Below, piece after piece: positions 1-64,000 of a stretch of 64,000 bases of DNA. A model generated the notes under the pieces. It had not been told where the DNA came from. It did not search any database and saw nothing but the letters and a program-made list of their open reading frames with translations. Every line of letters begins with the position of its first letter. The first letter of the stretch is position 1. Source of the DNA: Stutzerimonas stutzeri (GTDB lineage: Bacteria; Pseudomonadota; Gammaproteobacteria; Pseudomonadales; Pseudomonadaceae); the NCBI RefSeq assembly GCF_024448695.1, contig NZ_JAMOHY010000016.1, positions 1-64,000 on the forward strand, read 5' to 3'. The position numbers and the translations under genes were made by a program.

Positions 1-46
1 CGAGGGCGCCTTTGTCTTGTCTGCGATTCGGCGATTGCCGGTTTCG

Positions 47-709
47 TCAGAATTTGTAGCCGAGGCCGACCATGTAGACCATCGGGTCGACGTCTACATC
101 GACTTTGACCTTGGTTGTTCCTGCATGTGTCGTGCCGGTAGTTTCGATATCGATATAGCGAACCTGAGCGTTGACCATCAGCTTGTCAGTCAGCATATAG
201 TCGGCGCCAACCTGGAAGGCCAAGCCCCAAGAGTCTTTCATGTCCAAACCACGGAAGCCGGCGGCTTCTGCTTCACTGGACAGTTCATCATCGAAGAACC
301 AAGTGTAGTTGATGCCGGCGCCAACATAGGGCTTGAAGGCCGACTTGCTGTCCAGTGGGTAGTAGACCACGCTCAGGGTCGGTGGCAGATGCTTGAGCTC
401 GCCGAGGTTGAGTCCGCCCAGGCCTTTGGTGCCCACATCGTGACTGAAAGGAGTGGCCGCCAACAGCTCGATACCGACTTTGTCGGTCAACATGTAAGCG
501 AAATTCAGTCCCAGCTGGGTGTCGCTATCCAGTGTGGCAGCGGTGCCTGCTTGGGCTGCGCCACCAATTTTCACATTACCGCTATCTTCACGCGGATCAA
601 CAGTGATCGCACCAGCGCGAACGATAATGTCCCCAGCCTGATGGGCCTGAGCAAAGGGAGTGGCGAGCGCTACGGCCAGCACGGAAGCGGTAAACAGGGT
701 CTTGCGCAT
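47..709 (-). CDS. ompW: OmpW family outer membrane beta-barrel protein
   Basis: A 220-residue precursor. The first 22 or so residues form a signal peptide (start MRKTLF, hydrophobic core, ending PFAQA). The rest is Gly/aromatic-rich and ends in GLGYKF, with the terminal Phe typical of outer membrane barrels. OmpW proteins are eight-stranded barrels with a narrow hydrophobic lateral channel for small nonpolar molecules. I chose the start at 709 because the frame extends to 793 but only the inner ATG begins with a signal peptide. It is divergent from the TonB operon, so the two share about 200 bases of promoter region. Family is clear; substrate unknown. Confidence 0.9.
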   Translation of the reverse strand: MRKTLFTASVLAVALATPFAQAHQAGDIIVRAGAITVDPREDSGNVKIGGAAQAGTAATLDSDTQLGLNFAYMLTDKVGIELLAATPFSHDVGTKGLGGLNLGELKHLPPTLSVVYYPLDSKSAFKPYVGAGINYTWFFDDELSSEAEAAGFRGLDMKDSWGLAFQVGADYMLTDKLMVNAQVRYIDIETTGTTHAGTTKVKVDVDVDPMVYMVGLGYKF

Positions 710-859
710 AATGGAACTCCATCGAGACATGGTTCTGTTGCGAGTTGGCGCCATGGTAGGGCGCGACGGCGCCTCGTTTTTGATCCAGCTCAATAAAAGG
801 TTCCGCTTTGCCGGGGCTGCGACCTATTGTCCGGGTTGCCTTCGCTTGCTTACCTAGAT

Positions 860-878
860 GATAATGTTTCTCTTTCGA
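860..878 (+). promoter_or_regulatory. Candidate Fur box upstream of the TonB operon
   Basis: Starts with an intact GATAATG half and matches 12 of 19 positions of the classical Fur consensus (13 of 19 on the other strand). It lies 33-51 bases before the ATG of the DUF3450 gene and on the ompW side of the same intergenic region. Iron control of TonB systems is well known; for this site it is inference, because the second half-site is poor. Confidence 0.35.
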
Positions 879-910
879 GTTTGACCTTCGTCTGCAAGGA
901 CCCCCAATCA

Positions 911-1681
911 ATGCAAGCTCTTATACCCTGCCTTCTGGCGGTCGCCTTGTTGCCGTGCTGTGTGCAGCTGCATGCTGCCCCGCTGGATGCGGCGCTGGAG
1001 GAGAGTCAGCGTCTGGCCGCCGAAGCCAAGGCCTCGCAAGCGCGAATCGAGCAACTCGACGACGCCACGCGGCAGATGCTCAACGACTATCGCAATGCAC
1101 TGCAGCAGGCCGAGGCATTGAAGGCCTACAACAGGCAGCTGGTCGAACTCACAGCGGCGCAACGCAAGGAGCTCGAAAGCTTTCAGCGTCAGCTCGACAG
1201 CATCGAGCGTACCCAGGAGGCGGTGACGCCGCAGATGGTGCAGATGGTCGAGGTGCTGGGTGAATTCATCACCGCTGACCTGCCGTTCCTGCCGGACGAG
1301 CGGGCTGACCGCCTGGTGCAGTTGCAGGATCTGTTATCCCGTGCCGATGTCAGCCTGGCGGAGAAATACCGGCGCATCCTTGAGGCTTACCAGATCGAGA
1401 GCGACTACGGTCGCACGCTGGAAGCCTGGCGCGGCGAGCTGCCTGTAGACGGCGGCACACGCAGCGTCGAATTTCTGCGTCTGGGGCGGGTGATGCTCTA
1501 TTACCAGACCCTCGATGCGCATGAGAGTGGTTGGTGGAACCCGCAAAGCGGCAGCTGGGAGGTGCTTGACGGCGGTGCGCGCCGGCCCATCACCCAGGCC
1601 ATTGCGATCGCTCGTCAGCAGCAGGCGCCGGATTATCTAGTGCTTCCCGTGAAGACCCTGGCCAGGGAGGCTACGCAATGA
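911..1681 (+). CDS. DUF3450 family periplasmic protein, first gene of TonB2-type operon
   Basis: A 256-residue protein. It has an N-terminal signal peptide (MQALIPCLLAVALL..., cut near QLHA) followed by a long heptad-rich segment, about residues 25-110, predicted to be coiled coil. The C-terminal half is globular. The start at 911 is preceded by AAGGA at the right distance; an upstream ATG at 827 would bury the signal peptide. DUF3450 genes regularly precede ttpC-exbB-exbD-tonB-TPR operons in gammaproteobacteria and are thought to be periplasmic accessories of that TonB system. Its stop overlaps the next start (ATGA), indicating translational coupling. Confidence 0.85.
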   Translation: MQALIPCLLAVALLPCCVQLHAAPLDAALEESQRLAAEAKASQARIEQLDDATRQMLNDYRNALQQAEALKAYNRQLVELTAAQRKELESFQRQLDSIERTQEAVTPQMVQMVEVLGEFITADLPFLPDERADRLVQLQDLLSRADVSLAEKYRRILEAYQIESDYGRTLEAWRGELPVDGGTRSVEFLRLGRVMLYYQTLDAHESGWWNPQSGSWEVLDGGARRPITQAIAIARQQQAPDYLVLPVKTLAREATQ

Positions 1682-3024
1682 GCCGTCTGCTCGTAATGAT
1701 TTTCGCCGGTCTGTTGCCGACCCTGGCCCAGGCGGCCGAACCACTGACGCCCGATCAACTGCTGCAGCGCATTCGCAGCGAGCGCGCCGCCGAAGTCGAG
1801 GCCATGCAGGCGCGTGAGCAGGCCTTCATCCGTGACCGCAGCGAGCAGGCGCAACTGCTCGCTCGTGCGCAGGCTGCGCTGAATGAGCAGAAGGCTGAAG
1901 CCGAACGGCTCAAGGCCGAGTTTGATCGTCAGGAAGCCGAGCTGGCCGAACAGGAGCAGTTGCTGGCACAGCGGGTGGGGCATCTGGGTGAGCTGTTTGG
2001 TGTGGTACGCCAGAGCGCCGGGGATATTGGCGGGCAGTGGCAGGACAGTCTGCTCAACATGCAGTACCCCGAGCGCATGCAGCGTCTGAAGGCACTGGCG
2101 GAAAGCCGGGCCCTGCCTTCGGCGGATGATCTTGATGGCTTCTGGATGACTCTGCTTGAAGACCTGGCAGCCAGTGGCCGGGTCGAGCGTGTCGAACTGC
2201 CGGTGGTAGGGGTGGATGGGCAGCGCAGTGTACTGCCGGTTCTGCGGGTGGGGAGCTTCTCCGCGTTCAGCCCCGATGCCTTTCTGCGCTACGACGCCAG
2301 TGCCGGTGAACTGCTGGCACTGCCGCGCCAGCCATCCGGCATGGGGCTGGTTGATGACTATCTGAGCAGCAGCGATGCACTGGCCAGTTTGCCTGTGGAC
2401 CCCAGTCGCGGAACGTTGCTGGCGCAATTGCAGTTGCAGCCCGATTTCTGGGCTCGCCTGCAGCAGGGCGGAGTGGTTGGCTGGGTGATCGTGGCGCTTG
2501 GGTTTCTCGGACTGTGCCTGGCGATCTGGCGCATGGTCTGGCTGGCCGGGGTGTCGCGGGCCGTTGGCCGTCAGATGCGCGACCTGAGCGATCCGCACGC
2601 CGACAACCCGCTGGGGCGGATTATCGGTGTGCTTGGGCCGAAACCGCAGCTGTCTGATCTGGAAACCCTTGAGCTTAAGCTCGACGAGGCGATCCTGCAG
2701 GAAACGCCCCCGCTGGAGCGTGGCTTGCCGCTGCTTAAACTGCTCAGCGCGGTGGCACCGCTGCTCGGCCTGCTGGGTACGGTGACTGGCATGATCGTCA
2801 CCTTTCAGGCCATCACCCAGGGTGGTGGTGGAGATTCGCGGTTGATGGCCGATGGGATTTCCCAGGCGCTGGTGACGACCGTGCTGGGGCTGGTGGTGGC
2901 GATCCCATTACTGTTCCTGCACAGCCTGCTGGCCAGTCGCAGCAAGGCGCTGGTGCAACTGCTGGAGCAGCAGAGTGCCGGGCTGATTGCCCTGCATCTG
3001 TCCGGAGCGCCGCGTCGTGATTGA
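1678..3024 (+). CDS. TtpC-like MotA/TolQ/ExbB proton channel protein with periplasmic coiled coil
   Basis: A 448-residue protein. It has a signal peptide (about 1-19, ending LAQA), a Glu/Gln/Ala-rich coiled coil (about 25-105), a periplasmic region, then three membrane segments near residues 264-284, 351-376 and 394-420. The last two form the MotA/TolQ/ExbB domain (GLLGTVTGMI motif). The layout matches TtpC of Vibrio TonB2 systems, an extra ExbB-like subunit required together with a second, short ExbB. It overlaps its upstream neighbour by four bases and the next gene through a GTGATTGA junction. The assignment to TtpC rests on architecture and operon order. Confidence 0.85.
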   Translation: MSRLLVMIFAGLLPTLAQAAEPLTPDQLLQRIRSERAAEVEAMQAREQAFIRDRSEQAQLLARAQAALNEQKAEAERLKAEFDRQEAELAEQEQLLAQRVGHLGELFGVVRQSAGDIGGQWQDSLLNMQYPERMQRLKALAESRALPSADDLDGFWMTLLEDLAASGRVERVELPVVGVDGQRSVLPVLRVGSFSAFSPDAFLRYDASAGELLALPRQPSGMGLVDDYLSSSDALASLPVDPSRGTLLAQLQLQPDFWARLQQGGVVGWVIVALGFLGLCLAIWRMVWLAGVSRAVGRQMRDLSDPHADNPLGRIIGVLGPKPQLSDLETLELKLDEAILQETPPLERGLPLLKLLSAVAPLLGLLGTVTGMIVTFQAITQGGGGDSRLMADGISQALVTTVLGLVVAIPLLFLHSLLASRSKALVQLLEQQSAGLIALHLSGAPRRD

Positions 3025-3562
3025 TACCCACGCACTCTGGTTGCGTCTGGTCGACAGTGCTTTTGCACTGCTCGACTTCATGACCTCAGGGGGCGTGGTG
3101 ATGTGGGCGCTGGCGGGGCTCTGCGTGCTCTACTGGACGCTGGTGTTCGAGCGCATCTGGTTTATCCGCCGCGTATTCCCGCGCTGGGTAGAATCGCGCC
3201 GGCAGGCCTGGAGCCAGCTGAGTGACGAGCCCGGCAACTGGCAGCGCGCCGTGCGAGGCTCCTGGCTGGCGCAGGCGCAGCAGCAGCTGTCCGGCCCCTT
3301 GCGGCTGGGCAAGACCATGGTGGCGCTGTATCCGCTGCTGGGCCTGCTGGGCACTGTCAGCGGCATGATCGCGGTATTCGATGTGCTGGCCCTCAGTGGC
3401 ACCGGCAACCCGCGCGGCATGGCCGCCGGCGTCTGGCAGGCGACTCTGCCGACCATGGCCGGCATGGTGCTGGCCATCACAGGACTGTTCAGTCAGGCGC
3501 GCCTTGAGCGCATTGCCCGCCTGGCGCTCGACCGGCTGGCCGACCAGCTGCGTCACGATTGA
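3017..3562 (+). CDS. exbB: ExbB, biopolymer transport proton channel subunit
   Basis: A 181-residue MotA/TolQ/ExbB family protein with three membrane segments (about 15-40, 95-125 and 130-160) and the GLLGTVSGMI motif also seen in the preceding gene. With ExbD it uses the proton gradient to energise TonB. I chose the GTG at 3017, which has GGAG nine bases upstream and overlaps the previous stop. An in-frame ATG at 2987 would add ten residues within the preceding gene and has no good ribosome site. It is the second ExbB-type protein in the operon, as expected for a TtpC-containing system. Confidence 0.88.
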   Translation: MIDTHALWLRLVDSAFALLDFMTSGGVVMWALAGLCVLYWTLVFERIWFIRRVFPRWVESRRQAWSQLSDEPGNWQRAVRGSWLAQAQQQLSGPLRLGKTMVALYPLLGLLGTVSGMIAVFDVLALSGTGNPRGMAAGVWQATLPTMAGMVLAITGLFSQARLERIARLALDRLADQLRHD

Positions 3563-3572
3563 GGAATACCGG

Positions 3573-3986
3573 ATGCGTATGCGCCGCCATCATTACCAGC
3601 AGGAAGAAGATACCGGCATCGATCTGACGCCGATGCTCGATGTGGTCTTCATCATGTTGATCTTCTTCATCGTCACCAGCTCCTTCATCAGCGAGTCGGG
3701 TGTCGAGGTGCAGCGTCCCCAGGCCGATACGGCCAGCACCCAGGACAAGGGCAACATCTTTATTGCGGTCACCGCCGATGGCCAGGTCTGGATCGATAAG
3801 CAGGCAATCGATGTGCGCAGCGTGCGCGCCCATGTCGAGCGCATGCGGGTCGATCAACCGGATGGTGCGGTGGTGGTGCAGGCTGATAAGGATGCGCGTA
3901 CCGGGCTGGTGGTACAGGTCATGGACCAGGCGCGTCAGGCCGGTGTGCGTGATGTGGCGCTGGCGGCCAGTACGGGAGAGGGCTGA
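3573..3986 (+). CDS. exbD: ExbD, biopolymer transport protein
   Basis: A 137-residue protein with a short cytoplasmic N-terminus, one membrane helix (about residues 21-42) and a periplasmic domain. The helix carries the family signature DLTPMLDVVFIMLIFF; the Asp at residue 23 corresponds to the proton-carrying Asp of ExbD/TolR. The ATG at 3573 is preceded by GAGGAAT, and the stop shares one base with the tonB start. It partners the two ExbB-type proteins encoded just upstream. Confidence 0.93.
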   Translation: MRMRRHHYQQEEDTGIDLTPMLDVVFIMLIFFIVTSSFISESGVEVQRPQADTASTQDKGNIFIAVTADGQVWIDKQAIDVRSVRAHVERMRVDQPDGAVVVQADKDARTGLVVQVMDQARQAGVRDVALAASTGEG

Positions 3987-4693
3987 TGCGTCCGGCGCTG
4001 GCTCGCCTGGGGCTGTCCTTTGTCATCGCTTGTATCGTGGCGCTGCTGCTGTTCGCGCTGATGTTGAGCATGGTCAGCCCGCCCCGCAGCCAGGTCGAAG
4101 ACGAGCGGGTACCCATCGCCAATTTCGTCCGCATGGATGGGCGTGACGAGCAGAGCGCAACCCGTTCCCGACAGCAGGCGCCGCAGCCCCCGCAGCCGAA
4201 AACGCCGCAGCAGCCGACGCCGACCCAGAGCATGGCAACGCCGGATGCCAATCTGCCCAGACTGGATCTGGATTTGCCGAGTATCGATACCGGCCTCTCC
4301 ATTGCAGCAGCGCCTTCGCCGAGCCTCGCCGGCCTCACGGCGGGCGCCGCACCGCCCGCCGCCGCTGCGCCGCCGGCAAGCGCAGGACCAGCCGCCAGTC
4401 AGCCGGGCGGGCCTGAGCATGAAGTGATGCCGCTCAACGATGTGCGCCCGGAATATCCCTACCGTGCGCGTCAGCAGGGCATCGAGGGGCATATCAAGCT
4501 CGCCTTCACCATCAATCCGGCAGGGCGGGTGGAGAACATCCGCGTACTTGAAGCCTCCCCACGCAACATATTCGACCGTGAAGCGCGCCGTGCCGCTGCG
4601 CGCTGGCGTTTTGCACCGCGTACCGAAAATGGCGTCGCAGTCTCCCGCGAAGCGGTCAAGACCCTGCACTTCCGCCTGCAAGGAGAACGCTGA
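3986..4693 (+). CDS. tonB: TonB family energy transducer
   Basis: A 235-residue TonB. It has an N-terminal membrane anchor (about 10-34), a Pro/Gln/Ala-rich periplasmic spacer (about 60-150), and a C-terminal TonB domain (about 150-235) with the PEYPYRARQQGIEG motif. The C-terminal domain contacts the TonB box of outer membrane receptors. The protein is short and the spacer carries PQPPQPKTPQQP rather than Lys-Pro repeats, as in TonB2-type proteins. The start overlaps the exbD stop by one base. Which receptors it serves cannot be read from the window. Confidence 0.92.
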   Translation: MRPALARLGLSFVIACIVALLLFALMLSMVSPPRSQVEDERVPIANFVRMDGRDEQSATRSRQQAPQPPQPKTPQQPTPTQSMATPDANLPRLDLDLPSIDTGLSIAAAPSPSLAGLTAGAAPPAAAAPPASAGPAASQPGGPEHEVMPLNDVRPEYPYRARQQGIEGHIKLAFTINPAGRVENIRVLEASPRNIFDREARRAAARWRFAPRTENGVAVSREAVKTLHFRLQGER

Positions 4694-4694
4694 C

Positions 4695-5789
4695 ATGCCA
4701 CGTTTCCTGCTGTTGATTTCACTGTTGTTCATGGCCAACACGCAGGCCGCACAAAGTATCGATCCGGCCGTGTTCAGAGCGTTGGAGCGTGCTCAGACTG
4801 CCCAGGAAAAGGGCGACTACAGCACGGCACGCAAAGCCCTGGATCAGGCCGAGGCAAAGCCTGACAGTCTTGAACAGGCGCTGTTATGGCGTAGCCAGGC
4901 TTACCTCGCCTGGGCAGAAGGTAACGACAGGCAGGCGCTGGAATTGCTGGAGAAGGCTGTCGCCAGCGGCAAGCTGGACGAGGGCTTGGTGGCAGGTGAG
5001 CGCCTGAACCTGGCCCGGCTGAACCTGTTGCAGGGTCGCTATGCCAAGGTCGTCAGCCTGCTGGGTTCGTCGTCTGCCCAGGCCAGTGAAGAAGTCCTGC
5101 AGATGTTGGTGCAGGCTTACCAGGGGCTGGGGCAGCACGCCAAGGCGCTGCCGCTCGCCGAGCGGTACGTGCAGGCCAATCCGACTGCCGCCGATACCTG
5201 GCTGCAGTTTCTGGTGGCGGTCAATGCCGAACTGAAGCGCTATGAAGCAGCGGAGCGCTGGCAGCGGCGCCTGCTGGTGCGTCATCCCAACGAGGCCAGG
5301 GGCTGGCGTCAGCTTGCCGGGCTGCAGCAACTGGCAGGCGCGGAAGACAAGGCCCTGGCTACCCTGCGCACTGCGCATGCCAAGGGTTTGCGCTTCAGCG
5401 AATCGGAGCTGGACAATCTGGTGCTGCTGGCCAGTGCGGCGGACCAGCCCTGGCAGGGTGCGAAACTGCTCCAGGGCATGCTGGACGCGGGCCTGCTGGC
5501 GAACAACGCGACACGCCGTGAGCGGCTCGGCATGCTCTGGTGGCAGGCCCGCGAGCGAGCGCCTGCGGCGCGTATCTACCGTGAGCTGGCCGAGCAGTCT
5601 GGCGGCGCCAAGTTCTGGTTGAATGTTGCGCAATTGGAGCTTGAACAGGCCCACTGGCAGGCCGGACTGGATGCCTTGCAGCAGGCTGAACGTGCGGGCG
5701 CCGAACGAGGCAAGGTGCGCGCCTGGCGCGAGTGGGCCGAGGGCGAGTTGAGCTTCCAGCGCGAGCGGCAGATCGCCAGCGCCAACTGA
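4695..5789 (+). CDS. Tetratricopeptide repeat protein, last gene of TonB2-type operon
   Basis: A 364-residue protein with a signal peptide (MPRFLLLISLLFMANTQA) followed by Ala/Leu-rich helical hairpins with TPR character (for example ALERAQTAQEKGDYSTARKA). The start lies one base after the tonB stop; a longer in-frame opening inside tonB would remove the signal peptide from the N-terminus. TPR proteins at this position are a standing member of ttpC-exbBD-tonB operons. They are presumed to be periplasmic scaffolds; the precise role is not established. Confidence 0.85.
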   Translation: MPRFLLLISLLFMANTQAAQSIDPAVFRALERAQTAQEKGDYSTARKALDQAEAKPDSLEQALLWRSQAYLAWAEGNDRQALELLEKAVASGKLDEGLVAGERLNLARLNLLQGRYAKVVSLLGSSSAQASEEVLQMLVQAYQGLGQHAKALPLAERYVQANPTAADTWLQFLVAVNAELKRYEAAERWQRRLLVRHPNEARGWRQLAGLQQLAGAEDKALATLRTAHAKGLRFSESELDNLVLLASAADQPWQGAKLLQGMLDAGLLANNATRRERLGMLWWQARERAPAARIYRELAEQSGGAKFWLNVAQLELEQAHWQAGLDALQQAERAGAERGKVRAWREWAEGELSFQRERQIASAN

Positions 5790-5829
5790 GCGGGCCTTCT
5801 CGGGGCTACACGTATCCGCTTTCGTGGTA

Positions 5830-5844
5830 ACGGGCCATGCCCGT
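5830..5844. terminator. Weak hairpin between convergent TPR gene and DUF3299 gene
   Basis: ACGGGC-CAT-GCCCGT forms a six-base stem in the 127-base gap between the two convergent genes. There is no T-tract on either side, so it is at best a weak or Rho-assisted end. Nothing else recognisable lies in the gap. Confidence 0.25.
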
Positions 5845-5916
5845 GAAGGAAACCGTGCGGGAGTGCCGTCCATGTTCGTGGGTATGGTCCACCTCTACGT
5901 ATAGGGCCGACTCCGC

Positions 5917-6441
5917 TTATTCCAGCTCGTAGACCCTGATTTTCTGGGCATCCATGCGGTAGCCGGCTTCGGCCAGTTCGCTGCTGGCGTGCTCGACCCT
6001 GAGCGGCCCCTCGATCCAGAACGGCTGATAGAGCGCATCCATTTTCACCCCCAGTTCGCTGGTGGCATGCACGATCTGGTTCGACGGTGGTGGTGGCACA
6101 TGAATGCACGCGCCGAAGTAGGGCACCAGCAAGAACTCCGTTACCCGTCCTTCTTCGCTGATTTCCAGTGGCACGATATAACCCGGCAGCCTGGCGCGGA
6201 TGCCGTCCAGCGCTTCGACCACCGGTTCCGCCGGGGATTGCTGGGGCGCGACCGGCCCGCTCTCGGCAGCCAGCACATCAGCCAGTTGCGAGAGGTCATG
6301 CAGCGCAACGGGTGGCGGTGGCGGCGGGGCGCCTTGCGGGATCAGGTCCGACCACTGCAGTTCGCGAACCTCGGCTGAGGCAAGCGGCGCGACAAGGGCC
6401 AAGAGTGCGGCAAGCAACAGGTGCGGCATGGCTTTTCTCAT
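5917..6441 (-). CDS. DUF3299 periplasmic protein of Zur-type operon
   Basis: A 174-residue protein with a signal peptide (MRKAMPHLLLAALLALVAPLASA), a six-proline run near residue 40, and a conserved C-terminal domain with VPYFGACIHVPPPPSNQ. That segment has one Cys and one His that could bind metal. Its start overlaps the permease stop (ATGA), so it is the fourth gene of the operon. In P. aeruginosa the equivalent gene is PA4066, in a zinc-starvation-induced operon. Biochemical function is unknown; a periplasmic partner of the ABC system is plausible. Confidence 0.8.
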   Translation of the reverse strand: MRKAMPHLLLAALLALVAPLASAEVRELQWSDLIPQGAPPPPPPVALHDLSQLADVLAAESGPVAPQQSPAEPVVEALDGIRARLPGYIVPLEISEEGRVTEFLLVPYFGACIHVPPPPSNQIVHATSELGVKMDALYQPFWIEGPLRVEHASSELAEAGYRMDAQKIRVYELE

Positions 6442-7709
6442 GAGCGGATCGACAGGCCGTCGGCCAGGGACTGACGGTATGCGCGCCAGGCCGGTACCGC
6501 ACCCATCAGCAGGCCGGCCAGCAGGATGCCGCCCAGCAACGACCATTCATAGGTGCTGGGCCAGGCCAGCGGCAGGTAGAGTCCGTAATGGCTTTGCATG
6601 GGCGACTGGGCGACCGCAATGGCCAGATAAAGAAGCAACAGGCCGAACAGCACGCCAGCCAGCGCCAGGCAGAAGGCCTCGGCTACCAGCAGCCCGGCAA
6701 TATGCCAGGGGCGGGCGCCAACCGAGCGCAAAATGGCCATTTCCCGGCGTCGTTCGGCGAGGCTGGTGAGGATCGCGGTGAGCATGCCGATCAGCCCGGT
6801 GAAGACGACGAACAGCGAGACCACGAAAAGCGCCTTTTCGGCCGTCCCCATCAGGCTCCAGAGCTCCTGCAGGGCCACCCCGGGCAGCACCGCCAGCAGT
6901 GGCTCGCCAGCATGCTGATTGATCTCGCGTTGCAGTGTGAAGGTGGCGATGCGGCTGTCCAGGCCGAGCAGAAAGGCCGTGATCTGTTTCGGCTGCAAGT
7001 CCAGCTGACGTGCCTGCTCGGCATCGATACGCGCTGCGCCGCGTGCCGGCATGCCTTGTTGCCAGTCGATATGCAGCGCTTCCATGCCGGCCAGGCTGAT
7101 ATGCAATGTGCGGTCGACCGGAGTGCCGGTGCGTTGCAGGATGCCCGTGACGCGAAAAGGTTTGTCGTCATGCCGTACCAGACTGACCGTGGCGACCCCG
7201 TGGGCCAGTACCAGCTGATCATCCAGTGTGTAATTCAGTGCCTTGGCTACTTCGGTGCCCAGCACCACCTCGAAAATATCTTCGCCAAAAGGTCGCCCTT
7301 CGGCCAGTCGCAAGGCCTGTTTGCGGCCGTAGCGATAGTGCTCGAAATAGGCCTGGCTGGTGCCCATCACCCGGTAGCCTCGATGGGAGTCGCCCAGGGA
7401 AATGGGAATTGCCCAGCTTGTGCGCGGGTGATTGGCAAAATGTTCGAAGCTTTCCCAGCGGATGTTGTTGGTGGCGTTGCCGATGCGGAACACCGAATAA
7501 AGCAGCAGGTTCACCGAGCCGGAGCGAGCGCCGACGATCAGATCGGTGCCGCTGATAGTGCTGGCAAAGCTGGCGCGGGTTTCGCTGCGCACCCGCTCGA
7601 CGGCCAGTAACAGGCACACCGACAGTGCGATGGCGAACACCGTGAGTACGGCAGTGAAACGGCGGTTGTTCAGGCTCGCCAGTGCCAGGCGCAACAGGAA
7701 CATCGTCAT
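6438..7709 (-). CDS. ABC transporter permease, FtsX/MacB family
   Basis: A 423-residue permease. It has an N-terminal membrane segment (about 15-38), a large periplasmic domain (about 40-280), and three C-terminal membrane segments (about 290-320, 340-370 and 385-410). This is the FtsX/MacB-type arrangement used for mechanotransmission or lipoprotein and substrate extrusion rather than channel transport. The start MTMFLLRLALASL overlaps the end of the ATPase gene by four bases. It corresponds to PA4065 in the Zur-controlled P. aeruginosa operon. Substrate unknown. Confidence 0.87.
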   Translation of the reverse strand: MTMFLLRLALASLNNRRFTAVLTVFAIALSVCLLLAVERVRSETRASFASTISGTDLIVGARSGSVNLLLYSVFRIGNATNNIRWESFEHFANHPRTSWAIPISLGDSHRGYRVMGTSQAYFEHYRYGRKQALRLAEGRPFGEDIFEVVLGTEVAKALNYTLDDQLVLAHGVATVSLVRHDDKPFRVTGILQRTGTPVDRTLHISLAGMEALHIDWQQGMPARGAARIDAEQARQLDLQPKQITAFLLGLDSRIATFTLQREINQHAGEPLLAVLPGVALQELWSLMGTAEKALFVVSLFVVFTGLIGMLTAILTSLAERRREMAILRSVGARPWHIAGLLVAEAFCLALAGVLFGLLLLYLAIAVAQSPMQSHYGLYLPLAWPSTYEWSLLGGILLAGLLMGAVPAWRAYRQSLADGLSIRS

Positions 7710-8410
7710 GCCTCCGCAGGGTGCGCGGCGCGGTTGAGCTCGGCCAGCGACAGGTTGCGGTCGAACAGGGGGGCCAGGCTCTGGTCATGGCTGACGAACA
7801 GCAGGCTCGATCCGGCCGCGCGGCATTCGGCGAACAGCAGCTGCAGGAAGGCTTCGCGGCTGTCGGCGTCCAGTGCCGAGGTGGGTTCGTCGGCGATCAC
7901 CAGTTCCGGCTGACCAATCAGCGCGCGGGCCGCAGCAACACGCTGTTGCTGGCCGATGGACAGGGTGTCGGCGCGCCGCTCATGCAGGCTGGCGGCAAGC
8001 CCGAGATGCTCCAGTAACTGGGTGGCGGCATGCGAGACGCTGCCGTGCCGCTGGCATGCCCGTTTGCTGCGCAAGCGAGAGAAACGGCAGGGCAGGCTGA
8101 CGTTCTCGCGTACCGAGAGAAAGGGCAGCAGATTGAACTGCTGGAAGATATAGCCGCTGTGATCGACCCGGAAGCGGTCCCGCGCGCCGGCCGAGAGTGT
8201 TCCCAGCTCCTGGCCCAGCAGCCGAACGCTGCCGCGCTGGGCTTTATGCACGCCGCCAATCAGCCCCAGCAGGGTGGTTTTGCCGCTACCGGAAGGGCCT
8301 TTGAGGAACAGGCTCTGGTTGCGTTCCAGCGCGAAGGCGGGGATGTCCAGCAGCTCTGCCTGGTCAGGCCAGGCGAAGCCGATTTCATCAAGTTCGAGCA
8401 GTGTGGTCAT
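7706..8410 (-). CDS. ABC transporter ATP-binding protein
   Basis: A 234-residue ATPase of the LolD/MacB type. It has Walker A GPSGSGKTT near residue 40, a Q-loop (FQQFNLLPF), the signature LSIGQQQR and Walker B LVIADEPTSALD. The signature has Ile in place of the usual Gly (LSGGQ), so it is slightly degenerate. I chose the start at 8410 (MTTLLELDEIGF); a longer frame to 8596 enters the upstream gene and matches nothing. It pairs with the overlapping permease gene. Confidence 0.9.
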   Translation of the reverse strand: MTTLLELDEIGFAWPDQAELLDIPAFALERNQSLFLKGPSGSGKTTLLGLIGGVHKAQRGSVRLLGQELGTLSAGARDRFRVDHSGYIFQQFNLLPFLSVRENVSLPCRFSRLRSKRACQRHGSVSHAATQLLEHLGLAASLHERRADTLSIGQQQRVAAARALIGQPELVIADEPTSALDADSREAFLQLLFAECRAAGSSLLFVSHDQSLAPLFDRNLSLAELNRAAHPAEA

Positions 8411-8480
8411 CGGGAAAAGGTCATCACGAGCGAGCCTGGAGTGTACTGGCTTGGCTTTGCAGCAAACAGACGGCTTCGTT

Positions 8481-9020
8481 TCAGAAGGTGAATGCCGTCT
8501 GTCCCGGTCGCAGGTTGGCGCCGTTCTGACCGTTCGGACCGATGAAGCGCAGCTGGATTTTCTCGGTTCCCGGAAAAGCCCGGAACAGGCCGACAAGGTC
8601 CAGTCGGCTCAAGGCGTCGGGTGTGTCGCAGGTGTAGTGATAGTGGGCCTGGATATCGCTGTGATGTTCGTCGTGCGCGTGCTGGTTGAACAGCGGGCTT
8701 TCGAGATGGCTACTGCCGAGTCTGCAGTCAGCCGCCGCTGTCAGCCCGAACAGCGTGTCGGCCTGCTCCAGTTGCTGTCGTGCGGCGGCGATTCGGCGAT
8801 GGTCGTCTTCACTGGTGGGAGGGTGCTCGAAACCCAGCAGATTCATTGCCGGGCTGTGGAGTTCGATCTCCAGTGTTGTGCCATCCAGCACCACGTTCAG
8901 CTCGGCGACGCCGTGCTCATGGGCGCCGAGGCTTGTGTGCGAGTGACTGTGGGCGTGGTCGTCGGCAGCGACGAAACTGGGCAGCAGGGCAAGGGACAAG
9001 GCAGGCAGAAGACGACTCAT
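8481..9020 (-). CDS. DUF2796 His-rich periplasmic protein, first gene of Zur-type operon
   Basis: A 179-residue protein with a signal peptide (MSRLLPALSLALLPSFVAA). An immediate His cluster (DDHAHSHSHTSLGAHEHG) follows, with a second His/Asp patch (NQHAHDEHHSD) near residue 117. DUF2796 proteins such as PA4063 are induced by zinc limitation and are thought to bind zinc in the periplasm. A Zur-box-like sequence lies 22 bases upstream of the start. The gene leads the operon with the ABC ATPase 70 bases downstream. Zinc binding here is inference from composition and context. Confidence 0.82.
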   Translation of the reverse strand: MSRLLPALSLALLPSFVAADDHAHSHSHTSLGAHEHGVAELNVVLDGTTLEIELHSPAMNLLGFEHPPTSEDDHRRIAAARQQLEQADTLFGLTAAADCRLGSSHLESPLFNQHAHDEHHSDIQAHYHYTCDTPDALSRLDLVGLFRAFPGTEKIQLRFIGPNGQNGANLRPGQTAFTF

Positions 9021-9041
9021 GGCAGCTCTCCGGAAAGAAGA

Positions 9042-9054
9042 GTTACGTTATAAC
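9042..9054. promoter_or_regulatory. Zur box-like operator
   Basis: GTTACGTTATAAC; its reverse complement GTTATAACGTAAC matches 11 of 13 positions of the Pseudomonas Zur consensus GTTATAATATAAC. It sits 22-34 bases upstream of the DUF2796 start, where repressor binding would block the promoter. The downstream gene content is that of the known Zur-regulated PA4063-PA4066 operon, which supports the call. Confidence 0.7.
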
Positions 9055-9137
9055 AAGTGTTTTGCCTGCTGGCCAACCCGTTTAGTCAGACCGTTAAGCT
9101 GAGCGGGCCTGGTTCGGTCCCGCTCGGAACATATGGC

Positions 9138-9572
9138 TCAGTTGCCGGGGTAGGTGCTGAGTACCGATTCCTTGCCCTGCCTGCTCAAGCCAATCACCTT
9201 GTAGGCATCCTTGCGATCACCCATTTCCATACCGGGCGAACCCATCGGCATGCCGGGAACCGCCGCACCGATCAGATCGGGCTGCTCGCGCAGCTTGAAA
9301 ATGTCCGCAGCCGGAACGTGGCCTTCGACAAATTTGCCATCGATGACACCGGTGTGGCAGGACCCAAGTCGATGCGGCACGCCAAGCCTGGCCTTGACCG
9401 ATGCCATGTTGGTTTCGACGTGGTCGGTGACGGCGAACCCGTTGTCTTCGAGATGCTTGATCCAGTCCTTGCAGCAGCCGCAGTTGGCATCGCGGTGCAC
9501 ATCGATGGCAATGGGTTCGGCTGCCTGGGCAAAGCCGGCGAGCAGGGTGGTGACAAGCAGTAAGCGACGCAT
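9138..9572 (-). CDS. DUF411 family periplasmic metal-related protein
   Basis: A 144-residue protein with a signal peptide (MRRLLLVTTLLAGFAQA). It has the DUF411 hallmark CGCCKDW near residue 31, a GSCHTGVI motif near residue 70 and a Met-rich tail (PGMPMGSPGMEMGD). The Cys pair, Cys/His and Met cluster suggest a copper-binding site. Some DUF411 proteins (CopI) contribute to copper tolerance. The start at 9572 was chosen because the upstream extension of the frame lacks a signal peptide. It stands alone, with no visible partner for copper export next door. Confidence 0.82.
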   Translation of the reverse strand: MRRLLLVTTLLAGFAQAAEPIAIDVHRDANCGCCKDWIKHLEDNGFAVTDHVETNMASVKARLGVPHRLGSCHTGVIDGKFVEGHVPAADIFKLREQPDLIGAAVPGMPMGSPGMEMGDRKDAYKVIGLSRQGKESVLSTYPGN

Positions 9573-9750
9573 GGGAATACCTCCTACAGAGTGGGCACAC
9601 GATACCCCCAAGTCGGGCGCGACCCAAGTGCCAGTCTGTGAGCGAATGTCGCAGCTGACAGCCGGCGAGGGCCGAGTCCGGACGAACCAAAACAGGTCCT
9701 TATCGGTCGGATGAACCATGTGCTGCGAACCGCTATCCAGGGAGTTTTCG

Positions 9751-10329
9751 ATGCGCTTTGCCCGTTTTGTGCTAATCGCCCAGGCTATGGCCATGTTCGG
9801 GTTCAGCCTCGCCTATTGGTTGTGGCCATACGAAATGGCCAATCTCAACGGCATGTTGCTGATGGAAAGTGCATCGATCAGTCATATGCGCGTCTATTAC
9901 GGCGGTTTGCAGCTGGGTTTGGGCCTGTTTCTGCTGTGGGCGATGGGGGGGGCGGAGCGTGCCAGAACGGCGTTGGTCATGCTGGTGATTATCATGCTGG
10001 CGCTGACTGCGGGGCGGCTCGGCTCCTTGTGGCTGGATGGAGGTTCGCTGCTGGGTTTCGACCTGGCTTCGCTGATCTATCGGGTGCTGGCAGCGCTATT
10101 GGCTGCAGGGGCGTTACTGGGTATGGCTGAACGGACGGCTGTCGAAACCCAGGCAGAAGCGCACGTGACCAAGCGGCGTATCGACGACGGCCCCCCGAAG
10201 CCGTTTCGCCTGGGCGACGAACCTGATGCGCTGAAAGCAGCGACAGTGCAGCAGACGCCGGGTCCCTTCCGTCGCGGAGACCCGTCCATGACGGCGACAA
10301 CAGACGCCGTACGATCTGCGCCGCCGTAG
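9751..10329 (+). CDS. DUF4345 family membrane protein
   Basis: A 192-residue protein with four predicted membrane helices in the first 130 residues (starts near 5, 50, 75 and 105). It ends in a hydrophilic tail with PPKPFRLGDEPDA. The ATG at 9751 is preceded by GGGAG. DUF4345 is an uncharacterised family of small four-helix proteins. It is divergent from the DUF411 gene and convergent with the cytochrome b561 gene. No function can be assigned. Confidence 0.75.
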   Translation: MRFARFVLIAQAMAMFGFSLAYWLWPYEMANLNGMLLMESASISHMRVYYGGLQLGLGLFLLWAMGGAERARTALVMLVIIMLALTAGRLGSLWLDGGSLLGFDLASLIYRVLAALLAAGALLGMAERTAVETQAEAHVTKRRIDDGPPKPFRLGDEPDALKAATVQQTPGPFRRGDPSMTATTDAVRSAPP

Positions 10330-10437
10330 TCAATGTGGGTTGCGTCAGCGCATAACGGCCTGTGCAAGACATCCCCAGCTCTGGCTGGGTGGTGCCGAAT
10401 TTCTACAACAGGGTTTCGCTGCGGCGAGTGAAGCGCT

Positions 10438-10989
10438 TCAGGCCTGACGCTGGCGCGGCAGCATCCGTTGCAGGGTACCGTCGCGGCGCACGTACTGATG
10501 GAACAGCGCCGCTGCCGCATGCAGACCGATCAGCCAGTAACCGGCGACTGCCAGCGTTTCATGCAGCTCCTTGAACTCGCCGGCCAGCGCCTTGTTGGCG
10601 CCGATCAGCGCCGGCAGCTCAAGGCCGAAGAAGGGAATCGGCTTGTCCGCCGCGCTCAGGGTCAGCCAGCCGAGCAGCGGCAGGCCAATCATCAGGCCGT
10701 ACAGCGCCAGGTGCATCAGCTTGGCCAGCGCGCGTTCCCAGCTGGCCCCGGCGGCCGCCTTCGGCGCCGGATGCAGCCAGCGTGCAATCAGGCGCAGCCA
10801 GACCAGTGCGAAGATCGTCAGACCCAGCATGAAATGCCAGTGCTTGAGCAGTTCGCGTGGTTCGCTGCCCTTGGCGAAATTGCCTTTGAGTTCGATGGTC
10901 GCGTACACCGCCGCGATCAACAGCAGCATCAGCCAGTGCAGGGTGATGCTCAGGCGACCGTAGCGTGCCAGTGGGTTCGATGCAGACAT
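10438..10989 (-). CDS. Cytochrome b561 family diheme membrane protein
   Basis: A 183-residue protein with four membrane helices and His residues placed for two b-type hemes (SITLHW near residue 18, HWHFMLG near 50, LHET and GLHAAAA in the C-terminal half). Prokaryotic b561 proteins pass electrons between quinone and periplasmic acceptors. It is transcribed leftward from a region carrying a perfect CTTAAG-N5-CTTAAG direct repeat, 47 bases from its start, of the PmrA/QseB type. A decayed sensor kinase tail lies just beyond that site. Confidence 0.88.
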   Translation of the reverse strand: MSASNPLARYGRLSITLHWLMLLLIAAVYATIELKGNFAKGSEPRELLKHWHFMLGLTIFALVWLRLIARWLHPAPKAAAGASWERALAKLMHLALYGLMIGLPLLGWLTLSAADKPIPFFGLELPALIGANKALAGEFKELHETLAVAGYWLIGLHAAAALFHQYVRRDGTLQRMLPRQRQA

Positions 10990-11035
10990 TTCACGTACTC
11001 CATGTAGGGGAATGTCTGCACTCTAGGGCGCCTGG

Positions 11036-11052
11036 CTTAAGCGAACCTTAAG
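11036..11052. promoter_or_regulatory. PmrA/QseB-type response regulator box (CTTAAG-N5-CTTAAG)
   Basis: Two perfect CTTAAG hexamers separated by five bases, the eleven-base period recognised by PmrA/QseB-type OmpR-family regulators. It lies 47 bases upstream of the cytochrome b561 start and overlaps the stop codon of the kinase remnant. No matching response regulator is in the window, so the cognate regulator must be elsewhere or lost. Confidence 0.65.
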
Positions 11053-11177
11053 CGGACGAGTGTTGCGCGTGTGGCTGGGTGTCGCGGCAGGTGCACGGCG
11101 ACCTGGAACCCGCAGAGCGGTGAGTCCGCCAGCTCGATGGCGCTCCGTGCAGCTCGGCGATGCGCGTGAACGATAGC
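11037..11177 (-). pseudogene. Remnant of a sensor histidine kinase C-terminus
   Basis: On the minus strand, three consecutive pieces match the end of PmrB/QseC-type kinases: LAIVH (11177-11166), RIAELHGA (11164-11141, shifted frame) and IELADSPLCGFQVAVHLP (from 11138), running to a stop at 11037. The spacing from VH to IELAD equals nine codons, as in an intact kinase, so a one-base gain is offset by a one-base loss. Upstream of 11177 the frame stays open but I cannot recognise the G1/F/G2 boxes or H box. The rest of the gene and any response regulator are gone. The remaining 375-base gap (10990-11364) holds only this and the direct-repeat box. Confidence 0.6.
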
Positions 11178-11364
11178 CAGGATCAGCCGCAGCTGCTGCG
11201 CCAGCTGCACGCCTACCTGCAGACCGCCACCGCCAGCCTGCTGGCCAATACCAGCGGAGATCGCAGCGGCGAGGGCGAGTCGGACGCGGTGGCCGCCGAC
11301 GTGCCGCTCGCGGTGAAAGCGGCTACGCCGGCGCGGCCGGACAAGGGCTGAGCGGGGCGGCCGA

Positions 11365-11847
11365 TCAGTGTTCCAGCGGCTTGAAGCTGTCGTCGGCGAA
11401 GTAGGTGGCGTAGTCGCCCAGCGCGCCGACCACGGTCACTGCGCCGTCGCGCTGGTCAGCCGGGGCGCCGCTCATGGCGTCGGCGCCGGCGAGCAGCTGA
11501 GCGATGATCAGGTGCAACTGTGCGTCGGCCTCGGCGCTCAGCTTGCAGTTCTCCACCATGTAGGCGACCTGGCCGCGCACCGTCTCGGCCAGTTCGCCGT
11601 AGCGGGCGGCGGGCAGCCGATCCTCGTGGATCGCCGGTAGCGCCTGGCGCATGTCGTCGTTGATGGTGCCGATCGCCTGGCGCAGCGGCGCATCGGTGGC
11701 CCAGCGCTTGCCGGCATCGAGTTGCAGCGCCGTCGCGCCGTGGCCGTGGCCGTGGTCATGGCTGGTGGCGGCGAGGCTGGTGCTGGCGTGGCCGAGGGTG
11801 CCGGCGAGGATGATGGCGAGGGCGAGAGCGTGGGGTTTGCGGATCAT
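11365..11847 (-). CDS. Periplasmic protein with His-rich N-terminus (DnrO-like)
   Basis: A 160-residue protein with a signal peptide (MIRKPHALALAIILAGTLGHASTSLAA), then SHDHGHGHG and an all-helical region. The KRWATDAPLRQAI motif is one I associate with proteins annotated DnrO; that name says nothing certain about function. The start at 11847 gives the signal peptide; the frame opens to 11943 without one. It is the last gene of the sigma/anti-sigma operon, 92 bases after the metal-sensor-like gene, and is a candidate metal-binding product of that regulon. Confidence 0.7.
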   Translation of the reverse strand: MIRKPHALALAIILAGTLGHASTSLAATSHDHGHGHGATALQLDAGKRWATDAPLRQAIGTINDDMRQALPAIHEDRLPAARYGELAETVRGQVAYMVENCKLSAEADAQLHLIIAQLLAGADAMSGAPADQRDGAVTVVGALGDYATYFADDSFKPLEH

Positions 11848-11939
11848 CGATAGAACTCCGTTGAGCGAGCCGGCGAAGTGCGGTTCCTGATGTTCTAACG
11901 CAGGCGCGACGGATTTGTTCCATCGCGTCGTGCAATCCG

Positions 11940-12404
11940 TCATTTGCGGTGCAGTTGCTCGATGCTGTCGGCGCCGAGCGACTGCTGCGTGAGCACCTGG
12001 GCGAGCCGCGCGCGCTGCTGCGGTTCGAGGACTTCGCGCTCCTGAAGCAGCTGGTCGATGAGCAGGCGCTGCTGTTCGTTCTGCAGTTCGGCGATCTTCG
12101 CCTGCTCGGCGTCGATCACCGTGCGGTCCACCTGTTCGGCGAAGATCGCCTCGATCAGCCGGTTGCGGTGTTCGCCGAGGCTGGCGTTGGAGGCGCGCAG
12201 GTAGGCCAGGAACGGCGCCTCGGCATCGTGCCAGCGCTGCAGCTGGCTGGCGCTCAGTTGCAGCTCGCGCGACAGCTCGGTCGGTGCGCCGGAGGGCATC
12301 GGCAGGCCGTCGTGACTGAGTTTCTGCCAGGCGAGGCCGGCGAGCACGCCGACGTTGACCAGCACGGACAGGACCAGGGCGTTGCGCAGGGTGGTGTTGC
12401 TCAT
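11940..12404 (-). CDS. CnrX/CpxP-like periplasmic heavy-metal sensor domain protein
   Basis: A 154-residue protein with one N-terminal membrane helix (about 8-28) and a long helical periplasmic domain rich in Glu, Gln and Arg (LQLSASQLQRWHDAE... to EVLEPQQRARLAQVL). This resembles the heavy-metal resistance/Spy-CpxP fold. In CnrYXH-type systems such a protein senses metal and releases an anti-sigma factor. Its start overlaps the anti-sigma stop (ATGA), and the sigma and anti-sigma genes lie upstream, which fits that model. The metal is unknown. Confidence 0.75.
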   Translation of the reverse strand: MSNTTLRNALVLSVLVNVGVLAGLAWQKLSHDGLPMPSGAPTELSRELQLSASQLQRWHDAEAPFLAYLRASNASLGEHRNRLIEAIFAEQVDRTVIDAEQAKIAELQNEQQRLLIDQLLQEREVLEPQQRARLAQVLTQQSLGADSIEQLHRK

Positions 12405-12832
12405 TTCAGGTTTACCTTTAGGTAGCAGAGTTCGGGGCGCGCGCAGAGCGCGCCGGGTGGGGCGCTGCCGAGGACGGCGAGCAGGTCGTGGCTGGGTGAG
12501 CTGCCCGGCGGCTGGCCGGGCAGGGCATAGCCGAGCAGCAGGCCGAGCAGGACTGACGCCGCGGCGCCGATACCCTGCGCCCAGTGCCGGGCCCACCAGC
12601 AGCTGCGCGCGGGCGGCGGCGCGAAGGGCCGCTGCAGGCGCGCCTGCAACCCGGCCGGCAATTCCGGGCAGACCAGCGCACGCAAGCCCTGGCCGAGCCC
12701 GTCGAGTTCGGCCAGGGTGGCGCGACACTGCGGACAAACCGCCAGGTGGGCGTCGGCGTGGCGCTGTTTGGCGGCGTCGAGTTCGTTGTCGAGATAGGCG
12801 GACAGGCTCGCCATGTCCAGATGCTCAGTCAT
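12401..12832 (-). CDS. Anti-sigma factor, zinc-finger (ZAS) type
   Basis: A 143-residue protein. The N-terminal domain has the ZAS signature H-x3-C-x2-C (HLAVCPQC near residues 33-40), then comes one membrane helix (about 85-108) and a short periplasmic tail with two Cys (LCARPELCYL). The tail Cys pair could sense redox state or metal. I chose the ATG at 12832 (MTEHLDMASLS), which overlaps the sigma gene by eight bases; the longer frame is unsupported. It should hold the ECF sigma factor at the membrane. Confidence 0.85.
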   Translation of the reverse strand: MTEHLDMASLSAYLDNELDAAKQRHADAHLAVCPQCRATLAELDGLGQGLRALVCPELPAGLQARLQRPFAPPPARSCWWARHWAQGIGAAASVLLGLLLGYALPGQPPGSSPSHDLLAVLGSAPPGALCARPELCYLKVNLK

Positions 12833-13385
12833 CGAGGGTGCCTCCGTTGGCCTGGCGATAGCCGTGCAGCAGCGCCTCGCGGGCGCGTGCCAGGCGCGAC
12901 TTGACGGTGCCGGCATTGAGCTGCAGCGTGGCGGCCAGTTCGTTGTAGGCCAGCCCTTCTACCTCACGCAGCAGCAGGATCTCGCGCTGTTCGTGGGGCA
13001 GACGGGCCAGCAGCCGTTCCAGCAACGCCAAGTCGCGCCCGGTCTGCAGCCGGCTCAGCGGCGACGGCGCCGGATCGACCGGCTCGGCCAGTTTCTCCGG
13101 CGCCACGTCGACGTAGCGCTGCCGCTGGCGCAGCGTATCCAGCGCGGCATTGCGCGCGATCTGCAGCAACCAGGTCTGCAAGCGTGCCTCCGGACGCCAT
13201 CTGGGCAGCGCCTGGAAGGCGCGGATGAACGTTTCCTGAGTCAGGTCCGCGGCCTCGTCGGCGCTGCCGAGCAGGCGACGGAGGAAGTGGAAGACCCGCG
13301 CCTGATGGACGCGCACCAGCGTGCCGAACGCCTGGCGATCACCACGCGCGGCCTGCTGGATGAGGTCCTGTTCGCTGTCGTTCAT
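12825..13385 (-). CDS. ECF-family RNA polymerase sigma factor
   Basis: A 186-residue sigma factor. Region 2 spans about residues 20-90 (DLTQETFIRAFQALPRW, TWLLQIARNAALD) and region 4 about 125-180 (LPHEQREILLLREVEG, LNAGTVKSRLARAREAL). It is cotranscribed with an overlapping ZAS anti-sigma gene and a CnrX-like sensor. The start at 13385 gives the usual family length; an ATG at 13418 is also in frame. Its likely targets are its own operon and perhaps the adjacent cytochrome genes. I could not identify its promoter motif by eye. Confidence 0.88.
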   Translation of the reverse strand: MNDSEQDLIQQAARGDRQAFGTLVRVHQARVFHFLRRLLGSADEAADLTQETFIRAFQALPRWRPEARLQTWLLQIARNAALDTLRQRQRYVDVAPEKLAEPVDPAPSPLSRLQTGRDLALLERLLARLPHEQREILLLREVEGLAYNELAATLQLNAGTVKSRLARAREALLHGYRQANGGTLDD

Positions 13386-13536
13386 TAAGCGCTCGTCTGG
13401 GCTGACCGCAGAGGGCACCGCTAAAACCTGCCGGCGTTGTCAGCGCCTCGGCTTTTACCGGTGCCCATGTGCTGCCGATCGGGTTGCCGCAGGGATATAA
13501 CGCAACGGTTGGCGAAATGTTCCGGCTATTTTTGCC

Positions 13537-14061
13537 TCAGCGCGGAATCTTCACCCGGTCCTCGTCGAAGTCGCCTTTTTCCGCGTCGCGATGGCAGGCC
13601 ACACAGTTGAAGCGGCCGCCGACCGACTCGCGGGCGAACTTGGCTTCGCTGACCTCGTCGTGCTTGTGCTCGAACCAGCGGGTCTGGCTGATGCGTGGCG
13701 GCTCGCCGGCGGTCGGTGACGGCTCCACCGGCAGGCGGTTGGCGGCCGAGGCGCGAACCAGGAAGTCGAGGATTTCCTTTTCCTGCACCGGGTCCAGCGA
13801 CGCGTTGCTGCCGTAGTGATCGCCCAGGGTGCGCATCTGCTCGCGCCAGGCATCCGCAGGCAGCAGGCCGGGAGAATAGAGCATGTGGCAGGCCGCGCAT
13901 TCTTCCTTCCACACCAGCGGTGCGTCGCTCGGTACCGACAGGCGCTTGGGCCGCTTGTAGCCCTTGCGCTCGTGATGGTTGTCGTCATCGGCGAAGCTGA
14001 GGCCGGCCAATACCAGGGTCAGGCCCAGCCCGGCGACGGCAGCGAGGGGTGCAATCTTCAT
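13537..14061 (-). CDS. Diheme cytochrome c, periplasmic
   Basis: A 174-residue protein with a signal peptide (MKIAPLAAVAGLGLTLVLAGLSFA), a basic stretch (HHERKGYKRPKR) and two heme motifs, CAACH near residue 57 and CVACH near 153. The 90-residue spacing between them is that of the small diheme cytochromes found with DUF1924 and a b-type cytochrome. It lies ten bases downstream of the DUF1924 gene and probably exchanges electrons with it and with the fused reductase encoded divergently. Confidence 0.87.
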   Translation of the reverse strand: MKIAPLAAVAGLGLTLVLAGLSFADDDNHHERKGYKRPKRLSVPSDAPLVWKEECAACHMLYSPGLLPADAWREQMRTLGDHYGSNASLDPVQEKEILDFLVRASAANRLPVEPSPTAGEPPRISQTRWFEHKHDEVSEAKFARESVGGRFNCVACHRDAEKGDFDEDRVKIPR

Positions 14062-14071
14062 GGCGGGCTCC

Positions 14072-14479
14072 TTACTTGATGCTGTCGATCCAGCTGATGA
14101 AGTCACCCTTTTCCTGCGCGGTGCATTCACGGGCGTAGACGTCGTCGCAGTTGCGGCGGAACCATTTCTCGACCTTCTTCAGGTCGGTGAAGCGCTCGGG
14201 GTTGGCTGCCGGCGCCAGCGGATCGACCTTGCGGTGCGCCGGCGTCTTGCCGGGCTGACGCGGGTCGGCGGTGTGGCAGGTGGTGCAGCTCATGGTCTTG
14301 CCGTTGCGCTGCTCCTCGGCGAAGTACAGTGCCTTGCCGCGCTCGGCGGAGAAGCTGGTGAAGTTCGGATTCTCCTGACGCGCCTGTGCGGCGTAGCCGG
14401 CCAGCAGTGGGTGTTCGGTTTTGGCCAGGGCCGGCAGGCTCAGGCAGCAGGACAGGAGGATGATCCAGCGGGCTTTCAT
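14072..14479 (-). CDS. DUF1924 family periplasmic cytochrome c
   Basis: A 135-residue protein with a signal peptide (MKARWIILLSCCLSLPALA) and one heme motif CTTCH near residue 65. A second Cys pair (RRNCDDVYARECTAQ) near 109-117 is typical of DUF1924. It is the first gene of a leftward pair with the diheme cytochrome c. The promoter region it shares with the rightward fused reductase contains two imperfect eleven-base-period direct repeats. Electron transfer in the periplasm is a safe role; donor and acceptor are inference. Confidence 0.85.
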   Translation of the reverse strand: MKARWIILLSCCLSLPALAKTEHPLLAGYAAQARQENPNFTSFSAERGKALYFAEEQRNGKTMSCTTCHTADPRQPGKTPAHRKVDPLAPAANPERFTDLKKVEKWFRRNCDDVYARECTAQEKGDFISWIDSIK

Positions 14480-14523
14480 GGTGCGCTCTCCGGTTGGGAA
14501 TGAGCGCAGCCTAGGCGCGCTAC

Positions 14524-14573
14524 CTTACGCCAAGCTGAAGCGCAGCGGTCGGTGCCGTTCAGTTTCGTTTCAG
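14524..14573. promoter_or_regulatory. Two degenerate PmrA/QseB-like direct repeats in divergent promoter
   Basis: On the plus strand, CTTACG-N5-CTGAAG at 14524-14540 matches 10 of 12 bases of CTTAAG-N5-CTTAAG. On the minus strand, CTGAAA-N5-CTGAAC at 14557-14573 has the same period with 8 of 12 matches. They lie between the DUF1924 start (14479) and the fused reductase start (14620). Together with the perfect box at 11036 they suggest one OmpR-family regulator for the locus. Confidence 0.4.
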
Positions 14574-14619
14574 CTCGCAGGAATACAAAGGCGGCATCCA
14601 TTCAAAGAGGATCGCCGTC

Positions 14620-16215
14620 GTGGCTGCTTTCAATCGTTTCCGTCTGTTCCACTGGCTGCTGGCCGGTTTCTTTCTTGGCACCTACCTCAGCGGTGACGAC
14701 GCCGAGACGCTGCATATCTGGCTGGGCTATGGCCTGGTGGCGCTGTTGATGTGGCGCCTGCTGATCGTGCCGCTGCGCCTGCGCGGCTTCCCGCAGTTGC
14801 TGCCGCCGAAGGGCCAGCGGAGCAAGCCGGGCCTGTCGAGCGTCGGCAAGTGGCTGACGGTCGGCGCGCTGGGCAGTTTCGCCATTGCCAGCGTGGTCGG
14901 CCTGGGTATGGTCGACAACGGTGATGTGCTGGCCGCCCTGCCGGGCGTGGGGCCGGATGTCTTCGGCGCCGCCAGCGACATCGAATTCGTCGGCTGGATG
15001 GGCGACGCCGAAGAGGTGCACGAGTTCTTCGCCAACCTGGGGCTGTGGCTGATCGGCCTGCATGTCGGCTATGTGCTGCTGTTCCGCCGCAAGGCGGTAT
15101 GGCCGATGCTGCGTGGCGTACCGAAGTCGGGACCGGCTTCGACTGCACCTTCGACCTCGGCGCCGGTAGCGACTTCACTCGCGTCGTCGCCGTCGCCGTC
15201 GCCGGTCGAGGGGGAATTCACCCGCCTGCGCATCGCCTCACGCCAGGCTGAAACCGCCGACAGCTGTTCGTTCACCCTGCAGGTGCCGGCCGCCCAGCGC
15301 GCACGCTTTACCACGCAGCCGGGGCAGTTCCTCACGCTCAAGGTGCCCGGTGCCGAGCCGGCGCTGCTGCGCTGCTACTCGCTGTCGCAGCGGCCGCAGG
15401 CGGATGGCGCGCTGCGCATCACTATCAAGCGGGTGCCCGGCGGGCGCGCGTCGAACTGGCTGCTGGACAATCTGCAGGCGGGCGACTGCATCGAGGCGCT
15501 GCCGCCGTCCGGGGTGTTCGTGCCGCGCAGCCTGGAGGGCGATCTGCTGCTGCTCGGTGCCGGCAGCGGCATCACGCCGTTGATGGCGATCCTGCAGGCG
15601 GCGCTGGTCGAGGGCAGCGGGCGGGTGTTCCTGTTCTACGCCAGCCGCGATGCCGCCTCGCTGATCTTTGCCGAGGAGCTGGCCGAGTGGTCTGCGCGTT
15701 ACCCCGAGCGTCTGCAACTGCGCATCTGGCTCGATGCCGAGCAGGGTGTGCCGAATGCTGCGGCCATCGCCGCGAAGCTGGCCGGTTGGCCGCTTGCCGA
15801 GGCCTTTGTCTGCGGCCCGCAGCCGTTCATGGATGGCGCCAGCGTGGCGCTGGGCGAGCTGGGGTTGGTGGCGGCGCGCATCCATCTGGAGCGTTTTGGG
15901 GCGGCGGCGCCGCGTGGCGAGGCGGGCCGTGAGACGGGCGGTCGCCACAGTCGCCTGCGGGTCGCGCTCGACGGTCGCCGTCACGAACTGGACGTACCGC
16001 GTGGCGAGGTGCTGCTGGAGGCGATGGAACAGGCCGGCCTGCAACCGCCGAGCGCCTGCCGCTCGGGTGTCTGCGCCGCCTGCAAATGCCGGGTGGTGGA
16101 GGGCAGCGTGAGCATGCGCAGCAACCAGGTGCTGAGCGAAAGCGAGGTGCGCCAGGGCTGGGCGCTGGCCTGCCAGGCCGAACCGCGCAGCGCCGAGCTG
16201 CAGGTTGAATATTGA
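14620..16215 (+). CDS. Fused cytochrome b - ferredoxin reductase - [2Fe-2S] protein
   Basis: A 531-residue protein. Residues 1-165 form a four-helix b-type cytochrome with His11, His32, His133 and His147 placed as ligands of two hemes. An Ala/Ser/Pro linker (about 170-195) leads to a flavodoxin-reductase module with the FAD motif RCYSLSQ (about 250) and the NAD(P)-binding motif GAGSGITPLM (about 310). The C-terminus is a plant-type [2Fe-2S] domain with CRSGVCAACKC and a later Cys. The start is GTG. It probably links cytoplasmic NAD(P)H, through FAD, FeS and heme b, to the periplasmic cytochromes encoded divergently. In related loci the cytochrome b is usually a separate small gene. Confidence 0.85.
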   Translation: MAAFNRFRLFHWLLAGFFLGTYLSGDDAETLHIWLGYGLVALLMWRLLIVPLRLRGFPQLLPPKGQRSKPGLSSVGKWLTVGALGSFAIASVVGLGMVDNGDVLAALPGVGPDVFGAASDIEFVGWMGDAEEVHEFFANLGLWLIGLHVGYVLLFRRKAVWPMLRGVPKSGPASTAPSTSAPVATSLASSPSPSPVEGEFTRLRIASRQAETADSCSFTLQVPAAQRARFTTQPGQFLTLKVPGAEPALLRCYSLSQRPQADGALRITIKRVPGGRASNWLLDNLQAGDCIEALPPSGVFVPRSLEGDLLLLGAGSGITPLMAILQAALVEGSGRVFLFYASRDAASLIFAEELAEWSARYPERLQLRIWLDAEQGVPNAAAIAAKLAGWPLAEAFVCGPQPFMDGASVALGELGLVAARIHLERFGAAAPRGEAGRETGGRHSRLRVALDGRRHELDVPRGEVLLEAMEQAGLQPPSACRSGVCAACKCRVVEGSVSMRSNQVLSESEVRQGWALACQAEPRSAELQVEY

Positions 16216-16223
16216 TATGCGTA

Positions 16224-16305
16224 CGGAGCTAAACGCTTCGCTCCGAGGGCGGGGCTCCCACGAAGAAGCCAAGCCCCACCGCACATCTCGTGGGCGCCGC
16301 GCCCT
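16224..16305. repeat. REP-like double stem-loop
   Basis: CGGAGC (16224-16229) pairs with GCTCCG (16240-16245). Immediately after, an 18-base arm (16246-16263) pairs with 16288-16305 at 15 of 18 positions. It fills most of the 176-base gap between convergent genes and resembles the short palindromic intergenic repeats common in Pseudomonas. It may also stop transcription from both sides. Confidence 0.55.
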
Positions 16306-16391
16306 CGCGGCGAATGCAGGCCGAAGGACTGCTAAAACGAAAAGTCTGGCTATGTCCCGCTGGCTATCGCATACAGAGCCCGATCACTGCC

Positions 16392-17480
16392 TCAGCGGCG
16401 CACCAGCAACACCCCGGACTCCATGTGATGGGTGTAGGGGAACTGGTCGAACAGTGCGCAGCGCTCGATGCGATGGGTGTCGTGCAGCTGGGCGATGTTC
16501 TGCGCCAGGGTTTCCGGGTTGCACGAAATATAGAGGATGCGCTCGAAGCGGCGGGTCAGCTCGCAGGTATCGGGGTCCATGCCGGCGCGCGGCGGGTCGA
16601 CGAAGACGCTGCCGAAGTCATAACTCTTCAAGTCGATGCCGGCCAGGCGGCGGAACGGGCGAACCTCGTTGAGTGCCTGGGTCAGCTCCTCGGCGGACAG
16701 ACGCACCAAGGTGACGTTGTCGATGCCGTTGTCGGCCAGGTTGACCAGCGCGGCATTGACCGAGCTCTTGCTGATCTCGGTGGCCAGTACGCGGCGCACG
16801 CGGGTGGACAGCGGCAGTGTGAAGTTGCCGTTGCCGCAGTAGAGCTCCAGCAGGTCGTCGTCGCGCTCGCCGAGCGCCTCGAAGGCCCAGTTCAGCATCT
16901 TCTGGCAGACCTCGCCGTTGGGCTGGGTGAAGGCGCCCTCGGGTTGGCGATAGCGGAAAGTCCGCCCGGCCACCACGAGTTCTTCCTCGACATAGTCGCG
17001 CCCGATGACGATGCGCTTGCCGCGCGAACGACCGACGATGCTCACACCCAGATTCGCCGCCAACTGTTCGGCTGCAGCTTGCCAGGCTTCGTTCAGCGGT
17101 CGGTGATAGGCCAGAGTGATCAGCGCGTCGCCCGCCAGGGTGGTCAGAAATTCCACCTGGAACAGCTTGAACCCCAAGGCATCGCTGGCCTGCCAGCCGG
17201 CTTTCAGTTGCGGCATCAGTTCGTTGATGCGACGGCTGGCGATGGGGAAGTCATCGATCAGGATCGGCGTGTGGTTGTCGCCCGGCTCGAACATCGCATA
17301 GTGACGCTGGCCCTGGTCGTACCACAGACGGAATTCGGTGCGCAGGCGATAGTGCGCGCCCGGTGAGTCGAATACCTCGGGCTCGGGTGCCGCGAAAGGT
17401 GCCAGCAGGTCGCGCAGCCGCGCGGTCTTCTCGGCAAGCTGGGTGTCGTAAGTGGCGGGGTCGAATTGCGGAGCGCTCAT
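16392..17480 (-). CDS. trmA: tRNA (uracil-5-)-methyltransferase TrmA
   Basis: A 362-residue SAM-dependent enzyme that makes m5U54 in the T-loop of tRNAs. Visible motifs are [13 protein letters not shown] (SAM binding), [13 protein letters not shown] and YISCNPETL with the catalytic Cys; length matches E. coli TrmA. I chose the ATG at 17480 ([11 protein letters not shown]). The reading frame remains open to 18536, but that part runs antisense through the permease gene and is a high-GC artefact. The gene follows the purine permease in the same direction. Confidence 0.95.
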
Positions 17481-17507
17481 GAAGACTCTTGGAATGGTAG
17501 ATAAATC

Positions 17508-17594
17508 GTAGGGTGGATCGGGGCGCGCAGCTGACGCTTCATCCATCCACCGTCTCCGTATCAAAGGTGGATGAAAAAAAGCGTCATCCACCTT
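17508..17594. repeat. GTAGGGTGGAT palindromic repeat, copy 1
   Basis: GTAGGGTGGAT begins at 17508. A downstream hairpin has perfect 11-base arms, AAGGTGGATGA (17564-17574) and TCATCCACCTT (17584-17594), followed by ACG. It lies between the permease stop and the trmA start. The same core occurs at 24503, 26540 and 54882 in this window. Confidence 0.65.
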
Positions 17595-17602
17595 ACGGAA
17601 CG

Positions 17603-18898
17603 TCAGCCGGCGAACCAGCCCAGCTTGACCACGAACAGCGCCGAGAGCGCCCACATTGCCGGGCTCAGTTCGCGCCAGCGTCCGGCCAGCAGCTTGACGG
17701 CAGTCCAGGCGATGAAGCCGAAGGCGATACCGTTGGCGATGGAGAAGGTCAGCGGCATGGCCAGGGCAGTGACCACCACAGGTGCGGCGACCGTCATGTC
17801 GTCCCAGTCGATGCCGGCCAGGCTGCTCATCATCAGCACGGCGACAAACAGCAGGGCCGGTGCGGTGGCGTAGGCCGGCACGGCACCGGCCAGCGGGGCA
17901 AAGAACAGGCTGAGCAGGAACAGCAGCGCCACGACACAGGCGGTCAGGCCGGTGCGACCGCCCGCAGCCGTGCCGGCTGCGGACTCGATATAGCTGGTGG
18001 TGGTGGATGTGCCCAGTGCGGCGCCGGCCATGGTGGCGGTGCTGTCGGCCAGCAATGCACGGCCCAGGCGCGGCAGCTTGCCGTCCTTGTCGAGCAGCTC
18101 GGCTTTCTGCGCGACGCCGATCAGCGTCCCTGAGGTGTCGAACAGGTCGACGAAGAGGAAGGCGAAGATCACGCTGATCAGGCCGATGTCCAGCGCGCCG
18201 ATAATATCCAGCTGCATGAAGGTCGGTGCCAGTGACGGCGGCATCGACACCACGCCATTGAGCTGCGACAGGCCCAGCAGGATCGATAGCCCGGTGACCA
18301 CCAGAATGCCGATCATCACTGCGCCGGTAACCTTGCGATAGGCCAGCGCGGCGATCAGGAAGAAGCCCAGGCAGGCCAGCAGCGGGCCGCCGGCGCTGAG
18401 GTCGCCGAGACCCACCAGCGTCGCCGGATGGTCGACCACGATGCCGGCGTTCTTCAGCGCGATGATCGCCAGGAACAGGCCGATACCCGCGGCAATACCG
18501 GCGCGCAGGGCCAGCGGAATGCTGTGGATGATCCACTCACGGATCTTGAAGATCGACAGCAGGAAGAAGATCACCCCGGAGAGGAATACCGCGCCCAGGG
18601 CGGTCTGCCAGGCGTAACCCATGGTCAGAACCACGGTGTAGGTGAAGAAGGCGTTCAGGCCCATGCCCGGCGCCAGCGCAATGGGGTAGTTGGCGAGCAG
18701 TCCCATGATCGCCGAGCCGATGGCGCCCGCCAGGCAGGTGGCGACGAACACTGCGCCGTGGTCCATGCCGGCTTCGGCAAGGATGCTCGGGTTGACGAAG
18801 AGGATGTAGGCCATCGTCAGGAAGGTGGTGAGACCGGCAAGCATCTCGGTGCGCAGGTTGGTGTTGTGCGCTTTGAGTTGAAACAGCTTCTCCAGCAT
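17603..18898 (-). CDS. NCS2 family purine permease (AzgA/GhxP-like)
   Basis: A 431-residue polytopic membrane protein (about 12-14 helices). It has motifs of the AzgA branch of NCS2: [21 protein letters not shown] at the N-terminus, PGMGLNAFF near residue 85 and [13 protein letters not shown] near 255. This branch imports hypoxanthine, guanine or adenine with protons. I chose the ATG at 18898 over an upstream in-frame start. It is divergent from the xdhC-like gene; the pairing with purine/aldehyde oxidation genes suggests purine catabolism but does not prove it. Confidence 0.88.
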
Positions 18899-19173
18899 GG
18901 TGAATCCCCTTGTGTGCCGGTCGTGGCCTGGCGATTTTCTTGGCGGCATTGAGGTGCACGGCGCGCCGCGTACCTGATAGCAAAGCCCATGGCTGGGCGG
19001 GTCGCAAAAAAGCCACGCATCTTACACCGGTCGCCCGATCGGTTGGACCTCTTCATGCGGCCTTGGCGACGACCAGCGAGGCCCTGCTTGGCGAGCCGAA
19101 CTTAGCGCATGGCGCGTCGGTCACTGAAAGCAGACCGGCCAGATGCCGGTGCCGAAATGAACAAGGGGAAACG

Positions 19174-20127
19174 ATGGACAGTGTCGATCTGGCGGTATTG
19201 CGCCGCGCCCGCGACTGGCTGCGCGAGGGTCGGGGGGTGACGCTCTACACCGTCGTACAGACCTGGGGCAGCGCACCGCGGCCGGTGGGTGCGCTGCTGG
19301 CGCTGCGCGACGATGGGCGGGTCGAGGGCTCGGTGTCGGGCGGGTGCGTGGAGGATGATTTGTTGGCGCGTGAATCGTCGAATACGACGCATGACGCTTG
19401 CGAGCTGATCACCTATGGCGTCACCCGCGAGGAGTCGGCGCGTTTCGGCCTGCCCTGCGGCGGCACGCTGCGCCTGGTGCGCGAACCCTTGCGTGACGTG
19501 GGCTGGCTCGATGAGTTGCTGCAGCGCTGCGTAGCCCATGAATGCGTGCTGCGAGGCCTCGACCTGGCCAGCGGCAGCGTCAGCCTGAGGTGCACCGAGC
19601 CCGGTCAGTTGCTGAGCTTCGACGGCAAGACCCTGAACGCGCCCTTTGGTCCCGGCTGGCGCATCCTGCTGATCGGCGCGGGGCAGCTGTCGCGCTATGT
19701 CGCCGAACTCTCTGTGGGGCTGGGCTTTGAGGTGCTGATCTGCGATCCGCGTGAAGGCTACCGCCACGCCTGGCCAGCGGAGCAGGTGCGCTTCATCAAG
19801 GGCATGCCGGACGATGCGGTGCTGGCTGTCGAGCCGGATGCACACACGGCCATCGTTGCGCTGACGCATGACCCGCGCCTGGACGACATGGCGCTGCTCA
19901 GCGCATTGAAGTCGAAGGCCTTCTACGTCGGCGCCCTGGGTTCGCGGCGCAATAACGACCAGCGGCGGACGCGCCTGTTGATGCTGGGACTGAGCGAAGC
20001 CGAGGTGGCACGGCTGCATGGGCCGATCGGGCTGGCCATCGGCAGCCGCACGCCCGCGGAAATCGCCCTGTCGCTGATGGCCGAGGTGGTAGCCATTCGT
20101 AACGGAGTATCGCCGCGCCATGCTTGA
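19174..20127 (+). CDS. XdhC/CoxI family molybdoenzyme maturation protein
   Basis: A 317-residue protein. It has the N-terminal XdhC/CoxI domain (TWGSAPRPVGALL, EGSVSGGCVEDDL) and a C-terminal Rossmann domain (LIGAGQLSRYVAEL, VGALGSRRNNDQRR). XdhC proteins bind the molybdenum cofactor, help sulfurate it and deliver it to xanthine dehydrogenase-type enzymes. I chose the ATG at 19174 after AAGGGGAAACG; the longer frame from 18910 is unsupported. It overlaps the nucleotidyltransferase gene by eight bases and precedes the three enzyme subunits. Confidence 0.9.
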   Translation: MDSVDLAVLRRARDWLREGRGVTLYTVVQTWGSAPRPVGALLALRDDGRVEGSVSGGCVEDDLLARESSNTTHDACELITYGVTREESARFGLPCGGTLRLVREPLRDVGWLDELLQRCVAHECVLRGLDLASGSVSLRCTEPGQLLSFDGKTLNAPFGPGWRILLIGAGQLSRYVAELSVGLGFEVLICDPREGYRHAWPAEQVRFIKGMPDDAVLAVEPDAHTAIVALTHDPRLDDMALLSALKSKAFYVGALGSRRNNDQRRTRLLMLGLSEAEVARLHGPIGLAIGSRTPAEIALSLMAEVVAIRNGVSPRHA

Positions 20128-20719
20128 GTCCGGCGTAGGTGCGCTGGTGCTGGCCGCCGGGCAGGGCAGTCGCTACCGGGAGCATCTGAACGAGGACAAA
20201 TTGCGCGCGCCTTGCCGCGTCGACAGTGATTCGACGTCGGTGATGGAGGCAACGCTGATGGCGCTGCAGGGTGCGACCGAGCAAAGCCTGGTGGTGGTGC
20301 GGGAGGACAATCGCGGCCTGCGTGAATGGCTGGTGCAAAACGAGCAGCGACTAAGTTTCACCACGCTGGCCGTCACTTCACGCGGGCTTGGTCACAGCCT
20401 GGCCCAAGCGGTGGCGCACCAGACCCGCGTCCGCGGCTGGCTGGTCGTGCTGGGCGATATGCCCTATGTGCGCGGCGAAACCCTGCGTCGCATAGCCGCC
20501 GCGATTCGCGAGGACGCGCTGGTGGTGCCGGTGTATCAGGGGCGTCGCGGGCATCCGCGCGGTATTGGCTCGGCGTACCGGGACGCGCTGCTGACGCTCG
20601 ATGGTGATCAGGGTGCGCAAGCCCTGTTCGCCGGCAATCTACTCATCGAACTCGACGTGGACGACCCCGGCATTCTGCAGGACATCGACCGGCCACAGGA
20701 TCGCCTGCCCGGTTGCTGA
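20120..20719 (+). CDS. MocA-like molybdenum cofactor nucleotidyltransferase
   Basis: A 199-residue nucleotidyltransferase with the GT-A signature LVLAAGQGSRY at residues 9-19, and GDMPYVRGETLRRI near 112, where the Asp binds metal. MocA-type enzymes attach CMP to Mo-molybdopterin to give the MCD cofactor used by xanthine dehydrogenase-family enzymes. The usual GGxKLL segment is loosened here (a 'HLNEDKLRAP' insertion), yet the Lys is kept. It overlaps the xdhC-like gene, consistent with a maturation pair for the downstream enzyme. Confidence 0.82.
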   Translation: MLESGVGALVLAAGQGSRYREHLNEDKLRAPCRVDSDSTSVMEATLMALQGATEQSLVVVREDNRGLREWLVQNEQRLSFTTLAVTSRGLGHSLAQAVAHQTRVRGWLVVLGDMPYVRGETLRRIAAAIREDALVVPVYQGRRGHPRGIGSAYRDALLTLDGDQGAQALFAGNLLIELDVDDPGILQDIDRPQDRLPGC

Positions 20720-20793
20720 ACGTTTTCGCTCAGGCCTCAGTCGTAACCACAACGCAGGGAAAGCGATCCGTACGCCTAAACCGTGAGGCTGAC

Positions 20794-21294
20794 ATGAGCG
20801 AAACTACCTGCACCCTTTCCCTGCATCTGAACGGCCAGCATCGCCAGCTGGACGTTCGTTCCTGGACCACGCTGCTCGATCTGCTGCGCGAACAGCTCGA
20901 CCTGACCGGCACCAAGAAGGGCTGCGACCACGGCCAGTGTGGCGCCTGCACGGTGCTGCTGAACGGCAAGCGGATCAACAGCTGCCTGACGCTTGCGGTG
21001 ATGCACGACGGTGCCCGGCTGACCACCATCGAAGGGCTGGCTGAAGGCAACGAGCTGCGCCCGATGCAGGCCGCCTTCGTCCGCCACGATGCCTTCCAGT
21101 GCGGTTACTGCACGCCGGGGCAGATCTGTTCGGCGGTCGGTCTGGCCGGCGAGAACCGTGCCCATGACCGAGACAGTATTCGCGAGCTGATGAGCGGCAA
21201 CCTCTGCCGCTGCGGTGCCTACCCGAACATTCTCGCGGCGGTGGAAGAAGCCTTGCCCGCCAGCCGCGACCGGCTGCAGGAGAAGGCACCATGA
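20794..21294 (+). CDS. Molybdenum hydroxylase small subunit, 2x[2Fe-2S] (PaoA-like)
   Basis: A 166-residue subunit with two iron-sulfur domains. The N-terminal plant-type cluster has [14 protein letters not shown] plus a later Cys, and the helical cluster has CGYCTPGQ and CRCGAYPNI. It carries electrons from the molybdenum site to FAD. E. coli PaoA has a TAT signal; here the protein starts directly with [14 protein letters not shown], so the enzyme is probably cytoplasmic. The stop overlaps the next start (ATGA). Confidence 0.92.
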
Positions 21295-22283
21295 GCCCTT
21301 TTCACTATCACCGACCTGAGCGAATCGAGGAGGCGCTGGCGTTGGCCGGCCCGGACAGCCGCTACATCGCCGGTGGCACCAACCTGCTCGATCTGATGAA
21401 GGTAAACGTCCTGCATCCGCGCCAGCTGATCGACATCAACCGCCTGCCGTTGCACGCGATCGAGGAAACGCCGGGCGGCGGGCTGATGATCGGTGCGCTG
21501 GTGAGCAATGCCGATCTGGCCTGGCACCCGCAGATCGAACAACGCTATCCCTTGCTGTCCAGGGCGATTCTCGCCGGCGCTTCGCCACAGCTGCGCAACA
21601 TGGCCACCACCGGCGGCAATCTGCTGCAACGCACCCGCTGTTACTACTTCTACGACACCGGCACGCCGTGCAACAAGCGCGAGCCGGGCACCGGCTGCCC
21701 GGCGCGAGACGGGCTCAATCGCATCCACGCGATTCTCGGCGCCAGCGAAGCTTGCGTCGCGGTGCACCCTTCCGATATGTGCGTGGCGCTGGCCGCCCTG
21801 GAGGCGCAAGTGCATGTCCAGGGGCCGCACGGCAAGCGGCGCATCGCCATGTCCGATTTCCATCGTCTGCCGAGCGACCGGCCCGAGCTCGACAACAGTC
21901 TGAGCGAAGGTGAATTGATCATCGCCGTGGAGCTACCGGCAGAGGGCTTTGCGCAACACAGCGCCTACCTCAAGCTGCGTGACCGTGCCTCCTACGCGTT
22001 TGCGTTGGTCTCGGTGGCCGCGGCGCTGGAGCTGGAGCTGGATGGTACGACCATCAAGGCGGCGCGCCTGGCGCTCGGCGGTGTCGCTCACAAGCCCTGG
22101 CGGGTCGAGGCTGCCGAACAAACGTTGTGTGGAAAGCCTGCTGATGAGGCAAGTTTCGCCATCGCCGCCAACCTGCTGCTGGAGGGCGCCCAGCCGCTGC
22201 AGCACAACGCCTTCAAACCTGAGCTCGCTCGCCGCGCCATCATCCGTGCGCTTGGTGAGGCTGCCCGAGGAGCCGCCCGATGA
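21291..22283 (+). CDS. Molybdenum hydroxylase FAD subunit with [4Fe-4S] insertion (PaoB-like)
   Basis: A 330-residue FAD-binding subunit of the CO dehydrogenase/xanthine dehydrogenase medium-subunit family. It has the FAD motif [13 protein letters not shown] (about 25-37) and [13 protein letters not shown] (about 105). A Cys-rich insertion follows ([19 protein letters not shown], then TGCPARDG), which in PaoB and 4-hydroxybenzoyl-CoA reductase holds a [4Fe-4S] cluster. It overlaps both neighbours by four bases and forms the middle of a three-subunit operon. Confidence 0.92.
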
Positions 22284-24484
22284 ATACGCTCAACTCACCG
22301 GTCGGCCTGCCGCTGGATCGCGTCGATGGTCCGCTCAAGGTCACCGGCCAGGCCCGTTACGCCGCCGAATTCGGCACGCCTCACCTGCTGCATGGCAGTG
22401 TGGTGTCGAGCACCGTCGCCCGTGGTCGCGTGCGCCACATCGACAGCCGTGAAGCCGAGGCGCTGCCCGGTGTGGTGCTGGTGCTGACCCACCAGAACCG
22501 CCCGCCCATCGCCAGCTACGACGAGCCCTACGAAGACGACGATGCCGCTGAAGGCTCGCCATTCCGCCCGCTGTACAACGAACGCGTGCTCTACAGCGGC
22601 CAGCCGTTAGCGCTGGTGGTGGCTGAAACCCTGGAGTTGGCGCGCCATGCCGGCTCGCTGGTACGCATTGAGTACGACAGCGAGCCGCATCAGACCGACC
22701 TGCTCGCCGCCCGCGATCAGGCCCATGAAGCACCGGCCGAAACGCCAGAGCCGCGCGGCGATTTCACCGGCGCTTTCGCTGCCGCAACGCACCGGATCGA
22801 GCAGGAATACGTCACGCCGGTGGAGCACCACAATCCCATGGAGATGCACGCCTCCACCGTGCATTACCAACCGGGCGGCGACCTGCTGATCTATGAGAAG
22901 ACCCAGGGTGTGCAGAACTGCCAGCGTTATGTCGAGGACGTGTTCGGCCTCAAGGGGCGGATTCGCATCCTGTCGCCCTTCGTCGGCGGCGCCTTTGGTT
23001 CCGGGCTGCGTCCGCAATACCAGTTGCCGCTGGCGGTGATGGCTGCCCTCACGCTCAAGCGCTCAGTGCGCGTGGTGCTGACGCGCCAGCAGATGTTCAC
23101 CTTCGGCTATCGCCCGCGCAGCATTCAGCGTCTCTCGCTGGGGGCGGCCGAGAATGGCGAGCTGCAGGCGGTGGGGCATAGCGCCATCGGCCAGACCTCG
23201 CGCTTCGAGGACTTCACCGAGCACGAGGTGGAGTGGTCGGGAATGCTCTATCGCTGCGCTAACGTTGCGCTGGACTACCGACTTGCGCCGCTCGACGTGT
23301 ACACCCCGCTGGACATGCGCGCGCCCGGCGCGACCCTCGGCGTCTACGCGCTGGAGTGCGCCATGGACGAACTGGCCTATGCGAGCGGCATTGATCCGCT
23401 GCAGCTGCGGCTGGTCAATTTCGCCGAGCGCAACGGCAATCAGGACAAGCCCTATTCCAGCAAGGAATTGCGCGCCTGCTACGCGCAGGGCGGCGAACGC
23501 TTCGGCTGGTCGCGCCGCTCGATGGCGCCACGTAGCATGCGCGAGGGCTTTGAGCTGATCGGTTGGGGTATGGCCACCGGCGTCTGGGAGGCCATGCAGA
23601 TGCCGGCCAGTGCCAAGGCCTGCCTCGAACCGGATGGCCGGCTGATCGTCAGCAGCGCCACCGCGGATATCGGCACCGGCACCTACACGGTGATGACCCA
23701 GATCGCAGCTGCCGCGATGGGCGTGCCGCTGGATAAGGTGGCGTTTCGTCTCGGCGATTCGAGCTTGCCCCAGGCGCCGCTGGAAGGCGGTTCGGCGACG
23801 GTGTCCTCTGTTGGCTCAGCCGTGCAAAAGGCCTGCGCGCTGCTGCGGGCGAAAGTGCTGGATGCAGTGCAGCAGTTTCCCGGCTCACCCTTTGCGGGCG
23901 CGGGCCTGGAGGATGTGGCTCTCGTTGATGGCAAGCTGCTGCTCAAGCGTGATCCGGGCATTCATGTCGAACTCGGCGAGGTGGTGCGCAGCAACGGCAC
24001 CCTGGCCGCCGAAGCCCGAGTCGAGCCGGGCGAGAAGCGCCAGGAGTGGGCCACGGCCACGCATTCGGCAGTGTTCGTCGAGGCCCGTGTCGACGAGGCG
24101 TTGGGCACCATCAAGGTCAGCCGGGTGGTCAGCGCCATTGCGGCAGGGCGCATCGTCAATCCCAAGACCGCTGGCAACCAGATCGTCGGCGGGGTGGTGT
24201 GGGGCATCGGCATGGCGCTGCAGGAAGAAACCCTGATCGACCACACGCTCGGTCGCTACATGAACCACAACCTGGCCGAGTATCACATCCCGGTGCAGAC
24301 CGATATTCCTGAGGTCGAGGTGATCTTCGTCGAGGAGCAGGACAGTGTGGTCAACGACCTGGGCTCCAAGGGTGTCGGCGAAATAGGCATCGTCGGGGTT
24401 GCGGCAGCGGTAGCCAATGCCATTTATCACGCCACGGGGAAACGGGTGCGGGATTTGCCGATTACGCTGGACAAGCTGCTTTGA
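22280..24484 (+). CDS. Molybdenum hydroxylase large subunit (PaoC-like)
   Basis: A 734-residue molybdopterin-binding subunit of the xanthine dehydrogenase family. It begins with the ald_Xan domain ([17 protein letters not shown]) and continues with the cofactor-binding region ([20 protein letters not shown]). It ends with [10 protein letters not shown], whose Glu is the catalytic base of the family. The length and the partner subunits resemble PaoABC, an aldehyde oxidoreductase; isoquinoline or purine substrates are not excluded. It ends 19 bases before a palindromic repeat. Confidence 0.92.
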
Positions 24485-24502
24485 TTGCAGGCGGCAAGAG
24501 CC

Positions 24503-24528
24503 GGTGGATGTGAAAAGCGACATCCACC
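24503..24528. repeat. GTAGGGTGGAT palindromic repeat, copy 2 (single hairpin)
   Basis: GGTGGATGT (24503-24511) pairs with ACATCCACC (24520-24528), and CTACG follows, giving the reverse complement of GTAGGGTGGATGT. It lies between the convergent large subunit and rlmG genes and could act as a bidirectional terminator. Confidence 0.6.
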
Positions 24529-24539
24529 CTACGTAGTGT

Positions 24540-25661
24540 CTAGCTCTTGATCGCCCGCAGGATGACGAACTTGGGCGTTGCTGCCACCTGCTCGACCTTG
24601 CCGAACAGCCGCTTGAGCTTGAGGTGGTAGCCCAGGTGACGGTTGCCGACGATCCACAGCTCGCCGCCCTTGCCCAGCGCCGCCTTGGCCTGGGTGAACA
24701 TGCGCCAGGCGAGGAAGTCACCGACTACCTGCTGTTGGTGGAACGGCGGGTTGCACAGCACCAGATCCAGCGAGGCGAGCGGTTGTTCAGCCAGGCCATC
24801 GCCAGCGCGAATCTCGACTGGACGCTCGCCGTGAATCGCCTGCCAGTTCTCCCGCGCCGATTGCACGGCCATGTAGCTTTCATCCACCAGCGTCAGCTGC
24901 GCCTGGACGTTGTGCAGGGCATAGACGATGCCGAGTACGCCGTTGCCACAGCCGAGATCGGCCACGCGCAGATCGCCCAGCGCCCGTGGCAGGTGTGGCA
25001 GGAACGCGCGAGTGCCGATATCCAGGCCCTCACGGCAGAAGAGGTTGGCGTGGTTGAGCAGCTCCAGGCGCGGCTCGTCCAGGCGATAGCGGGTCGGGTA
25101 GGGCGAGACCGGCGCGGGTTTTTCGGCCGGGGTGGCCAACAGCAGGCGCGCTTTTTTTACCGCCAGCGAGGCCTGCACAGGACCGATATAGCGTTCCAGC
25201 AGATCGCCGGCAGCACGCGGCAGGTGCTTGACCATCGCGGCGGCAATCACCTGGGCGCCGGGCGCCAACTGAGCGTGCAGACGAATCAGCTGCTCCTCCA
25301 GCAGCGCCAGCGTCTTGGGTACGCGGATCAATACGCAGTCGAAGGGGCCGGTCAGGCGTTCGCTGGCCGGTACGAAGTCGATACCGGGCAGGTCGTTGCG
25401 TTGCAGGTTCTTGTCCAGGGCGAGATGGGCCAGGTGCGAGTCACCACTGCTGACGATCTGCGCATGGCCGGCCAGTGAACAGGCCAGCGCGCCGAAGTTG
25501 TCGTTGAGCACCAGTACCCGCGCGTTGGACGGCAGGCCTTGTTCGTGCAGATGGGCGAGCAGGTACTCGTCGGCGGCATCGAAGGCCTGCAGCGGCTCGT
25601 TGGCCTGTTCCGGTTGTCGAATCAGGTCGAGACGGGCGAAGGGCGTTTCAAGAATAGGCAT
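24540..25661 (-). CDS. rlmG: 23S rRNA (guanine-1835-N2)-methyltransferase RlmG
   Basis: A 373-residue tandem methyltransferase-like protein. The N-terminal domain has degenerate SAM motifs (VLVLNDNFGALAC). The catalytic C-terminal domain has VADLGCGNGVLGI (about 235) and the NPPFHQQ motif (about 305) of N2-guanine methyltransferases. The length matches E. coli RlmG. I chose the ATG at 25661 (MPILETPFARLDL); the frame opens far upstream but that part runs antisense to fpr. Divergent from fpr. Confidence 0.93.
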   Translation of the reverse strand: MPILETPFARLDLIRQPEQANEPLQAFDAADEYLLAHLHEQGLPSNARVLVLNDNFGALACSLAGHAQIVSSGDSHLAHLALDKNLQRNDLPGIDFVPASERLTGPFDCVLIRVPKTLALLEEQLIRLHAQLAPGAQVIAAAMVKHLPRAAGDLLERYIGPVQASLAVKKARLLLATPAEKPAPVSPYPTRYRLDEPRLELLNHANLFCREGLDIGTRAFLPHLPRALGDLRVADLGCGNGVLGIVYALHNVQAQLTLVDESYMAVQSARENWQAIHGERPVEIRAGDGLAEQPLASLDLVLCNPPFHQQQVVGDFLAWRMFTQAKAALGKGGELWIVGNRHLGYHLKLKRLFGKVEQVAATPKFVILRAIKS

Positions 25662-25766
25662 AGGAACTGGCGGTGTTTGTCGGCGGCGGATTGGGGTATC
25701 AATACTCGCAAGGGCTGGACGGTCGCGATGGGCTGAATCCGGCTGATTTTGCAAAGGGAGTGAAGT

Positions 25767-26543
25767 ATGACCGTCAGCGAAGAGAAGTTCACCCGCCAGC
25801 GTCTGCTCGAGGTGCAGACGCTGACGCCGACGCTGTTCACCCTGCGCACCACGCGCGACCCGGGCTTTCGTTTCACGGCGGGCCAGTTCGCCCGGCTTGG
25901 CGTGCGCAAGCCCAGCGGCTCCATTGTCTGGCGGGCCTATTCGATGGTGTCCGCACCGCACGATGAATTCCTCGATTTCTTCTCCATAGTGGTGCCTGAT
26001 GGCGAGTTCACCAGCGAACTGAGCCGGCTCAAAGTGGGAGACGAGCTGCTGATCGACAAGCAGGCGTTCGGCTTTCTGACCCTCGACCGCTTCCCCGACG
26101 GGCGCGACCTCTGGCTGCTGGCCACCGGCACCGGGCTGGCGCCGTTCCTTTCTATCCTGCAGGACTTCGAAGTGTGGCAGCGCTTCGAGCGCATCGTGCT
26201 GGTCTACAGCGCACGTACCGAATCGGAGCTGGCCTATCAGCAACTGATCCGTGAGCTGCCGCAACGTGATTATCTGGAAGGGCTGGGCCGCAAACTGACC
26301 TACCTGCCGGTGGTGACCCGTGAGCAGGTGCCCGGCGCGCTTAACGGACGCATCACCCAGCTGATCGAAAGCGGCGAACTGGAGCGCGTGGCTGATTTGC
26401 AACTGACTCCCGAGCACTCGCGCATCATGCTTTGCGGCAACCCGCAGATGATCGAAGACACTCGCCAGCTACTCAAAACCCGTGATCTCAACCTGGCGTT
26501 GACCCGCAGGCCGGGGCAGGTGGCGGTGGAGAACTATTGGTAG
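25767..26543 (+). CDS. fpr: Ferredoxin-NADP+ reductase Fpr
   Basis: A 258-residue bacterial FNR with the FAD-binding motif RAYSMVSAP near residue 51, the NADP-binding segment LLATGTGLAPFLSIL near 112, and a C-terminus ending VAVENYW, typical of subclass I bacterial reductases. It exchanges electrons between NADPH and ferredoxin or flavodoxin and in pseudomonads serves oxidative stress and iron release. AAGGGAGTGAAGT upstream is a strong ribosome site. The palindromic repeat begins at its stop codon. Confidence 0.94.
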   Translation: MTVSEEKFTRQRLLEVQTLTPTLFTLRTTRDPGFRFTAGQFARLGVRKPSGSIVWRAYSMVSAPHDEFLDFFSIVVPDGEFTSELSRLKVGDELLIDKQAFGFLTLDRFPDGRDLWLLATGTGLAPFLSILQDFEVWQRFERIVLVYSARTESELAYQQLIRELPQRDYLEGLGRKLTYLPVVTREQVPGALNGRITQLIESGELERVADLQLTPEHSRIMLCGNPQMIEDTRQLLKTRDLNLALTRRPGQVAVENYW

Positions 26544-26653
26544 GGTGGATGGCCGAAGCCATCCGCGCGTAGCGATGGCTGATCCGGCACAAGGCCGTTG
26601 CGTGTCCGTTCCCGTTTCGGGTGGAAAATCGCTTCGCGCGTTTTCCACCCTGC
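26540..26653. repeat. GTAGGGTGGAT palindromic repeat, copy 3 (two hairpins)
   Basis: GTAGGGTGGATGGC begins at 26540, and GGATGGC pairs with GCCATCC across CGAA. A second hairpin downstream pairs GGGTGGAAAA with TTTTCCACCC, ending at 26653. The two-hairpin layout and outer arms match the copy at 54882. The left end overlaps the fpr stop codon. Confidence 0.7.
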
Positions 26654-26659
26654 AAGAAA

Positions 26660-26691
26660 AAGCCCCCGTCCGAATTTTCGGAAGGGGGCTT
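26660..26691 (-). terminator. Rho-independent terminator of gdhA
   Basis: AAGCCCCC pairs with GGGGGCTT, with an inner TCCGAA/TTCGGA stem. Read on the minus strand, the hairpin is followed by TTTTTCTT. It lies 30 bases past the gdhA stop. Confidence 0.88.
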
Positions 26692-26720
26692 ATCGTTTTG
26701 CTTGACGCGTGCCGCTGCTT

Positions 26721-28091
<1,371 letters not shown>

Positions 28092-28242
28092 TTATTAAAT
28101 TTTTTTGGCCGGCGACTTTAGCAAACAAGTTTTGCCCGGCGAAAGGGCGGACTGAGCGGATGGTGCCACTTTCTGATGCGCGCCATGCGCAAACCGGGCT
28201 TTTCGGCCTCGCCTGAGCGACGACGGAGGTTGAAGAGTTCCG

Positions 28243-28779
28243 ATGGTTTTACTGAATGGAACGGTGCGAATGATTGTTGTCATCATGGGTGTTTCCGGGA
28301 GCGGCAAGACCACCATCGGCGAACGGCTTGCAGCCCGTCTGGGATGCGGCTTCTCGGATGCCGATCAGTATCACGGGGCGGCCAACAAGGCAAAAATGGC
28401 CGAGGGTATCGCGTTGACCGACGAGGACCGTCAGCCCTGGCTGGACGCGATGCACAACGCAATTGTGGAGCGGGTTCGCCAGGGTGCCGATCACGTGTTT
28501 GCCTGCTCGGCGCTCAAACGATGGTATCGCGACGTGCTGCGCGGAAATGTCGCAGAGGTGAGGCTGGTCTTCCTGCATGGTCCGCCTGAAATCCTTGCTG
28601 AGCGAGTCAGGAATCGTCGGGGACACTTTTTCGACCCTGCGCTGCTGGATGATCAATTGGCCGTACTTGAGCCGCCCGGACCGGAGGAGGCGATGGCGGT
28701 GGATATCCGCCTGACACCGGACGAGATTGTCGAGCAGATCGCTCAGGGACTGGCTGCGCGACAGGGCGTGAGTGAATGA
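28243..28779 (+). CDS. gntK: Gluconokinase GntK
   Basis: A 178-residue P-loop kinase with Walker A GVSGSGKTT, GFSDADQYHGAANKAKM for substrate binding, and VFACSALKRWYRDVLRG, typical of GntK. It phosphorylates gluconate to 6-phosphogluconate for the Entner-Doudoroff pathway. Two starts are possible: ATG at 28243 after GAAGAG, or ATG at 28270 (MIVVIMGVSGSG), which is nearer the usual family N-terminus. No gluconate transporter or GntR gene is adjacent. Confidence 0.9.
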   Translation: MVLLNGTVRMIVVIMGVSGSGKTTIGERLAARLGCGFSDADQYHGAANKAKMAEGIALTDEDRQPWLDAMHNAIVERVRQGADHVFACSALKRWYRDVLRGNVAEVRLVFLHGPPEILAERVRNRRGHFFDPALLDDQLAVLEPPGPEEAMAVDIRLTPDEIVEQIAQGLAARQGVSE

Positions 28780-28791
28780 CGGGTACTCGGT

Positions 28792-29580
28792 TTACTGCTC
28801 GGCCCGCTCGCAGCGATCACGACCGGCCCGCTTGGCGCACATCAGGGCCGCATCGGCACGGTTGATGGCGCTGGAATAGCTTTCCTCACCTTGCAGTTGC
28901 GCAATGCCCATGCTCACGGTGACGTTCAATTGCTGGTCGTCGATCCGCACCACCAGCGAGGCGATACTGGCGCCCAGTCGCTGCATGACCCGTTCGGCGG
29001 TATCGATCATGGTTTCGGGCATCAGGATGAGGAATTCCTCGCCACCCCAGCGTCCGCACAGATCTTGTTCACGGATTTCCGCCTCCATCACGCGCGCAAC
29101 TTCCACCAGTACATGGTCGCCGACCTCATGCCCGTGGGCATCGTTGATCACCTTGAAACGATCAATATCCAGCATGGCAATGGACAGTGGTCGCTCGTAG
29201 CGTCTGGCTCGATCCACCTCGTCACGCAGGCGCTCGGTCAACAGGCGCCGATTGGCGATACCGGTGAGGGCGTCATGGGTTGACGCCTCGCGCAGCGAGA
29301 TATTCAGGTCCTGCATCATGGTCTGGTAGCGGTCGGAAATGCGCGCAACCTTCTCCAGCTGGCGCAGCTGCTTCTCGAAGCGTGCGGACATGCACAGCTC
29401 TCGCTCGCGGGCGAGGCTCTGGTAACCGTCGGATACCCGTGCGATGCGCTCGATGCGTTCGAGCAGGTCGTGATGAGCCCCCCACAACTGGCTCAGGGCT
29501 TCCTTCAGTGGGTGACCTTCATGGCGCGTGTCGGCGAGGAGGGTACTGACCTGTTGCTCAAGCGGAGTCGTGCCGCGCAT
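28792..29580 (-). CDS. siaD: Diguanylate cyclase SiaD
   Basis: A 262-residue cytoplasmic protein with an N-terminal helical/coiled region (about 1-95) and a C-terminal GGDEF domain with an intact active site (RWGGEEF near residue 180). It makes c-di-GMP. In P. aeruginosa SiaD is switched on by unphosphorylated SiaC, whose gene lies 12 bases upstream here. Operon order siaA-siaB-siaC-siaD is conserved. No membrane segment is visible. Confidence 0.93.
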   Translation of the reverse strand: MRGTTPLEQQVSTLLADTRHEGHPLKEALSQLWGAHHDLLERIERIARVSDGYQSLARERELCMSARFEKQLRQLEKVARISDRYQTMMQDLNISLREASTHDALTGIANRRLLTERLRDEVDRARRYERPLSIAMLDIDRFKVINDAHGHEVGDHVLVEVARVMEAEIREQDLCGRWGGEEFLILMPETMIDTAERVMQRLGASIASLVVRIDDQQLNVTVSMGIAQLQGEESYSSAINRADAALMCAKRAGRDRCERAEQ

Positions 29581-29592
29581 ATCGTTCTTCCG

Positions 29593-29970
29593 CTAGTCGT
29601 GGCTGAGGATGGAAAAGGCAAAGGTGCAGTCTTCCTTGAACTCTTCGGCGAGTTCGACCACACGCTCGTTGTGGCGGTCGTAGTACCAGTTGACGGCAAC
29701 GGACTTGCCCTCCTGATGAGCCGCTTCGAGCAGGTCGAAAATGTCCATCATCGCCTTGATGCTGCTGGTGTTGAGATACAGCAAGCGCAGTTCGAGGCTG
29801 AACGGACGCTCGGCTTCGGCAAGAAAGCGTTCGATCCACTGGTAGATCTGATGGAAGAGTTCATAGGAGTTTTCGGGGTAGGAGTCTCCCTGCATCGAGA
29901 GGCTGCCGGCAGCCCAGTCGGACTGGATGGCGGGGGTGGATTGACTGCCTGGAAGTGCAAAATCGTTCAT
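29593..29970 (-). CDS. siaC: SiaC, biofilm regulation phosphoprotein (DUF1987)
   Basis: A 125-residue DUF1987 protein. It carries the LRLLYLNTSSIKAM segment in which Thr68 occupies the same number as the residue phosphorylated by SiaB in P. aeruginosa. Unphosphorylated SiaC binds SiaD and stimulates c-di-GMP synthesis; SiaB and SiaA set its phosphorylation state. It sits 20 bases after siaB and 12 bases before siaD. Confidence 0.93.
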   Translation of the reverse strand: MNDFALPGSQSTPAIQSDWAAGSLSMQGDSYPENSYELFHQIYQWIERFLAEAERPFSLELRLLYLNTSSIKAMMDIFDLLEAAHQEGKSVAVNWYYDRHNERVVELAEEFKEDCTFAFSILSHD

Positions 29971-29990
29971 GTAAGACGTGCTCTACGTAT

Positions 29991-30533
29991 TCAGATGACG
30001 GCGCTGAGGCTGACGAAACAGAGTCCATCGGCAACCGGCTGCAAGGAGGCGCGCAAGGGCTCGCTGGATTTTCGGGCGATATCGATCAGCCCCAGACCTG
30101 CGCCGGAAATCACGTGTTCGTTGCGTGGCTTGCGCAGCTGCTCCTTGTACATGGCCTTGAGCTCGGCCTTGTCCAGCAGTGCCAGCTTGTCGATGGCGGT
30201 CAGCAGCGTCGCGCCATCGGCGGCTTCGATCAGGTTGCCGGCCGAGACCACATAGCGGCCCTGTTCATCACGCGAAACCACGACGGTGGCGCCGGCCTGC
30301 TGGTCGGTCCAGTTCTTTTCGCGGGTGTAATGACGGATGTTCTGGGTCATCTCGATGTAGGCGGCAAACACGTCCATCGCCGATGAGGGGTGCGCGTGCT
30401 CGGCTTCCATGTAATTGCGCAGGGCGTTGCCTATTTCCTCGATCAGGCTGCGCGAAATCGGGCCGTTGAAACACAGCATGATCTGCTGCTGGTTGTAGCG
30501 ATCGCGCATGGCAAACAGGTCAAGAGGTTCCAT
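29991..30533 (-). CDS. siaB: SiaB family protein kinase
   Basis: A 180-residue protein whose sequence (EMTQNIRHYTREKN, VVSRDEQGRYVVSAGNL, ISGAGLGLIDIARKS) matches the SiaB/DUF6272 kinase family with a histidine-kinase-like ATP fold; the GLGLIDIARKS stretch looks like the G2-type box. SiaB phosphorylates SiaC. It lies 23 bases after siaA and reads as the second gene of the sia operon. Confidence 0.9.
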   Translation of the reverse strand: MEPLDLFAMRDRYNQQQIMLCFNGPISRSLIEEIGNALRNYMEAEHAHPSSAMDVFAAYIEMTQNIRHYTREKNWTDQQAGATVVVSRDEQGRYVVSAGNLIEAADGATLLTAIDKLALLDKAELKAMYKEQLRKPRNEHVISGAGLGLIDIARKSSEPLRASLQPVADGLCFVSLSAVI

Positions 30534-30556
30534 GGATCACTCCGTGTGGGATTCGC

Positions 30557-32545
30557 TCAGTCGAACCGGAAAAACAGCATTGTAATGTCGTCGCGTTGTG
30601 GATTGTCACCCTGATAGGCGGCCAGTGCGGCGCTGAACGCCTCGCGCTGTTCAGCCAGTGGCAACCGGGCATTCTGGCGGACCAGTGCGGCGAAGCGGCT
30701 GTTGCCGAAGCCGTAGCCCCGATCACCCCCGGCCTGGTCGAGGAAGCCGTCAGTGGTCATGTAGAACGTGCGTCCGGGCAGCAACTCGACATCGCTGTTG
30801 TGGTACTCGCCAGGCCATTTGTCTCCGATGGCGCGGCGAGCGGCCCGGATTTCCCGCACTTCGCCACCCTCGCAGTAAAGCAGGGCGATTTTCGCGCCGG
30901 AATAGATGACTTTTCGCTGCTGCAAATCGACATATGCCAGGCCCAGATCCACATTGGTCGCCAGCCCATGGGCCTGGCCGCCCTCGTGCAGCATGCCGCG
31001 CACGATGGCGTCGGTGCGGGTGAGTGCCGCCGCGGGGTCGCCGAAGTCGACCGTGTCGAGCGCCTGATCGATGGCTGCGTGGGCGAGCATGGTCATCAGT
31101 GCGCCGGGCACGCCGTGGCCGGCGCAATCGACGATGCCGAACAGGCAGCCACGCGGGTCTGCGCGGTACAGATAGAAGTCGCCACCTACCACATCACGCG
31201 GCCTCCAGAGCACCGCAAGGTTGTCGCCCATGTTATCCGCCATTTGCCGGTTGGGCAGGATGGCGCTCTGGATCAGGCTGGCGTAGTCGATGGAGTCGTC
31301 GATCTTCTTGTGCGCAACAACCATTTCACGGTTGGCCTGCTCCAGCTCATGGGTGCGCTCGCGGACCCGGTCTTCGAGTTCGGCGGTATGTCGGCGGACC
31401 TGCTGTGCCATGGTCTCGAAGGCGGCGCTCAGCTCGCCGATTTCATCATTACGGTTGGTTGGCAGGGGCACGCCGTAATGCCCGGCGGCCAGTGCCTGGG
31501 CGCTGATACGCAGGTGTCGCAAAGGCTTGAGTACGCGCTTCTCCACCAGCCAGGCTGCGGCTGCAATCACGGCCAGCATCAGCAGCAGAAAAAGACCGAT
31601 TGCCGGTAGTAACGGGCGGATTTCCACAACCTGGGCTGTGCTCAGGTCTACCGAACTGGCCACGAACCACTGGAGTTCGGGAATCCAGCTGAGCGCCAGC
31701 AGGCGAGGGCTGCCGTCAAGGCTGACTTCGAGCGTCATGACCTCGCCGGGTGCTGCGCGACTGCTGGTCATGATCTGGCGCAGCGCCTTGGCGTCGCTCA
31801 TGTCGTCCAGCAGGCCGAGCAGGTTGGTCGCCAGCGAGCGTCCGCGTGAGGTGTCGGCGTTGAGCGTCACCAGATTCTGGTTCGGATGCACGAGAATCGA
31901 GCCGTGGGCGTCGAGCACCATGGATTCGGTGCCTGTCCGGTCCGAGGCGACCAGCTCCTGAATAAACATGCTCAGGTCTATGCCGGATCCCACCAGGCCC
32001 AATGTGCGCTCCCCTTCGCGCACCGGGACGTTGAACCAGATCTTCAGTTCGCCGGTCACCGCCGAGCGGTCGACATTGATCTGATAGGGTGTGGCCGATG
32101 CGAGCGCCAGATAGAACCACTCGTCGCGCGAACCGGGTTCCAGCATGTAGCGCGGTGACTGGCTCGGGGCCTGGTTGGGGCCGTTGGCGTAATAGCCGTT
32201 GCTTTGTGCGGATGCGGCGAAATAAAGCTGGCCCCCGAAGGCCTGTTGAAAACTTGCGGCTTCACGGAAAAACAGCTCGCGCCACTGCGGGTCCTGTTCG
32301 TCTTTCAGCCAGGCAAGGGTGAGCTGGGAGCCTGCCAGTCGCTGTGCCAGTGCCAGCTCGCGGGAAACCGGTGCGAACATCCGCTCACGGTTGAGCTGGA
32401 CCAGGTTGCGTGCATAGGCTTCGCCGAAACGCTTCTGCATGCCGTCGAGCACTTCGTGGCCAATGAGGCCGGCAATCGCAAGTGCAAGCAGGCAGGTCAG
32501 CAGCAGAGCCAGCAGCGATTTGCCACGCAATCCGAGTGCGGCCAT
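30557..32545 (-). CDS. siaA: SiaA, membrane PP2C phosphatase with Cache and HAMP domains
   Basis: A 662-residue protein. It has an N-terminal membrane helix (about 10-30), a periplasmic dCache-like sensor (about 35-300), a second helix (about 310-335), a HAMP domain (about 336-390), a short coiled coil and a SpoIIE/PP2C phosphatase domain (about 420-660). The phosphatase domain has Asp motifs GGDFYLY and FGIVDCAGHGVPGALM. SiaA dephosphorylates SiaC and so activates SiaD. It is the first gene of the operon; an unusual perfect palindrome lies 34-47 bases upstream of its start. Confidence 0.93.
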   Translation of the reverse strand: MAALGLRGKSLLALLLTCLLALAIAGLIGHEVLDGMQKRFGEAYARNLVQLNRERMFAPVSRELALAQRLAGSQLTLAWLKDEQDPQWRELFFREAASFQQAFGGQLYFAASAQSNGYYANGPNQAPSQSPRYMLEPGSRDEWFYLALASATPYQINVDRSAVTGELKIWFNVPVREGERTLGLVGSGIDLSMFIQELVASDRTGTESMVLDAHGSILVHPNQNLVTLNADTSRGRSLATNLLGLLDDMSDAKALRQIMTSSRAAPGEVMTLEVSLDGSPRLLALSWIPELQWFVASSVDLSTAQVVEIRPLLPAIGLFLLLMLAVIAAAAWLVEKRVLKPLRHLRISAQALAAGHYGVPLPTNRNDEIGELSAAFETMAQQVRRHTAELEDRVRERTHELEQANREMVVAHKKIDDSIDYASLIQSAILPNRQMADNMGDNLAVLWRPRDVVGGDFYLYRADPRGCLFGIVDCAGHGVPGALMTMLAHAAIDQALDTVDFGDPAAALTRTDAIVRGMLHEGGQAHGLATNVDLGLAYVDLQQRKVIYSGAKIALLYCEGGEVREIRAARRAIGDKWPGEYHNSDVELLPGRTFYMTTDGFLDQAGGDRGYGFGNSRFAALVRQNARLPLAEQREAFSAALAAYQGDNPQRDDITMLFFRFD

Positions 32546-32578
32546 GCGAGTTTTCCCTTCGCGCCTGAATGGCTCACG

Positions 32579-32592
32579 CGATCATGTGATCG
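32579..32592. promoter_or_regulatory. Perfect 14-base palindrome upstream of siaABCD
   Basis: CGATCATGTGATCG is fully self-complementary apart from the central TG dinucleotide axis, with six-base arms CGATCA/TGATCG. It lies 34-47 bases before the siaA ATG, in a promoter-proximal position. No regulator can be named from the sequence. Confidence 0.3.
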
Positions 32593-32734
32593 TATGGCCT
32601 GGATAGGTAAGGCGCACGATTATCCAGATATTCGCGTGCTTTGCCATCAGCCTTGGTGAGTAGACCTTAGTGTCTGTTCCATGCCACACACCCGGTGCGG
32701 TTGCATCCCCTCGTAGGCCCGAGCCCGGAGCTGC

Positions 32735-33046
32735 CTACTCGACGATGACCCGGCCGCGCATGTCCGGGTGTGGGCCGCAGATATAGTCATGGCGGCCCGG
32801 CTGGTCGAAACGGTGTTGCCAGGCGTCACCAGGAAACAGCGGCTCGGACTCCTCCAGTCCCGCGGCCTGGAACCATACGGTGTGATAGCCGCGTTTCTCC
32901 GTGCTGACCCAGCGCACCGTATCTCCGGCTCGAATGTGTATCTCGGCAGGTACGAACTGCATGTTTTCCATGCGCACTTCGACCTCTGCCGCCCAGGTCG
33001 TAGCGCTTAACAGCAGCACACCCGGAACCCAGCCTATCCGCTTCAT
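32735..33046 (-). CDS. Small periplasmic cupredoxin (plastocyanin/azurin-like)
   Basis: A 103-residue protein with a signal peptide (MKRIGWVPGVLLLSATTWA) and a one-domain cupredoxin fold. Type 1 copper ligands can be placed at a His in RGYHTVWF and at the C-terminal Cys-His-Met set in YICGPHPDMRG. It probably carries single electrons in the periplasm. The ATG at 33046 has GAGG eight bases upstream; an in-frame GTG at 33055 is less likely. It stands between siaABCD and ettA with no obvious partner. Confidence 0.85.
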   Translation of the reverse strand: MKRIGWVPGVLLLSATTWAAEVEVRMENMQFVPAEIHIRAGDTVRWVSTEKRGYHTVWFQAAGLEESEPLFPGDAWQHRFDQPGRHDYICGPHPDMRGRVIVE

Positions 33047-33140
33047 CACTGTCACCTCGTCGGGCTTTCAAATCCCGAGTGTCAGTCCACCGTGACGGCG
33101 CCGCAAGAGCCTGCGACAGCATCCCGCAGCACGCATAAAA

Positions 33141-33164
33141 AACCCCCGCAAGATGGCGGGGGTT
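33141..33164 (-). terminator. Rho-independent terminator of ettA
   Basis: AACCCCCGC (33141-33149) pairs with GCGGGGGTT (33156-33164). On the minus strand it is followed by TTTTTT. It lies 28 bases after the ettA stop and 95 bases before the cupredoxin start. Confidence 0.88.
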
Positions 33165-33191
33165 CGGAAGGCGCGGGAAAGAAGACGCGGC

Positions 33192-34859
33192 CTACTGCGC
33201 CAGCTTCTTGTAACGCACCCGGTGCGGTTGCGAAGCGGCATCGCCGAGGCGTTTCTTGCGATCGGCTTCGTACTCGGTGTAGTTGCCTTCGAAGAACAGG
33301 ATGTCGCCATCATCCTCGTAGGAGAGGATGTGCGTGGCGACGCGGTCAAGGAACCAGCGATCGTGAGAGATCACGATGGCCGCGCCGGGAAAGTCCAGCA
33401 GCGCCTCTTCCAGCGAGCGCAGGGTTTCCACGTCGAGATCGTTGGACGGTTCGTCGAGCAGCAGCACGTTGGCGCCTTCCTTGAGTGTCAGCGCCAGGTG
33501 CAGACGACCGCGCTCACCACCGGACAGGTCCTTGACGAACTTCTGCTGGTCGCCACCCTTGAAGTTGAAGCGGCCCACATAGGTGCGCGAGGGTACTTCG
33601 TAGTTGCCGATGCGGATCATGTCGGAACCGTTGGATACGGCTTCCCAGACGGTCTTGCTGCCATCCAGGTCTTCGCGGCCCTGGTCCACGCAGGCAACCT
33701 GCACGGTGTCGCCGATCTCGATGCTGCCCGCGTCCGGCTGCTCCTTGCCCATGATCATGCGGAACAGTGTGGACTTGCCTGCGCCGTTGCCGCCGATCAC
33801 GCCGACGATGGCGCCTTTGGGCATGCTGAACGAGAGGTTGTCGATCAGCACGCGGTCGCCGTAGCCCTTGCTCACGTTCTTGAAGTCGATGACCTTGTCG
33901 CCCAGGCGCGGACCGGCGGGAATGTAGATCTCGTTGGTTTCGCTGCGTTTCTGGAATTCCTGCGACTGCAGTTCCTCAAAGCGCTGCAGGCGTGCCTTGG
34001 ACTTGGCCTGGCGCGCCTTGGCACCCTTGCGCACCCACTCCAGCTCTTCTTTCATGGCCTTTTCATGGGCCGACTGCTGCTTGGATTCCTGCGCCAGACG
34101 GTTGGATTTGGCCTCCAGCCAGCCCGAGTAGTTGCCCTCGTAGGGGATGCCCGCGCCACGGTCGAGTTCGAGAATCCATCCGGCGACGTTGTCGAGGAAG
34201 TAGCGGTCGTGGGTGATGGCCACCACGGTGCCGGGGAAGTCGTGGAGGAAGCGCTCCAGCCAGGCCACCGAGTCGGCGTCCAGGTGGTTGGTCGGTTCGT
34301 CCAGCAGCAGCATATCGGGCGCCGACAGCAGCAGGCGGCAGAGCGCCACGCGGCGCTTTTCGCCGCCGGACAGGTGCTCGACCCTGGCATCCCAGGCCGG
34401 CAGACGCAGCGCGTCGGCGGCGACTTCCAGCTGGCGCTCGAGATTGTGTCCGTCGCTGCTCTGCAGGATGGCTTCAAGCTTGGCCTGCTCGGCGGCCAGC
34501 TTGTCGAAGTCGGCATCGGGTTCGGCGTAGGCGGCATAGACCTCATCCAGGCGCGCCTGGGCATCCTTGATGACGCTCACCGCCTCTTCGACGACTTCGC
34601 GCACCGTCTTGCTCGGATCGAGCTCCGGCTCCTGGGGCAGGTAGCCGACGTTCAGTCCGGGCATGGCGCGTGCCTCGCCATCGAATTCGGTATCGACCCC
34701 GGCCATGATCCTCAGCAGTGTGGACTTGCCCGAACCATTGAGGCCCAGCACGCCGATCTTGGCGCCGGGGAAGAACGACAGGGAAATGTTCTTGAGAATT
34801 TCACGCTTCGGCGGAACGACTTTGCTAAGCCGATGCATGGTGTAGACGTATTGAGCCAT
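33192..34859 (-). CDS. ettA: Energy-dependent translational throttle protein EttA (ABC-F)
   Basis: A 555-residue ABC-F protein with two ATPase domains (Walker A GLNGSGKST near residue 40 and GGNGAGKST near 360; signatures LSGGEKRR and LSGGERGR), an arm insertion and a charged linker between them. EttA binds the ribosomal E site and gates the first peptide bond according to the ATP/ADP ratio. I chose the ATG at 34859 (MAQYVYTMHRLSK), the usual EttA N-terminus; the upstream Ser-rich extension is spurious. Divergent from the MorA-like gene. Confidence 0.95.
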   Translation of the reverse strand: MAQYVYTMHRLSKVVPPKREILKNISLSFFPGAKIGVLGLNGSGKSTLLRIMAGVDTEFDGEARAMPGLNVGYLPQEPELDPSKTVREVVEEAVSVIKDAQARLDEVYAAYAEPDADFDKLAAEQAKLEAILQSSDGHNLERQLEVAADALRLPAWDARVEHLSGGEKRRVALCRLLLSAPDMLLLDEPTNHLDADSVAWLERFLHDFPGTVVAITHDRYFLDNVAGWILELDRGAGIPYEGNYSGWLEAKSNRLAQESKQQSAHEKAMKEELEWVRKGAKARQAKSKARLQRFEELQSQEFQKRSETNEIYIPAGPRLGDKVIDFKNVSKGYGDRVLIDNLSFSMPKGAIVGVIGGNGAGKSTLFRMIMGKEQPDAGSIEIGDTVQVACVDQGREDLDGSKTVWEAVSNGSDMIRIGNYEVPSRTYVGRFNFKGGDQQKFVKDLSGGERGRLHLALTLKEGANVLLLDEPSNDLDVETLRSLEEALLDFPGAAIVISHDRWFLDRVATHILSYEDDGDILFFEGNYTEYEADRKKRLGDAASQPHRVRYKKLAQ

Positions 34860-35085
34860 GGAGACGAGTGCCCGTGACGAAGAAGAAGTGGAGGAGGAAG
34901 AATCCCGCTGGGAAAAGCGGGTCAAAGCAATTGGGCAAAGCTACCGGAATGCTCCAGGCAGGGCAAACCAACGTCCACGCAAATGGTGCTGGCACTTTGC
35001 CTTGATGTGCGTATTCTTGACACTCTGTGGCGTCAGCTTAATGACAGCCTGGTGATCCAGTCCAGAAGGCCTGATTCGCTTGACC

Positions 35086-38061
35086 ATGATCGACTCTCAA
35101 CACGCGCAGACAACAGCTACCGCCGCGCCATCCGCGCTTGGCAGGATGCTGGTGCGGTGTGCGCGCCTGTTGCTGCCCAAGCGGCTGGCCAATCATTTCC
35201 AGGCGCTGCGCTATTCGGCGATTGCCCTGGAGGCCATTGACGAACGAATTCTGATCAGCGATTTCAGTGGGCGCTTGCGTTTCCTCAACGGAGGGGCCGA
35301 AACCATGTTCGGCCTGCGCAATGGCGAGGCCTCGCGCTATCGCCTGCAGGAGCTGTTGCCTGGTCTGGACAAGCAGGCATTCGACGCCAGCAACGCAGAA
35401 GCCGATCTGTGTCTGGATATCGTACGGGTTCTGCAGGGCGGCGAGTGGCGCATGTTTACTGTGACCCGCCGTGCCTTGCGCCAGGATGATGCAGGGCTGG
35501 TGGCGTCCGGGTTCGTCTGGGTGTTGCGTGACGTGACCCGCGAGAAGCAGGCGCAAAGTGCATTGGTCGAGCGCGAGCGCTTCTGGTCTGAAGTGTTGCG
35601 GGCCGTACCCGACACCCTTTATGTACAGGATTTGTCGAGCGGCCAGCTGCTGTTCAGCAACAGCAATCTGGCCGTGCGGCTGGGCTATAGCGAGGAAGAG
35701 CGCGGGGCGGATGGCAATGCGTTCTGGCAGCGCATCTGTCATCCGGATGATGCGGAATACATCTGGCGGCTGCTGGCGCTGCGTGGCTCGATGTCCGACG
35801 AGGTGGGGCAGGAATCGCTGTTGCGCTGGCGTCACCATGACGGAGGCTGGCGTTGGTTCAATATCAGCGAAAAGGTGCTGGCGCGTGACGAGCAGGGCCG
35901 CGTACAGCGCCTGATCGGGGTGGCTCGCGATGTCACTGCCAATGTCGAGCATAGCCACTCGCTGCGTGACAGCGAGCGCCGCTATCGCATGCTGGCCGGT
36001 AGCCTGCGGGATGTGATCTTCACCACCGACAGTGCGGTACGCATCAATTACATCAGTCCGGCAGTGCAGCCGGTGCTCGGCTATAGCCCGGAGTGGGCGC
36101 TGCAGCATGGTCTCGATCAGCTGGTCACCCGCTCGCGCCAGGCTGCACGTTTCTATGAGTTGATGCGTCGGGTGCGTCGTGCCTCCTTCAATGCCGAGGC
36201 GCTGGCAGAGCTGGGCGAGAACCTACGGGGCGAGACACTGTATTTCGATTGCCGCGCCGCCGATGGGCGAATAGTGGCGATTGAATTGCGGGTCATGCTG
36301 CTCTGGGACGAGCACCAGCGCTTCGACGGCGCCCTTTGCATTGGTCGCGACATCAGCGAGCAGCGTCAGGCGGAAAAGGAGCTGCGTCGCGCCGCCACCG
36401 TATTCGAGCACTCCACGGCGGCCATTCTGGTTACCGATCCGGATGGCCGCATCGTCCAGGTCAATTCGGCATTTAATCGCATCACCGGCTATGGTGCCGA
36501 TGAAGTGATGGGACGCTGGCCAACGATGCTTGGCGCGGATGTCGAGCAGAGTACCCAGATGGGTTTCATACTCGCTCAGATCGCCGAGAGCGGCAGCTGG
36601 GAGGGCGAGTTCTGGGTCAAGCGCAAGACGGGTGAGGCGCAGCCCTGCTGGGTCGGCATTACAGCCGTGCGCGATGACGAGAACGAGCTGGTCAGTTATG
36701 TCTGCTTCTTCAGCGATATGAGCGAGCACAAGGCCAGCGAGCGACGCATTCATCGTCTTGCCTACTATGACAGCCTGACGCAGCTGCCCAATCGCGCGCT
36801 GTTCCAGGACCGGCTCCACAGCAGCCTGCAGCTGGCTGCGCGCCACGCCAGCTGGGTGGTGCTGATGTTCCTCGACCTGGATCGCTTCAAGCCGATCAAT
36901 GACTCGCTTGGCCATGCTGCCGGCGATCGCATGCTTCGGGAGGTTGCGGTGCGGCTTGAGGGTTGCGTGGAGGAAGGCGATACGGTGGCGCGCATGGGTG
37001 GCGACGAGTTCACCTTTTTGCTGCAACCGGTGGGTGGGCGCGATGAGGCGTTGTCCAGGGCGGTGCATGTGGCTGAGCGGGTTCTTGAAAGCCTGACCGT
37101 GCCTTTCGTGCTCTCGGGGCGCGAGTTCTTCGTCACGGCCAGCATCGGCATTGCGCTCGGTCCGCAGGACGGTAAGGACATGAGCCAGCTGATGAAAAAC
37201 GCCGATACCGCGATGTACCACGCCAAGGAGCGAGGCAAGAACAACTTTCAGTTTTACCAGGCCGAAATGAACGCCAGCGCGCTGGAGCGTCTGGAGCTGG
37301 AAAGCGACCTGCGTCGTGCCATCGAGCAACGCCAGTTCGTGCTGCACTACCAGCCGCAATATCTGGCCGATGGCGTGACCCTGACCGGGGTCGAGGTACT
37401 GTTGCGCTGGTGGCATCCTTCCCGTGGGCTGGTGCCACCGGGTGACTTCATTCCGGCGCTGGAGGAGCTGGGGCTGGTGGTGGAAGTCGGTGACTGGGTG
37501 CTGGATGAAGCCTGCCGGCAGATAGCCGACTGGCAAGTCGCCGGCCTGAGGGTGCCAAGGGTTTCAATCAACCTTTCGGCACGGCAGTTCGGCGATGGCC
37601 GGCTGGGCCAGCGCATTGCCGCGATCCTGCAGGCCAGGGGCATCGAGCCGTCCTGTCTGGAACTGGAGCTGACCGAGAGCATCCTGATGCGTGACATCAG
37701 CGAGGCGATGGATATGCTCGAATCACTCAAGCGGCTGGGGCTTTCGATCGCCATCGACGACTTCGGCACCGGCTATTCTTCCCTGAACTACCTCAAGCAA
37801 CTGCCCATCGATGTGCTCAAGATTGATCGCACCTTTGTCGATGGGCTGCCGCAAAGTGAGCAGGACGGCCAGATCACCCGTGCGATCATCGCCATGTCGC
37901 ACAGCCTGAACCTGTCGGTGATCGCCGAGGGCGTGGAAACCCAGGCGCAACTGGATTTTCTGCGCAAGCATGGCTGTGACGAAGTACAGGGCTTCTTTCT
38001 GGGGCGACCGATGCCGGCCGAGCAGTTGGCGCTGGCCTGTCTGGGTGGTCGCAGCGCCTGA
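35086..38061 (+). CDS. MorA-like PAS-GGDEF-EAL c-di-GMP enzyme
   Basis: A 991-residue protein. Four PAS-type domains fill about residues 50-560, a GGDEF domain with intact RMGGDEF lies near 636, and an EAL domain starts as EVLLRW near 765 with DDFGTGYSSLNYL near 890. Both catalytic cores look active (EVL is an accepted EAL variant). Gene order with glyA, mapZ and radA matches the MorA locus (PA4601), but P. aeruginosa MorA is about 1400 residues with N-terminal membrane helices; none are visible here. The ATG at 35086 is preferred over a TTG at 35080. Confidence 0.88.
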   Translation: MIDSQHAQTTATAAPSALGRMLVRCARLLLPKRLANHFQALRYSAIALEAIDERILISDFSGRLRFLNGGAETMFGLRNGEASRYRLQELLPGLDKQAFDASNAEADLCLDIVRVLQGGEWRMFTVTRRALRQDDAGLVASGFVWVLRDVTREKQAQSALVERERFWSEVLRAVPDTLYVQDLSSGQLLFSNSNLAVRLGYSEEERGADGNAFWQRICHPDDAEYIWRLLALRGSMSDEVGQESLLRWRHHDGGWRWFNISEKVLARDEQGRVQRLIGVARDVTANVEHSHSLRDSERRYRMLAGSLRDVIFTTDSAVRINYISPAVQPVLGYSPEWALQHGLDQLVTRSRQAARFYELMRRVRRASFNAEALAELGENLRGETLYFDCRAADGRIVAIELRVMLLWDEHQRFDGALCIGRDISEQRQAEKELRRAATVFEHSTAAILVTDPDGRIVQVNSAFNRITGYGADEVMGRWPTMLGADVEQSTQMGFILAQIAESGSWEGEFWVKRKTGEAQPCWVGITAVRDDENELVSYVCFFSDMSEHKASERRIHRLAYYDSLTQLPNRALFQDRLHSSLQLAARHASWVVLMFLDLDRFKPINDSLGHAAGDRMLREVAVRLEGCVEEGDTVARMGGDEFTFLLQPVGGRDEALSRAVHVAERVLESLTVPFVLSGREFFVTASIGIALGPQDGKDMSQLMKNADTAMYHAKERGKNNFQFYQAEMNASALERLELESDLRRAIEQRQFVLHYQPQYLADGVTLTGVEVLLRWWHPSRGLVPPGDFIPALEELGLVVEVGDWVLDEACRQIADWQVAGLRVPRVSINLSARQFGDGRLGQRIAAILQARGIEPSCLELELTESILMRDISEAMDMLESLKRLGLSIAIDDFGTGYSSLNYLKQLPIDVLKIDRTFVDGLPQSEQDGQITRAIIAMSHSLNLSVIAEGVETQAQLDFLRKHGCDEVQGFFLGRPMPAEQLALACLGGRSA

Positions 38062-38175
38062 GGGTGCAGGCATGTTCATGTTGCACATGACGACGCCTCA
38101 TACCCGCGTCCCGGTGGATGAGGTAGAATCCGCGCCTCACTTTACATACCGCCAGCTGATTCTCAGAGGACTGCC

Positions 38176-39429
38176 ATGTTCAGCCGTGATTTGACCCTCG
38201 CCAAATACGACGCCGATCTTTTCGCTGCCATGCAGCAGGAAGCCCAGCGTCAGGAAGACCACATCGAGCTGATCGCCTCGGAGAACTACACCAGCCCAGC
38301 CGTGATGGAAGCCCAGGGCAGCGTGCTGACCAACAAGTACGCCGAGGGTTATCCAGGCAAGCGCTACTACGGCGGCTGCGAATTCGTCGACATCGTCGAG
38401 CAGCTTGCCATCGACCGCGCCAAGGAACTGTTCGGCGCCGATTACGCCAACGTCCAGCCGCACGCCGGCTCCCAGGCCAACGCTGCTGTTTACCTGGCGC
38501 TGCTCAGCGCTGGCGACACCATCCTCGGCATGAGCCTGGCTCACGGTGGTCACCTGACCCACGGCGCCAGCGTTTCCTCCTCGGGCAAGCTGTACAACGC
38601 CGTGCAGTACGGCATCAACGACCAGGGCCTGATCGACTACGACGAAGTCGAGCGTCTGGCCGTCGAGCACAAGCCGAAGATGATCGTTGCCGGTTTCTCC
38701 GCTTATTCACAGCTGCTGGATTTCGCCCGCTTCCGCGAAATCGCCGACAAGGTTGGTGCCTACCTGTTCGTCGACATGGCTCACGTGGCCGGTCTGGTCG
38801 CCGCTGGCGTCTACCCGAATCCGGTGCCGTTCGCCGATGTGGTCACCACCACCACTCACAAGACCCTGCGCGGACCGCGCGGCGGCCTGATCCTGGCGCG
38901 TGCCAACGCCGAGATCGAGAAGAAGCTCAATTCAGCGGTATTCCCCGGTGCCCAGGGCGGCCCGCTGGAGCATGTCATTGCCGGCAAGGCAGTGTGCTTC
39001 AAGGAAGCCCTGCAGCCGGAATTCAAGACCTACCAGCAGCAGGTGGTGAAGAACGCCCAGGCCATGGCTGAAGTGTTCATCCAGCGCGGCTTCGACGTGG
39101 TGTCCGGCGGCACCCAGAACCACCTGTTCCTGCTCAGCCTGATCAAGCAGGACATCACCGGCAAGGATGCTGATGCTGCCCTGGGCAACGCGCACATCAC
39201 CGTGAACAAGAACAGCGTGCCGAACGACCCGCGTTCCCCGTTCGTCACCTCCGGTCTGCGTATCGGCACTCCGGCCGTTACCACTCGCGGCTTCGGCGAG
39301 ACCGAGTGCCGTGACCTGGCCGGCTGGATCTGCGACATCCTCGACAACATGGGCGACGAATCGGTGATCGACGCGGTCCGCGCCAAGGTCGAAGCGGTCT
39401 GTGCCAAGTTCCCGGTATACGGCAACTAA
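38176..39429 (+). CDS. glyA: Serine hydroxymethyltransferase
   Basis: A 417-residue PLP enzyme that converts serine and tetrahydrofolate to glycine and methylene-THF. It has the N-terminal [24 protein letters not shown], and [14 protein letters not shown] with the PLP Lys near residue 230. AGAGGACTGCC precedes the ATG. It ends with a clear terminator. In P. aeruginosa the glyA at this position is one of two or three copies. Confidence 0.97.
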
Positions 39430-39449
39430 GCGTTCGAACGCTGCATCGG

Positions 39450-39471
39450 AAAGCCCGCGAAAGCGGGCTTT
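39450..39471 (+). terminator. Rho-independent terminator of glyA
   Basis: AAAGCCCGC-GAAA-GCGGGCTTT, a nine-base perfect stem with a GAAA tetraloop followed by CTGTTGT, 20 bases after the glyA stop. Confidence 0.85.
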
Positions 39472-39573
39472 CTGTTGTCTGCAGGTGGCAAGTGCGTACA
39501 TCTTGATTCTGGTCGTCGTGACACATGTCCGACGCGCTAGACTGCCATCACCTGCCCGCCTGGAGTACGACGC

Positions 39574-40035
39574 ATGTTCAAGCGCGCCACTGGTGTGATC
39601 CTGCCGCCGCCGGTCATCTATCTGCTGTTTCTCGCCGCTGCCTGGCTGTTGGAATCGGTGTTGCCGATCGCGCTGCCGGAGAACCTCTGGACGGACTACA
39701 TCGGCTGGGGGCTGATCGACGCGGGCGTACTGCTGATGCTCTGGGCTGGACTGCTGATGCTGTGGCGCAAGACCACGGTCAACCCCTACGGCAAGCCTGC
39801 CAAACTGCTGGAAGAAGGGCCGTTCCGTTTTTCACGCAATCCCATTTACCTGGCCGACAGCCTGATCTATTGCGGTATCGCACTGCTGTGGAGCAGCCTC
39901 TGGCCATGGCTATTGCTGCCGGCGCTGATCTACAGCATGCAGCGCGGGGTGATTGTGCATGAGGAAAGATTGCTGACTCGGCTGTTTGGCGAGGCGTATG
40001 GTAACTATTGCCAGCGTGTTCGCCGCTGGCTGTGA
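39574..40035 (+). CDS. Isoprenylcysteine carboxyl methyltransferase (ICMT)-family membrane protein
   Basis: A 153-residue protein with four or so membrane helices and the family core GPFRFSRNPIYLADSLIY near residues 85-105, followed by HEERLLTRLFGEAYGNYCQRVRRW. Members of this family methylate lipids or isoprenoid-type thiols and phospholipids; in bacteria the substrate is generally unknown. It stands between glyA and mapZ in the same direction, about 140 and 50 bases from them. Confidence 0.85.
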   Translation: MFKRATGVILPPPVIYLLFLAAAWLLESVLPIALPENLWTDYIGWGLIDAGVLLMLWAGLLMLWRKTTVNPYGKPAKLLEEGPFRFSRNPIYLADSLIYCGIALLWSSLWPWLLLPALIYSMQRGVIVHEERLLTRLFGEAYGNYCQRVRRWL

Positions 40036-40086
40036 CAGCGGCGTGCCTGCGGGCATGACGATACAGTGATTGAGGAGTAATTTTTG

Positions 40087-40455
40087 ATGAGCAATACCCC
40101 CAGCGAACGCCGACGCTTTCAGCGCTTCGCCTTCGATGCTGAAACCGAGCTGGTGCAGGGCGCGCGACACTGGACGGTTGAACTGCACGACCTGTCGCTC
40201 AAGGGCCTGCTGGTGCACCGACCGGCAGACTGGGATGTCGAGCCCGCGCAATCGCTCGAAGCGCGGATACGGCTGTCTGCTGACACCGAAGTGCGCATGA
40301 CGGTCGAGATGACGCGCACCGATGGCGAGCTGGTCGGGCTGGTCTGCCGGCACATCGATGTCGACTCGATCAGTCATCTGCGGCGGCTGATCGAACTCAA
40401 TCTGGGTGATGAAGCCCTGCTCGAGCGCGAGCTGGCGGCGCTGGGGGAGCCCTGA
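40087..40455 (+). CDS. mapZ: PilZ domain c-di-GMP receptor MapZ
   Basis: A 122-residue single PilZ domain protein with the c-di-GMP motifs RRRFQRF (residues 8-14) and DLSLKG (about 36-41). Its C-terminus, DSISHLRRLIELNLGDEALLERELA, closely matches my recollection of PA4608 (MapZ). MapZ binds the chemotaxis methyltransferase CheR1 when loaded with c-di-GMP. The ATG at 40087 is preceded by GAGGAG at nine bases. Location near a MorA-type enzyme matches the P. aeruginosa order. Confidence 0.9.
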   Translation: MSNTPSERRRFQRFAFDAETELVQGARHWTVELHDLSLKGLLVHRPADWDVEPAQSLEARIRLSADTEVRMTVEMTRTDGELVGLVCRHIDVDSISHLRRLIELNLGDEALLERELAALGEP

Positions 40456-40469
40456 TATCCGCTTCAGTG

Positions 40470-40520
40470 GAGCAGCTTCAGCGCGAACTTCGCGGATAAA
40501 TCCGCTCCCACAAAAGCAGG
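40470..40520. repeat. Short Pseudomonas intergenic repeat (GCGGATAAATCCGC type)
   Basis: GCGGAT-AA-ATCCGC (40492-40505) is a perfect hairpin, flanked by GTGGAGC and by CTCCCACAAAA. This core is a familiar extragenic repeat in Pseudomonas. It lies between the convergent mapZ and radA genes. Confidence 0.5.
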
Positions 40521-40551
40521 ATGCTCCATTAATTCGTAACGGGGACGTGGT

Positions 40552-41913
40552 CTATTCGAACAGCGCATCCAGCGCCTGATCCAGGCGCGTCACGGCGATG
40601 ACCTGCAGACCGGCTGGCGCTTCCTTGGGCGCATTGGCCTTGGGCACGATGGCGCGCTTGAACCCGTGCTTGGCGGCTTCCTTCAGGCGCTCCTGGCCGC
40701 TGGGAACAGGGCGGATCTCACCGGAAAGGCCGACTTCGCCGAACACCAGCAGATCGCTGTCCAGCGGCCTGTTGCGCAGGCTGGAAATCACCGCGGCCAT
40801 CAGCGCCAGATCCGCCGCCGTCTCCAGCACCTTGACGCCACCCACCACGTTGACGAACACGTCCTGATCGTAGGTCGGGATGCTGCCGTGCCGATGCAGC
40901 ACGGCCAGCAGCATCGCCAGGCGGTTCTGATCCAGGCCCAGGGTGACGCGACGCGGGTTGGCCAGGTGGCTGGTATCGACCAGCGCCTGCACTTCCACCA
41001 GCATCGGTCGGGTGCCTTCCCAGGTGGCCATGACCACGCTGCCGGGCACCGCCTCCTGGGCGCGGGTGAGGAAGATCGCCGAGGGGTTGGTGACCTCCTT
41101 CAGGCCCTTGTCGGTCATGCCGAATACGCCTAGCTCGTTGATCGCGCCGAAGCGGTTCTTCACCGCCCGCAGCAAGCGCAGGCGACCGTCGGATTCACCC
41201 TCGAAATACAACACGGTATCGACCATGTGTTCCAGTACGCGCGGCCCGGCCAGCGCGCCTTCCTTGGTGACATGGCCGACGAGGAAGATCGCCGTGCCGC
41301 TCTGCTTGGCGAAGCGCACCAGCAGCGCCGCGCTTTCCCGTACCTGGGAGACGCCGCCGGGTGCGGACTGCAGCTGTTCGGTAAAGATGGTCTGGATCGA
41401 GTCGATCACCATGACCTTGGGTTTTTCCCGTCGGGCGGTGGCGATGATGGATTCGATGCAGGTCTCGGTCATGACCTTCAACTTGTCCTGCGGCAGATCC
41501 AGGCGCCGGGCGCGCATGGCGACCTGTTGCTGGGACTCCTCGCCCGTGACATACAGTGCGGGGAAGCGCTGGGCGATGGCGCACAGGGTCTGTAACAGGA
41601 TGGTGGATTTGCCGATGCCCGGATCGCCGCCGATCAGCACCACCGAGCCGTCCACCAGCCCGCCGCCAAGGACGCGGTCCAGCTCGCCGGAAGCCGTGGA
41701 GAAGCGCGGCACTTCCTCGACGCTGACTTCGGCCAGGGTTTTGATATTGGCCTGATCGCCAGCCCAGCCGGCGCGCCCCGAGGGCGGTGCGGCACCGTCG
41801 ATGATGGTTTCCACCAGGGTATTCCAGGCACCACAATCACCGCATTGCCCGGCCCACTTGGGAAAGGTCGAGCCGCATTCGGTGCAGCCGTACATGCGCT
41901 TGGCCTTGGCCAT
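40552..41913 (-). CDS. radA: DNA repair protein RadA
   Basis: A 453-residue RecA-like protein with an N-terminal zinc finger (CTECGSTFPKWAGQCGDCG), Walker A GGDPGIGKST near residue 100, the RadA-specific KNRFG motif near 260 and a C-terminal Lon-like domain (FGEVGLSGEIRPV). RadA processes recombination intermediates and promotes branch migration. I chose the ATG at 41913 (MAKAKRMYGC), the universal RadA start. Confidence 0.96.
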   Translation of the reverse strand: MAKAKRMYGCTECGSTFPKWAGQCGDCGAWNTLVETIIDGAAPPSGRAGWAGDQANIKTLAEVSVEEVPRFSTASGELDRVLGGGLVDGSVVLIGGDPGIGKSTILLQTLCAIAQRFPALYVTGEESQQQVAMRARRLDLPQDKLKVMTETCIESIIATARREKPKVMVIDSIQTIFTEQLQSAPGGVSQVRESAALLVRFAKQSGTAIFLVGHVTKEGALAGPRVLEHMVDTVLYFEGESDGRLRLLRAVKNRFGAINELGVFGMTDKGLKEVTNPSAIFLTRAQEAVPGSVVMATWEGTRPMLVEVQALVDTSHLANPRRVTLGLDQNRLAMLLAVLHRHGSIPTYDQDVFVNVVGGVKVLETAADLALMAAVISSLRNRPLDSDLLVFGEVGLSGEIRPVPSGQERLKEAAKHGFKRAIVPKANAPKEAPAGLQVIAVTRLDQALDALFE

Positions 41914-42028
41914 GGGAACTCCGGGTCGTGGAAGGGGAGTCGCATGATAGCGGCTGACTTGATTGTCATCAGCCACAAGTGGCGCGCGAATGGCCAGACT
42001 GTGCGCAACCGATCAGGAGTGAACCACC

Positions 42029-42463
42029 ATGCGCCATCTGTTGTTTTTACATCTGCTGGGGGCCAGCGTCTGGGTCGGCGGGCATCTGGTACTGCTGTTC
42101 GGTGTGCTGCCCAGGGCCATGCGCGAGCGCGATCCGCAACCGGTGCGCAATTTCGAGCAGATTTACGAACGTATCGGTATTCCGGCGCTGTTGGTGCAGA
42201 TCATTACCGGGTTATGGATGGCCAGTCTGTGGCTACCCCACTCGCAATGGTTTGGCGGATCGCCCATCGCTCATCTGATACAGGCCAAGCTGGTGCTGCT
42301 GGGCTTCACTGCGCTGCTCGGCGTACATGCTCGCCTGGCGCTGATTCCGAAGCTCGACGCCCAGCGCCTGCCGCAGCTGGGGCTGCACATTCTGCTGATT
42401 ACCCTGACGGCAGTAGTTTTCGTCTGGGTGGGGGCGGGGTTCAGGTTTGGTGGGCTTTTGTAG
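42029..42463 (+). CDS. CopD-family small membrane protein
   Basis: A 144-residue protein with four membrane helices and conserved His residues (MRHLLFLHLLGASVWVGGHL, AHLIQAKLVLLGF, LGVHARLALIPKL). This resembles the CopD/DUF2269-type heme or copper membrane family. The HxxGxxxWxGxH pattern in helix 1 is the strongest signal. It is divergent from radA. Copper transport is not shown; such short members may bind heme. Confidence 0.75.
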   Translation: MRHLLFLHLLGASVWVGGHLVLLFGVLPRAMRERDPQPVRNFEQIYERIGIPALLVQIITGLWMASLWLPHSQWFGGSPIAHLIQAKLVLLGFTALLGVHARLALIPKLDAQRLPQLGLHILLITLTAVVFVWVGAGFRFGGLL

Positions 42464-42537
42464 GGGAGGTTGCGCATTGGCTAAACCGGCCTGCGACAGA
42501 CGAAGCCTTTACCTCGCGAGGGGGTTATGCCCAAAGA

Positions 42538-42562
42538 AAAGCCCGCCGTGATGGCGGGCTTT
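42538..42562 (-). terminator. Rho-independent terminator of the YdcH-like gene
   Basis: AAAGCCCGCC pairs with GGCGGGCTTT across five bases. On the minus strand it is followed by TCTTTGG. It lies 19 bases after the stop codon at 42581. Confidence 0.85.
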
Positions 42563-42580
42563 GCGGATGTCCCTCGGCAT

Positions 42581-42838
42581 TTAGCCGCCGCAACCACCAC
42601 AGCAGCTGCCGGAGGCGTGCTTGAGGCTCTTGGCAATGTCGCTTTTCAGTGAAGCGTGTTCCTGTTCGAGTGCCTCAAGTGCTGTGCCGTCCAGGTTCTC
42701 ACTGCCTTCCAGGCGCTGGGTCAGTGCTTCGTAAGCTTCGGCCTTACGGGCGAAGATCGGGTTTTCCTGACAGAGCTTCTGCAGTTGCGCGCTCTTTTCA
42801 GGGAAGTCTTTACTCAGGGATTGAAGTTCGAGGTGCAT
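42581..42838 (-). CDS. YdcH-like small coiled-coil protein with C-terminal CCGGCGG
   Basis: An 85-residue protein. Residues 1-70 resemble YdcH/DUF465 (SLSKDFPEKSAQLQKLCQ, KAEAYEALTQRLEG, LEQEHASLKSDIAKSLK), predicted helical hairpins. The tail HASGSCCGGCGG adds three Cys and Gly residues unlike ordinary YdcH proteins and could bind a metal or iron-sulfur cluster. Function unknown. In P. aeruginosa a YdcH-type gene lies between radA and mscL, as here. Confidence 0.75.
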   Translation of the reverse strand: MHLELQSLSKDFPEKSAQLQKLCQENPIFARKAEAYEALTQRLEGSENLDGTALEALEQEHASLKSDIAKSLKHASGSCCGGCGG

Positions 42839-43051
42839 GAGAGCTGCTCCGGGTTGAAAGTCGCTACCTTATAGCCGGTGCTGGCATTCACCGGTTGACG
42901 GCGATCAAGCGAGCGATATCCTCTCGCCCCAGTCGTCGGACGGCGACTGCTCTGGCAAGCCTTCCGAAGGGCGCCTATGCTCTACGACGGTTGTTTCGCT
43001 GCGGTTGGACGGAACACCGATGCAAGCCCATTAGCACAAGGATTTTTCGAT

Positions 43052-43462
43052 ATGAGTCTGATCAGCGAATTCAAGGCGTTTGCCGTCAGGGGCAATGTGA
43101 TCGACATGGCCGTGGGCATCATCGTCGGCGCAGCGTTCACCAAGATTGTTTCCTCCTTCGTTGCGGACGTGGTCACGCCACCACTGGGGATTCTGATTGG
43201 TGGGGTGGACTTCTCCGATCTGGCCATCGTGCTCAAGGAGGCCGTGGGCGATACACCGGCGGTCACGCTGAGTTACGGGAGTTTCCTCCAGACGATATTC
43301 GACTTCACCATCGTGGCCTTTGCGATCTTCCTGGCGATCAAGGCCATCAACCACCTCAAGCGCAAGGAAGCCGAAGCACCCTCGGCACCACCGGCGCCCT
43401 CGAAGGAAGAGATACTGCTGACCGAAATCCGTGATGCGCTGCGTGCGCAGAACCGGCCCTAG
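43052..43462 (+). CDS. mscL: Large-conductance mechanosensitive channel
   Basis: A 136-residue MscL with the N-terminal amphipathic helix and first membrane helix ([24 protein letters not shown]...), a periplasmic loop, second helix (about 75-100) and a cytoplasmic Glu/Ala/Pro-rich helix ([24 protein letters not shown]). It opens under membrane tension to release solutes on osmotic downshock. ACAAGGATTTTTCGAT upstream gives the ribosome site. Convergent with norD. Confidence 0.96.
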
Positions 43463-43486
43463 CAGGCCGTATTCAACGGCCTGCTA
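43460..43486. terminator. Shared hairpin between convergent mscL and norD
   Basis: TAGCAGGCCG (43460-43469) pairs perfectly with CGGCCTGCTA (43477-43486). The left arm contains the mscL stop TAG, and the right arm contains the norD stop on the other strand. No long T-tract follows on either strand. Confidence 0.55.
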
Positions 43487-45520
43487 ACGCACCACCAGCC
43501 GCCTGAACCAATCCAGCAGAACGGTAGGCAAGAGTTCGGGGCGAGGCAGCAAGGCATACTGCCCCGCCCCGAAAATGCCGGGCAGGTAGCTGGCGGCCTG
43601 GCGATCAATGGTCAGGCAGAAGGTCGAAATGCCTTGCAGTGACGCTTCGGTGACAGCCTGGCGCATGTCCTCTACGCCGTAGCGTCCTTCATATTCATCC
43701 TTGTCATTCGGTTTGCCGTCCGATAGCAGCAGTAGCAGGCGGTGACTGGCGGCTTGCTGCATGAGGCTGCTACTGGCATGACGGATGGCGGCCCCGGCAC
43801 GGGTGTAGTGCTCGGGTTCCAGTGCGCTGATGCGCAGCGCCACGTCATTGCTGAAACGTTCGTCGAACCCCTTGAGCTGCCGCACGATCACCGCATCGGG
43901 GCCTTCACCGGAGAACGCCTGCACGGCATAGGACTCCCCCATGCCTTCCAGGGCAATGCAGACCAGCAGCAGCGCTTCGCGCTCCACGTCGATGATGCGC
44001 CGGTTGGCCGATATCCAGCCGTCGGTCGAGCCGCTGATGTCGATCAGCAGGGTGATGGCCAGATCCCGCTCCGCAGTGCGGCGGGTCTGGTACAGCGCGT
44101 CGGACAGCGAGCCACCGGCACGGAAGTCGGCGTAACTGTCGATATAGGCGCCCAGGTCGATTTCGTCACCATCCAGTTGCCGCCTGCGGATGACACGACG
44201 GGCGCAGAGCATCTCGAAGTGCCGCCTGATCTGGCCAAGCAGCGAGCGATGCTCCTCCAGCGTGTTATCCACCCATTGCTGGGAGCCGGGCAGATTGGGC
44301 AGCACCCTGACGATGGCGCCGGGCTGGCGGTAATGCCGGGCGCGGTAGTCCCATTCGGGATAGTGGAATCCGTGACCTTCGGCCTTGGCGCGCTTGAGCT
44401 GCATAAGCGTATTGGCGTCCGGGGGATCATCGGAGATCAGCACCTCCTTCGGCCTGCCTGGCGTTGCGACCAGCCGTGCCTCGGGCAGCTCTGAGAGCAT
44501 GTCGCCGTATTCGTCGGCGCTGATGTCCTCGTCGCGGTCCACGGGCCGGTTCATGCCCAGGGGGTCTTCGGCGTGCTGGTGCGGCTCGTCCGCCTGGACC
44601 ATGAACAGGCCTTCGTTGTCGTCATCCTCGTCTTCTTTCGCCTCGCGCACTTGCGGGCGGCGAGGGAGGCTGGCGCTGCGTGGTGCCGTGCCAGTCGGGT
44701 CGCTATCGTCTGCTGAGGACTCCTGCGTCAGCCTGGCCTTGGCACCGGTGACGGGTGCATGCAGGGTGCCGGTCCACCAGTCCCGGAGCAGCGGGGCATT
44801 GCCGCCGGAACGGTCTTCGACTGACAGTCCCAGATAGGCGAGCAGCGCTTCGGCCAGCAGCAGTGATTGCGCGGGCGATTCGCTCAGCGGGAAGCCTTCC
44901 GGGGCATTGCCGCATTGGCTGTCGAGCAGTTGCCTGAGCAGGATTTCCAGCGGTTGGCGTGCGCGGGAAAAGTCCGAAAGCGCCGGGCGCCGTTGCAGGC
45001 AGAGTTGGCGTAGCCGCTCGATGGCCGGTGCCATGCCGGGCAGCGCTTGTGCCAGCTGCTCATCCACCGCCCAGGCTTCCAGCAGCAGATAGGCGTCCGC
45101 CGGCAGCGCAGGCAGTCCGGACGGGAGCGCTTCGGCACTGCCGCGCTGGGCGCGCAGCGCCTGTTGCAGCGCCATCACCCGATAGGCTTCACCGCCGCAG
45201 TCAAGGTCCGTGAGGCCCGAATCCACGGGCAGCCACAGGCGCTGGCCATCGGTGCCAGGGAGGGGTTGATGTTGCCAGGGTGCCTGAACTTGCCGGAAGC
45301 AACGCGCCAGCAAGGTTGGCAAGGCCGGAGGCTGAGCAATTCTGATCGGGTAACTGGTGCCGGTCACTGCCGTGATCAACAGGTCCAGGCGCGGTGCAAC
45401 ATCGGTCAGCACGGCGGTCGGCGGGCCTTTGGGCAGCGGACGATAGCGTCGCCACAGCTTTTGCGCATAGATGGTCGCATGGCGCGCCGCGTCGCTGACC
45501 AGCTCTTCGGCTTCGGCCAT
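43484..45520 (-). CDS. norD: Nitric oxide reductase activation protein NorD
   Basis: A 678-residue protein, a little longer than typical NorD. The C-terminal von Willebrand A domain has a MIDAS motif (LLIDISGSTDGW, about 500) and the following LLLLLSDGKPNDKDEY. The N-terminal half is helical, and a central acidic segment (EAKEDEDDDNEGLF) separates them. NorD works with the AAA+ ATPase NorQ to insert the non-heme iron of NorB. It is the last gene of the cluster, nine bases after norQ. Confidence 0.92.
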   Translation of the reverse strand: MAEAEELVSDAARHATIYAQKLWRRYRPLPKGPPTAVLTDVAPRLDLLITAVTGTSYPIRIAQPPALPTLLARCFRQVQAPWQHQPLPGTDGQRLWLPVDSGLTDLDCGGEAYRVMALQQALRAQRGSAEALPSGLPALPADAYLLLEAWAVDEQLAQALPGMAPAIERLRQLCLQRRPALSDFSRARQPLEILLRQLLDSQCGNAPEGFPLSESPAQSLLLAEALLAYLGLSVEDRSGGNAPLLRDWWTGTLHAPVTGAKARLTQESSADDSDPTGTAPRSASLPRRPQVREAKEDEDDDNEGLFMVQADEPHQHAEDPLGMNRPVDRDEDISADEYGDMLSELPEARLVATPGRPKEVLISDDPPDANTLMQLKRAKAEGHGFHYPEWDYRARHYRQPGAIVRVLPNLPGSQQWVDNTLEEHRSLLGQIRRHFEMLCARRVIRRRQLDGDEIDLGAYIDSYADFRAGGSLSDALYQTRRTAERDLAITLLIDISGSTDGWISANRRIIDVEREALLLVCIALEGMGESYAVQAFSGEGPDAVIVRQLKGFDERFSNDVALRISALEPEHYTRAGAAIRHASSSLMQQAASHRLLLLLSDGKPNDKDEYEGRYGVEDMRQAVTEASLQGISTFCLTIDRQAASYLPGIFGAGQYALLPRPELLPTVLLDWFRRLVVR

Positions 45521-45529
45521 GGTGATCGG

Positions 45530-46351
45530 CTAGACGAAGGTGCCGTCAACCAGATCGCGCAGGGCGCAGACCATGGACGGCTCATCCGACAGGGGCGAGA
45601 CAATAGCGGCGTAACAGGCTTCGCGTATGGGGATGCCGCATGTGGTGAGTGAGCCTGCGGCGATCAGCAGACGCGTACTCGGCACTTCAGCCAGGCCCCG
45701 GTCACGCAACTGACGGATGCGTTCGGCCAGGCTGACCAACCCTCTGGCAATAGAGGGTTCGACGGCGCTTTCACGCTGCACGATCAGCGCTTCCTGTTCG
45801 GCTGCGGGAAAATCCAGGTCCATGGCGACGAAGCGCTGGCGGGTGCTGGGCTTGAGGTCCTTGAGCATGCGCTGGTAGCCGGGGTTGTAGGACACCACCA
45901 GCTGGAAGCCGGGCGCGGCAGCAATGTTCTCGCCGGTCTTGTCGATGGGCAGCGTGCGCCGGTAATCGGTCAGCGCATGCAGCACGACCACGGTGTCCTG
46001 ACGTGCTTCGACGACTTCATCCAGGTAGCAGATTGCACCCTCGCGCACGGCGCGGGTCAAGGGGCCATCCTGCCAGACGGTGCCGTTATGGCGGATCAGG
46101 TAACGTCCGATCAGGTCGCTGGCTGCCAGGTCGTCGTGACAGGGGATGGTGATCAAGGGTCGGCCAAGCCGCCAGGCCATGTGTTCGACGAAGCGGGTCT
46201 TGCCGCAGCCGGTCGGACCCTTGAGCATGACCGCCAGGCCTCGTGCATGGCACTTCTCGAACAGTGTCACTTCATTGCCGGACGGCTGATACCAGGGCTC
46301 TTCCGTTGCCGGGCGTGTAGCCAGGCTGCGTGCGGCCTGATCCATGCCCAC
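45530..46351 (-). CDS. norQ: NorQ, MoxR-type AAA+ ATPase for nitric oxide reductase
   Basis: A 273-residue AAA+ protein of the CbbQ/NirQ/NorQ group: Walker A GPTGCGKTRF near residue 43, Walker B AICYLDEVVEAR near 105, and VVSYNPGYQRMLKDLKPSTRQRF near 155. With NorD it activates nitric oxide reductase by iron insertion or remodelling. It begins one base after the norB stop and is followed closely by norD. Confidence 0.94.
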   Translation of the reverse strand: MGMDQAARSLATRPATEEPWYQPSGNEVTLFEKCHARGLAVMLKGPTGCGKTRFVEHMAWRLGRPLITIPCHDDLAASDLIGRYLIRHNGTVWQDGPLTRAVREGAICYLDEVVEARQDTVVVLHALTDYRRTLPIDKTGENIAAAPGFQLVVSYNPGYQRMLKDLKPSTRQRFVAMDLDFPAAEQEALIVQRESAVEPSIARGLVSLAERIRQLRDRGLAEVPSTRLLIAAGSLTTCGIPIREACYAAIVSPLSDEPSMVCALRDLVDGTFV

Positions 46352-46352
46352 C

Positions 46353-47729
46353 TCAGAGCGTCCGGTCGATAGCTGTGCCGCTGTTCACCGCCGCCTGTTC
46401 GTCGGTCACCGGCTCGAAACGCGGGCGGTAGCGGAAGAAGTCGAAGATATACAGCCCCACGCCCGTGGCGAAGATACTGGCGGTTGAGATCAGCATGACG
46501 AAGTGGATCTGGATCTTCAGCTGCACATCCAGATAGCCCATGCCCATGATCCGCTCCAGATACACCTGACCGATGCCGGCGGTGGCGAAGGAAAGGGTCA
46601 TGCCGAACATGCCCGCCAGCTGCAGCCAGAACGCCCAGTAGCCAATGGTGGTGCCCTGGTCGGGACGTTTGTGGGTAAGTGAGGGCAGGGCATAGCTGAT
46701 CATGGCCAGGACGATCATCGCGTAGGCGCCGTAGAAAGCGGCGTGGCCATGCATGGCGGTGATCAGGGTGCCGTGGGTCCATTTGTTGATGCTCGGCCAG
46801 GTGTGGGCCAGGCCCAGCAGGCCGGCGCCGAACAGGGTGAACACGGTGCTGCCCAGCGTCCAGTGCAGCGCCAGTATGTTGGGATGCCGCAGCCCCGAGC
46901 GGCGCATGGCGCCGTAGGCATACATGGCCATGCCGACGATGGCCAGTGGCTCCAGCGCGCTGAAGAAGCCGCCGATCGGCAGCCAGTAATAGGGGACGCC
47001 CACCCAGTAGTAATGGTGGGCGGTGCCGAGGATGCCGGCGATGAAGACCAGGCCGACAATCACGTACAGCCACTTCTCCAGCACCTCCCGGTCGGCGCCG
47101 GACAGGCGGATCAGCAGGTAGGCGAGGAAGGCACCCATGATCATCATCCACACGCCTTCGACCCACAGGTGGATGGTCCACCAGCGGTAGAAGATCGACA
47201 CCGTGTAGTTCTCGTAATGCAGCAGCGCGGGGAAGAACAGCACCGCGGAGCTGACCAGCCCCAGCAGCAACACGCCTTCGGTGGTGGTGAAGCGCCCGGA
47301 CTTCTTGATCGTCATGCCGATGTTGTAGAGGAAGATCAGCATGCAGATGACGATCACGATCTTGTGCGGCAGAGGCTGCTCCAGCAGTTTGTTGCCGGTG
47401 CCGTAGCGGAACAGGTAACCGGTGATGGCGGTCACGCCCATGGCGGTCCACAGACCGAGCTGGATATAGGCGAGCTTGGTGCTGTAGAGCTCGGTACGCG
47501 ACTCGTCGGGCACCATCCAGTAGGTTGCACCCATGAAGCCGGTGAGCACCCAGACGATCAGCAGATTGGTGTGGATCACCTTGGTGACGTCGAACGGCAG
47601 GATGTACAGCAGTGGGTCCGGCCCCAAGTATTTGGCCGCCGAAAGCAGGCCGAATACCAGTTGCAGGCCGAACAGCACCATGGCGACGGCGAAATACCAG
47701 TAAGCGACTGACTGTGATTTATAGCGCAT
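46353..47729 (-). CDS. norB: Nitric oxide reductase subunit B
   Basis: A 458-residue heme-copper-type membrane protein with 12 helices that reduces NO to N2O. Heme and FeB ligands are visible in IHTNLLIVW (residue 53 region), HLWVEGVW with the FeB His and the conserved Glu, GTAHHYYWVG and AMHGHAAFYG. It lacks the N-terminal extension of quinol-type NorZ, so it is a cytochrome c-dependent enzyme. I chose the ATG at 47729 (MRYKSQSVAYWYF), with AGGGGATTGGCC ahead; a TTG at 47735 is in frame. Confidence 0.96.
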   Translation of the reverse strand: MRYKSQSVAYWYFAVAMVLFGLQLVFGLLSAAKYLGPDPLLYILPFDVTKVIHTNLLIVWVLTGFMGATYWMVPDESRTELYSTKLAYIQLGLWTAMGVTAITGYLFRYGTGNKLLEQPLPHKIVIVICMLIFLYNIGMTIKKSGRFTTTEGVLLLGLVSSAVLFFPALLHYENYTVSIFYRWWTIHLWVEGVWMMIMGAFLAYLLIRLSGADREVLEKWLYVIVGLVFIAGILGTAHHYYWVGVPYYWLPIGGFFSALEPLAIVGMAMYAYGAMRRSGLRHPNILALHWTLGSTVFTLFGAGLLGLAHTWPSINKWTHGTLITAMHGHAAFYGAYAMIVLAMISYALPSLTHKRPDQGTTIGYWAFWLQLAGMFGMTLSFATAGIGQVYLERIMGMGYLDVQLKIQIHFVMLISTASIFATGVGLYIFDFFRYRPRFEPVTDEQAAVNSGTAIDRTL

Positions 47730-47786
47730 GGCCAATCCCCTGCAAGGTGCCGCTCCGCCGGGTGGTTGCCCGAGGCGGAACAGCTT

Positions 47787-48656
47787 TTATTTGAATGACG
47801 CCAGGTAAGCGATCAAATGATCCAGCTGCTCGGGTGTCAGTGAGTCGGCATAGGTGGTCGGCATGAAGGACGTGCCGCCCGCCGAATACATCTCGCCGGG
47901 ATACAGATAGGCGCTGGGCTCGACGATGGATTCGCGGATATAGGCTTCGACGCTGTCGGCGCTGCCCTGGTAATCCGCCGAGGCCATTATCTTCTCGGCC
48001 CGTGATGCCAGGCCGGCCAGGGTTGGCCCGGCGAGATTCACCCCGGGGGCGATCGAATGGCAGGCATGGCAGGCCGGGGATGCCGTGCGGAAAACCGCTT
48101 CGCCCAAGGCAATCGGGTCTTCGCCGCCACTGACCGGACGAGCGCCGGGTGGCAGCTGTTCGGCCGTATGGCCGGGGCCGGAGGCATCCTGCTGTGCCAG
48201 AGTCAGGTCGGTGCCGGGAATCGAGGAGCCGGTGACCAGAATCGGTCGTGGCGGCCAGCCCTGGTTATCGACGTTGGCGACCCACTCGAAAAAAGCGATC
48301 AGCCCCGCAATTTCCTCGTCCGTGAGATTCTGGTTGGGCATCAGGCGGCGGTGACGCTGCTCGTCATAGAACCTTTCCGGGTTCTTGAGAAAGGCCGTGA
48401 GGTAAGGCGCGCCGCGGTGCTGGGCGATCTTTGTCAGGTCCGGTGCGTAATAGGCGCCCTCGCCGAAAATGGTATGGCAGTTGATGCAGTTCTTCTCGTG
48501 CCAGACATCCTTGCCTCGTGTGACTTCGTGCGTGATGCTGGCGGCATTGGTCAGTTCCGGAAACTGCCGATGGCTGTCCAGCGTAAGCCCGAGAAAGGCC
48601 ACGGCTGCGATGGCAGTGGAGATGATGGCGAAGGAGCGGGTTTGTCGCTTGTTCAT
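47787..48656 (-). CDS. norC: NorC-type cytochrome c with an additional C-terminal heme domain
   Basis: A 289-residue protein. Residues 1-145 match NorC: an N-terminal membrane anchor (about 9-27), heme motif CINCHTIFGEGAYYAPDL near residue 57 and Met ligand in RLMPNQNL. Residues about 170-289 add a second class I cytochrome c domain with CHACHS near 196 and a Met in TSFMPTTY. Ordinary NorC is about 146 residues with one heme. The extra domain may replace a soluble donor. It lies 57 bases before norB. Confidence 0.9.
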   Translation of the reverse strand: MNKRQTRSFAIISTAIAAVAFLGLTLDSHRQFPELTNAASITHEVTRGKDVWHEKNCINCHTIFGEGAYYAPDLTKIAQHRGAPYLTAFLKNPERFYDEQRHRRLMPNQNLTDEEIAGLIAFFEWVANVDNQGWPPRPILVTGSSIPGTDLTLAQQDASGPGHTAEQLPPGARPVSGGEDPIALGEAVFRTASPACHACHSIAPGVNLAGPTLAGLASRAEKIMASADYQGSADSVEAYIRESIVEPSAYLYPGEMYSAGGTSFMPTTYADSLTPEQLDHLIAYLASFK

Positions 48657-48676
48657 GGGAGCGCCTCAACGGCTGG

Positions 48677-48787
48677 TCAAACGCCGATGCCTGTCCAGTA
48701 GACGATGCCGATGCCACCCGCGTAGAGAATGGCGGCGAGCATCAACCCCAGGACCACGTGACTGAGTATTCGGAACGCTTTTTCCAC
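48677..48787 (-). CDS. 36-residue single-helix membrane peptide at the head of norCB
   Basis: A GTG-started frame of 36 codons reads MEKAFRILSHVVLGLMLAAI, continuing ...YAGGIGIVYWTGIGV to a TGA. GGGAG lies nine bases before the GTG. After four charged or polar residues, about residues 9-31 form one hydrophobic helix with small residues. The stop is 20 bases upstream of norC and the frame is co-oriented, so it should be cotranscribed. It is too short for most gene finders. A third small subunit of nitric oxide reductase or an assembly peptide is possible; homology was not checked. Confidence 0.6.
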   Translation of the reverse strand: MEKAFRILSHVVLGLMLAAILYAGGIGIVYWTGIGV

Positions 48788-48840
48788 GGTCGCATTCTCC
48801 CGAGAATGGTGTGGTGCCTGGAACAGTCGAAGCGGGACTG

Positions 48841-49176
48841 TCAGGTATTGCGGGGCAGTCGCTGGATCGTGACCAGGATGACGGCGTCGGCAATTATCTG
48901 CAGCGCATGTTCGACGCTTTCGGCCAGGTACATCAGTTCATTGTCCTGAAGGGTCTGCCAGCGACTTTCTACCTGGACTTCAATGACGCCTTGAAGACAG
49001 TGGATGGTGATGGGGCCGGCCACTGCATGGCTGGGTACGACGTGACCGGCCTTGAGCACCAGGCGCATCACCTCAAGGCTCGGGGTGCTGACCAGCGCCT
49101 GTGAGCGTAGCTCGGGAAACGGATCTGCCCTGAGCAGGCTGATAGCCTCGCCGGACTGTGCATGTTTCAGTGCCAT
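48841..49176 (-). CDS. Small cupin-domain protein, first gene of the nor cluster
   Basis: A 111-residue cupin_2 type protein with no signal peptide. It has a beta-rich core with AGHVVPSHAVAGPITIHCLQG, EVQVESRWQTLQDNELMYL and SVEHALQIIADA. Two or three His fall where cupin metal ligands are expected, so it may bind iron or sense a ligand. It ends 53 bases before the 36-codon gene and reads in the same direction. I chose the ATG at 49176 (MALKHAQSGEA). A role in NO metabolism is inference from position. Confidence 0.72.
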   Translation of the reverse strand: MALKHAQSGEAISLLRADPFPELRSQALVSTPSLEVMRLVLKAGHVVPSHAVAGPITIHCLQGVIEVQVESRWQTLQDNELMYLAESVEHALQIIADAVILVTIQRLPRNT

Positions 49177-49288
49177 GGCGCTCCGACCGATACGCTTTGT
49201 TTCAATTGAGGCTAGTGAAGGGATCGGGAACTGTCCAACGACTGAGGGATGAGCGGTTCGCTCGCTGAAGCGGGGAGTGGCAGAAGGT

Positions 49289-49317
49289 GATGCCCGGCGC
49301 ATTGCACGCCGGGCATC
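49289..49317 (-). terminator. Hairpin downstream of ccpR
   Basis: GATGCCCGGCG (49289-49299) pairs perfectly with CGCCGGGCATC (49307-49317), nine bases past the ccpR stop. The T-tract on the minus strand is weak (ACCTTCTG), so efficiency is uncertain; it separates ccpR from the nor cluster. Confidence 0.6.
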
Positions 49318-49325
49318 GGAGGGGC

Positions 49326-50357
49326 TTATTCCGGCTTCGGAGTAGTCGCAGTGCTCATCGGCAGGATCGGATAGGCGACCTGCGGCTGATCACCGGTCAG
49401 GCTGTGAAGGAAGGCGGTGATGGCCTTGACTTCGTTGTCCTTGAGCTGACGGCCCAGCTGGCTGTCACCCATGATGGCCACGGCCTGCTCCAGATCCCAG
49501 ACCTCACCGCTATGGAAGTAAGGCGGCGTCAGTGCGATGTTACGCAGCGGTGCAGCACGGAACACGTACTCATCGGCGGCGGTGTTGGTCACGGCGAAGC
49601 GGCCCTTGTCGCCTTCAGGCAGTACGTCTGCGCCCGGCTTCTTGATCACGCCGAAGGGGAAGTAACCCTGGCCGCCGACGTTGACGCCGTTGTGGCAGGC
49701 GATGCAGCCGGCATCCATGAACAGGGCCAGACCTTCCTTCTGCTGGGCATCGAGCGCCTTGTCGTCACCCTTGAGGAAGCGGTCGAACGGCGAGTTAGGC
49801 GTGGTCAGGCTGACTTCAAAGGCTTCCAGCGCATAGGCCATGTTGTCGAAGCTGACCGGATCCTTGTCCTTGGGAAAGGCTTTCTTGAACTCGGTTACGT
49901 ACTCGGGAATGCTCTTGAGGGTCGCAACAACCCGGTCAGGCGTGTTGTTCATCTCAACGCTGGCCTGGACCGGACCCTTGGCCTGCTCCTGCAGGTCCTT
50001 GGCGCGGCCATCCCAGAACTGCGCGGCGTTGAACACGGCGTTGAGCACGGTTGGCGAGTTGCGCGGGCCTTTCTGCCAGCCGTGGCCGATGGAGGTGGTG
50101 ACGTTGTCGCTGCCGCCGATGCTGAGGTTGTGGCAGGTGTTGCAGCTGATCACGTGGCTGCGCGACAGGCGCGGATCGAACCACAGTTTATGGCCCAGAA
50201 TGGCCTGATCTTCGCTGACGGCATGACCACGGACTTCGGTGACCTTGTCCGGGATCGGCTTGAAAATGGAGTTGGCACGCTCGCGCAGTTCGTCGGCATG
50301 GGCGCTGCCGGCAATCATTAGGAGGCTACCGAGCAGCAGGGGCGCTGTGGATCGCAT
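49326..50357 (-). CDS. ccpR: Cytochrome c551 peroxidase
   Basis: A 343-residue diheme cytochrome c peroxidase with a signal peptide (MRSTAPLLLGSLLMIAGSAHA), high-spin heme motif CNTCH near residue 75 and low-spin heme motif CIACH near 220, and GHGWQKGPRNSPTVLNA typical of the family. It reduces hydrogen peroxide in the periplasm with electrons from cytochrome c551 or azurin. A perfect ANR/DNR site lies 61-74 bases upstream of the start, matching the known anaerobic control in P. aeruginosa. Confidence 0.95.
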   Translation of the reverse strand: MRSTAPLLLGSLLMIAGSAHADELRERANSIFKPIPDKVTEVRGHAVSEDQAILGHKLWFDPRLSRSHVISCNTCHNLSIGGSDNVTTSIGHGWQKGPRNSPTVLNAVFNAAQFWDGRAKDLQEQAKGPVQASVEMNNTPDRVVATLKSIPEYVTEFKKAFPKDKDPVSFDNMAYALEAFEVSLTTPNSPFDRFLKGDDKALDAQQKEGLALFMDAGCIACHNGVNVGGQGYFPFGVIKKPGADVLPEGDKGRFAVTNTAADEYVFRAAPLRNIALTPPYFHSGEVWDLEQAVAIMGDSQLGRQLKDNEVKAITAFLHSLTGDQPQVAYPILPMSTATTPKPE

Positions 50358-50417
50358 TGTTTATTCCTCTATCGGTGTTGGCTGATGCTAGGAGGCGTCA
50401 TTTGTATAGGGGTTGAG

Positions 50418-50431
50418 TTGATTTGCATCAA
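50418..50431. promoter_or_regulatory. ANR/DNR (FNR-type) binding site
   Basis: TTGAT-TTGC-ATCAA, a perfect match to the FNR/ANR consensus. It lies 61-74 bases upstream of the ccpR start, consistent with a site near -41.5, and about 150 bases upstream of the divergent protease gene. Confidence 0.9.
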
Positions 50432-50578
50432 GCGAGGCCGAGGAAGGCTTTTAGAAAAATGTCTCGATTTGTAACAGGTTGCACGGGATGCCTTTTTAGC
50501 CAGCCTTGCGGCTCGGCGGAGGCATCGCCAGAATGGCGTCACTTTTGTGGCCTGAGAGCCACCCAGCAAGGATTTCCA

Positions 50579-53020
50579 ATGCCCCAGACTGTCGCTGCCG
50601 GCCTGCGCCTGGCGCCCGATGCACTGACTCGCCCCTTCAAGCCCGATCAGTTCGACTTCAAGACAACCGATGAGCTTGAGCCTTTTCTTGGTGTTCTTGG
50701 CCAGGAGCGAGCCGTAGAGGCTCTGCAGTTCGGCGTGGCGATGCCGCGTCCGGGCTACAACGTCTATGTGATGGGCGAGTCCGGTACTGGGCGTTTCTCC
50801 TTTGTGCGTCGTTATCTTCGGGCGGAAGGCAAGCGGCTCGACACGCCTTCGGACTGGGTCTACGTAAATAATTTCGACGAGCCGCGCGAACCACGGGTAC
50901 TTGAGTTGCCCCAGGGCGGAGCCAGTACCTTTATTGCGGATATCGGGCAACTGATCGACAACCTGTTGGCGACTTTCCCCGCGGTGTTCGAGCACCCCAG
51001 CTTCCAGCAGAAGAAGAGCGCCATCGATCGCGCCTTCAACCAGCGCTACGACAAGGCGCTGGACGTGATCGAGAAGCTGGCGCTGGAGAAGGAAATCGCC
51101 CTCTATCGCGACAGCGCCAACATCGCCTTCACGCCCATGAAAGACGGCAAGTCCATGGACGAAGCCGAGTTTGCCCAGCTGCCCGAAGCCGAGCGCGAGC
51201 GTTATCACGCGGACATCTCTGCGCTGGAAGTGAGCCTGAACGAAGGCCTGGCCAGCCTGCCGCAATGGAAGCGCGAATCCAGCAATCAGCTGCGCCAGCT
51301 CAATGACGAGACCATTAGCCAGGCGCTGCAGCCGCTGCTGGCGCCGCTCTCGGAAAAGTATTCCGAGAACGCCGGCATCGAAGCCTACCTGCAGGCGGTG
51401 CAGGTCAACCTGCTGAAAACCGTGGTCGAGCAGCTGGTGGACGAAAATCATCCCGAGGCGCACAACCGCCAGCTGCTCGAAGAACAGTACAGCCCGAGCC
51501 TGGTGGTCGGCCATGCGCAGGATGGCGGTGCACCGGTCGTGTTTGAGCCGCATCCAACCTACGACAACCTCTTTGGCCGCATCGAATACAACGCCGATCA
51601 GGGGGCGCTCTATACCAGTTACCGCCAGCTGCGACCGGGCGCGTTACATCGCGCCAATGGCGGCTTTCTGATGCTCGAAGCGGAAAAGCTGCTCAGCGAG
51701 CCCTTCGTCTGGGAGGCGCTCAAGCGGGCTCTCCAGTCGAGCAAGTTGAAGATGGAGTCGCCGCTGGCCGAGCTGGGCCGGCTGGCTACGGTCACCCTGA
51801 CGCCGGAAGTCATTCCGCTCAAGGTCAAGATCATCATCATCGGTTCACGTCAGCTGTACTACACCCTGCAGGACCTTGATCCGGACTTTCAGGAGATGTT
51901 CCGGGTACTGGTGGACTTCGACGAGGACATTCCGCTGGCAGAGGACAGTCTGGAACAGTTCGCCCAACTGATGAAAACCCGTACCTCGGAGGAAGGTATG
52001 GCACCGCTGACCGCCGCAGCGGTCGCGCGACTGGCGACGCACAGTGCACGTCTGGCCGAACATCAGGGGCGTCTGTCTGCGCGTATCGGTGACCTGTTCC
52101 AGCTGGTCAGTGAGGCGGATTTCATTCGCCAGCTGGCCAGTGATGAGGTGACCGATGTCGGTCATATCGAGCGGGCCCTCAAGGCCAAGGCCACGCGTAC
52201 CGGGCGTGTTTCGGCGCGGATTCTCGACGACATCCTGGCCGGCGTCATTCTGATCGACAGCGAAGGCGCGGCCATCGGCAAATGCAACGGGCTGACCGTG
52301 CTGGAAGTCGGTGATTCGGCCTTCGGCATGCCGGCGCGCATATCTGCCACCGTCTATCCGGGTGGCTCGGGAATCGTCGATATCGAGCGTGAGGTCAATC
52401 TGGGGCAGCCGATCCACTCCAAGGGCGTGATGATCCTGACCGGCTATCTGGGCAGCCGTTATGCCCAGGAGTTTCCGCTGGAAATCTCGGCGAGCATCGC
52501 GCTGGAGCAGTCCTATGGCTATGTTGATGGCGACAGCGCCTCGCTCGGTGAATGCTGTGCGCTGATCTCGGCCATCTCGCGCACGCCGCTCAAGCAGTGT
52601 TTCGCCATCACCGGTTCGATCAACCAGTTCGGTGAAGTGCAGGCCGTCGGGGGGGTGAACGAGAAGATCGAAGGCTTCTTCCGTCTTTGCGAGGCGCGTG
52701 GCTTGACCGGCGAGCAGGGTGCAATCATTCCCTTCGCTAACGTCACCACGCTCATGCTCGAAGAGCGGGTGCTGGAGGCTGTACGTCAGGAGCGCTTCCA
52801 TATCTACGCCGTGCGCCATGTCGATGAAGCGCTTTCGCTGCTGGTCGGTGAAGAAGTTGGCGTCTCGGATACGCAAGGCCGTTTCCCCAAGGGAAGCGTC
52901 AATGCACGCGTGGTCGAGCGCCTGCGCGATATTGCCGAAATCGGCCTTGAAGACGACGACAAGGGCGAGACGGCAGCTGTCGCGGAGGCGAAGGCCGCCG
53001 TTGACCCTGCCAAGGGCTGA
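50579..53020 (+). CDS. AsrA-type ATP-dependent Lon family protease
   Basis: An 813-residue Lon-like protease. The AAA+ part has a Walker A-like GESGTGRFS near residue 65 (Arg in place of Lys, usual in this subfamily) and GGFLMLEAEKLL as Walker B near 365. The C-terminal peptidase domain keeps the Ser-Lys dyad in YGYVDGDSASLGE (about 651) and GVNEKIEGF (about 692). It resembles PA0779 (AsrA), linked to aminoglycoside and heat stress. The ATG at 50579 follows AAGGATTTCC; the longer frame has no ribosome site. Confidence 0.9.
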   Translation: MPQTVAAGLRLAPDALTRPFKPDQFDFKTTDELEPFLGVLGQERAVEALQFGVAMPRPGYNVYVMGESGTGRFSFVRRYLRAEGKRLDTPSDWVYVNNFDEPREPRVLELPQGGASTFIADIGQLIDNLLATFPAVFEHPSFQQKKSAIDRAFNQRYDKALDVIEKLALEKEIALYRDSANIAFTPMKDGKSMDEAEFAQLPEAERERYHADISALEVSLNEGLASLPQWKRESSNQLRQLNDETISQALQPLLAPLSEKYSENAGIEAYLQAVQVNLLKTVVEQLVDENHPEAHNRQLLEEQYSPSLVVGHAQDGGAPVVFEPHPTYDNLFGRIEYNADQGALYTSYRQLRPGALHRANGGFLMLEAEKLLSEPFVWEALKRALQSSKLKMESPLAELGRLATVTLTPEVIPLKVKIIIIGSRQLYYTLQDLDPDFQEMFRVLVDFDEDIPLAEDSLEQFAQLMKTRTSEEGMAPLTAAAVARLATHSARLAEHQGRLSARIGDLFQLVSEADFIRQLASDEVTDVGHIERALKAKATRTGRVSARILDDILAGVILIDSEGAAIGKCNGLTVLEVGDSAFGMPARISATVYPGGSGIVDIEREVNLGQPIHSKGVMILTGYLGSRYAQEFPLEISASIALEQSYGYVDGDSASLGECCALISAISRTPLKQCFAITGSINQFGEVQAVGGVNEKIEGFFRLCEARGLTGEQGAIIPFANVTTLMLEERVLEAVRQERFHIYAVRHVDEALSLLVGEEVGVSDTQGRFPKGSVNARVVERLRDIAEIGLEDDDKGETAAVAEAKAAVDPAKG

Positions 53021-53091
53021 GTGATTGAGCGGTATCTGAGCGGAACGTTACGGCGCGCGGCGGGTCTGGAGAAATAGAGAGTCTGCACTCT

Positions 53092-53112
53092 CTATCCACA
53101 AGGTTATCCACA
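53092..53112 (+). other. Tandem DnaA box-like sequences
   Basis: CTATCCACA (53092-53100, one mismatch) and TTATCCACA (53104-53112, perfect) lie in the same orientation 12 bases apart. They sit between the protease stop and the next gene. A third perfect box is at 53595. Confidence 0.5.
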
Positions 53113-53189
53113 GTGATCAGGGGATAAACCGGTTGGCCCGCCGATTCGCTCGGAAAGACGGTGCGCAACCGAGCGCGAGGGTTACCGTC

Positions 53190-53525
53190 ATGCCGAACAA
53201 CCTGTGTCTGAATCGTCAGTGCCTGGGGCTGGTCACTCGAATCGAATGCGCCATCTGGCCCGTGGCGGGCGCGAATGGCCTTTGGACTCTGCTCTGCGCC
53301 GCTGGTATAGACGGCTCGCAACCCACGGCGATCCGCGTGCAGGGCCCGTTCCGCGGGCTTCGGGCTGCCGAGTCGGTGCTTGAGGCCATCGCCAGCAGCC
53401 TTCATGAGCAGGGCTATTGCATGGAAGATTCGCTGCCGATCTGGCAATTGCACATGCGCGCCGAATTACGCAAGGTCAACGCCGATCAGGCGCGCTTTCT
53501 GCGTGGCTGGGAATCACGGACATAG
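53190..53525 (+). CDS. Hypothetical protein
   Basis: A 111-residue protein if started at MPNNLCLNRQCLGLVTR (53190); the frame also opens at 53133. It has no signal peptide or membrane helix. It contains GPFRGLRAAESVLEAIASSL and SLPIWQLHMRAELRKVNADQ, a mixed alpha/beta composition with four Cys in the first half. I do not recognise the family. It lies between DnaA box-like sites on both sides. Codon use looks like that of neighbouring genes, so it is probably real. Confidence 0.6.
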   Translation: MPNNLCLNRQCLGLVTRIECAIWPVAGANGLWTLLCAAGIDGSQPTAIRVQGPFRGLRAAESVLEAIASSLHEQGYCMEDSLPIWQLHMRAELRKVNADQARFLRGWESRT

Positions 53526-53594
53526 GCTGAAAGTCCAAGTGATCCGGACAAATTCGACAGTATTTCCCGCTTCTTCATAGCGGCAACAGATTTG

Positions 53595-53603
53595 TTATCC
53601 ACA
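53595..53603 (+). other. DnaA box-like sequence
   Basis: TTATCCACA, a perfect match to the DnaA box consensus, in the 160-base gap upstream of the YqhA-family gene and in the same orientation as the pair at 53092-53112. Confidence 0.45.
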
Positions 53604-53685
53604 ATGCCAGCTGCCCATCGCGGGGGCTTGTTTGCGCCGGATCGCTACGTATACTCGCCAGCCCGTTTTTCCCGTGGACGATGTC

Positions 53686-54174
53686 ATGGAACGCTTCATC
53701 GAAAACACTATGTATGCCGCTCGCTGGTTGTTGGCGCCCATCTATTTCGGCCTGGCATTCGCGCTGCTGGCGCTGGCGATCAAGTTCTTCCAGGAAATCT
53801 GGCACATCCTGCCGATGATCCTGTCGCTGAGTGAAGGTGACCTGATCCTCAAGCTGCTGTCGTTGATCGACATGGCGCTGGTCGGCGGTCTGTTGGTCAT
53901 GGTGATGCTGTCAGGCTACGAGAATTTCGTTTCCCAGCTGAATGTCGACAAGGGGGGTGAGAAGCTCGACTGGCTGGGCAAGATGGATTCCGGCTCGTTG
54001 AAGATGAAGGTGGCTGCCTCCATCGTCGCCATCTCCTCGATACACCTGCTGCGGATGTTCATGAATGCCCAGCAACTGCAAAGTGAACAGCTGAAGTGGT
54101 ACGTGATCATCCACCTGACCTTCGTGGTGTCGGCGTTCGCCATGGGCTATCTGGACAAGCTCACCAAGCACTGA
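53686..54174 (+). CDS. YqhA/UPF0114 family membrane protein
   Basis: A 162-residue protein with three or four membrane helices (about 10-35, 55-80, 105-125 and 137-155) and the family motifs [14 protein letters not shown] and [15 protein letters not shown]0114/YqhA proteins are conserved inner membrane proteins of unknown function, reported under stress conditions. The start at 53686 was preferred to an ATG at 53632 because it matches the family N-terminus. It corresponds to PA4574 in gene order. Confidence 0.88.
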
Positions 54175-54249
54175 GTCGATGCGGCATGTGGCGGGGTGGC
54201 GGTCATGCTGTGCTAGTCTGTGCGCCCTTTTTTCCAGCGGAGCCCAGGC

Positions 54250-54867
54250 ATGACCGACCTTAACCTGTCCACCGACGAAACGCGCGTTAGCTACGGCATC
54301 GGCCGCCAGCTGGGCGATCAGCTGCGCGACAACCCGCCGCCCGGTGTAAGTCTCGATGCGGTGATCGCGGGTATTCGTGATGCCTTTGCCGGTGCGGCCA
54401 GTCAGGTCAGTCCGGAAGCGCTGAACGCCAGCTTCGCCGTGATCCGCGAGCGCATGCAGGCCGAAGCCCAGCAAAAAGCAGAAGCCGCTGCCGGTGAAGG
54501 CAAGGCTTTCCTTGCCGACAACGCCAAGCGTGAAGGCGTCACCACGCTGGATTCGGGCCTGCAGTATGAAGTGCTGACCGCCGGCGACGGCGCCAAGCCG
54601 AGCCTTGAAGACCAGGTGCGTACCCACTACCACGGCACTCTGATCGATGGCACCGTGTTCGACAGCTCCTACCAGCGCGGCCAGCCTGCTGAGTTCCCGG
54701 TTGGTGGCGTGATCGCTGGTTGGACCGAAGCGCTGCAGCTGATGGCTGTCGGCAGCAAGTGGCGCCTCTATGTGCCGAGTGAGCTGGCTTACGGCGCTCA
54801 GGGCGTCGGCAGCATTCCGCCGCACAGCGTGCTGGTGTTCGACGTCGAGCTGCTCGCGGTTCTGTAA
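54250..54867 (+). CDS. fklB: FKBP-type peptidyl-prolyl cis-trans isomerase
   Basis: A 205-residue protein with an N-terminal dimerisation domain (DETRVSYGIGRQLGDQL..., about 1-90) and a C-terminal FKBP domain (TLDSGLQYEVLTAG, VRTHYHGTLIDGTVFDSSYQRG, GVGSIPPHSVLVFDVEL). The family helps proline isomerisation during folding. No signal peptide is visible, so it is FklB-like and cytoplasmic. The start follows AGCGGAGCCCAGGC. A palindromic repeat begins 15 bases after its stop. Confidence 0.93.
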   Translation: MTDLNLSTDETRVSYGIGRQLGDQLRDNPPPGVSLDAVIAGIRDAFAGAASQVSPEALNASFAVIRERMQAEAQQKAEAAAGEGKAFLADNAKREGVTTLDSGLQYEVLTAGDGAKPSLEDQVRTHYHGTLIDGTVFDSSYQRGQPAEFPVGGVIAGWTEALQLMAVGSKWRLYVPSELAYGAQGVGSIPPHSVLVFDVELLAVL

Positions 54868-54881
54868 GCCTTGATGGAGTT

Positions 54882-54967
54882 GTAGGGTGGATGTCGCGAA
54901 GCACATCCACGCGTTAGGTTGGTCCAAAACAAATGCGTGGAAGATGCTTCGCAGTCTTCCACCCTAC
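54882..54967. repeat. GTAGGGTGGAT palindromic repeat, copy 4 (complete two-hairpin unit)
   Basis: The outer arms GTAGGGTGGA and TCCACCCTAC are perfect inverted repeats 86 bases apart end to end. Inside, GTGGATGT/ACATCCAC and GTGGAAGA/TCTTCCAC each form a hairpin with loops containing CGAAGC or GCTTCG. This is the most complete copy and can serve as the model of the element. Confidence 0.75.
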
Positions 54968-55037
54968 GCCATACCCCGAATCCTGAAGGCGTGAACCTGG
55001 CTTCTGCCAACACGCTGCAATGTCGATTCATTCGCGC

Positions 55038-55265
55038 TCAGGGGCGCAGCGCCCGGGCATAGGAGAACAGGAACAGATTGCGCACCTGTTCCTTGAGCAC
55101 GCAGGGTTCGCTGGTGCTCAACTCGTGCAAGTCCAGATCCCCCTGATCACGCAGTTCGTCCAGGGCCTCTCCCTCTAGTGAAACGCACACCGCGCCGGTG
55201 TTTCGGTCGAGTATCCGCAGATAGGGTTGTGGTCGGTCCAGCCAGGCATCGATCAGATAGGTCAT
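55038..55265 (-). CDS. PA4570-like small protein, probable iron-regulated
   Basis: A 75-residue acidic cytoplasmic protein (MTYLIDAWLDRPQPYLRILD..., ending LFSYARALRP) without signal peptide or membrane helix. The position between fklB and ispB and the sequence match my memory of PA4570, one of the strongly iron-repressed genes of P. aeruginosa. A good Fur box lies 21 bases upstream. The preferred ATG at 55265 follows GGAGGTGAGC; one two codons earlier (55271) is less favourable. Function unknown. Confidence 0.75.
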   Translation of the reverse strand: MTYLIDAWLDRPQPYLRILDRNTGAVCVSLEGEALDELRDQGDLDLHELSTSEPCVLKEQVRNLFLFSYARALRP

Positions 55266-55285
55266 GCTCACCTCCAGTTAATTCT

Positions 55286-55304
55286 GTTAATGAGAATAAT
55301 TACT
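55286..55304. promoter_or_regulatory. Fur box
   Basis: The 19 bases starting GTTAATGAGAATAATT match the classical Fur consensus at 14 of 19 positions. The site lies 21-39 bases before the PA4570-like start, in an AT-rich stretch that stands out from the surroundings. Iron repression of the orthologue supports it. Confidence 0.75.
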
Positions 55305-55439
55305 ATTTGCAGATATGCAAGCATTAAAACACCCTGCACGCCAGGCGGTGGGCCGTGAGGTGGGTTTCTGGGGTGCAGGGGTGATGCGGGTCAGGCAGTC
55401 TTTACCGACCCGTCGAGCAGATCGGTTTGCAGGCGGCTA

Positions 55440-56408
55440 TCAGTGAGTGCGGGCAACTGCGAAGCGACTGAGTTCTACCAGAGCGTCGCGGTAAATGCTG
55501 GCGGGAATCAGCTCGAGGCAGGCGATGGCTCGGTCGGCATAATCACGTGCCAAGCGAGCGGTGTAGTCCAGGGAGCCTGAAGCCTGAACGGCGTTGCGGA
55601 TGCTTTCCAGATCCTCGATGCCGCCTTTCTGGATAGCCCTGCGCACCAGTGCGGCCTGTTCCGCCGAGCCTTCACGCATGGTGTAGATCAATGGCAGTGT
55701 GGGCTTGCCTTCGGCCAGGTCGTCACCGACGTTCTTGCCGAGGGTTTCGGCGTCGCCCTGGTAATCGAGCAAGTCGTCTACCAACTGGAAGGCAATACCG
55801 AGATGGTCGCCAAACTGGCGTAGCGCTTCGCATTGCTCGTCGCTGGCGCCCGCAAGGGTCGCAGCGCTGTGTGTTGAGGCTTCGAAGAGCATGGCGGTCT
55901 TGCCGCGAATGACCTCCATGTAGATTTCTTCGGTGGTGCTGGCGTCGCGGACCTTTGACAGCTGCAGCACTTCGCCTTCGGCGATCACCCGCGTGGCCTG
56001 GGAGATGATGCGCATGACCGGCATCGAACCCAGTGTGACCATCATTTCGAAGGAGCGCGCATAAAGGAAGTCGCCGACCAGCACGCTCGGGGCATTGCCC
56101 CACAGGGCGTTGGCGGTGGAGCGGCCACGGCGCATGCCGGACATGTCGACGACATCGTCATGCAGCAGCGTCGAGGTGTGCAGGAACTCGATGATGGCTG
56201 CCAGCAGGCGCAACTGGTCGCCTTTCAATCCCAGCGCATTACCGCTGAGCAGAACCAGCAGTGGGCGCAGACGCTTGCCCCCGGCAGAGGTGATGTAGTC
56301 CCCGATCTTCTCAACCAGTGGTACGCGAGACGTCAGCTGGTCGCGAATGATGCCGTCAACGGCGGCGAAATCATCAGCCACGACTTGGTAAAAGGCCTGG
56401 GGTTGCAT
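55440..56408 (-). CDS. ispB: Octaprenyl diphosphate synthase
   Basis: A 322-residue trans-prenyltransferase with both Asp-rich motifs, LLHDDVVDMS near residue 83 and LVDDLLDYQG near 210, plus GGKRLRPLLV near 45 and RSFEMMV near 118. It makes the polyprenyl side chain of ubiquinone from FPP and IPP. I chose the ATG at 56408 (MQPQAFYQVVADD). It is divergent from rplU, the usual gene arrangement in gammaproteobacteria. Confidence 0.95.
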   Translation of the reverse strand: MQPQAFYQVVADDFAAVDGIIRDQLTSRVPLVEKIGDYITSAGGKRLRPLLVLLSGNALGLKGDQLRLLAAIIEFLHTSTLLHDDVVDMSGMRRGRSTANALWGNAPSVLVGDFLYARSFEMMVTLGSMPVMRIISQATRVIAEGEVLQLSKVRDASTTEEIYMEVIRGKTAMLFEASTHSAATLAGASDEQCEALRQFGDHLGIAFQLVDDLLDYQGDAETLGKNVGDDLAEGKPTLPLIYTMREGSAEQAALVRRAIQKGGIEDLESIRNAVQASGSLDYTARLARDYADRAIACLELIPASIYRDALVELSRFAVARTH

Positions 56409-56655
56409 CGGTCGCCGGTACTCCTCGGAGGTTGCGCGGCATGCTAGGGGGCGGCTCATGGACTGTCAAGGCAAGCGCCTGTGGCTATTGCGCAGGCGCA
56501 TGTGCATGCGTACAATCGCGGACCCTGAACTTCCCCCTGGGCATTTCCCTGCCTTACGCAATTGCACGGGCGTCACTTCCGGCCCCATGCAGCCATGCCA
56601 GCCACTAACCATTATTTCAAAGCGCTGGGTGAGCAGGATCAACGGAGATACATAG

Positions 56656-56967
56656 ATGTACGCAGTTATCGTAACCGGCGGCAAGCAGTACAAGGTTGCC
56701 GAAGGCGAATACCTCAAGATTGAAAAACTCGAAGTTGCTACTGGCGAAGCTGTCACTTTCGACCGCGTTCTGCTGATTGGCAATGGCGATGATGTCAAAA
56801 TCGGCGCTCCGGTGGTCGATGGTGCCAAAGTTACCGCTGAAGTGATTGCCCAGGGCCGTCACGACAAGGTCACCATCATCAAGTTCCGCCGTCGTAAGCA
56901 CCACATGAAGCGTCAGGGCCACCGTCAGTGGTTCACTGAGGTCAAAATCACCGGTATTCAGGGCTAA
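56656..56967 (+). CDS. rplU: 50S ribosomal protein L21
   Basis: A 103-residue L21 ([20 protein letters not shown]..., with [16 protein letters not shown] near the C-terminus for rRNA contact). It is first gene of rplU-rpmA, preceded by a 247-base leader region shared with ispB, and ACGGAGATACATAG forms the ribosome site. Confidence 0.98.
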
Positions 56968-57002
56968 TCGGGCCTGAATCCCCTTATAGGAGTATTGAAC
57001 TC

Positions 57003-57260
57003 ATGGCACACAAAAAAGCTGGCGGTTCTACCCGCAACGGTCGCGACTCAGAAGCCAAACGCCTTGGCGTGAAGATGTATGGCGGCCAGAAAATCGTTCC
57101 TGGCAACATTATCGTGCGTCAGCGCGGTACCCAGTTCCACGCCGGTTACGGTGTTGGCATGGGCAAGGATCACACCCTGTTCGCGAAAGTGGAAGGCGTG
57201 ATCAAATTCGAAGTGAAGGGCGCTCTTGGCCGTCGCTACGTGAGTGTCGTCGCGGCCTGA
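57003..57260 (+). CDS. rpmA: 50S ribosomal protein L27
   Basis: An 85-residue L27 starting [16 protein letters not shown], the flexible N-terminus that reaches the peptidyl transferase centre. It has no Firmicute-type leader to be cleaved. It lies 35 bases after rplU with TAGGAG upstream and ends at a strong terminator, 15 bases past the stop. Confidence 0.98.
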
Positions 57261-57275
57261 TCGCGGCGTTGCTGG

Positions 57276-57306
57276 AAAAGCCCTGTCATGCGACGGGGCT
57301 TTTTTG
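57276..57306 (+). terminator. Rho-independent terminator of rplU-rpmA
   Basis: AAAAGCCC-T-GTC pairs with GAC-G-GGGCTTTT across ATGC, with TTTTTG on the 3' side. One bulged mismatch (T/G) lies in the stem. Confidence 0.88.
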
Positions 57307-57400
57307 TTTCTGTATCCTGTGAGGCTCTTGCAAAGAAACTGCTCGGTGCTCATTCAGTTTTCGCTGGGTTTTTTGCAAGACCCTTATTCCAGTTTTCTAG

Positions 57401-58645
<1,245 letters not shown>

Positions 58646-58744
58646 TTGTCTCGGCCTCGCGTTGCTGCGGGGTTTTCGGATGGCGGGCGGGTTGTCTGCT
58701 GCTCGCCGCAATGAATTGGTTGATGAGTGGAATAGGCGGGATCG

Positions 58745-59863
58745 ATGCGCGACAAGGTGAGCGGTGCTCGGCGCTGGGTGGTGAAGATCGGCAGTGCGTT
58801 GCTGACGGCTGATGGGCGTGGTCTTGATCAGGCGGCGATGGCTGTCTGGGTCGATCAGATGGTTGCGCTGCGTGAGGCGGGTGTCGAGCTGGTGCTGGTG
58901 TCTTCCGGTGCCGTTGCCGCCGGCATGAGTCGCCTTGGCTGGGGTGCGCGACCCAGGGCCGTGCACGAGCTGCAGGCGGCTGCGGCTGTGGGCCAGATGG
59001 GTCTGATTCGGGCCTGGGAGGCCAGTTTCGCCCGTTGCGACCAGCAGACCGCGCAGATTCTCGTCACCCATGACGACCTGTCCGACCGCAAGCGTTACCT
59101 CAATGCGCGCAGTACCCTGCGGACCCTGCTCGACTTGAATGTCGTGCCGGTGATCAATGAGAACGACACCGTCGTCACCGACGAGATCCGCTTTGGTGAT
59201 AACGACACGCTGGCGGCGCTGGTGGCCAATCTGGTTGAGGCCGATTTGCTGGTGATCCTCACCGATCGTGATGGCATGTTCGATGCTGATCCGCGCAATA
59301 ATCCCGAGGCCAATCTGATCAGTGAGGCGCGCGCCGATGATCCGGCGCTGGATGCCGTGGCGGGCGGAACCGGGGGTGCGCTGGGACGCGGCGGTATGCA
59401 GACCAAGCTGCGTGCGGCGCGTCTGGCGGCGCGTTCCGGTGCTCATACCGTGATCGTTGGCGGGCGTATCGAGCAGGTACTGGCGCGACTCAAGGCGGGC
59501 GAACAGCTGGGTACGCTGCTGACGCCCGAGTGCAGTCGTCATGCGGCCCGCAAGCAGTGGCTGGCCGGCCACTTGCAGACGCGCGGCACTGTCACCCTGG
59601 ATGCCGGTGCGGTGCAGGCGCTTAAGCGGGGCAATTGCAGTCTGCTGCCGGTCGGTGTCAGGGCGGCTCAGGGCGGCTTTCGCCGTGGCGAGATGGTGGT
59701 CTGCGTGGGGCCGGACGGCCAGGAAGTCGCGCGCGGGCTTGCCAACTACAGTGTTGCTGAAACCCGTCGGATTCTGGGGCGTTCATCGGATGAGATCGAA
59801 AAGCTGCTCGGCTATGTTGATGAGCCTGAGCTGATCCATCGCGACAATATGATCCTTCTTTGA
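58745..59863 (+). CDS. proB: Glutamate 5-kinase
   Basis: A 372-residue protein with an N-terminal amino acid kinase domain ([43 protein letters not shown]) and a C-terminal PUA domain (about 280-370). It phosphorylates glutamate in the first step of proline synthesis. The start overlaps no gene; GATCGATGCGC precedes it with a weak ribosome site. It sits between obgE and creA, the usual pseudomonad order. Confidence 0.96.
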
Positions 59864-59873
59864 GGTGTCTGCT

Positions 59874-60338
59874 ATGCGTGTGATGACCATGGCGCTGGTA
59901 TTGGGTTTGACGACTCCGGCTGTGGCGACTGCCGAGCAGATCGGTGCCGTTGATACGGTATTCAAGTGGCTCGGGCCGAATCACAAGATCGTGGTCGAGG
60001 CGTTTGATGATCCGGAAGTCGATGGAGTGACCTGTTATCTCTCGCGTGCCAAGACCGGCGGCATCAAGGGTGGGCTGGGGTTGGCCGAGGATCGGGCCGA
60101 GGCCTCAATTGCCTGTCGGCAGGTCGGGCCTATTCGCATCAATGAAAAGTTGAAGGACGGAGAGGTCGTGTTCAAGGAGCGTACATCGCTGGTCTTCAAG
60201 ACCATGCAGGTGGTGCGCTTTTTCGATGAGGGGCGAAATACGCTGGTTTACCTGGTCTACAGCGATCGAATCATCGAAGGCAGTCCGCAGAATGCGGTGA
60301 CAGCGATCCCGATTCTGCCGTGGCCGGGTGCCCAGTAG
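59874..60338 (+). CDS. creA: CreA family periplasmic protein
   Basis: A 154-residue protein with a signal peptide ([20 protein letters not shown]) and the CreA core ([41 protein letters not shown], in parts). The function of CreA is unknown. The ATG at 59874 has GAGG eight bases upstream; a GTG at 59865 is in frame but worse. It starts ten bases after proB and ends at a bidirectional terminator shared with rpsT. Confidence 0.9.
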
Positions 60339-60403
60339 CGGGGGTGTTGTATTGCTCTTTGATTGCCGTGTCCCGAGGGTGCGAGGCATAAAATACAGAG
60401 CAC

Positions 60404-60432
60404 AAAAAAACCGGCCTAAGCCGGTTTTTTTC
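60404..60432. terminator. Bidirectional terminator between creA and rpsT
   Basis: AAAAAAACCGGC-CTAAG-CCGGTTTTTTT: a short G/C stem flanked by A7 and T7, functional on both strands. It lies 66 bases after creA and 14 bases after the rpsT stop. Confidence 0.92.
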
Positions 60433-60445
60433 AAGAACGTTCAGC

Positions 60446-60724
60446 TTAAGCTGCAGCAGCTTCGCCGAGGGCCTTGATGTGGCCGTTCAGGCGGCTCTTG
60501 TGACGAGCGGCCTTGTTCTTGTGGATGATGCCTTTGTCGGCCATGCGGTCGATAACAGGCACGGCTGCAGTGTAAGCAGTACGAGCTTTTTCCAGATCTT
60601 TTGCATCCAGGGCCTTGACCACATTCTTGATGTAGGTGCGGACCATGGAGCGCAGGCTGGCGTTGTGGCTGCGACGCTTCTCAGCCTGAATTGCGCGTTT
60701 TTTGGCGGAAGGGCTGTTGGCCAC
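60446..60724 (-). CDS. rpsT: 30S ribosomal protein S20
   Basis: A 92-residue S20 starting with GTG ([18 protein letters not shown]), followed by the usual basic helical bundle and ending LGEAAAA. The GTG start is typical of the protein in pseudomonads; the ATG at 60760 would add 12 unsupported residues. It is transcribed opposite to murJ and creA. Confidence 0.97.
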
Positions 60725-60934
60725 CGTCGAACTCCTCGAAAACGTGGGATTACAAAGCAAATAAGGCCGCGAATCATGCCGATGTGGCAGATGCTTGTCA
60801 AGCCTGTTTGTACTGTCTGAATGCTGGTCGGGCAGATCGGCTGCCGCTAAACTCGCGGCCTCGTCCAGGGTCGTAACTGGCCATCGGTCGATGGCAAAGT
60901 CATTGGCCAGAACATGCGATTCCAGGAAAGACAG

Positions 60935-62482
60935 ATGTCTGAAAAAACCGGAAAAGGCGGATTGCTGCGTTCCAGTGCGGTAGTCAGCGTCATGACGCTG
61001 CTGTCCCGCGTGCTGGGCATGGTACGCGATATGGTGGTGGCCAGCTACTTCGGTTCCGGAGCGGCGGCGGATGCTTTCTTCATCGCCTTCAAAATCCCCA
61101 ACTTTCTACGCCGCCTGTTTGCCGAAGGTGCCTTCGCCCAGGCGTTTGTGCCGGTGCTGTCGGAATACCGCACTAAAAGAACCCAGCTGGAAGTCAAGCT
61201 GCTGGTCGATCGGACGGCGGGCATGCTCGGTCTGGTCCTGACTGGCATCACCGCGCTGGGTGTGCTCGGCTCGCCCTATCTGGTCATGTTGTTCGCGCCC
61301 GGTTTTCACGGTGAACCGGCCAAGCTGCAGCTGGCTGGTGAGCTGTTGCGCATCACTTTTCCCTACCTGCTGCTGATCTCGCTGACGGCCTTTACTTCGG
61401 GCGTGCTCAATACTTATGGACGCTTCGCGGTGCCGGGCTTCACGCCTGTTCTGCTCAATGTCTGCATGATCATGTCGGCGGTGTTCCTGACGCCGTATTT
61501 CGATCAGCCGATCATGGCGCTGGCTTGGGGTGTATTCATCGCGGGCTTCGCCCAGCTGGCGTTCCAGCTTCCGTTTGTCGCCAGGCTGGGGCTGCTGCCG
61601 CGCCCGCGGGTCAAGTTCGGTGACGAAGGCGTGCGGCGCATCATGCTGCTGATGGTGCCGGCGCTGTTCGGGGTCTCGGTCAGCCAGATCAATCTGCTGC
61701 TCGATACCGTGCTGGCGTCCTTTCTGCAGACCGGCAGCGTGTCCTGGCTGTATTACGCCGACCGGCTTTCGGAGCTGCCGCTGGGGGCTTTTGGCATCGC
61801 TATCGGCACAGTGATTCTGCCCAGCCTGTCGCGTCAGCATGCCGGTGATGATCCCAAGGCCTTTTCCAATACGCTCAATTGGGCGCTGCGCATGGTGCTG
61901 CTGGCCGGGGTGCCGGCTGCGCTGGCGCTGGGCATTCTGGCCGAGCCGCTGATCGCCAGCCTGTTCTTTTACGGCGCAATGAGCCAGGAGGCGGTGGTGC
62001 AATCGGCCCGTGCGCTGGAGGCTTATTCGCTGGGGGTGTTGGCGTTCATGCTGATCAAGGTGCTGGCGCCTGGGTTCTTCGCCCGCCAGGACCTGAAGAC
62101 GCCGGTGCGGGTGGCGATCATCTGCATGGTGGCCAATATGGTGATGAACCTGATCCTGATCTGGCCGCTCAAGCATGTAGGGCTTGCGTTGGCGACTTCG
62201 CTGTCGTCCATGCTTAATGCCGGGCTGCTGTTCTGGGGGCTGTACAAGATCGGCGTGTTCCGGTTTGCGCCGGGCTGGGGGTTGTTCCTGCTGCGTTTGT
62301 TCGGTGCTTGCGCGGCGATGGTTGCGGTGGTCTGGTGGCTGAACGTGCCGTCCGTCGAGTGGTTCGGCTGGAATTGGCAGCAGCGGGCGCTGCAGTTGGG
62401 GCAACTGGTTGTGGCTGGCTTGCTGGCCTTCGTGGGTGGGTTGGCGCTGCTTGGCTTGCGGCCACGGCATTTGCGCCATTGA
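60935..62482 (+). CDS. murJ: Lipid II flippase MurJ
   Basis: A 515-residue polytopic membrane protein of the MATE-like MOP superfamily with about 14 helices and family motifs [17 protein letters not shown] and [16 protein letters not shown] near the N-terminus. It moves lipid II across the inner membrane for peptidoglycan synthesis. I chose the ATG at 60935 after AGGAAAGACAG; an ATG at 60914 is seven codons upstream. It precedes ribF by 84 bases. Confidence 0.95.
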
Positions 62483-62566
62483 TGGTTGTGGTTCGCATGC
62501 GGCAAACCTGTCCGGGAGGGTCGGTGCATGCGTATAATCGGCCACTTTTCAAGCAAGAAGTGCGGT

Positions 62567-63517
62567 ATGCAGCTGGTTCGAGGTCTTCACAACCTGCGGC
62601 CCCGGCATCGGGGATGCGTGGCCACCATCGGCAATTTCGACGGCGTGCATCGGGGGCATCAGGCCATCCTGAAGCGCTTGCGCGAGCGTGCGGCCGAATT
62701 GGGGCTGCCCAGCTGCGTGGTGATTTTCGAGCCGCAGCCCCGCGAATTCTTTGCCCCGGACAAGGCCCCTGCGCGACTCACGCGGTTGCGTGAAAAGCTT
62801 TGCCTGCTGAGCGAGCAGGGTGTGGATCTGGTGCTGTGCCTGGCATTCAATCGACGCCTGCGCGAACTCAGTGCCGCCGAATTTGTACATGCCACTCTGG
62901 TTGAGGGGTTGGGCGTGCGGCATCTGGAGGTCGGCGACGATTTCCGTTTCGGTTGCGACCGCGCCGGAGATTTCAACTTTCTGCTCAAGGCCGGTGCTGC
63001 CGAAGGTTTCAGTGTCGAGGCGGCCACAACCATCGAGGTAGACGGCGAGCGAGTCAGCAGTACAAGGCTGCGCCAGGTGATGGCAGAGGGCGATCTGCAG
63101 CTGGCGCAACGGCTGCTTGGCAGGCCGTTCAGCCTCACCGGGCGCGTTATGCACGGGCAGAAGCTCGGTCGCCAGTTGGGTGCGCCTACAGCGAACATTC
63201 AGCTCAAACGCCGCAGTACGCCGCTTAGCGGAGTGTTCACCGTCAGTACCGAGGTCGATGGCCAGGTTCGTCTGGGCGTCGCCAATATCGGCATGCGGCC
63301 AACGGTGGAGAGTGATGGCAAGCCCCATCTGGAAGTGCATCTGCCGGACTACCAGGGCGACCTCTACGGGCGCTTGCTGTGCGTGACCTTTCACAAGAAG
63401 CTGCGCGACGAGCAGCGCTTTGCCTCGCTGGAGGCACTCAAGGCTGCGATCGATGCCGATATCGCCGCCACCCGCGAATACTGGCGGGCCACACCTTTCA
63501 CCACGAGCCAGGACTGA
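62567..63517 (+). CDS. ribF: Bifunctional riboflavin kinase/FMN adenylyltransferase RibF
   Basis: A 316-residue protein with the adenylyltransferase domain ([14 protein letters not shown] near residue 18; [14 protein letters not shown] near 165) and a C-terminal riboflavin kinase domain ([15 protein letters not shown], about 200). It makes FMN and then FAD. I chose the ATG at 62567 ([12 protein letters not shown]). It ends one base before the ileS start, so the two are coupled, as in many gammaproteobacteria. Confidence 0.96.
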
Positions 63518-63518
63518 A

Positions 63519-64000
63519 ATGACCGATTACAAAGCGACCCTTAATCTGCCGTCCACGGCATTTCCGATGAAGGCCGGTCTGCCACAGCGCGAGCCGGAGA
63601 TTCTGCAGCGCTGGGACAGCATCGACCTGTACGGGAAGCTGCGGCAGATCGGCGAAGGTCGCCCGAAATTCGTCCTGCACGATGGCCCGCCCTACGCCAA
63701 CGGCAACATTCATATTGGCCACGCGGTGAACAAGGTGATCAAGGACATGATCGTCCGCTCGCGCACCCTGGCCGGTTTCGACGCGCCCTACGTGCCGGGC
63801 TGGGACTGCCACGGTCTGCCCATCGAACACAAGGTCGAGACCACCTTCGGCAAGAACCAGCCGGCGGACCTGACCCGCGAGCGCTGCCGTGCCTACGCCG
63901 CCGAGCAAATCGAGGGACAGAAGGCCGACTTCATCCGCCTCGGCGTGTTGGGCGAGTGGGACAACCCCTACAAGACCATGGATTTCGCCAACGAAGCCGG
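63519..64000 (+). CDS. ileS: Isoleucyl-tRNA synthetase, partial (5' end)
   Basis: The first 160 codons of a class Ia synthetase, starting [21 protein letters not shown] and containing the ATP-binding HIGH motif in [11 protein letters not shown] near residue 67 and [11 protein letters not shown] near 90. The gene runs off the right end of the window. It charges tRNA-Ile. It begins one base after ribF. Confidence 0.97.

Follow-up and report, generated by a model that had tools for sequence, protein, structure and literature searches.

A conserved single-helix peptide encoded directly upstream of norC is a candidate third subunit in one branch of cytochrome c-dependent NO reductases

NO reductases produce nitrous oxide. 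Those that depend on cytochrome c (cNORs) are usually described as enzymes of two subunits; the crystallised cNORs consist of NorB and NorC only. CcoQ is a small membrane protein of the cbb3 oxidase, and for the cNOR of Thermus thermophilus Bricio et al. are said to have reported in 2014 a third subunit, NorH, a small hydrophobic protein from the norCB operon. Thermus NOR is called heterotrimeric NorCBH (PMC5748679); 12 membrane helices are given for NorB and one for NorC (PMC4816578), and 14 for the qNOR of Achromobacter (PMC13087809). Subunit IIa of ba3 oxidase has 34 residues in Thermus and 41 in Aquifex, is encoded directly upstream of subunit II, contains a conserved Trp, and is often unannotated and hard to detect in preparations (PMC3128077). 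In the analogy used here, subunit IIa occupies the slot held in A-type oxidases by helix 1 of subunit II. In Stutzerimonas, an extra norCBQD cluster following nirK clade II has already been described, and the accessible part of that account does not mention the small gene reported below (PMC13086519).

The window, that is, the whole 64,000-nucleotide stretch of DNA analysed, contains a nor cluster on the minus strand, with the following features.

43484..45520, minus strand: norD, encoding a VWA-domain protein (PF00092)
45530..46351, minus strand: norQ, encoding a MoxR-type AAA+ ATPase (PF08406, CbbQ/NirQ/NorQ C-terminal)
46353..47735, minus strand: norB, encoding the catalytic subunit of a divergent branch (Pfam, structure match, tree)
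47787..48656, minus strand: norC, encoding 289 aa with one N-terminal membrane helix, a NorC cytochrome c domain and a second, C-terminal one (two CxxCH)
48677..48787, minus strand: small gene for a predicted 36-codon single-helix membrane peptide with the C-terminus WTGIGV, stop TGA (frame, conservation, model)
48797..48801, minus strand: Shine-Dalgarno-like GGGAG, followed by a 9-base spacer (48788-48796) and the GTG (48785-48787)
48841..49302, minus strand: cupin-like gene (PF07883 below cut-off), upstream of and outside the conserved unit
49326..50357, minus strand: di-haem peroxidase/MauG-like gene (PF03150), upstream of and outside the conserved unit
50418..50431, no strand assigned: perfect FNR/DNR-type box TTGATTTGCATCAA, the sole exact match in the window

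The initial annotation had described a GTG frame with GGGAG nine bases upstream, strand unnamed, lying 20 bases ahead of norC and on the same strand. This frame is present at 48677-48787 on the minus strand; it begins with GTG, comprises 36 codons plus TGA and would encode MEKAFRILSHVVLGLMLAAILYAGGIGIVYWTGIGV, and 20 bases (48657-48676) separate its stop from the norC ATG. The single hydrophobic helix proposed at the same time is borne out, as the peptide has the highest Kyte-Doolittle mean (2.41 over 19 residues) among the 190 open reading frames of 30-45 aa in the window, two of which reach a mean of at least 1.6 over 19 residues (the other at 2.01), and its AlphaFold single-chain model consists of one helix spanning residues 2-30 (mean pLDDT 89.4), followed by an irregular, low-confidence C-terminal tail; being of one chain, the model carries no information on an interface. 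It is also the one frame among these 190 that fits the C-terminal pattern of the family. Consistent with the earlier label 'unannotatable', the window copy had no match at E <= 1 in Pfam or NCBIfam, and two homologue-bearing plasmids have no gene listed at the small-gene position, although their PLSDB gene tables are incomplete.

Upstream, the true start of the cupin-like gene is probably near 49176, and the FNR/DNR-type box lies 60 bases ahead of the peroxidase gene. The box might control the whole cluster; exact boxes are found in part of the homologous loci only. The combination of di-haem peroxidase/MauG-like and cupin genes with an FNR/DNR-type box recurs upstream of NOR in several Stutzerimonas loci, where a link between peroxidase and NOR is possible.

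A scan with an alignment of two-CxxCH NorC proteins yielded 167 relatives, and in all of the best 80 loci the peptide is encoded 8-32 bases before norC. It was found there by a search for the expected C-terminus in 76 loci and by reading in four; two loci (L086, L087) begin inside the frame and show the last 8 residues of the peptide. The same 8-32 base spacing occurs in both plasmid loci with a NorB more than 80% identical. Downstream, 79 of the 80 loci have norB, 79 have norQ and 77 have norD. One locus (L085) ends before norB and norQ; the three loci in which no norD was detected are L060, L085 and L090, of which L085 and L090 end early. In L060, peptide, norC and norB frames are present, norQ is matched over 48 residues only and norD was not found in the 3 kb that follow; this cluster may be decaying or rearranged. 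Upstream frames were compared in ten of the 80 loci and represent eight different gene kinds (LysR, HSP90, GGDEF/EAL, EptA, NirK-like, PLD, UvrD and glutamate synthase, some of these on the other strand) and two frames without a family. Because the upstream genes vary in this way among the scanned loci, the small gene travels with the nor unit.

In locus L097, the gene immediately upstream of the small gene (3395-4822) encodes a cupredoxin-domain multicopper oxidase, probably NirK, which agrees with the published pairing of nirK clade II with norCBQD.

Including the window, 81 copies are readable, representing 70 distinct peptides of 35-42 aa. A Shine-Dalgarno-like sequence of 3-6 bases precedes each of the 81, a count biased upwards because the start-choosing script favours such matches, and in which L099, whose start was corrected by hand, entered with a wrong, far-upstream start. 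Depending on the copy, the frame ends in TAG, TAA or TGA.

In an ungapped alignment of the 70 distinct copies, Trp at position -6, Ile at -3 and Val at -1 from the C-terminus are invariant, position -7 is Tyr or His, and position -15 is Tyr or Trp. The invariance of Trp does not stem from dropped loci, because no readable locus of the 80 failed the C-terminal search pattern W..[ILV].[VIL]. A copy outside the 70, in genome G265, breaks the invariance of Ile with Val at -3. Conservation over positions -31 to -9 is periodic and peaks at 100 degrees per residue (20,000 shuffles, p = 0.0023), and Gly, Ala or Ser occupies positions -28, -18, -14 and -10 in 70, 70, 68 and 65 of the 70 copies, respectively; one helix face, with positions -28, -25, -21, -18, -14 and -11, is conserved and the opposite face is free. 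The N-terminal end is more positively charged than the C-terminal end in 55 of the 70, equal in 14 and less so in one, which under the positive-inside rule suggests that the N-terminus lies inside and the C-terminus outside. A conserved face combined with a fixed tail would be the look expected of a helix packed in a complex.

The expectation that changes between close relatives would be mostly synonymous was confirmed in 19 close pairs (pooled pS 0.309, pN 0.059, pN/pS 0.19), which were picked by eye before the tree was made and are not all strict sisters. Within this general pattern, pN equals pS in L054/L057 and comes near it in L063/L064 (0.09 versus 0.12). Over all 2219 pairs with pS of 0.15-0.70 the median pN/pS is 0.56; the close pairs were used because the all-pairs set mixes deep, saturated pairs. 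Internal stops, which the initial annotation had named among the evidence against a gene, were found at none of 35 places in related genomes. Since conservation, co-occurrence, synteny and selection agree in this comparison, the frame at 48677..48787 is, on comparative evidence, a true, unannotated protein-coding gene, and its product belongs to an unnamed protein family. No description of the small peptide was found in the open-licence literature searched, supplements excluded.

The 35 places are distributed over 34 of 97 related genomes, and the same 34 are those with a NorB at least 86% identical to the window NorB. A second search with NorB as the query detected some NorB in 60 of the 97; the peptide was matched in none of the 26 genomes with only a more distant NorB and in none of the 37 without NorB. 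Of the 34 peptide-bearing genomes, 33 encode a canonical NorB as well, the exception being a 73% complete assembly (G055); the divergent-branch enzyme may therefore not be the main NOR of these organisms. Among 398 genomes of the phylum, NorC was matched in 63, over its full length in two, both peptide-bearing, and none of the 61 with a partial NorC match had a peptide match at E <= 0.001. Among 284 genomes of the class, NorC was matched in 54, over its full length in two (G000 and G265). In G265, a divergent peptide ending in SYWGYVGV lies 42 bases before norC; it was missed by the family profile and read by eye, so that absence of a profile match in distant genomes is not proof of absence.

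Profile A3 gave four matches at E <= 0.001 in the 398 phylum genomes, of which G000 and G015 are real and G653 (15 residues) and G798 (20 residues) are short and weak; in the 284 class genomes, G000 is real and a match in G254, inside a 425-aa frame, was rejected. The narrow profile A1 gave seven matches in 369 class genomes, of which the window's own is real and the other six were rejected as weak, partial and located inside frames of 201-450 aa. The branch includes Pseudomonas, Stutzerimonas, Litchfieldella, Burkholderiales, Accumulibacter, Rhodanobacter, Marinobacter and others, and the peptide accompanies one NO reductase branch in many soil and water bacteria.

The window NorB is about 46% identical to canonical NorB (47% to the canonical protein of the same genome) and matches chain B of the crystallised enzyme (3o0r_B) over residues 3-435 of 460. 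The motif HLWVEG, which contains the FeB-ligand Glu, is present in 83/83 NorBs of the branch. In a tree of 109 NorBs, a quick run in which long branches including L158 and L157 were flagged, a branch with SH-aLRT 100 separates the 76 peptide-bearing rows from all others. The NorC model (mean pLDDT 69.7, which supports the NorC domain match only) has 3o0r chain C and 4xyd chain B as its first matches. The second NorC cytochrome c domain has its own CxxCH and conserved Met residues (window and L038-L117) and probably adds a haem to a cNOR; a two-domain NorC was likewise not found described in the open-licence literature searched, supplements excluded. The peptide marks a separate NorB branch whose NorC carries this second domain. 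Next to the peptide clade stands L158 (G307:C44), with a NorB at 51% identity that keeps VWEL and a NorC with two CxxCH, and upstream of its norC there is no such peptide frame; the second haem domain alone therefore does not require the peptide. L158 is a useful outgroup for timing the peptide's origin, and the simplest reading would be one gain of the peptide, at or after that of the second haem domain.

Loss of the canonical Glu215, in the VWEL region of 3o0r_B, was considered as a class mark and rejected, as 64 of the 83 branch NorBs keep Glu (WEMI), while 18 have Met and one has Val; the replacement alters a position close to the active site within a single branch. The window NorB (motif at about residues 189-202) is among the 18 with Met at this position. 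A docking site could likewise not be derived from class-specific NorB positions, since the 87 found are spread over the protein and not diagnostic. Many plasmid records (L118, L119 and others) give NorB the label 'cbb3-type cytochrome c oxidase subunit I', and no NCBIfam model was matched by the window NorB; NO reductases are possibly miscounted in surveys.

The initial annotation had suggested an overlooked third subunit or assembly factor of NO reductase. A NOR-linked small membrane protein is strongly supported by conservation, selection, co-occurrence and synteny, and third subunit or assembly factor are the favoured roles; the attribution needs correction in that the partner is not of the crystallised NorBC type. 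The C-terminal pattern was found within 600 bases upstream of norC in 0/28 canonical loci fetched, a control that asks for this pattern only and that a strongly diverged peptide would escape. We consider it likely that one cNOR branch has the peptide as its third, single-helix subunit and that it works in the manner of ba3 subunit IIa. Translation, membrane insertion, binding and an effect on the enzyme are part of this proposal, in which the peptide would be bitopic, with its N-terminus in the cytoplasm and the near-invariant W-x-x-I-x-V-COOH on the periplasmic side. One helix face would pack permanently against NorB and/or the NorC anchor, and the C-terminal hook would touch the periplasmic side where the NorC haem domain docks. 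The peptide may in this way stabilise the complex and position NorC for electron entry, like subunit IIa.

The main rival is an assembly or maturation factor that binds NorC and/or NorB transiently and is absent from the finished enzyme, for example by docking the NorQD metal-insertion machine or by holding the two-domain NorC during haem attachment. The peptide travels with norQ and norD in a conserved unit, and an assembly role fits this linkage equally well because NorQ and NorD are assembly proteins of the same operon. However, canonical cNORs use NorQD too, and the 28 canonical loci, with norQ beside canonical norC in L160, lack the pattern; at the level of sequence this is the one point that separates assembly factor from subunit. 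The fixed C-terminus and the conserved face across wide taxa, an argument from pattern only, look like a permanent interface, and we regard an assembly role as unlikely without dismissing it.

The peptide might instead serve another partner that meets NOR, for example the peroxidase encoded upstream or a nitrite reductase. The di-haem peroxidase, cupin gene and FNR/DNR-type box upstream of NOR in several Stutzerimonas loci, including the window, and the multicopper oxidase, probably NirK, of L097 would fit such a role. Against it, the upstream frames of ten loci differ while norC and norB stay in place, which makes it improbable. Even less credible is a translational device, in which the short frame would couple or attenuate norC translation and the peptide would have no role of its own: the position 8-32 bases before norC and the Shine-Dalgarno-like sequences suit such a leader, but a pN/pS of 0.19, a fixed C-terminus and a helix-periodic face are unexpected for one, and the gap varies four-fold in length and the stop among TAG, TAA and TGA. 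A chance open frame without function, conceivable in view of the 190 short frames of 30-45 aa in the window, is refuted by conservation, synteny, the invariant C-terminus and selection and has a negligible probability.

For the third-subunit reading, a conserved third gene in a widespread branch implies that expression or modelling of these enzymes may be leaving a part out. Direct tests could start from the invariant C-terminal residues and from the conserved side of the helix. Furthermore, a habit of oxidases, the possession of tiny single-helix subunits missed by annotation, would be extended to NO reductases.

Among known systems, CcoQ/FixQ and NorE/NorF (the latter pair compared by description only) resemble the peptide as small membrane proteins tied to haem-copper enzymes. 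Pfam and NCBIfam scans of 44 family members gave no convincing relative, and no CcoQ/FixQ model was among the weak matches. The best Pfam match (PufX, E 0.0017) and the best NCBIfam match (CrcB, E 0.00093) each concerned one member only and were taken as chance.

NorH of Thermus is an earlier report of a third cNOR subunit; it is likewise small and hydrophobic and comes from the norCB operon, and it differs in size, position and sequence. In T. thermophilus SG0.5JP17-16, the gene after norB, taken as NorH from its position, has a product of 98 aa with several hydrophobic stretches; it lies downstream of norB, whereas the peptide gene lies upstream of norC, and, as compared by reading both sequences, it lacks the W-x-x-I-x-V end. 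The Thermus NorB is 40% identical and falls outside the peptide clade. By analogy, NorH indicates that a third cNOR subunit is possible.

To the canonical cNORs (3o0r, 4xyd) the branch is related through a NorB that aligns over nearly its whole length and through the NorC domain, and it is set apart by the second cytochrome c domain of its NorC and by the additional gene for the peptide. Because the crystallised enzymes consist of NorB and NorC, the chemistry of NO reduction needs no such helix. With the peptide, the helix count of the branch would rise to 14, as in qNOR (NorZ), but the peptide is predicted to run in-to-out and the helix after the qNOR periplasmic domain, as deduced, would run out-to-in. 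A rather doubtful extension by analogy would see in the peptide the missing fourteenth helix of NO reductase, placed in the slot of qNOR TM2 with opposite polarity and gained once in the Beta/Gammaproteobacterial cNOR branch, with or after the second NorC haem domain, its hook holding the two-haem NorC in an electron-accepting position.

The closest parallel is ba3 subunit IIa, which like cNOR belongs to the heme-copper superfamily enzymes. The peptide shares with it the predicted single helix (residues 2-30 of a peptide of 35-42 aa), a gene directly upstream of that for the electron-entry subunit, norC (80/80 loci), a lack of annotation (no gene listed in the two annotated records), and a conserved Trp, invariant in the peptide. 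Subunit IIa (CbaD/CoxIIa) differs in its partner, a B-type oxygen reductase instead of NorB, and in a motif given as Pro-X-Gly-Thr (PMC3128077), in contrast to the W-x-x-I-x-V end; its binding is demonstrated, that of the peptide inferred. No sequence relationship between the two was found, the family profile matching no PDB chain at E <= 1, qNOR chains included, which, for so short a protein, leaves room for a very diverged kinship. The proposed likeness is one of working, and by this analogy the peptide would do for the NorB and NorC of its branch what subunit IIa does for the ba3 oxidase.
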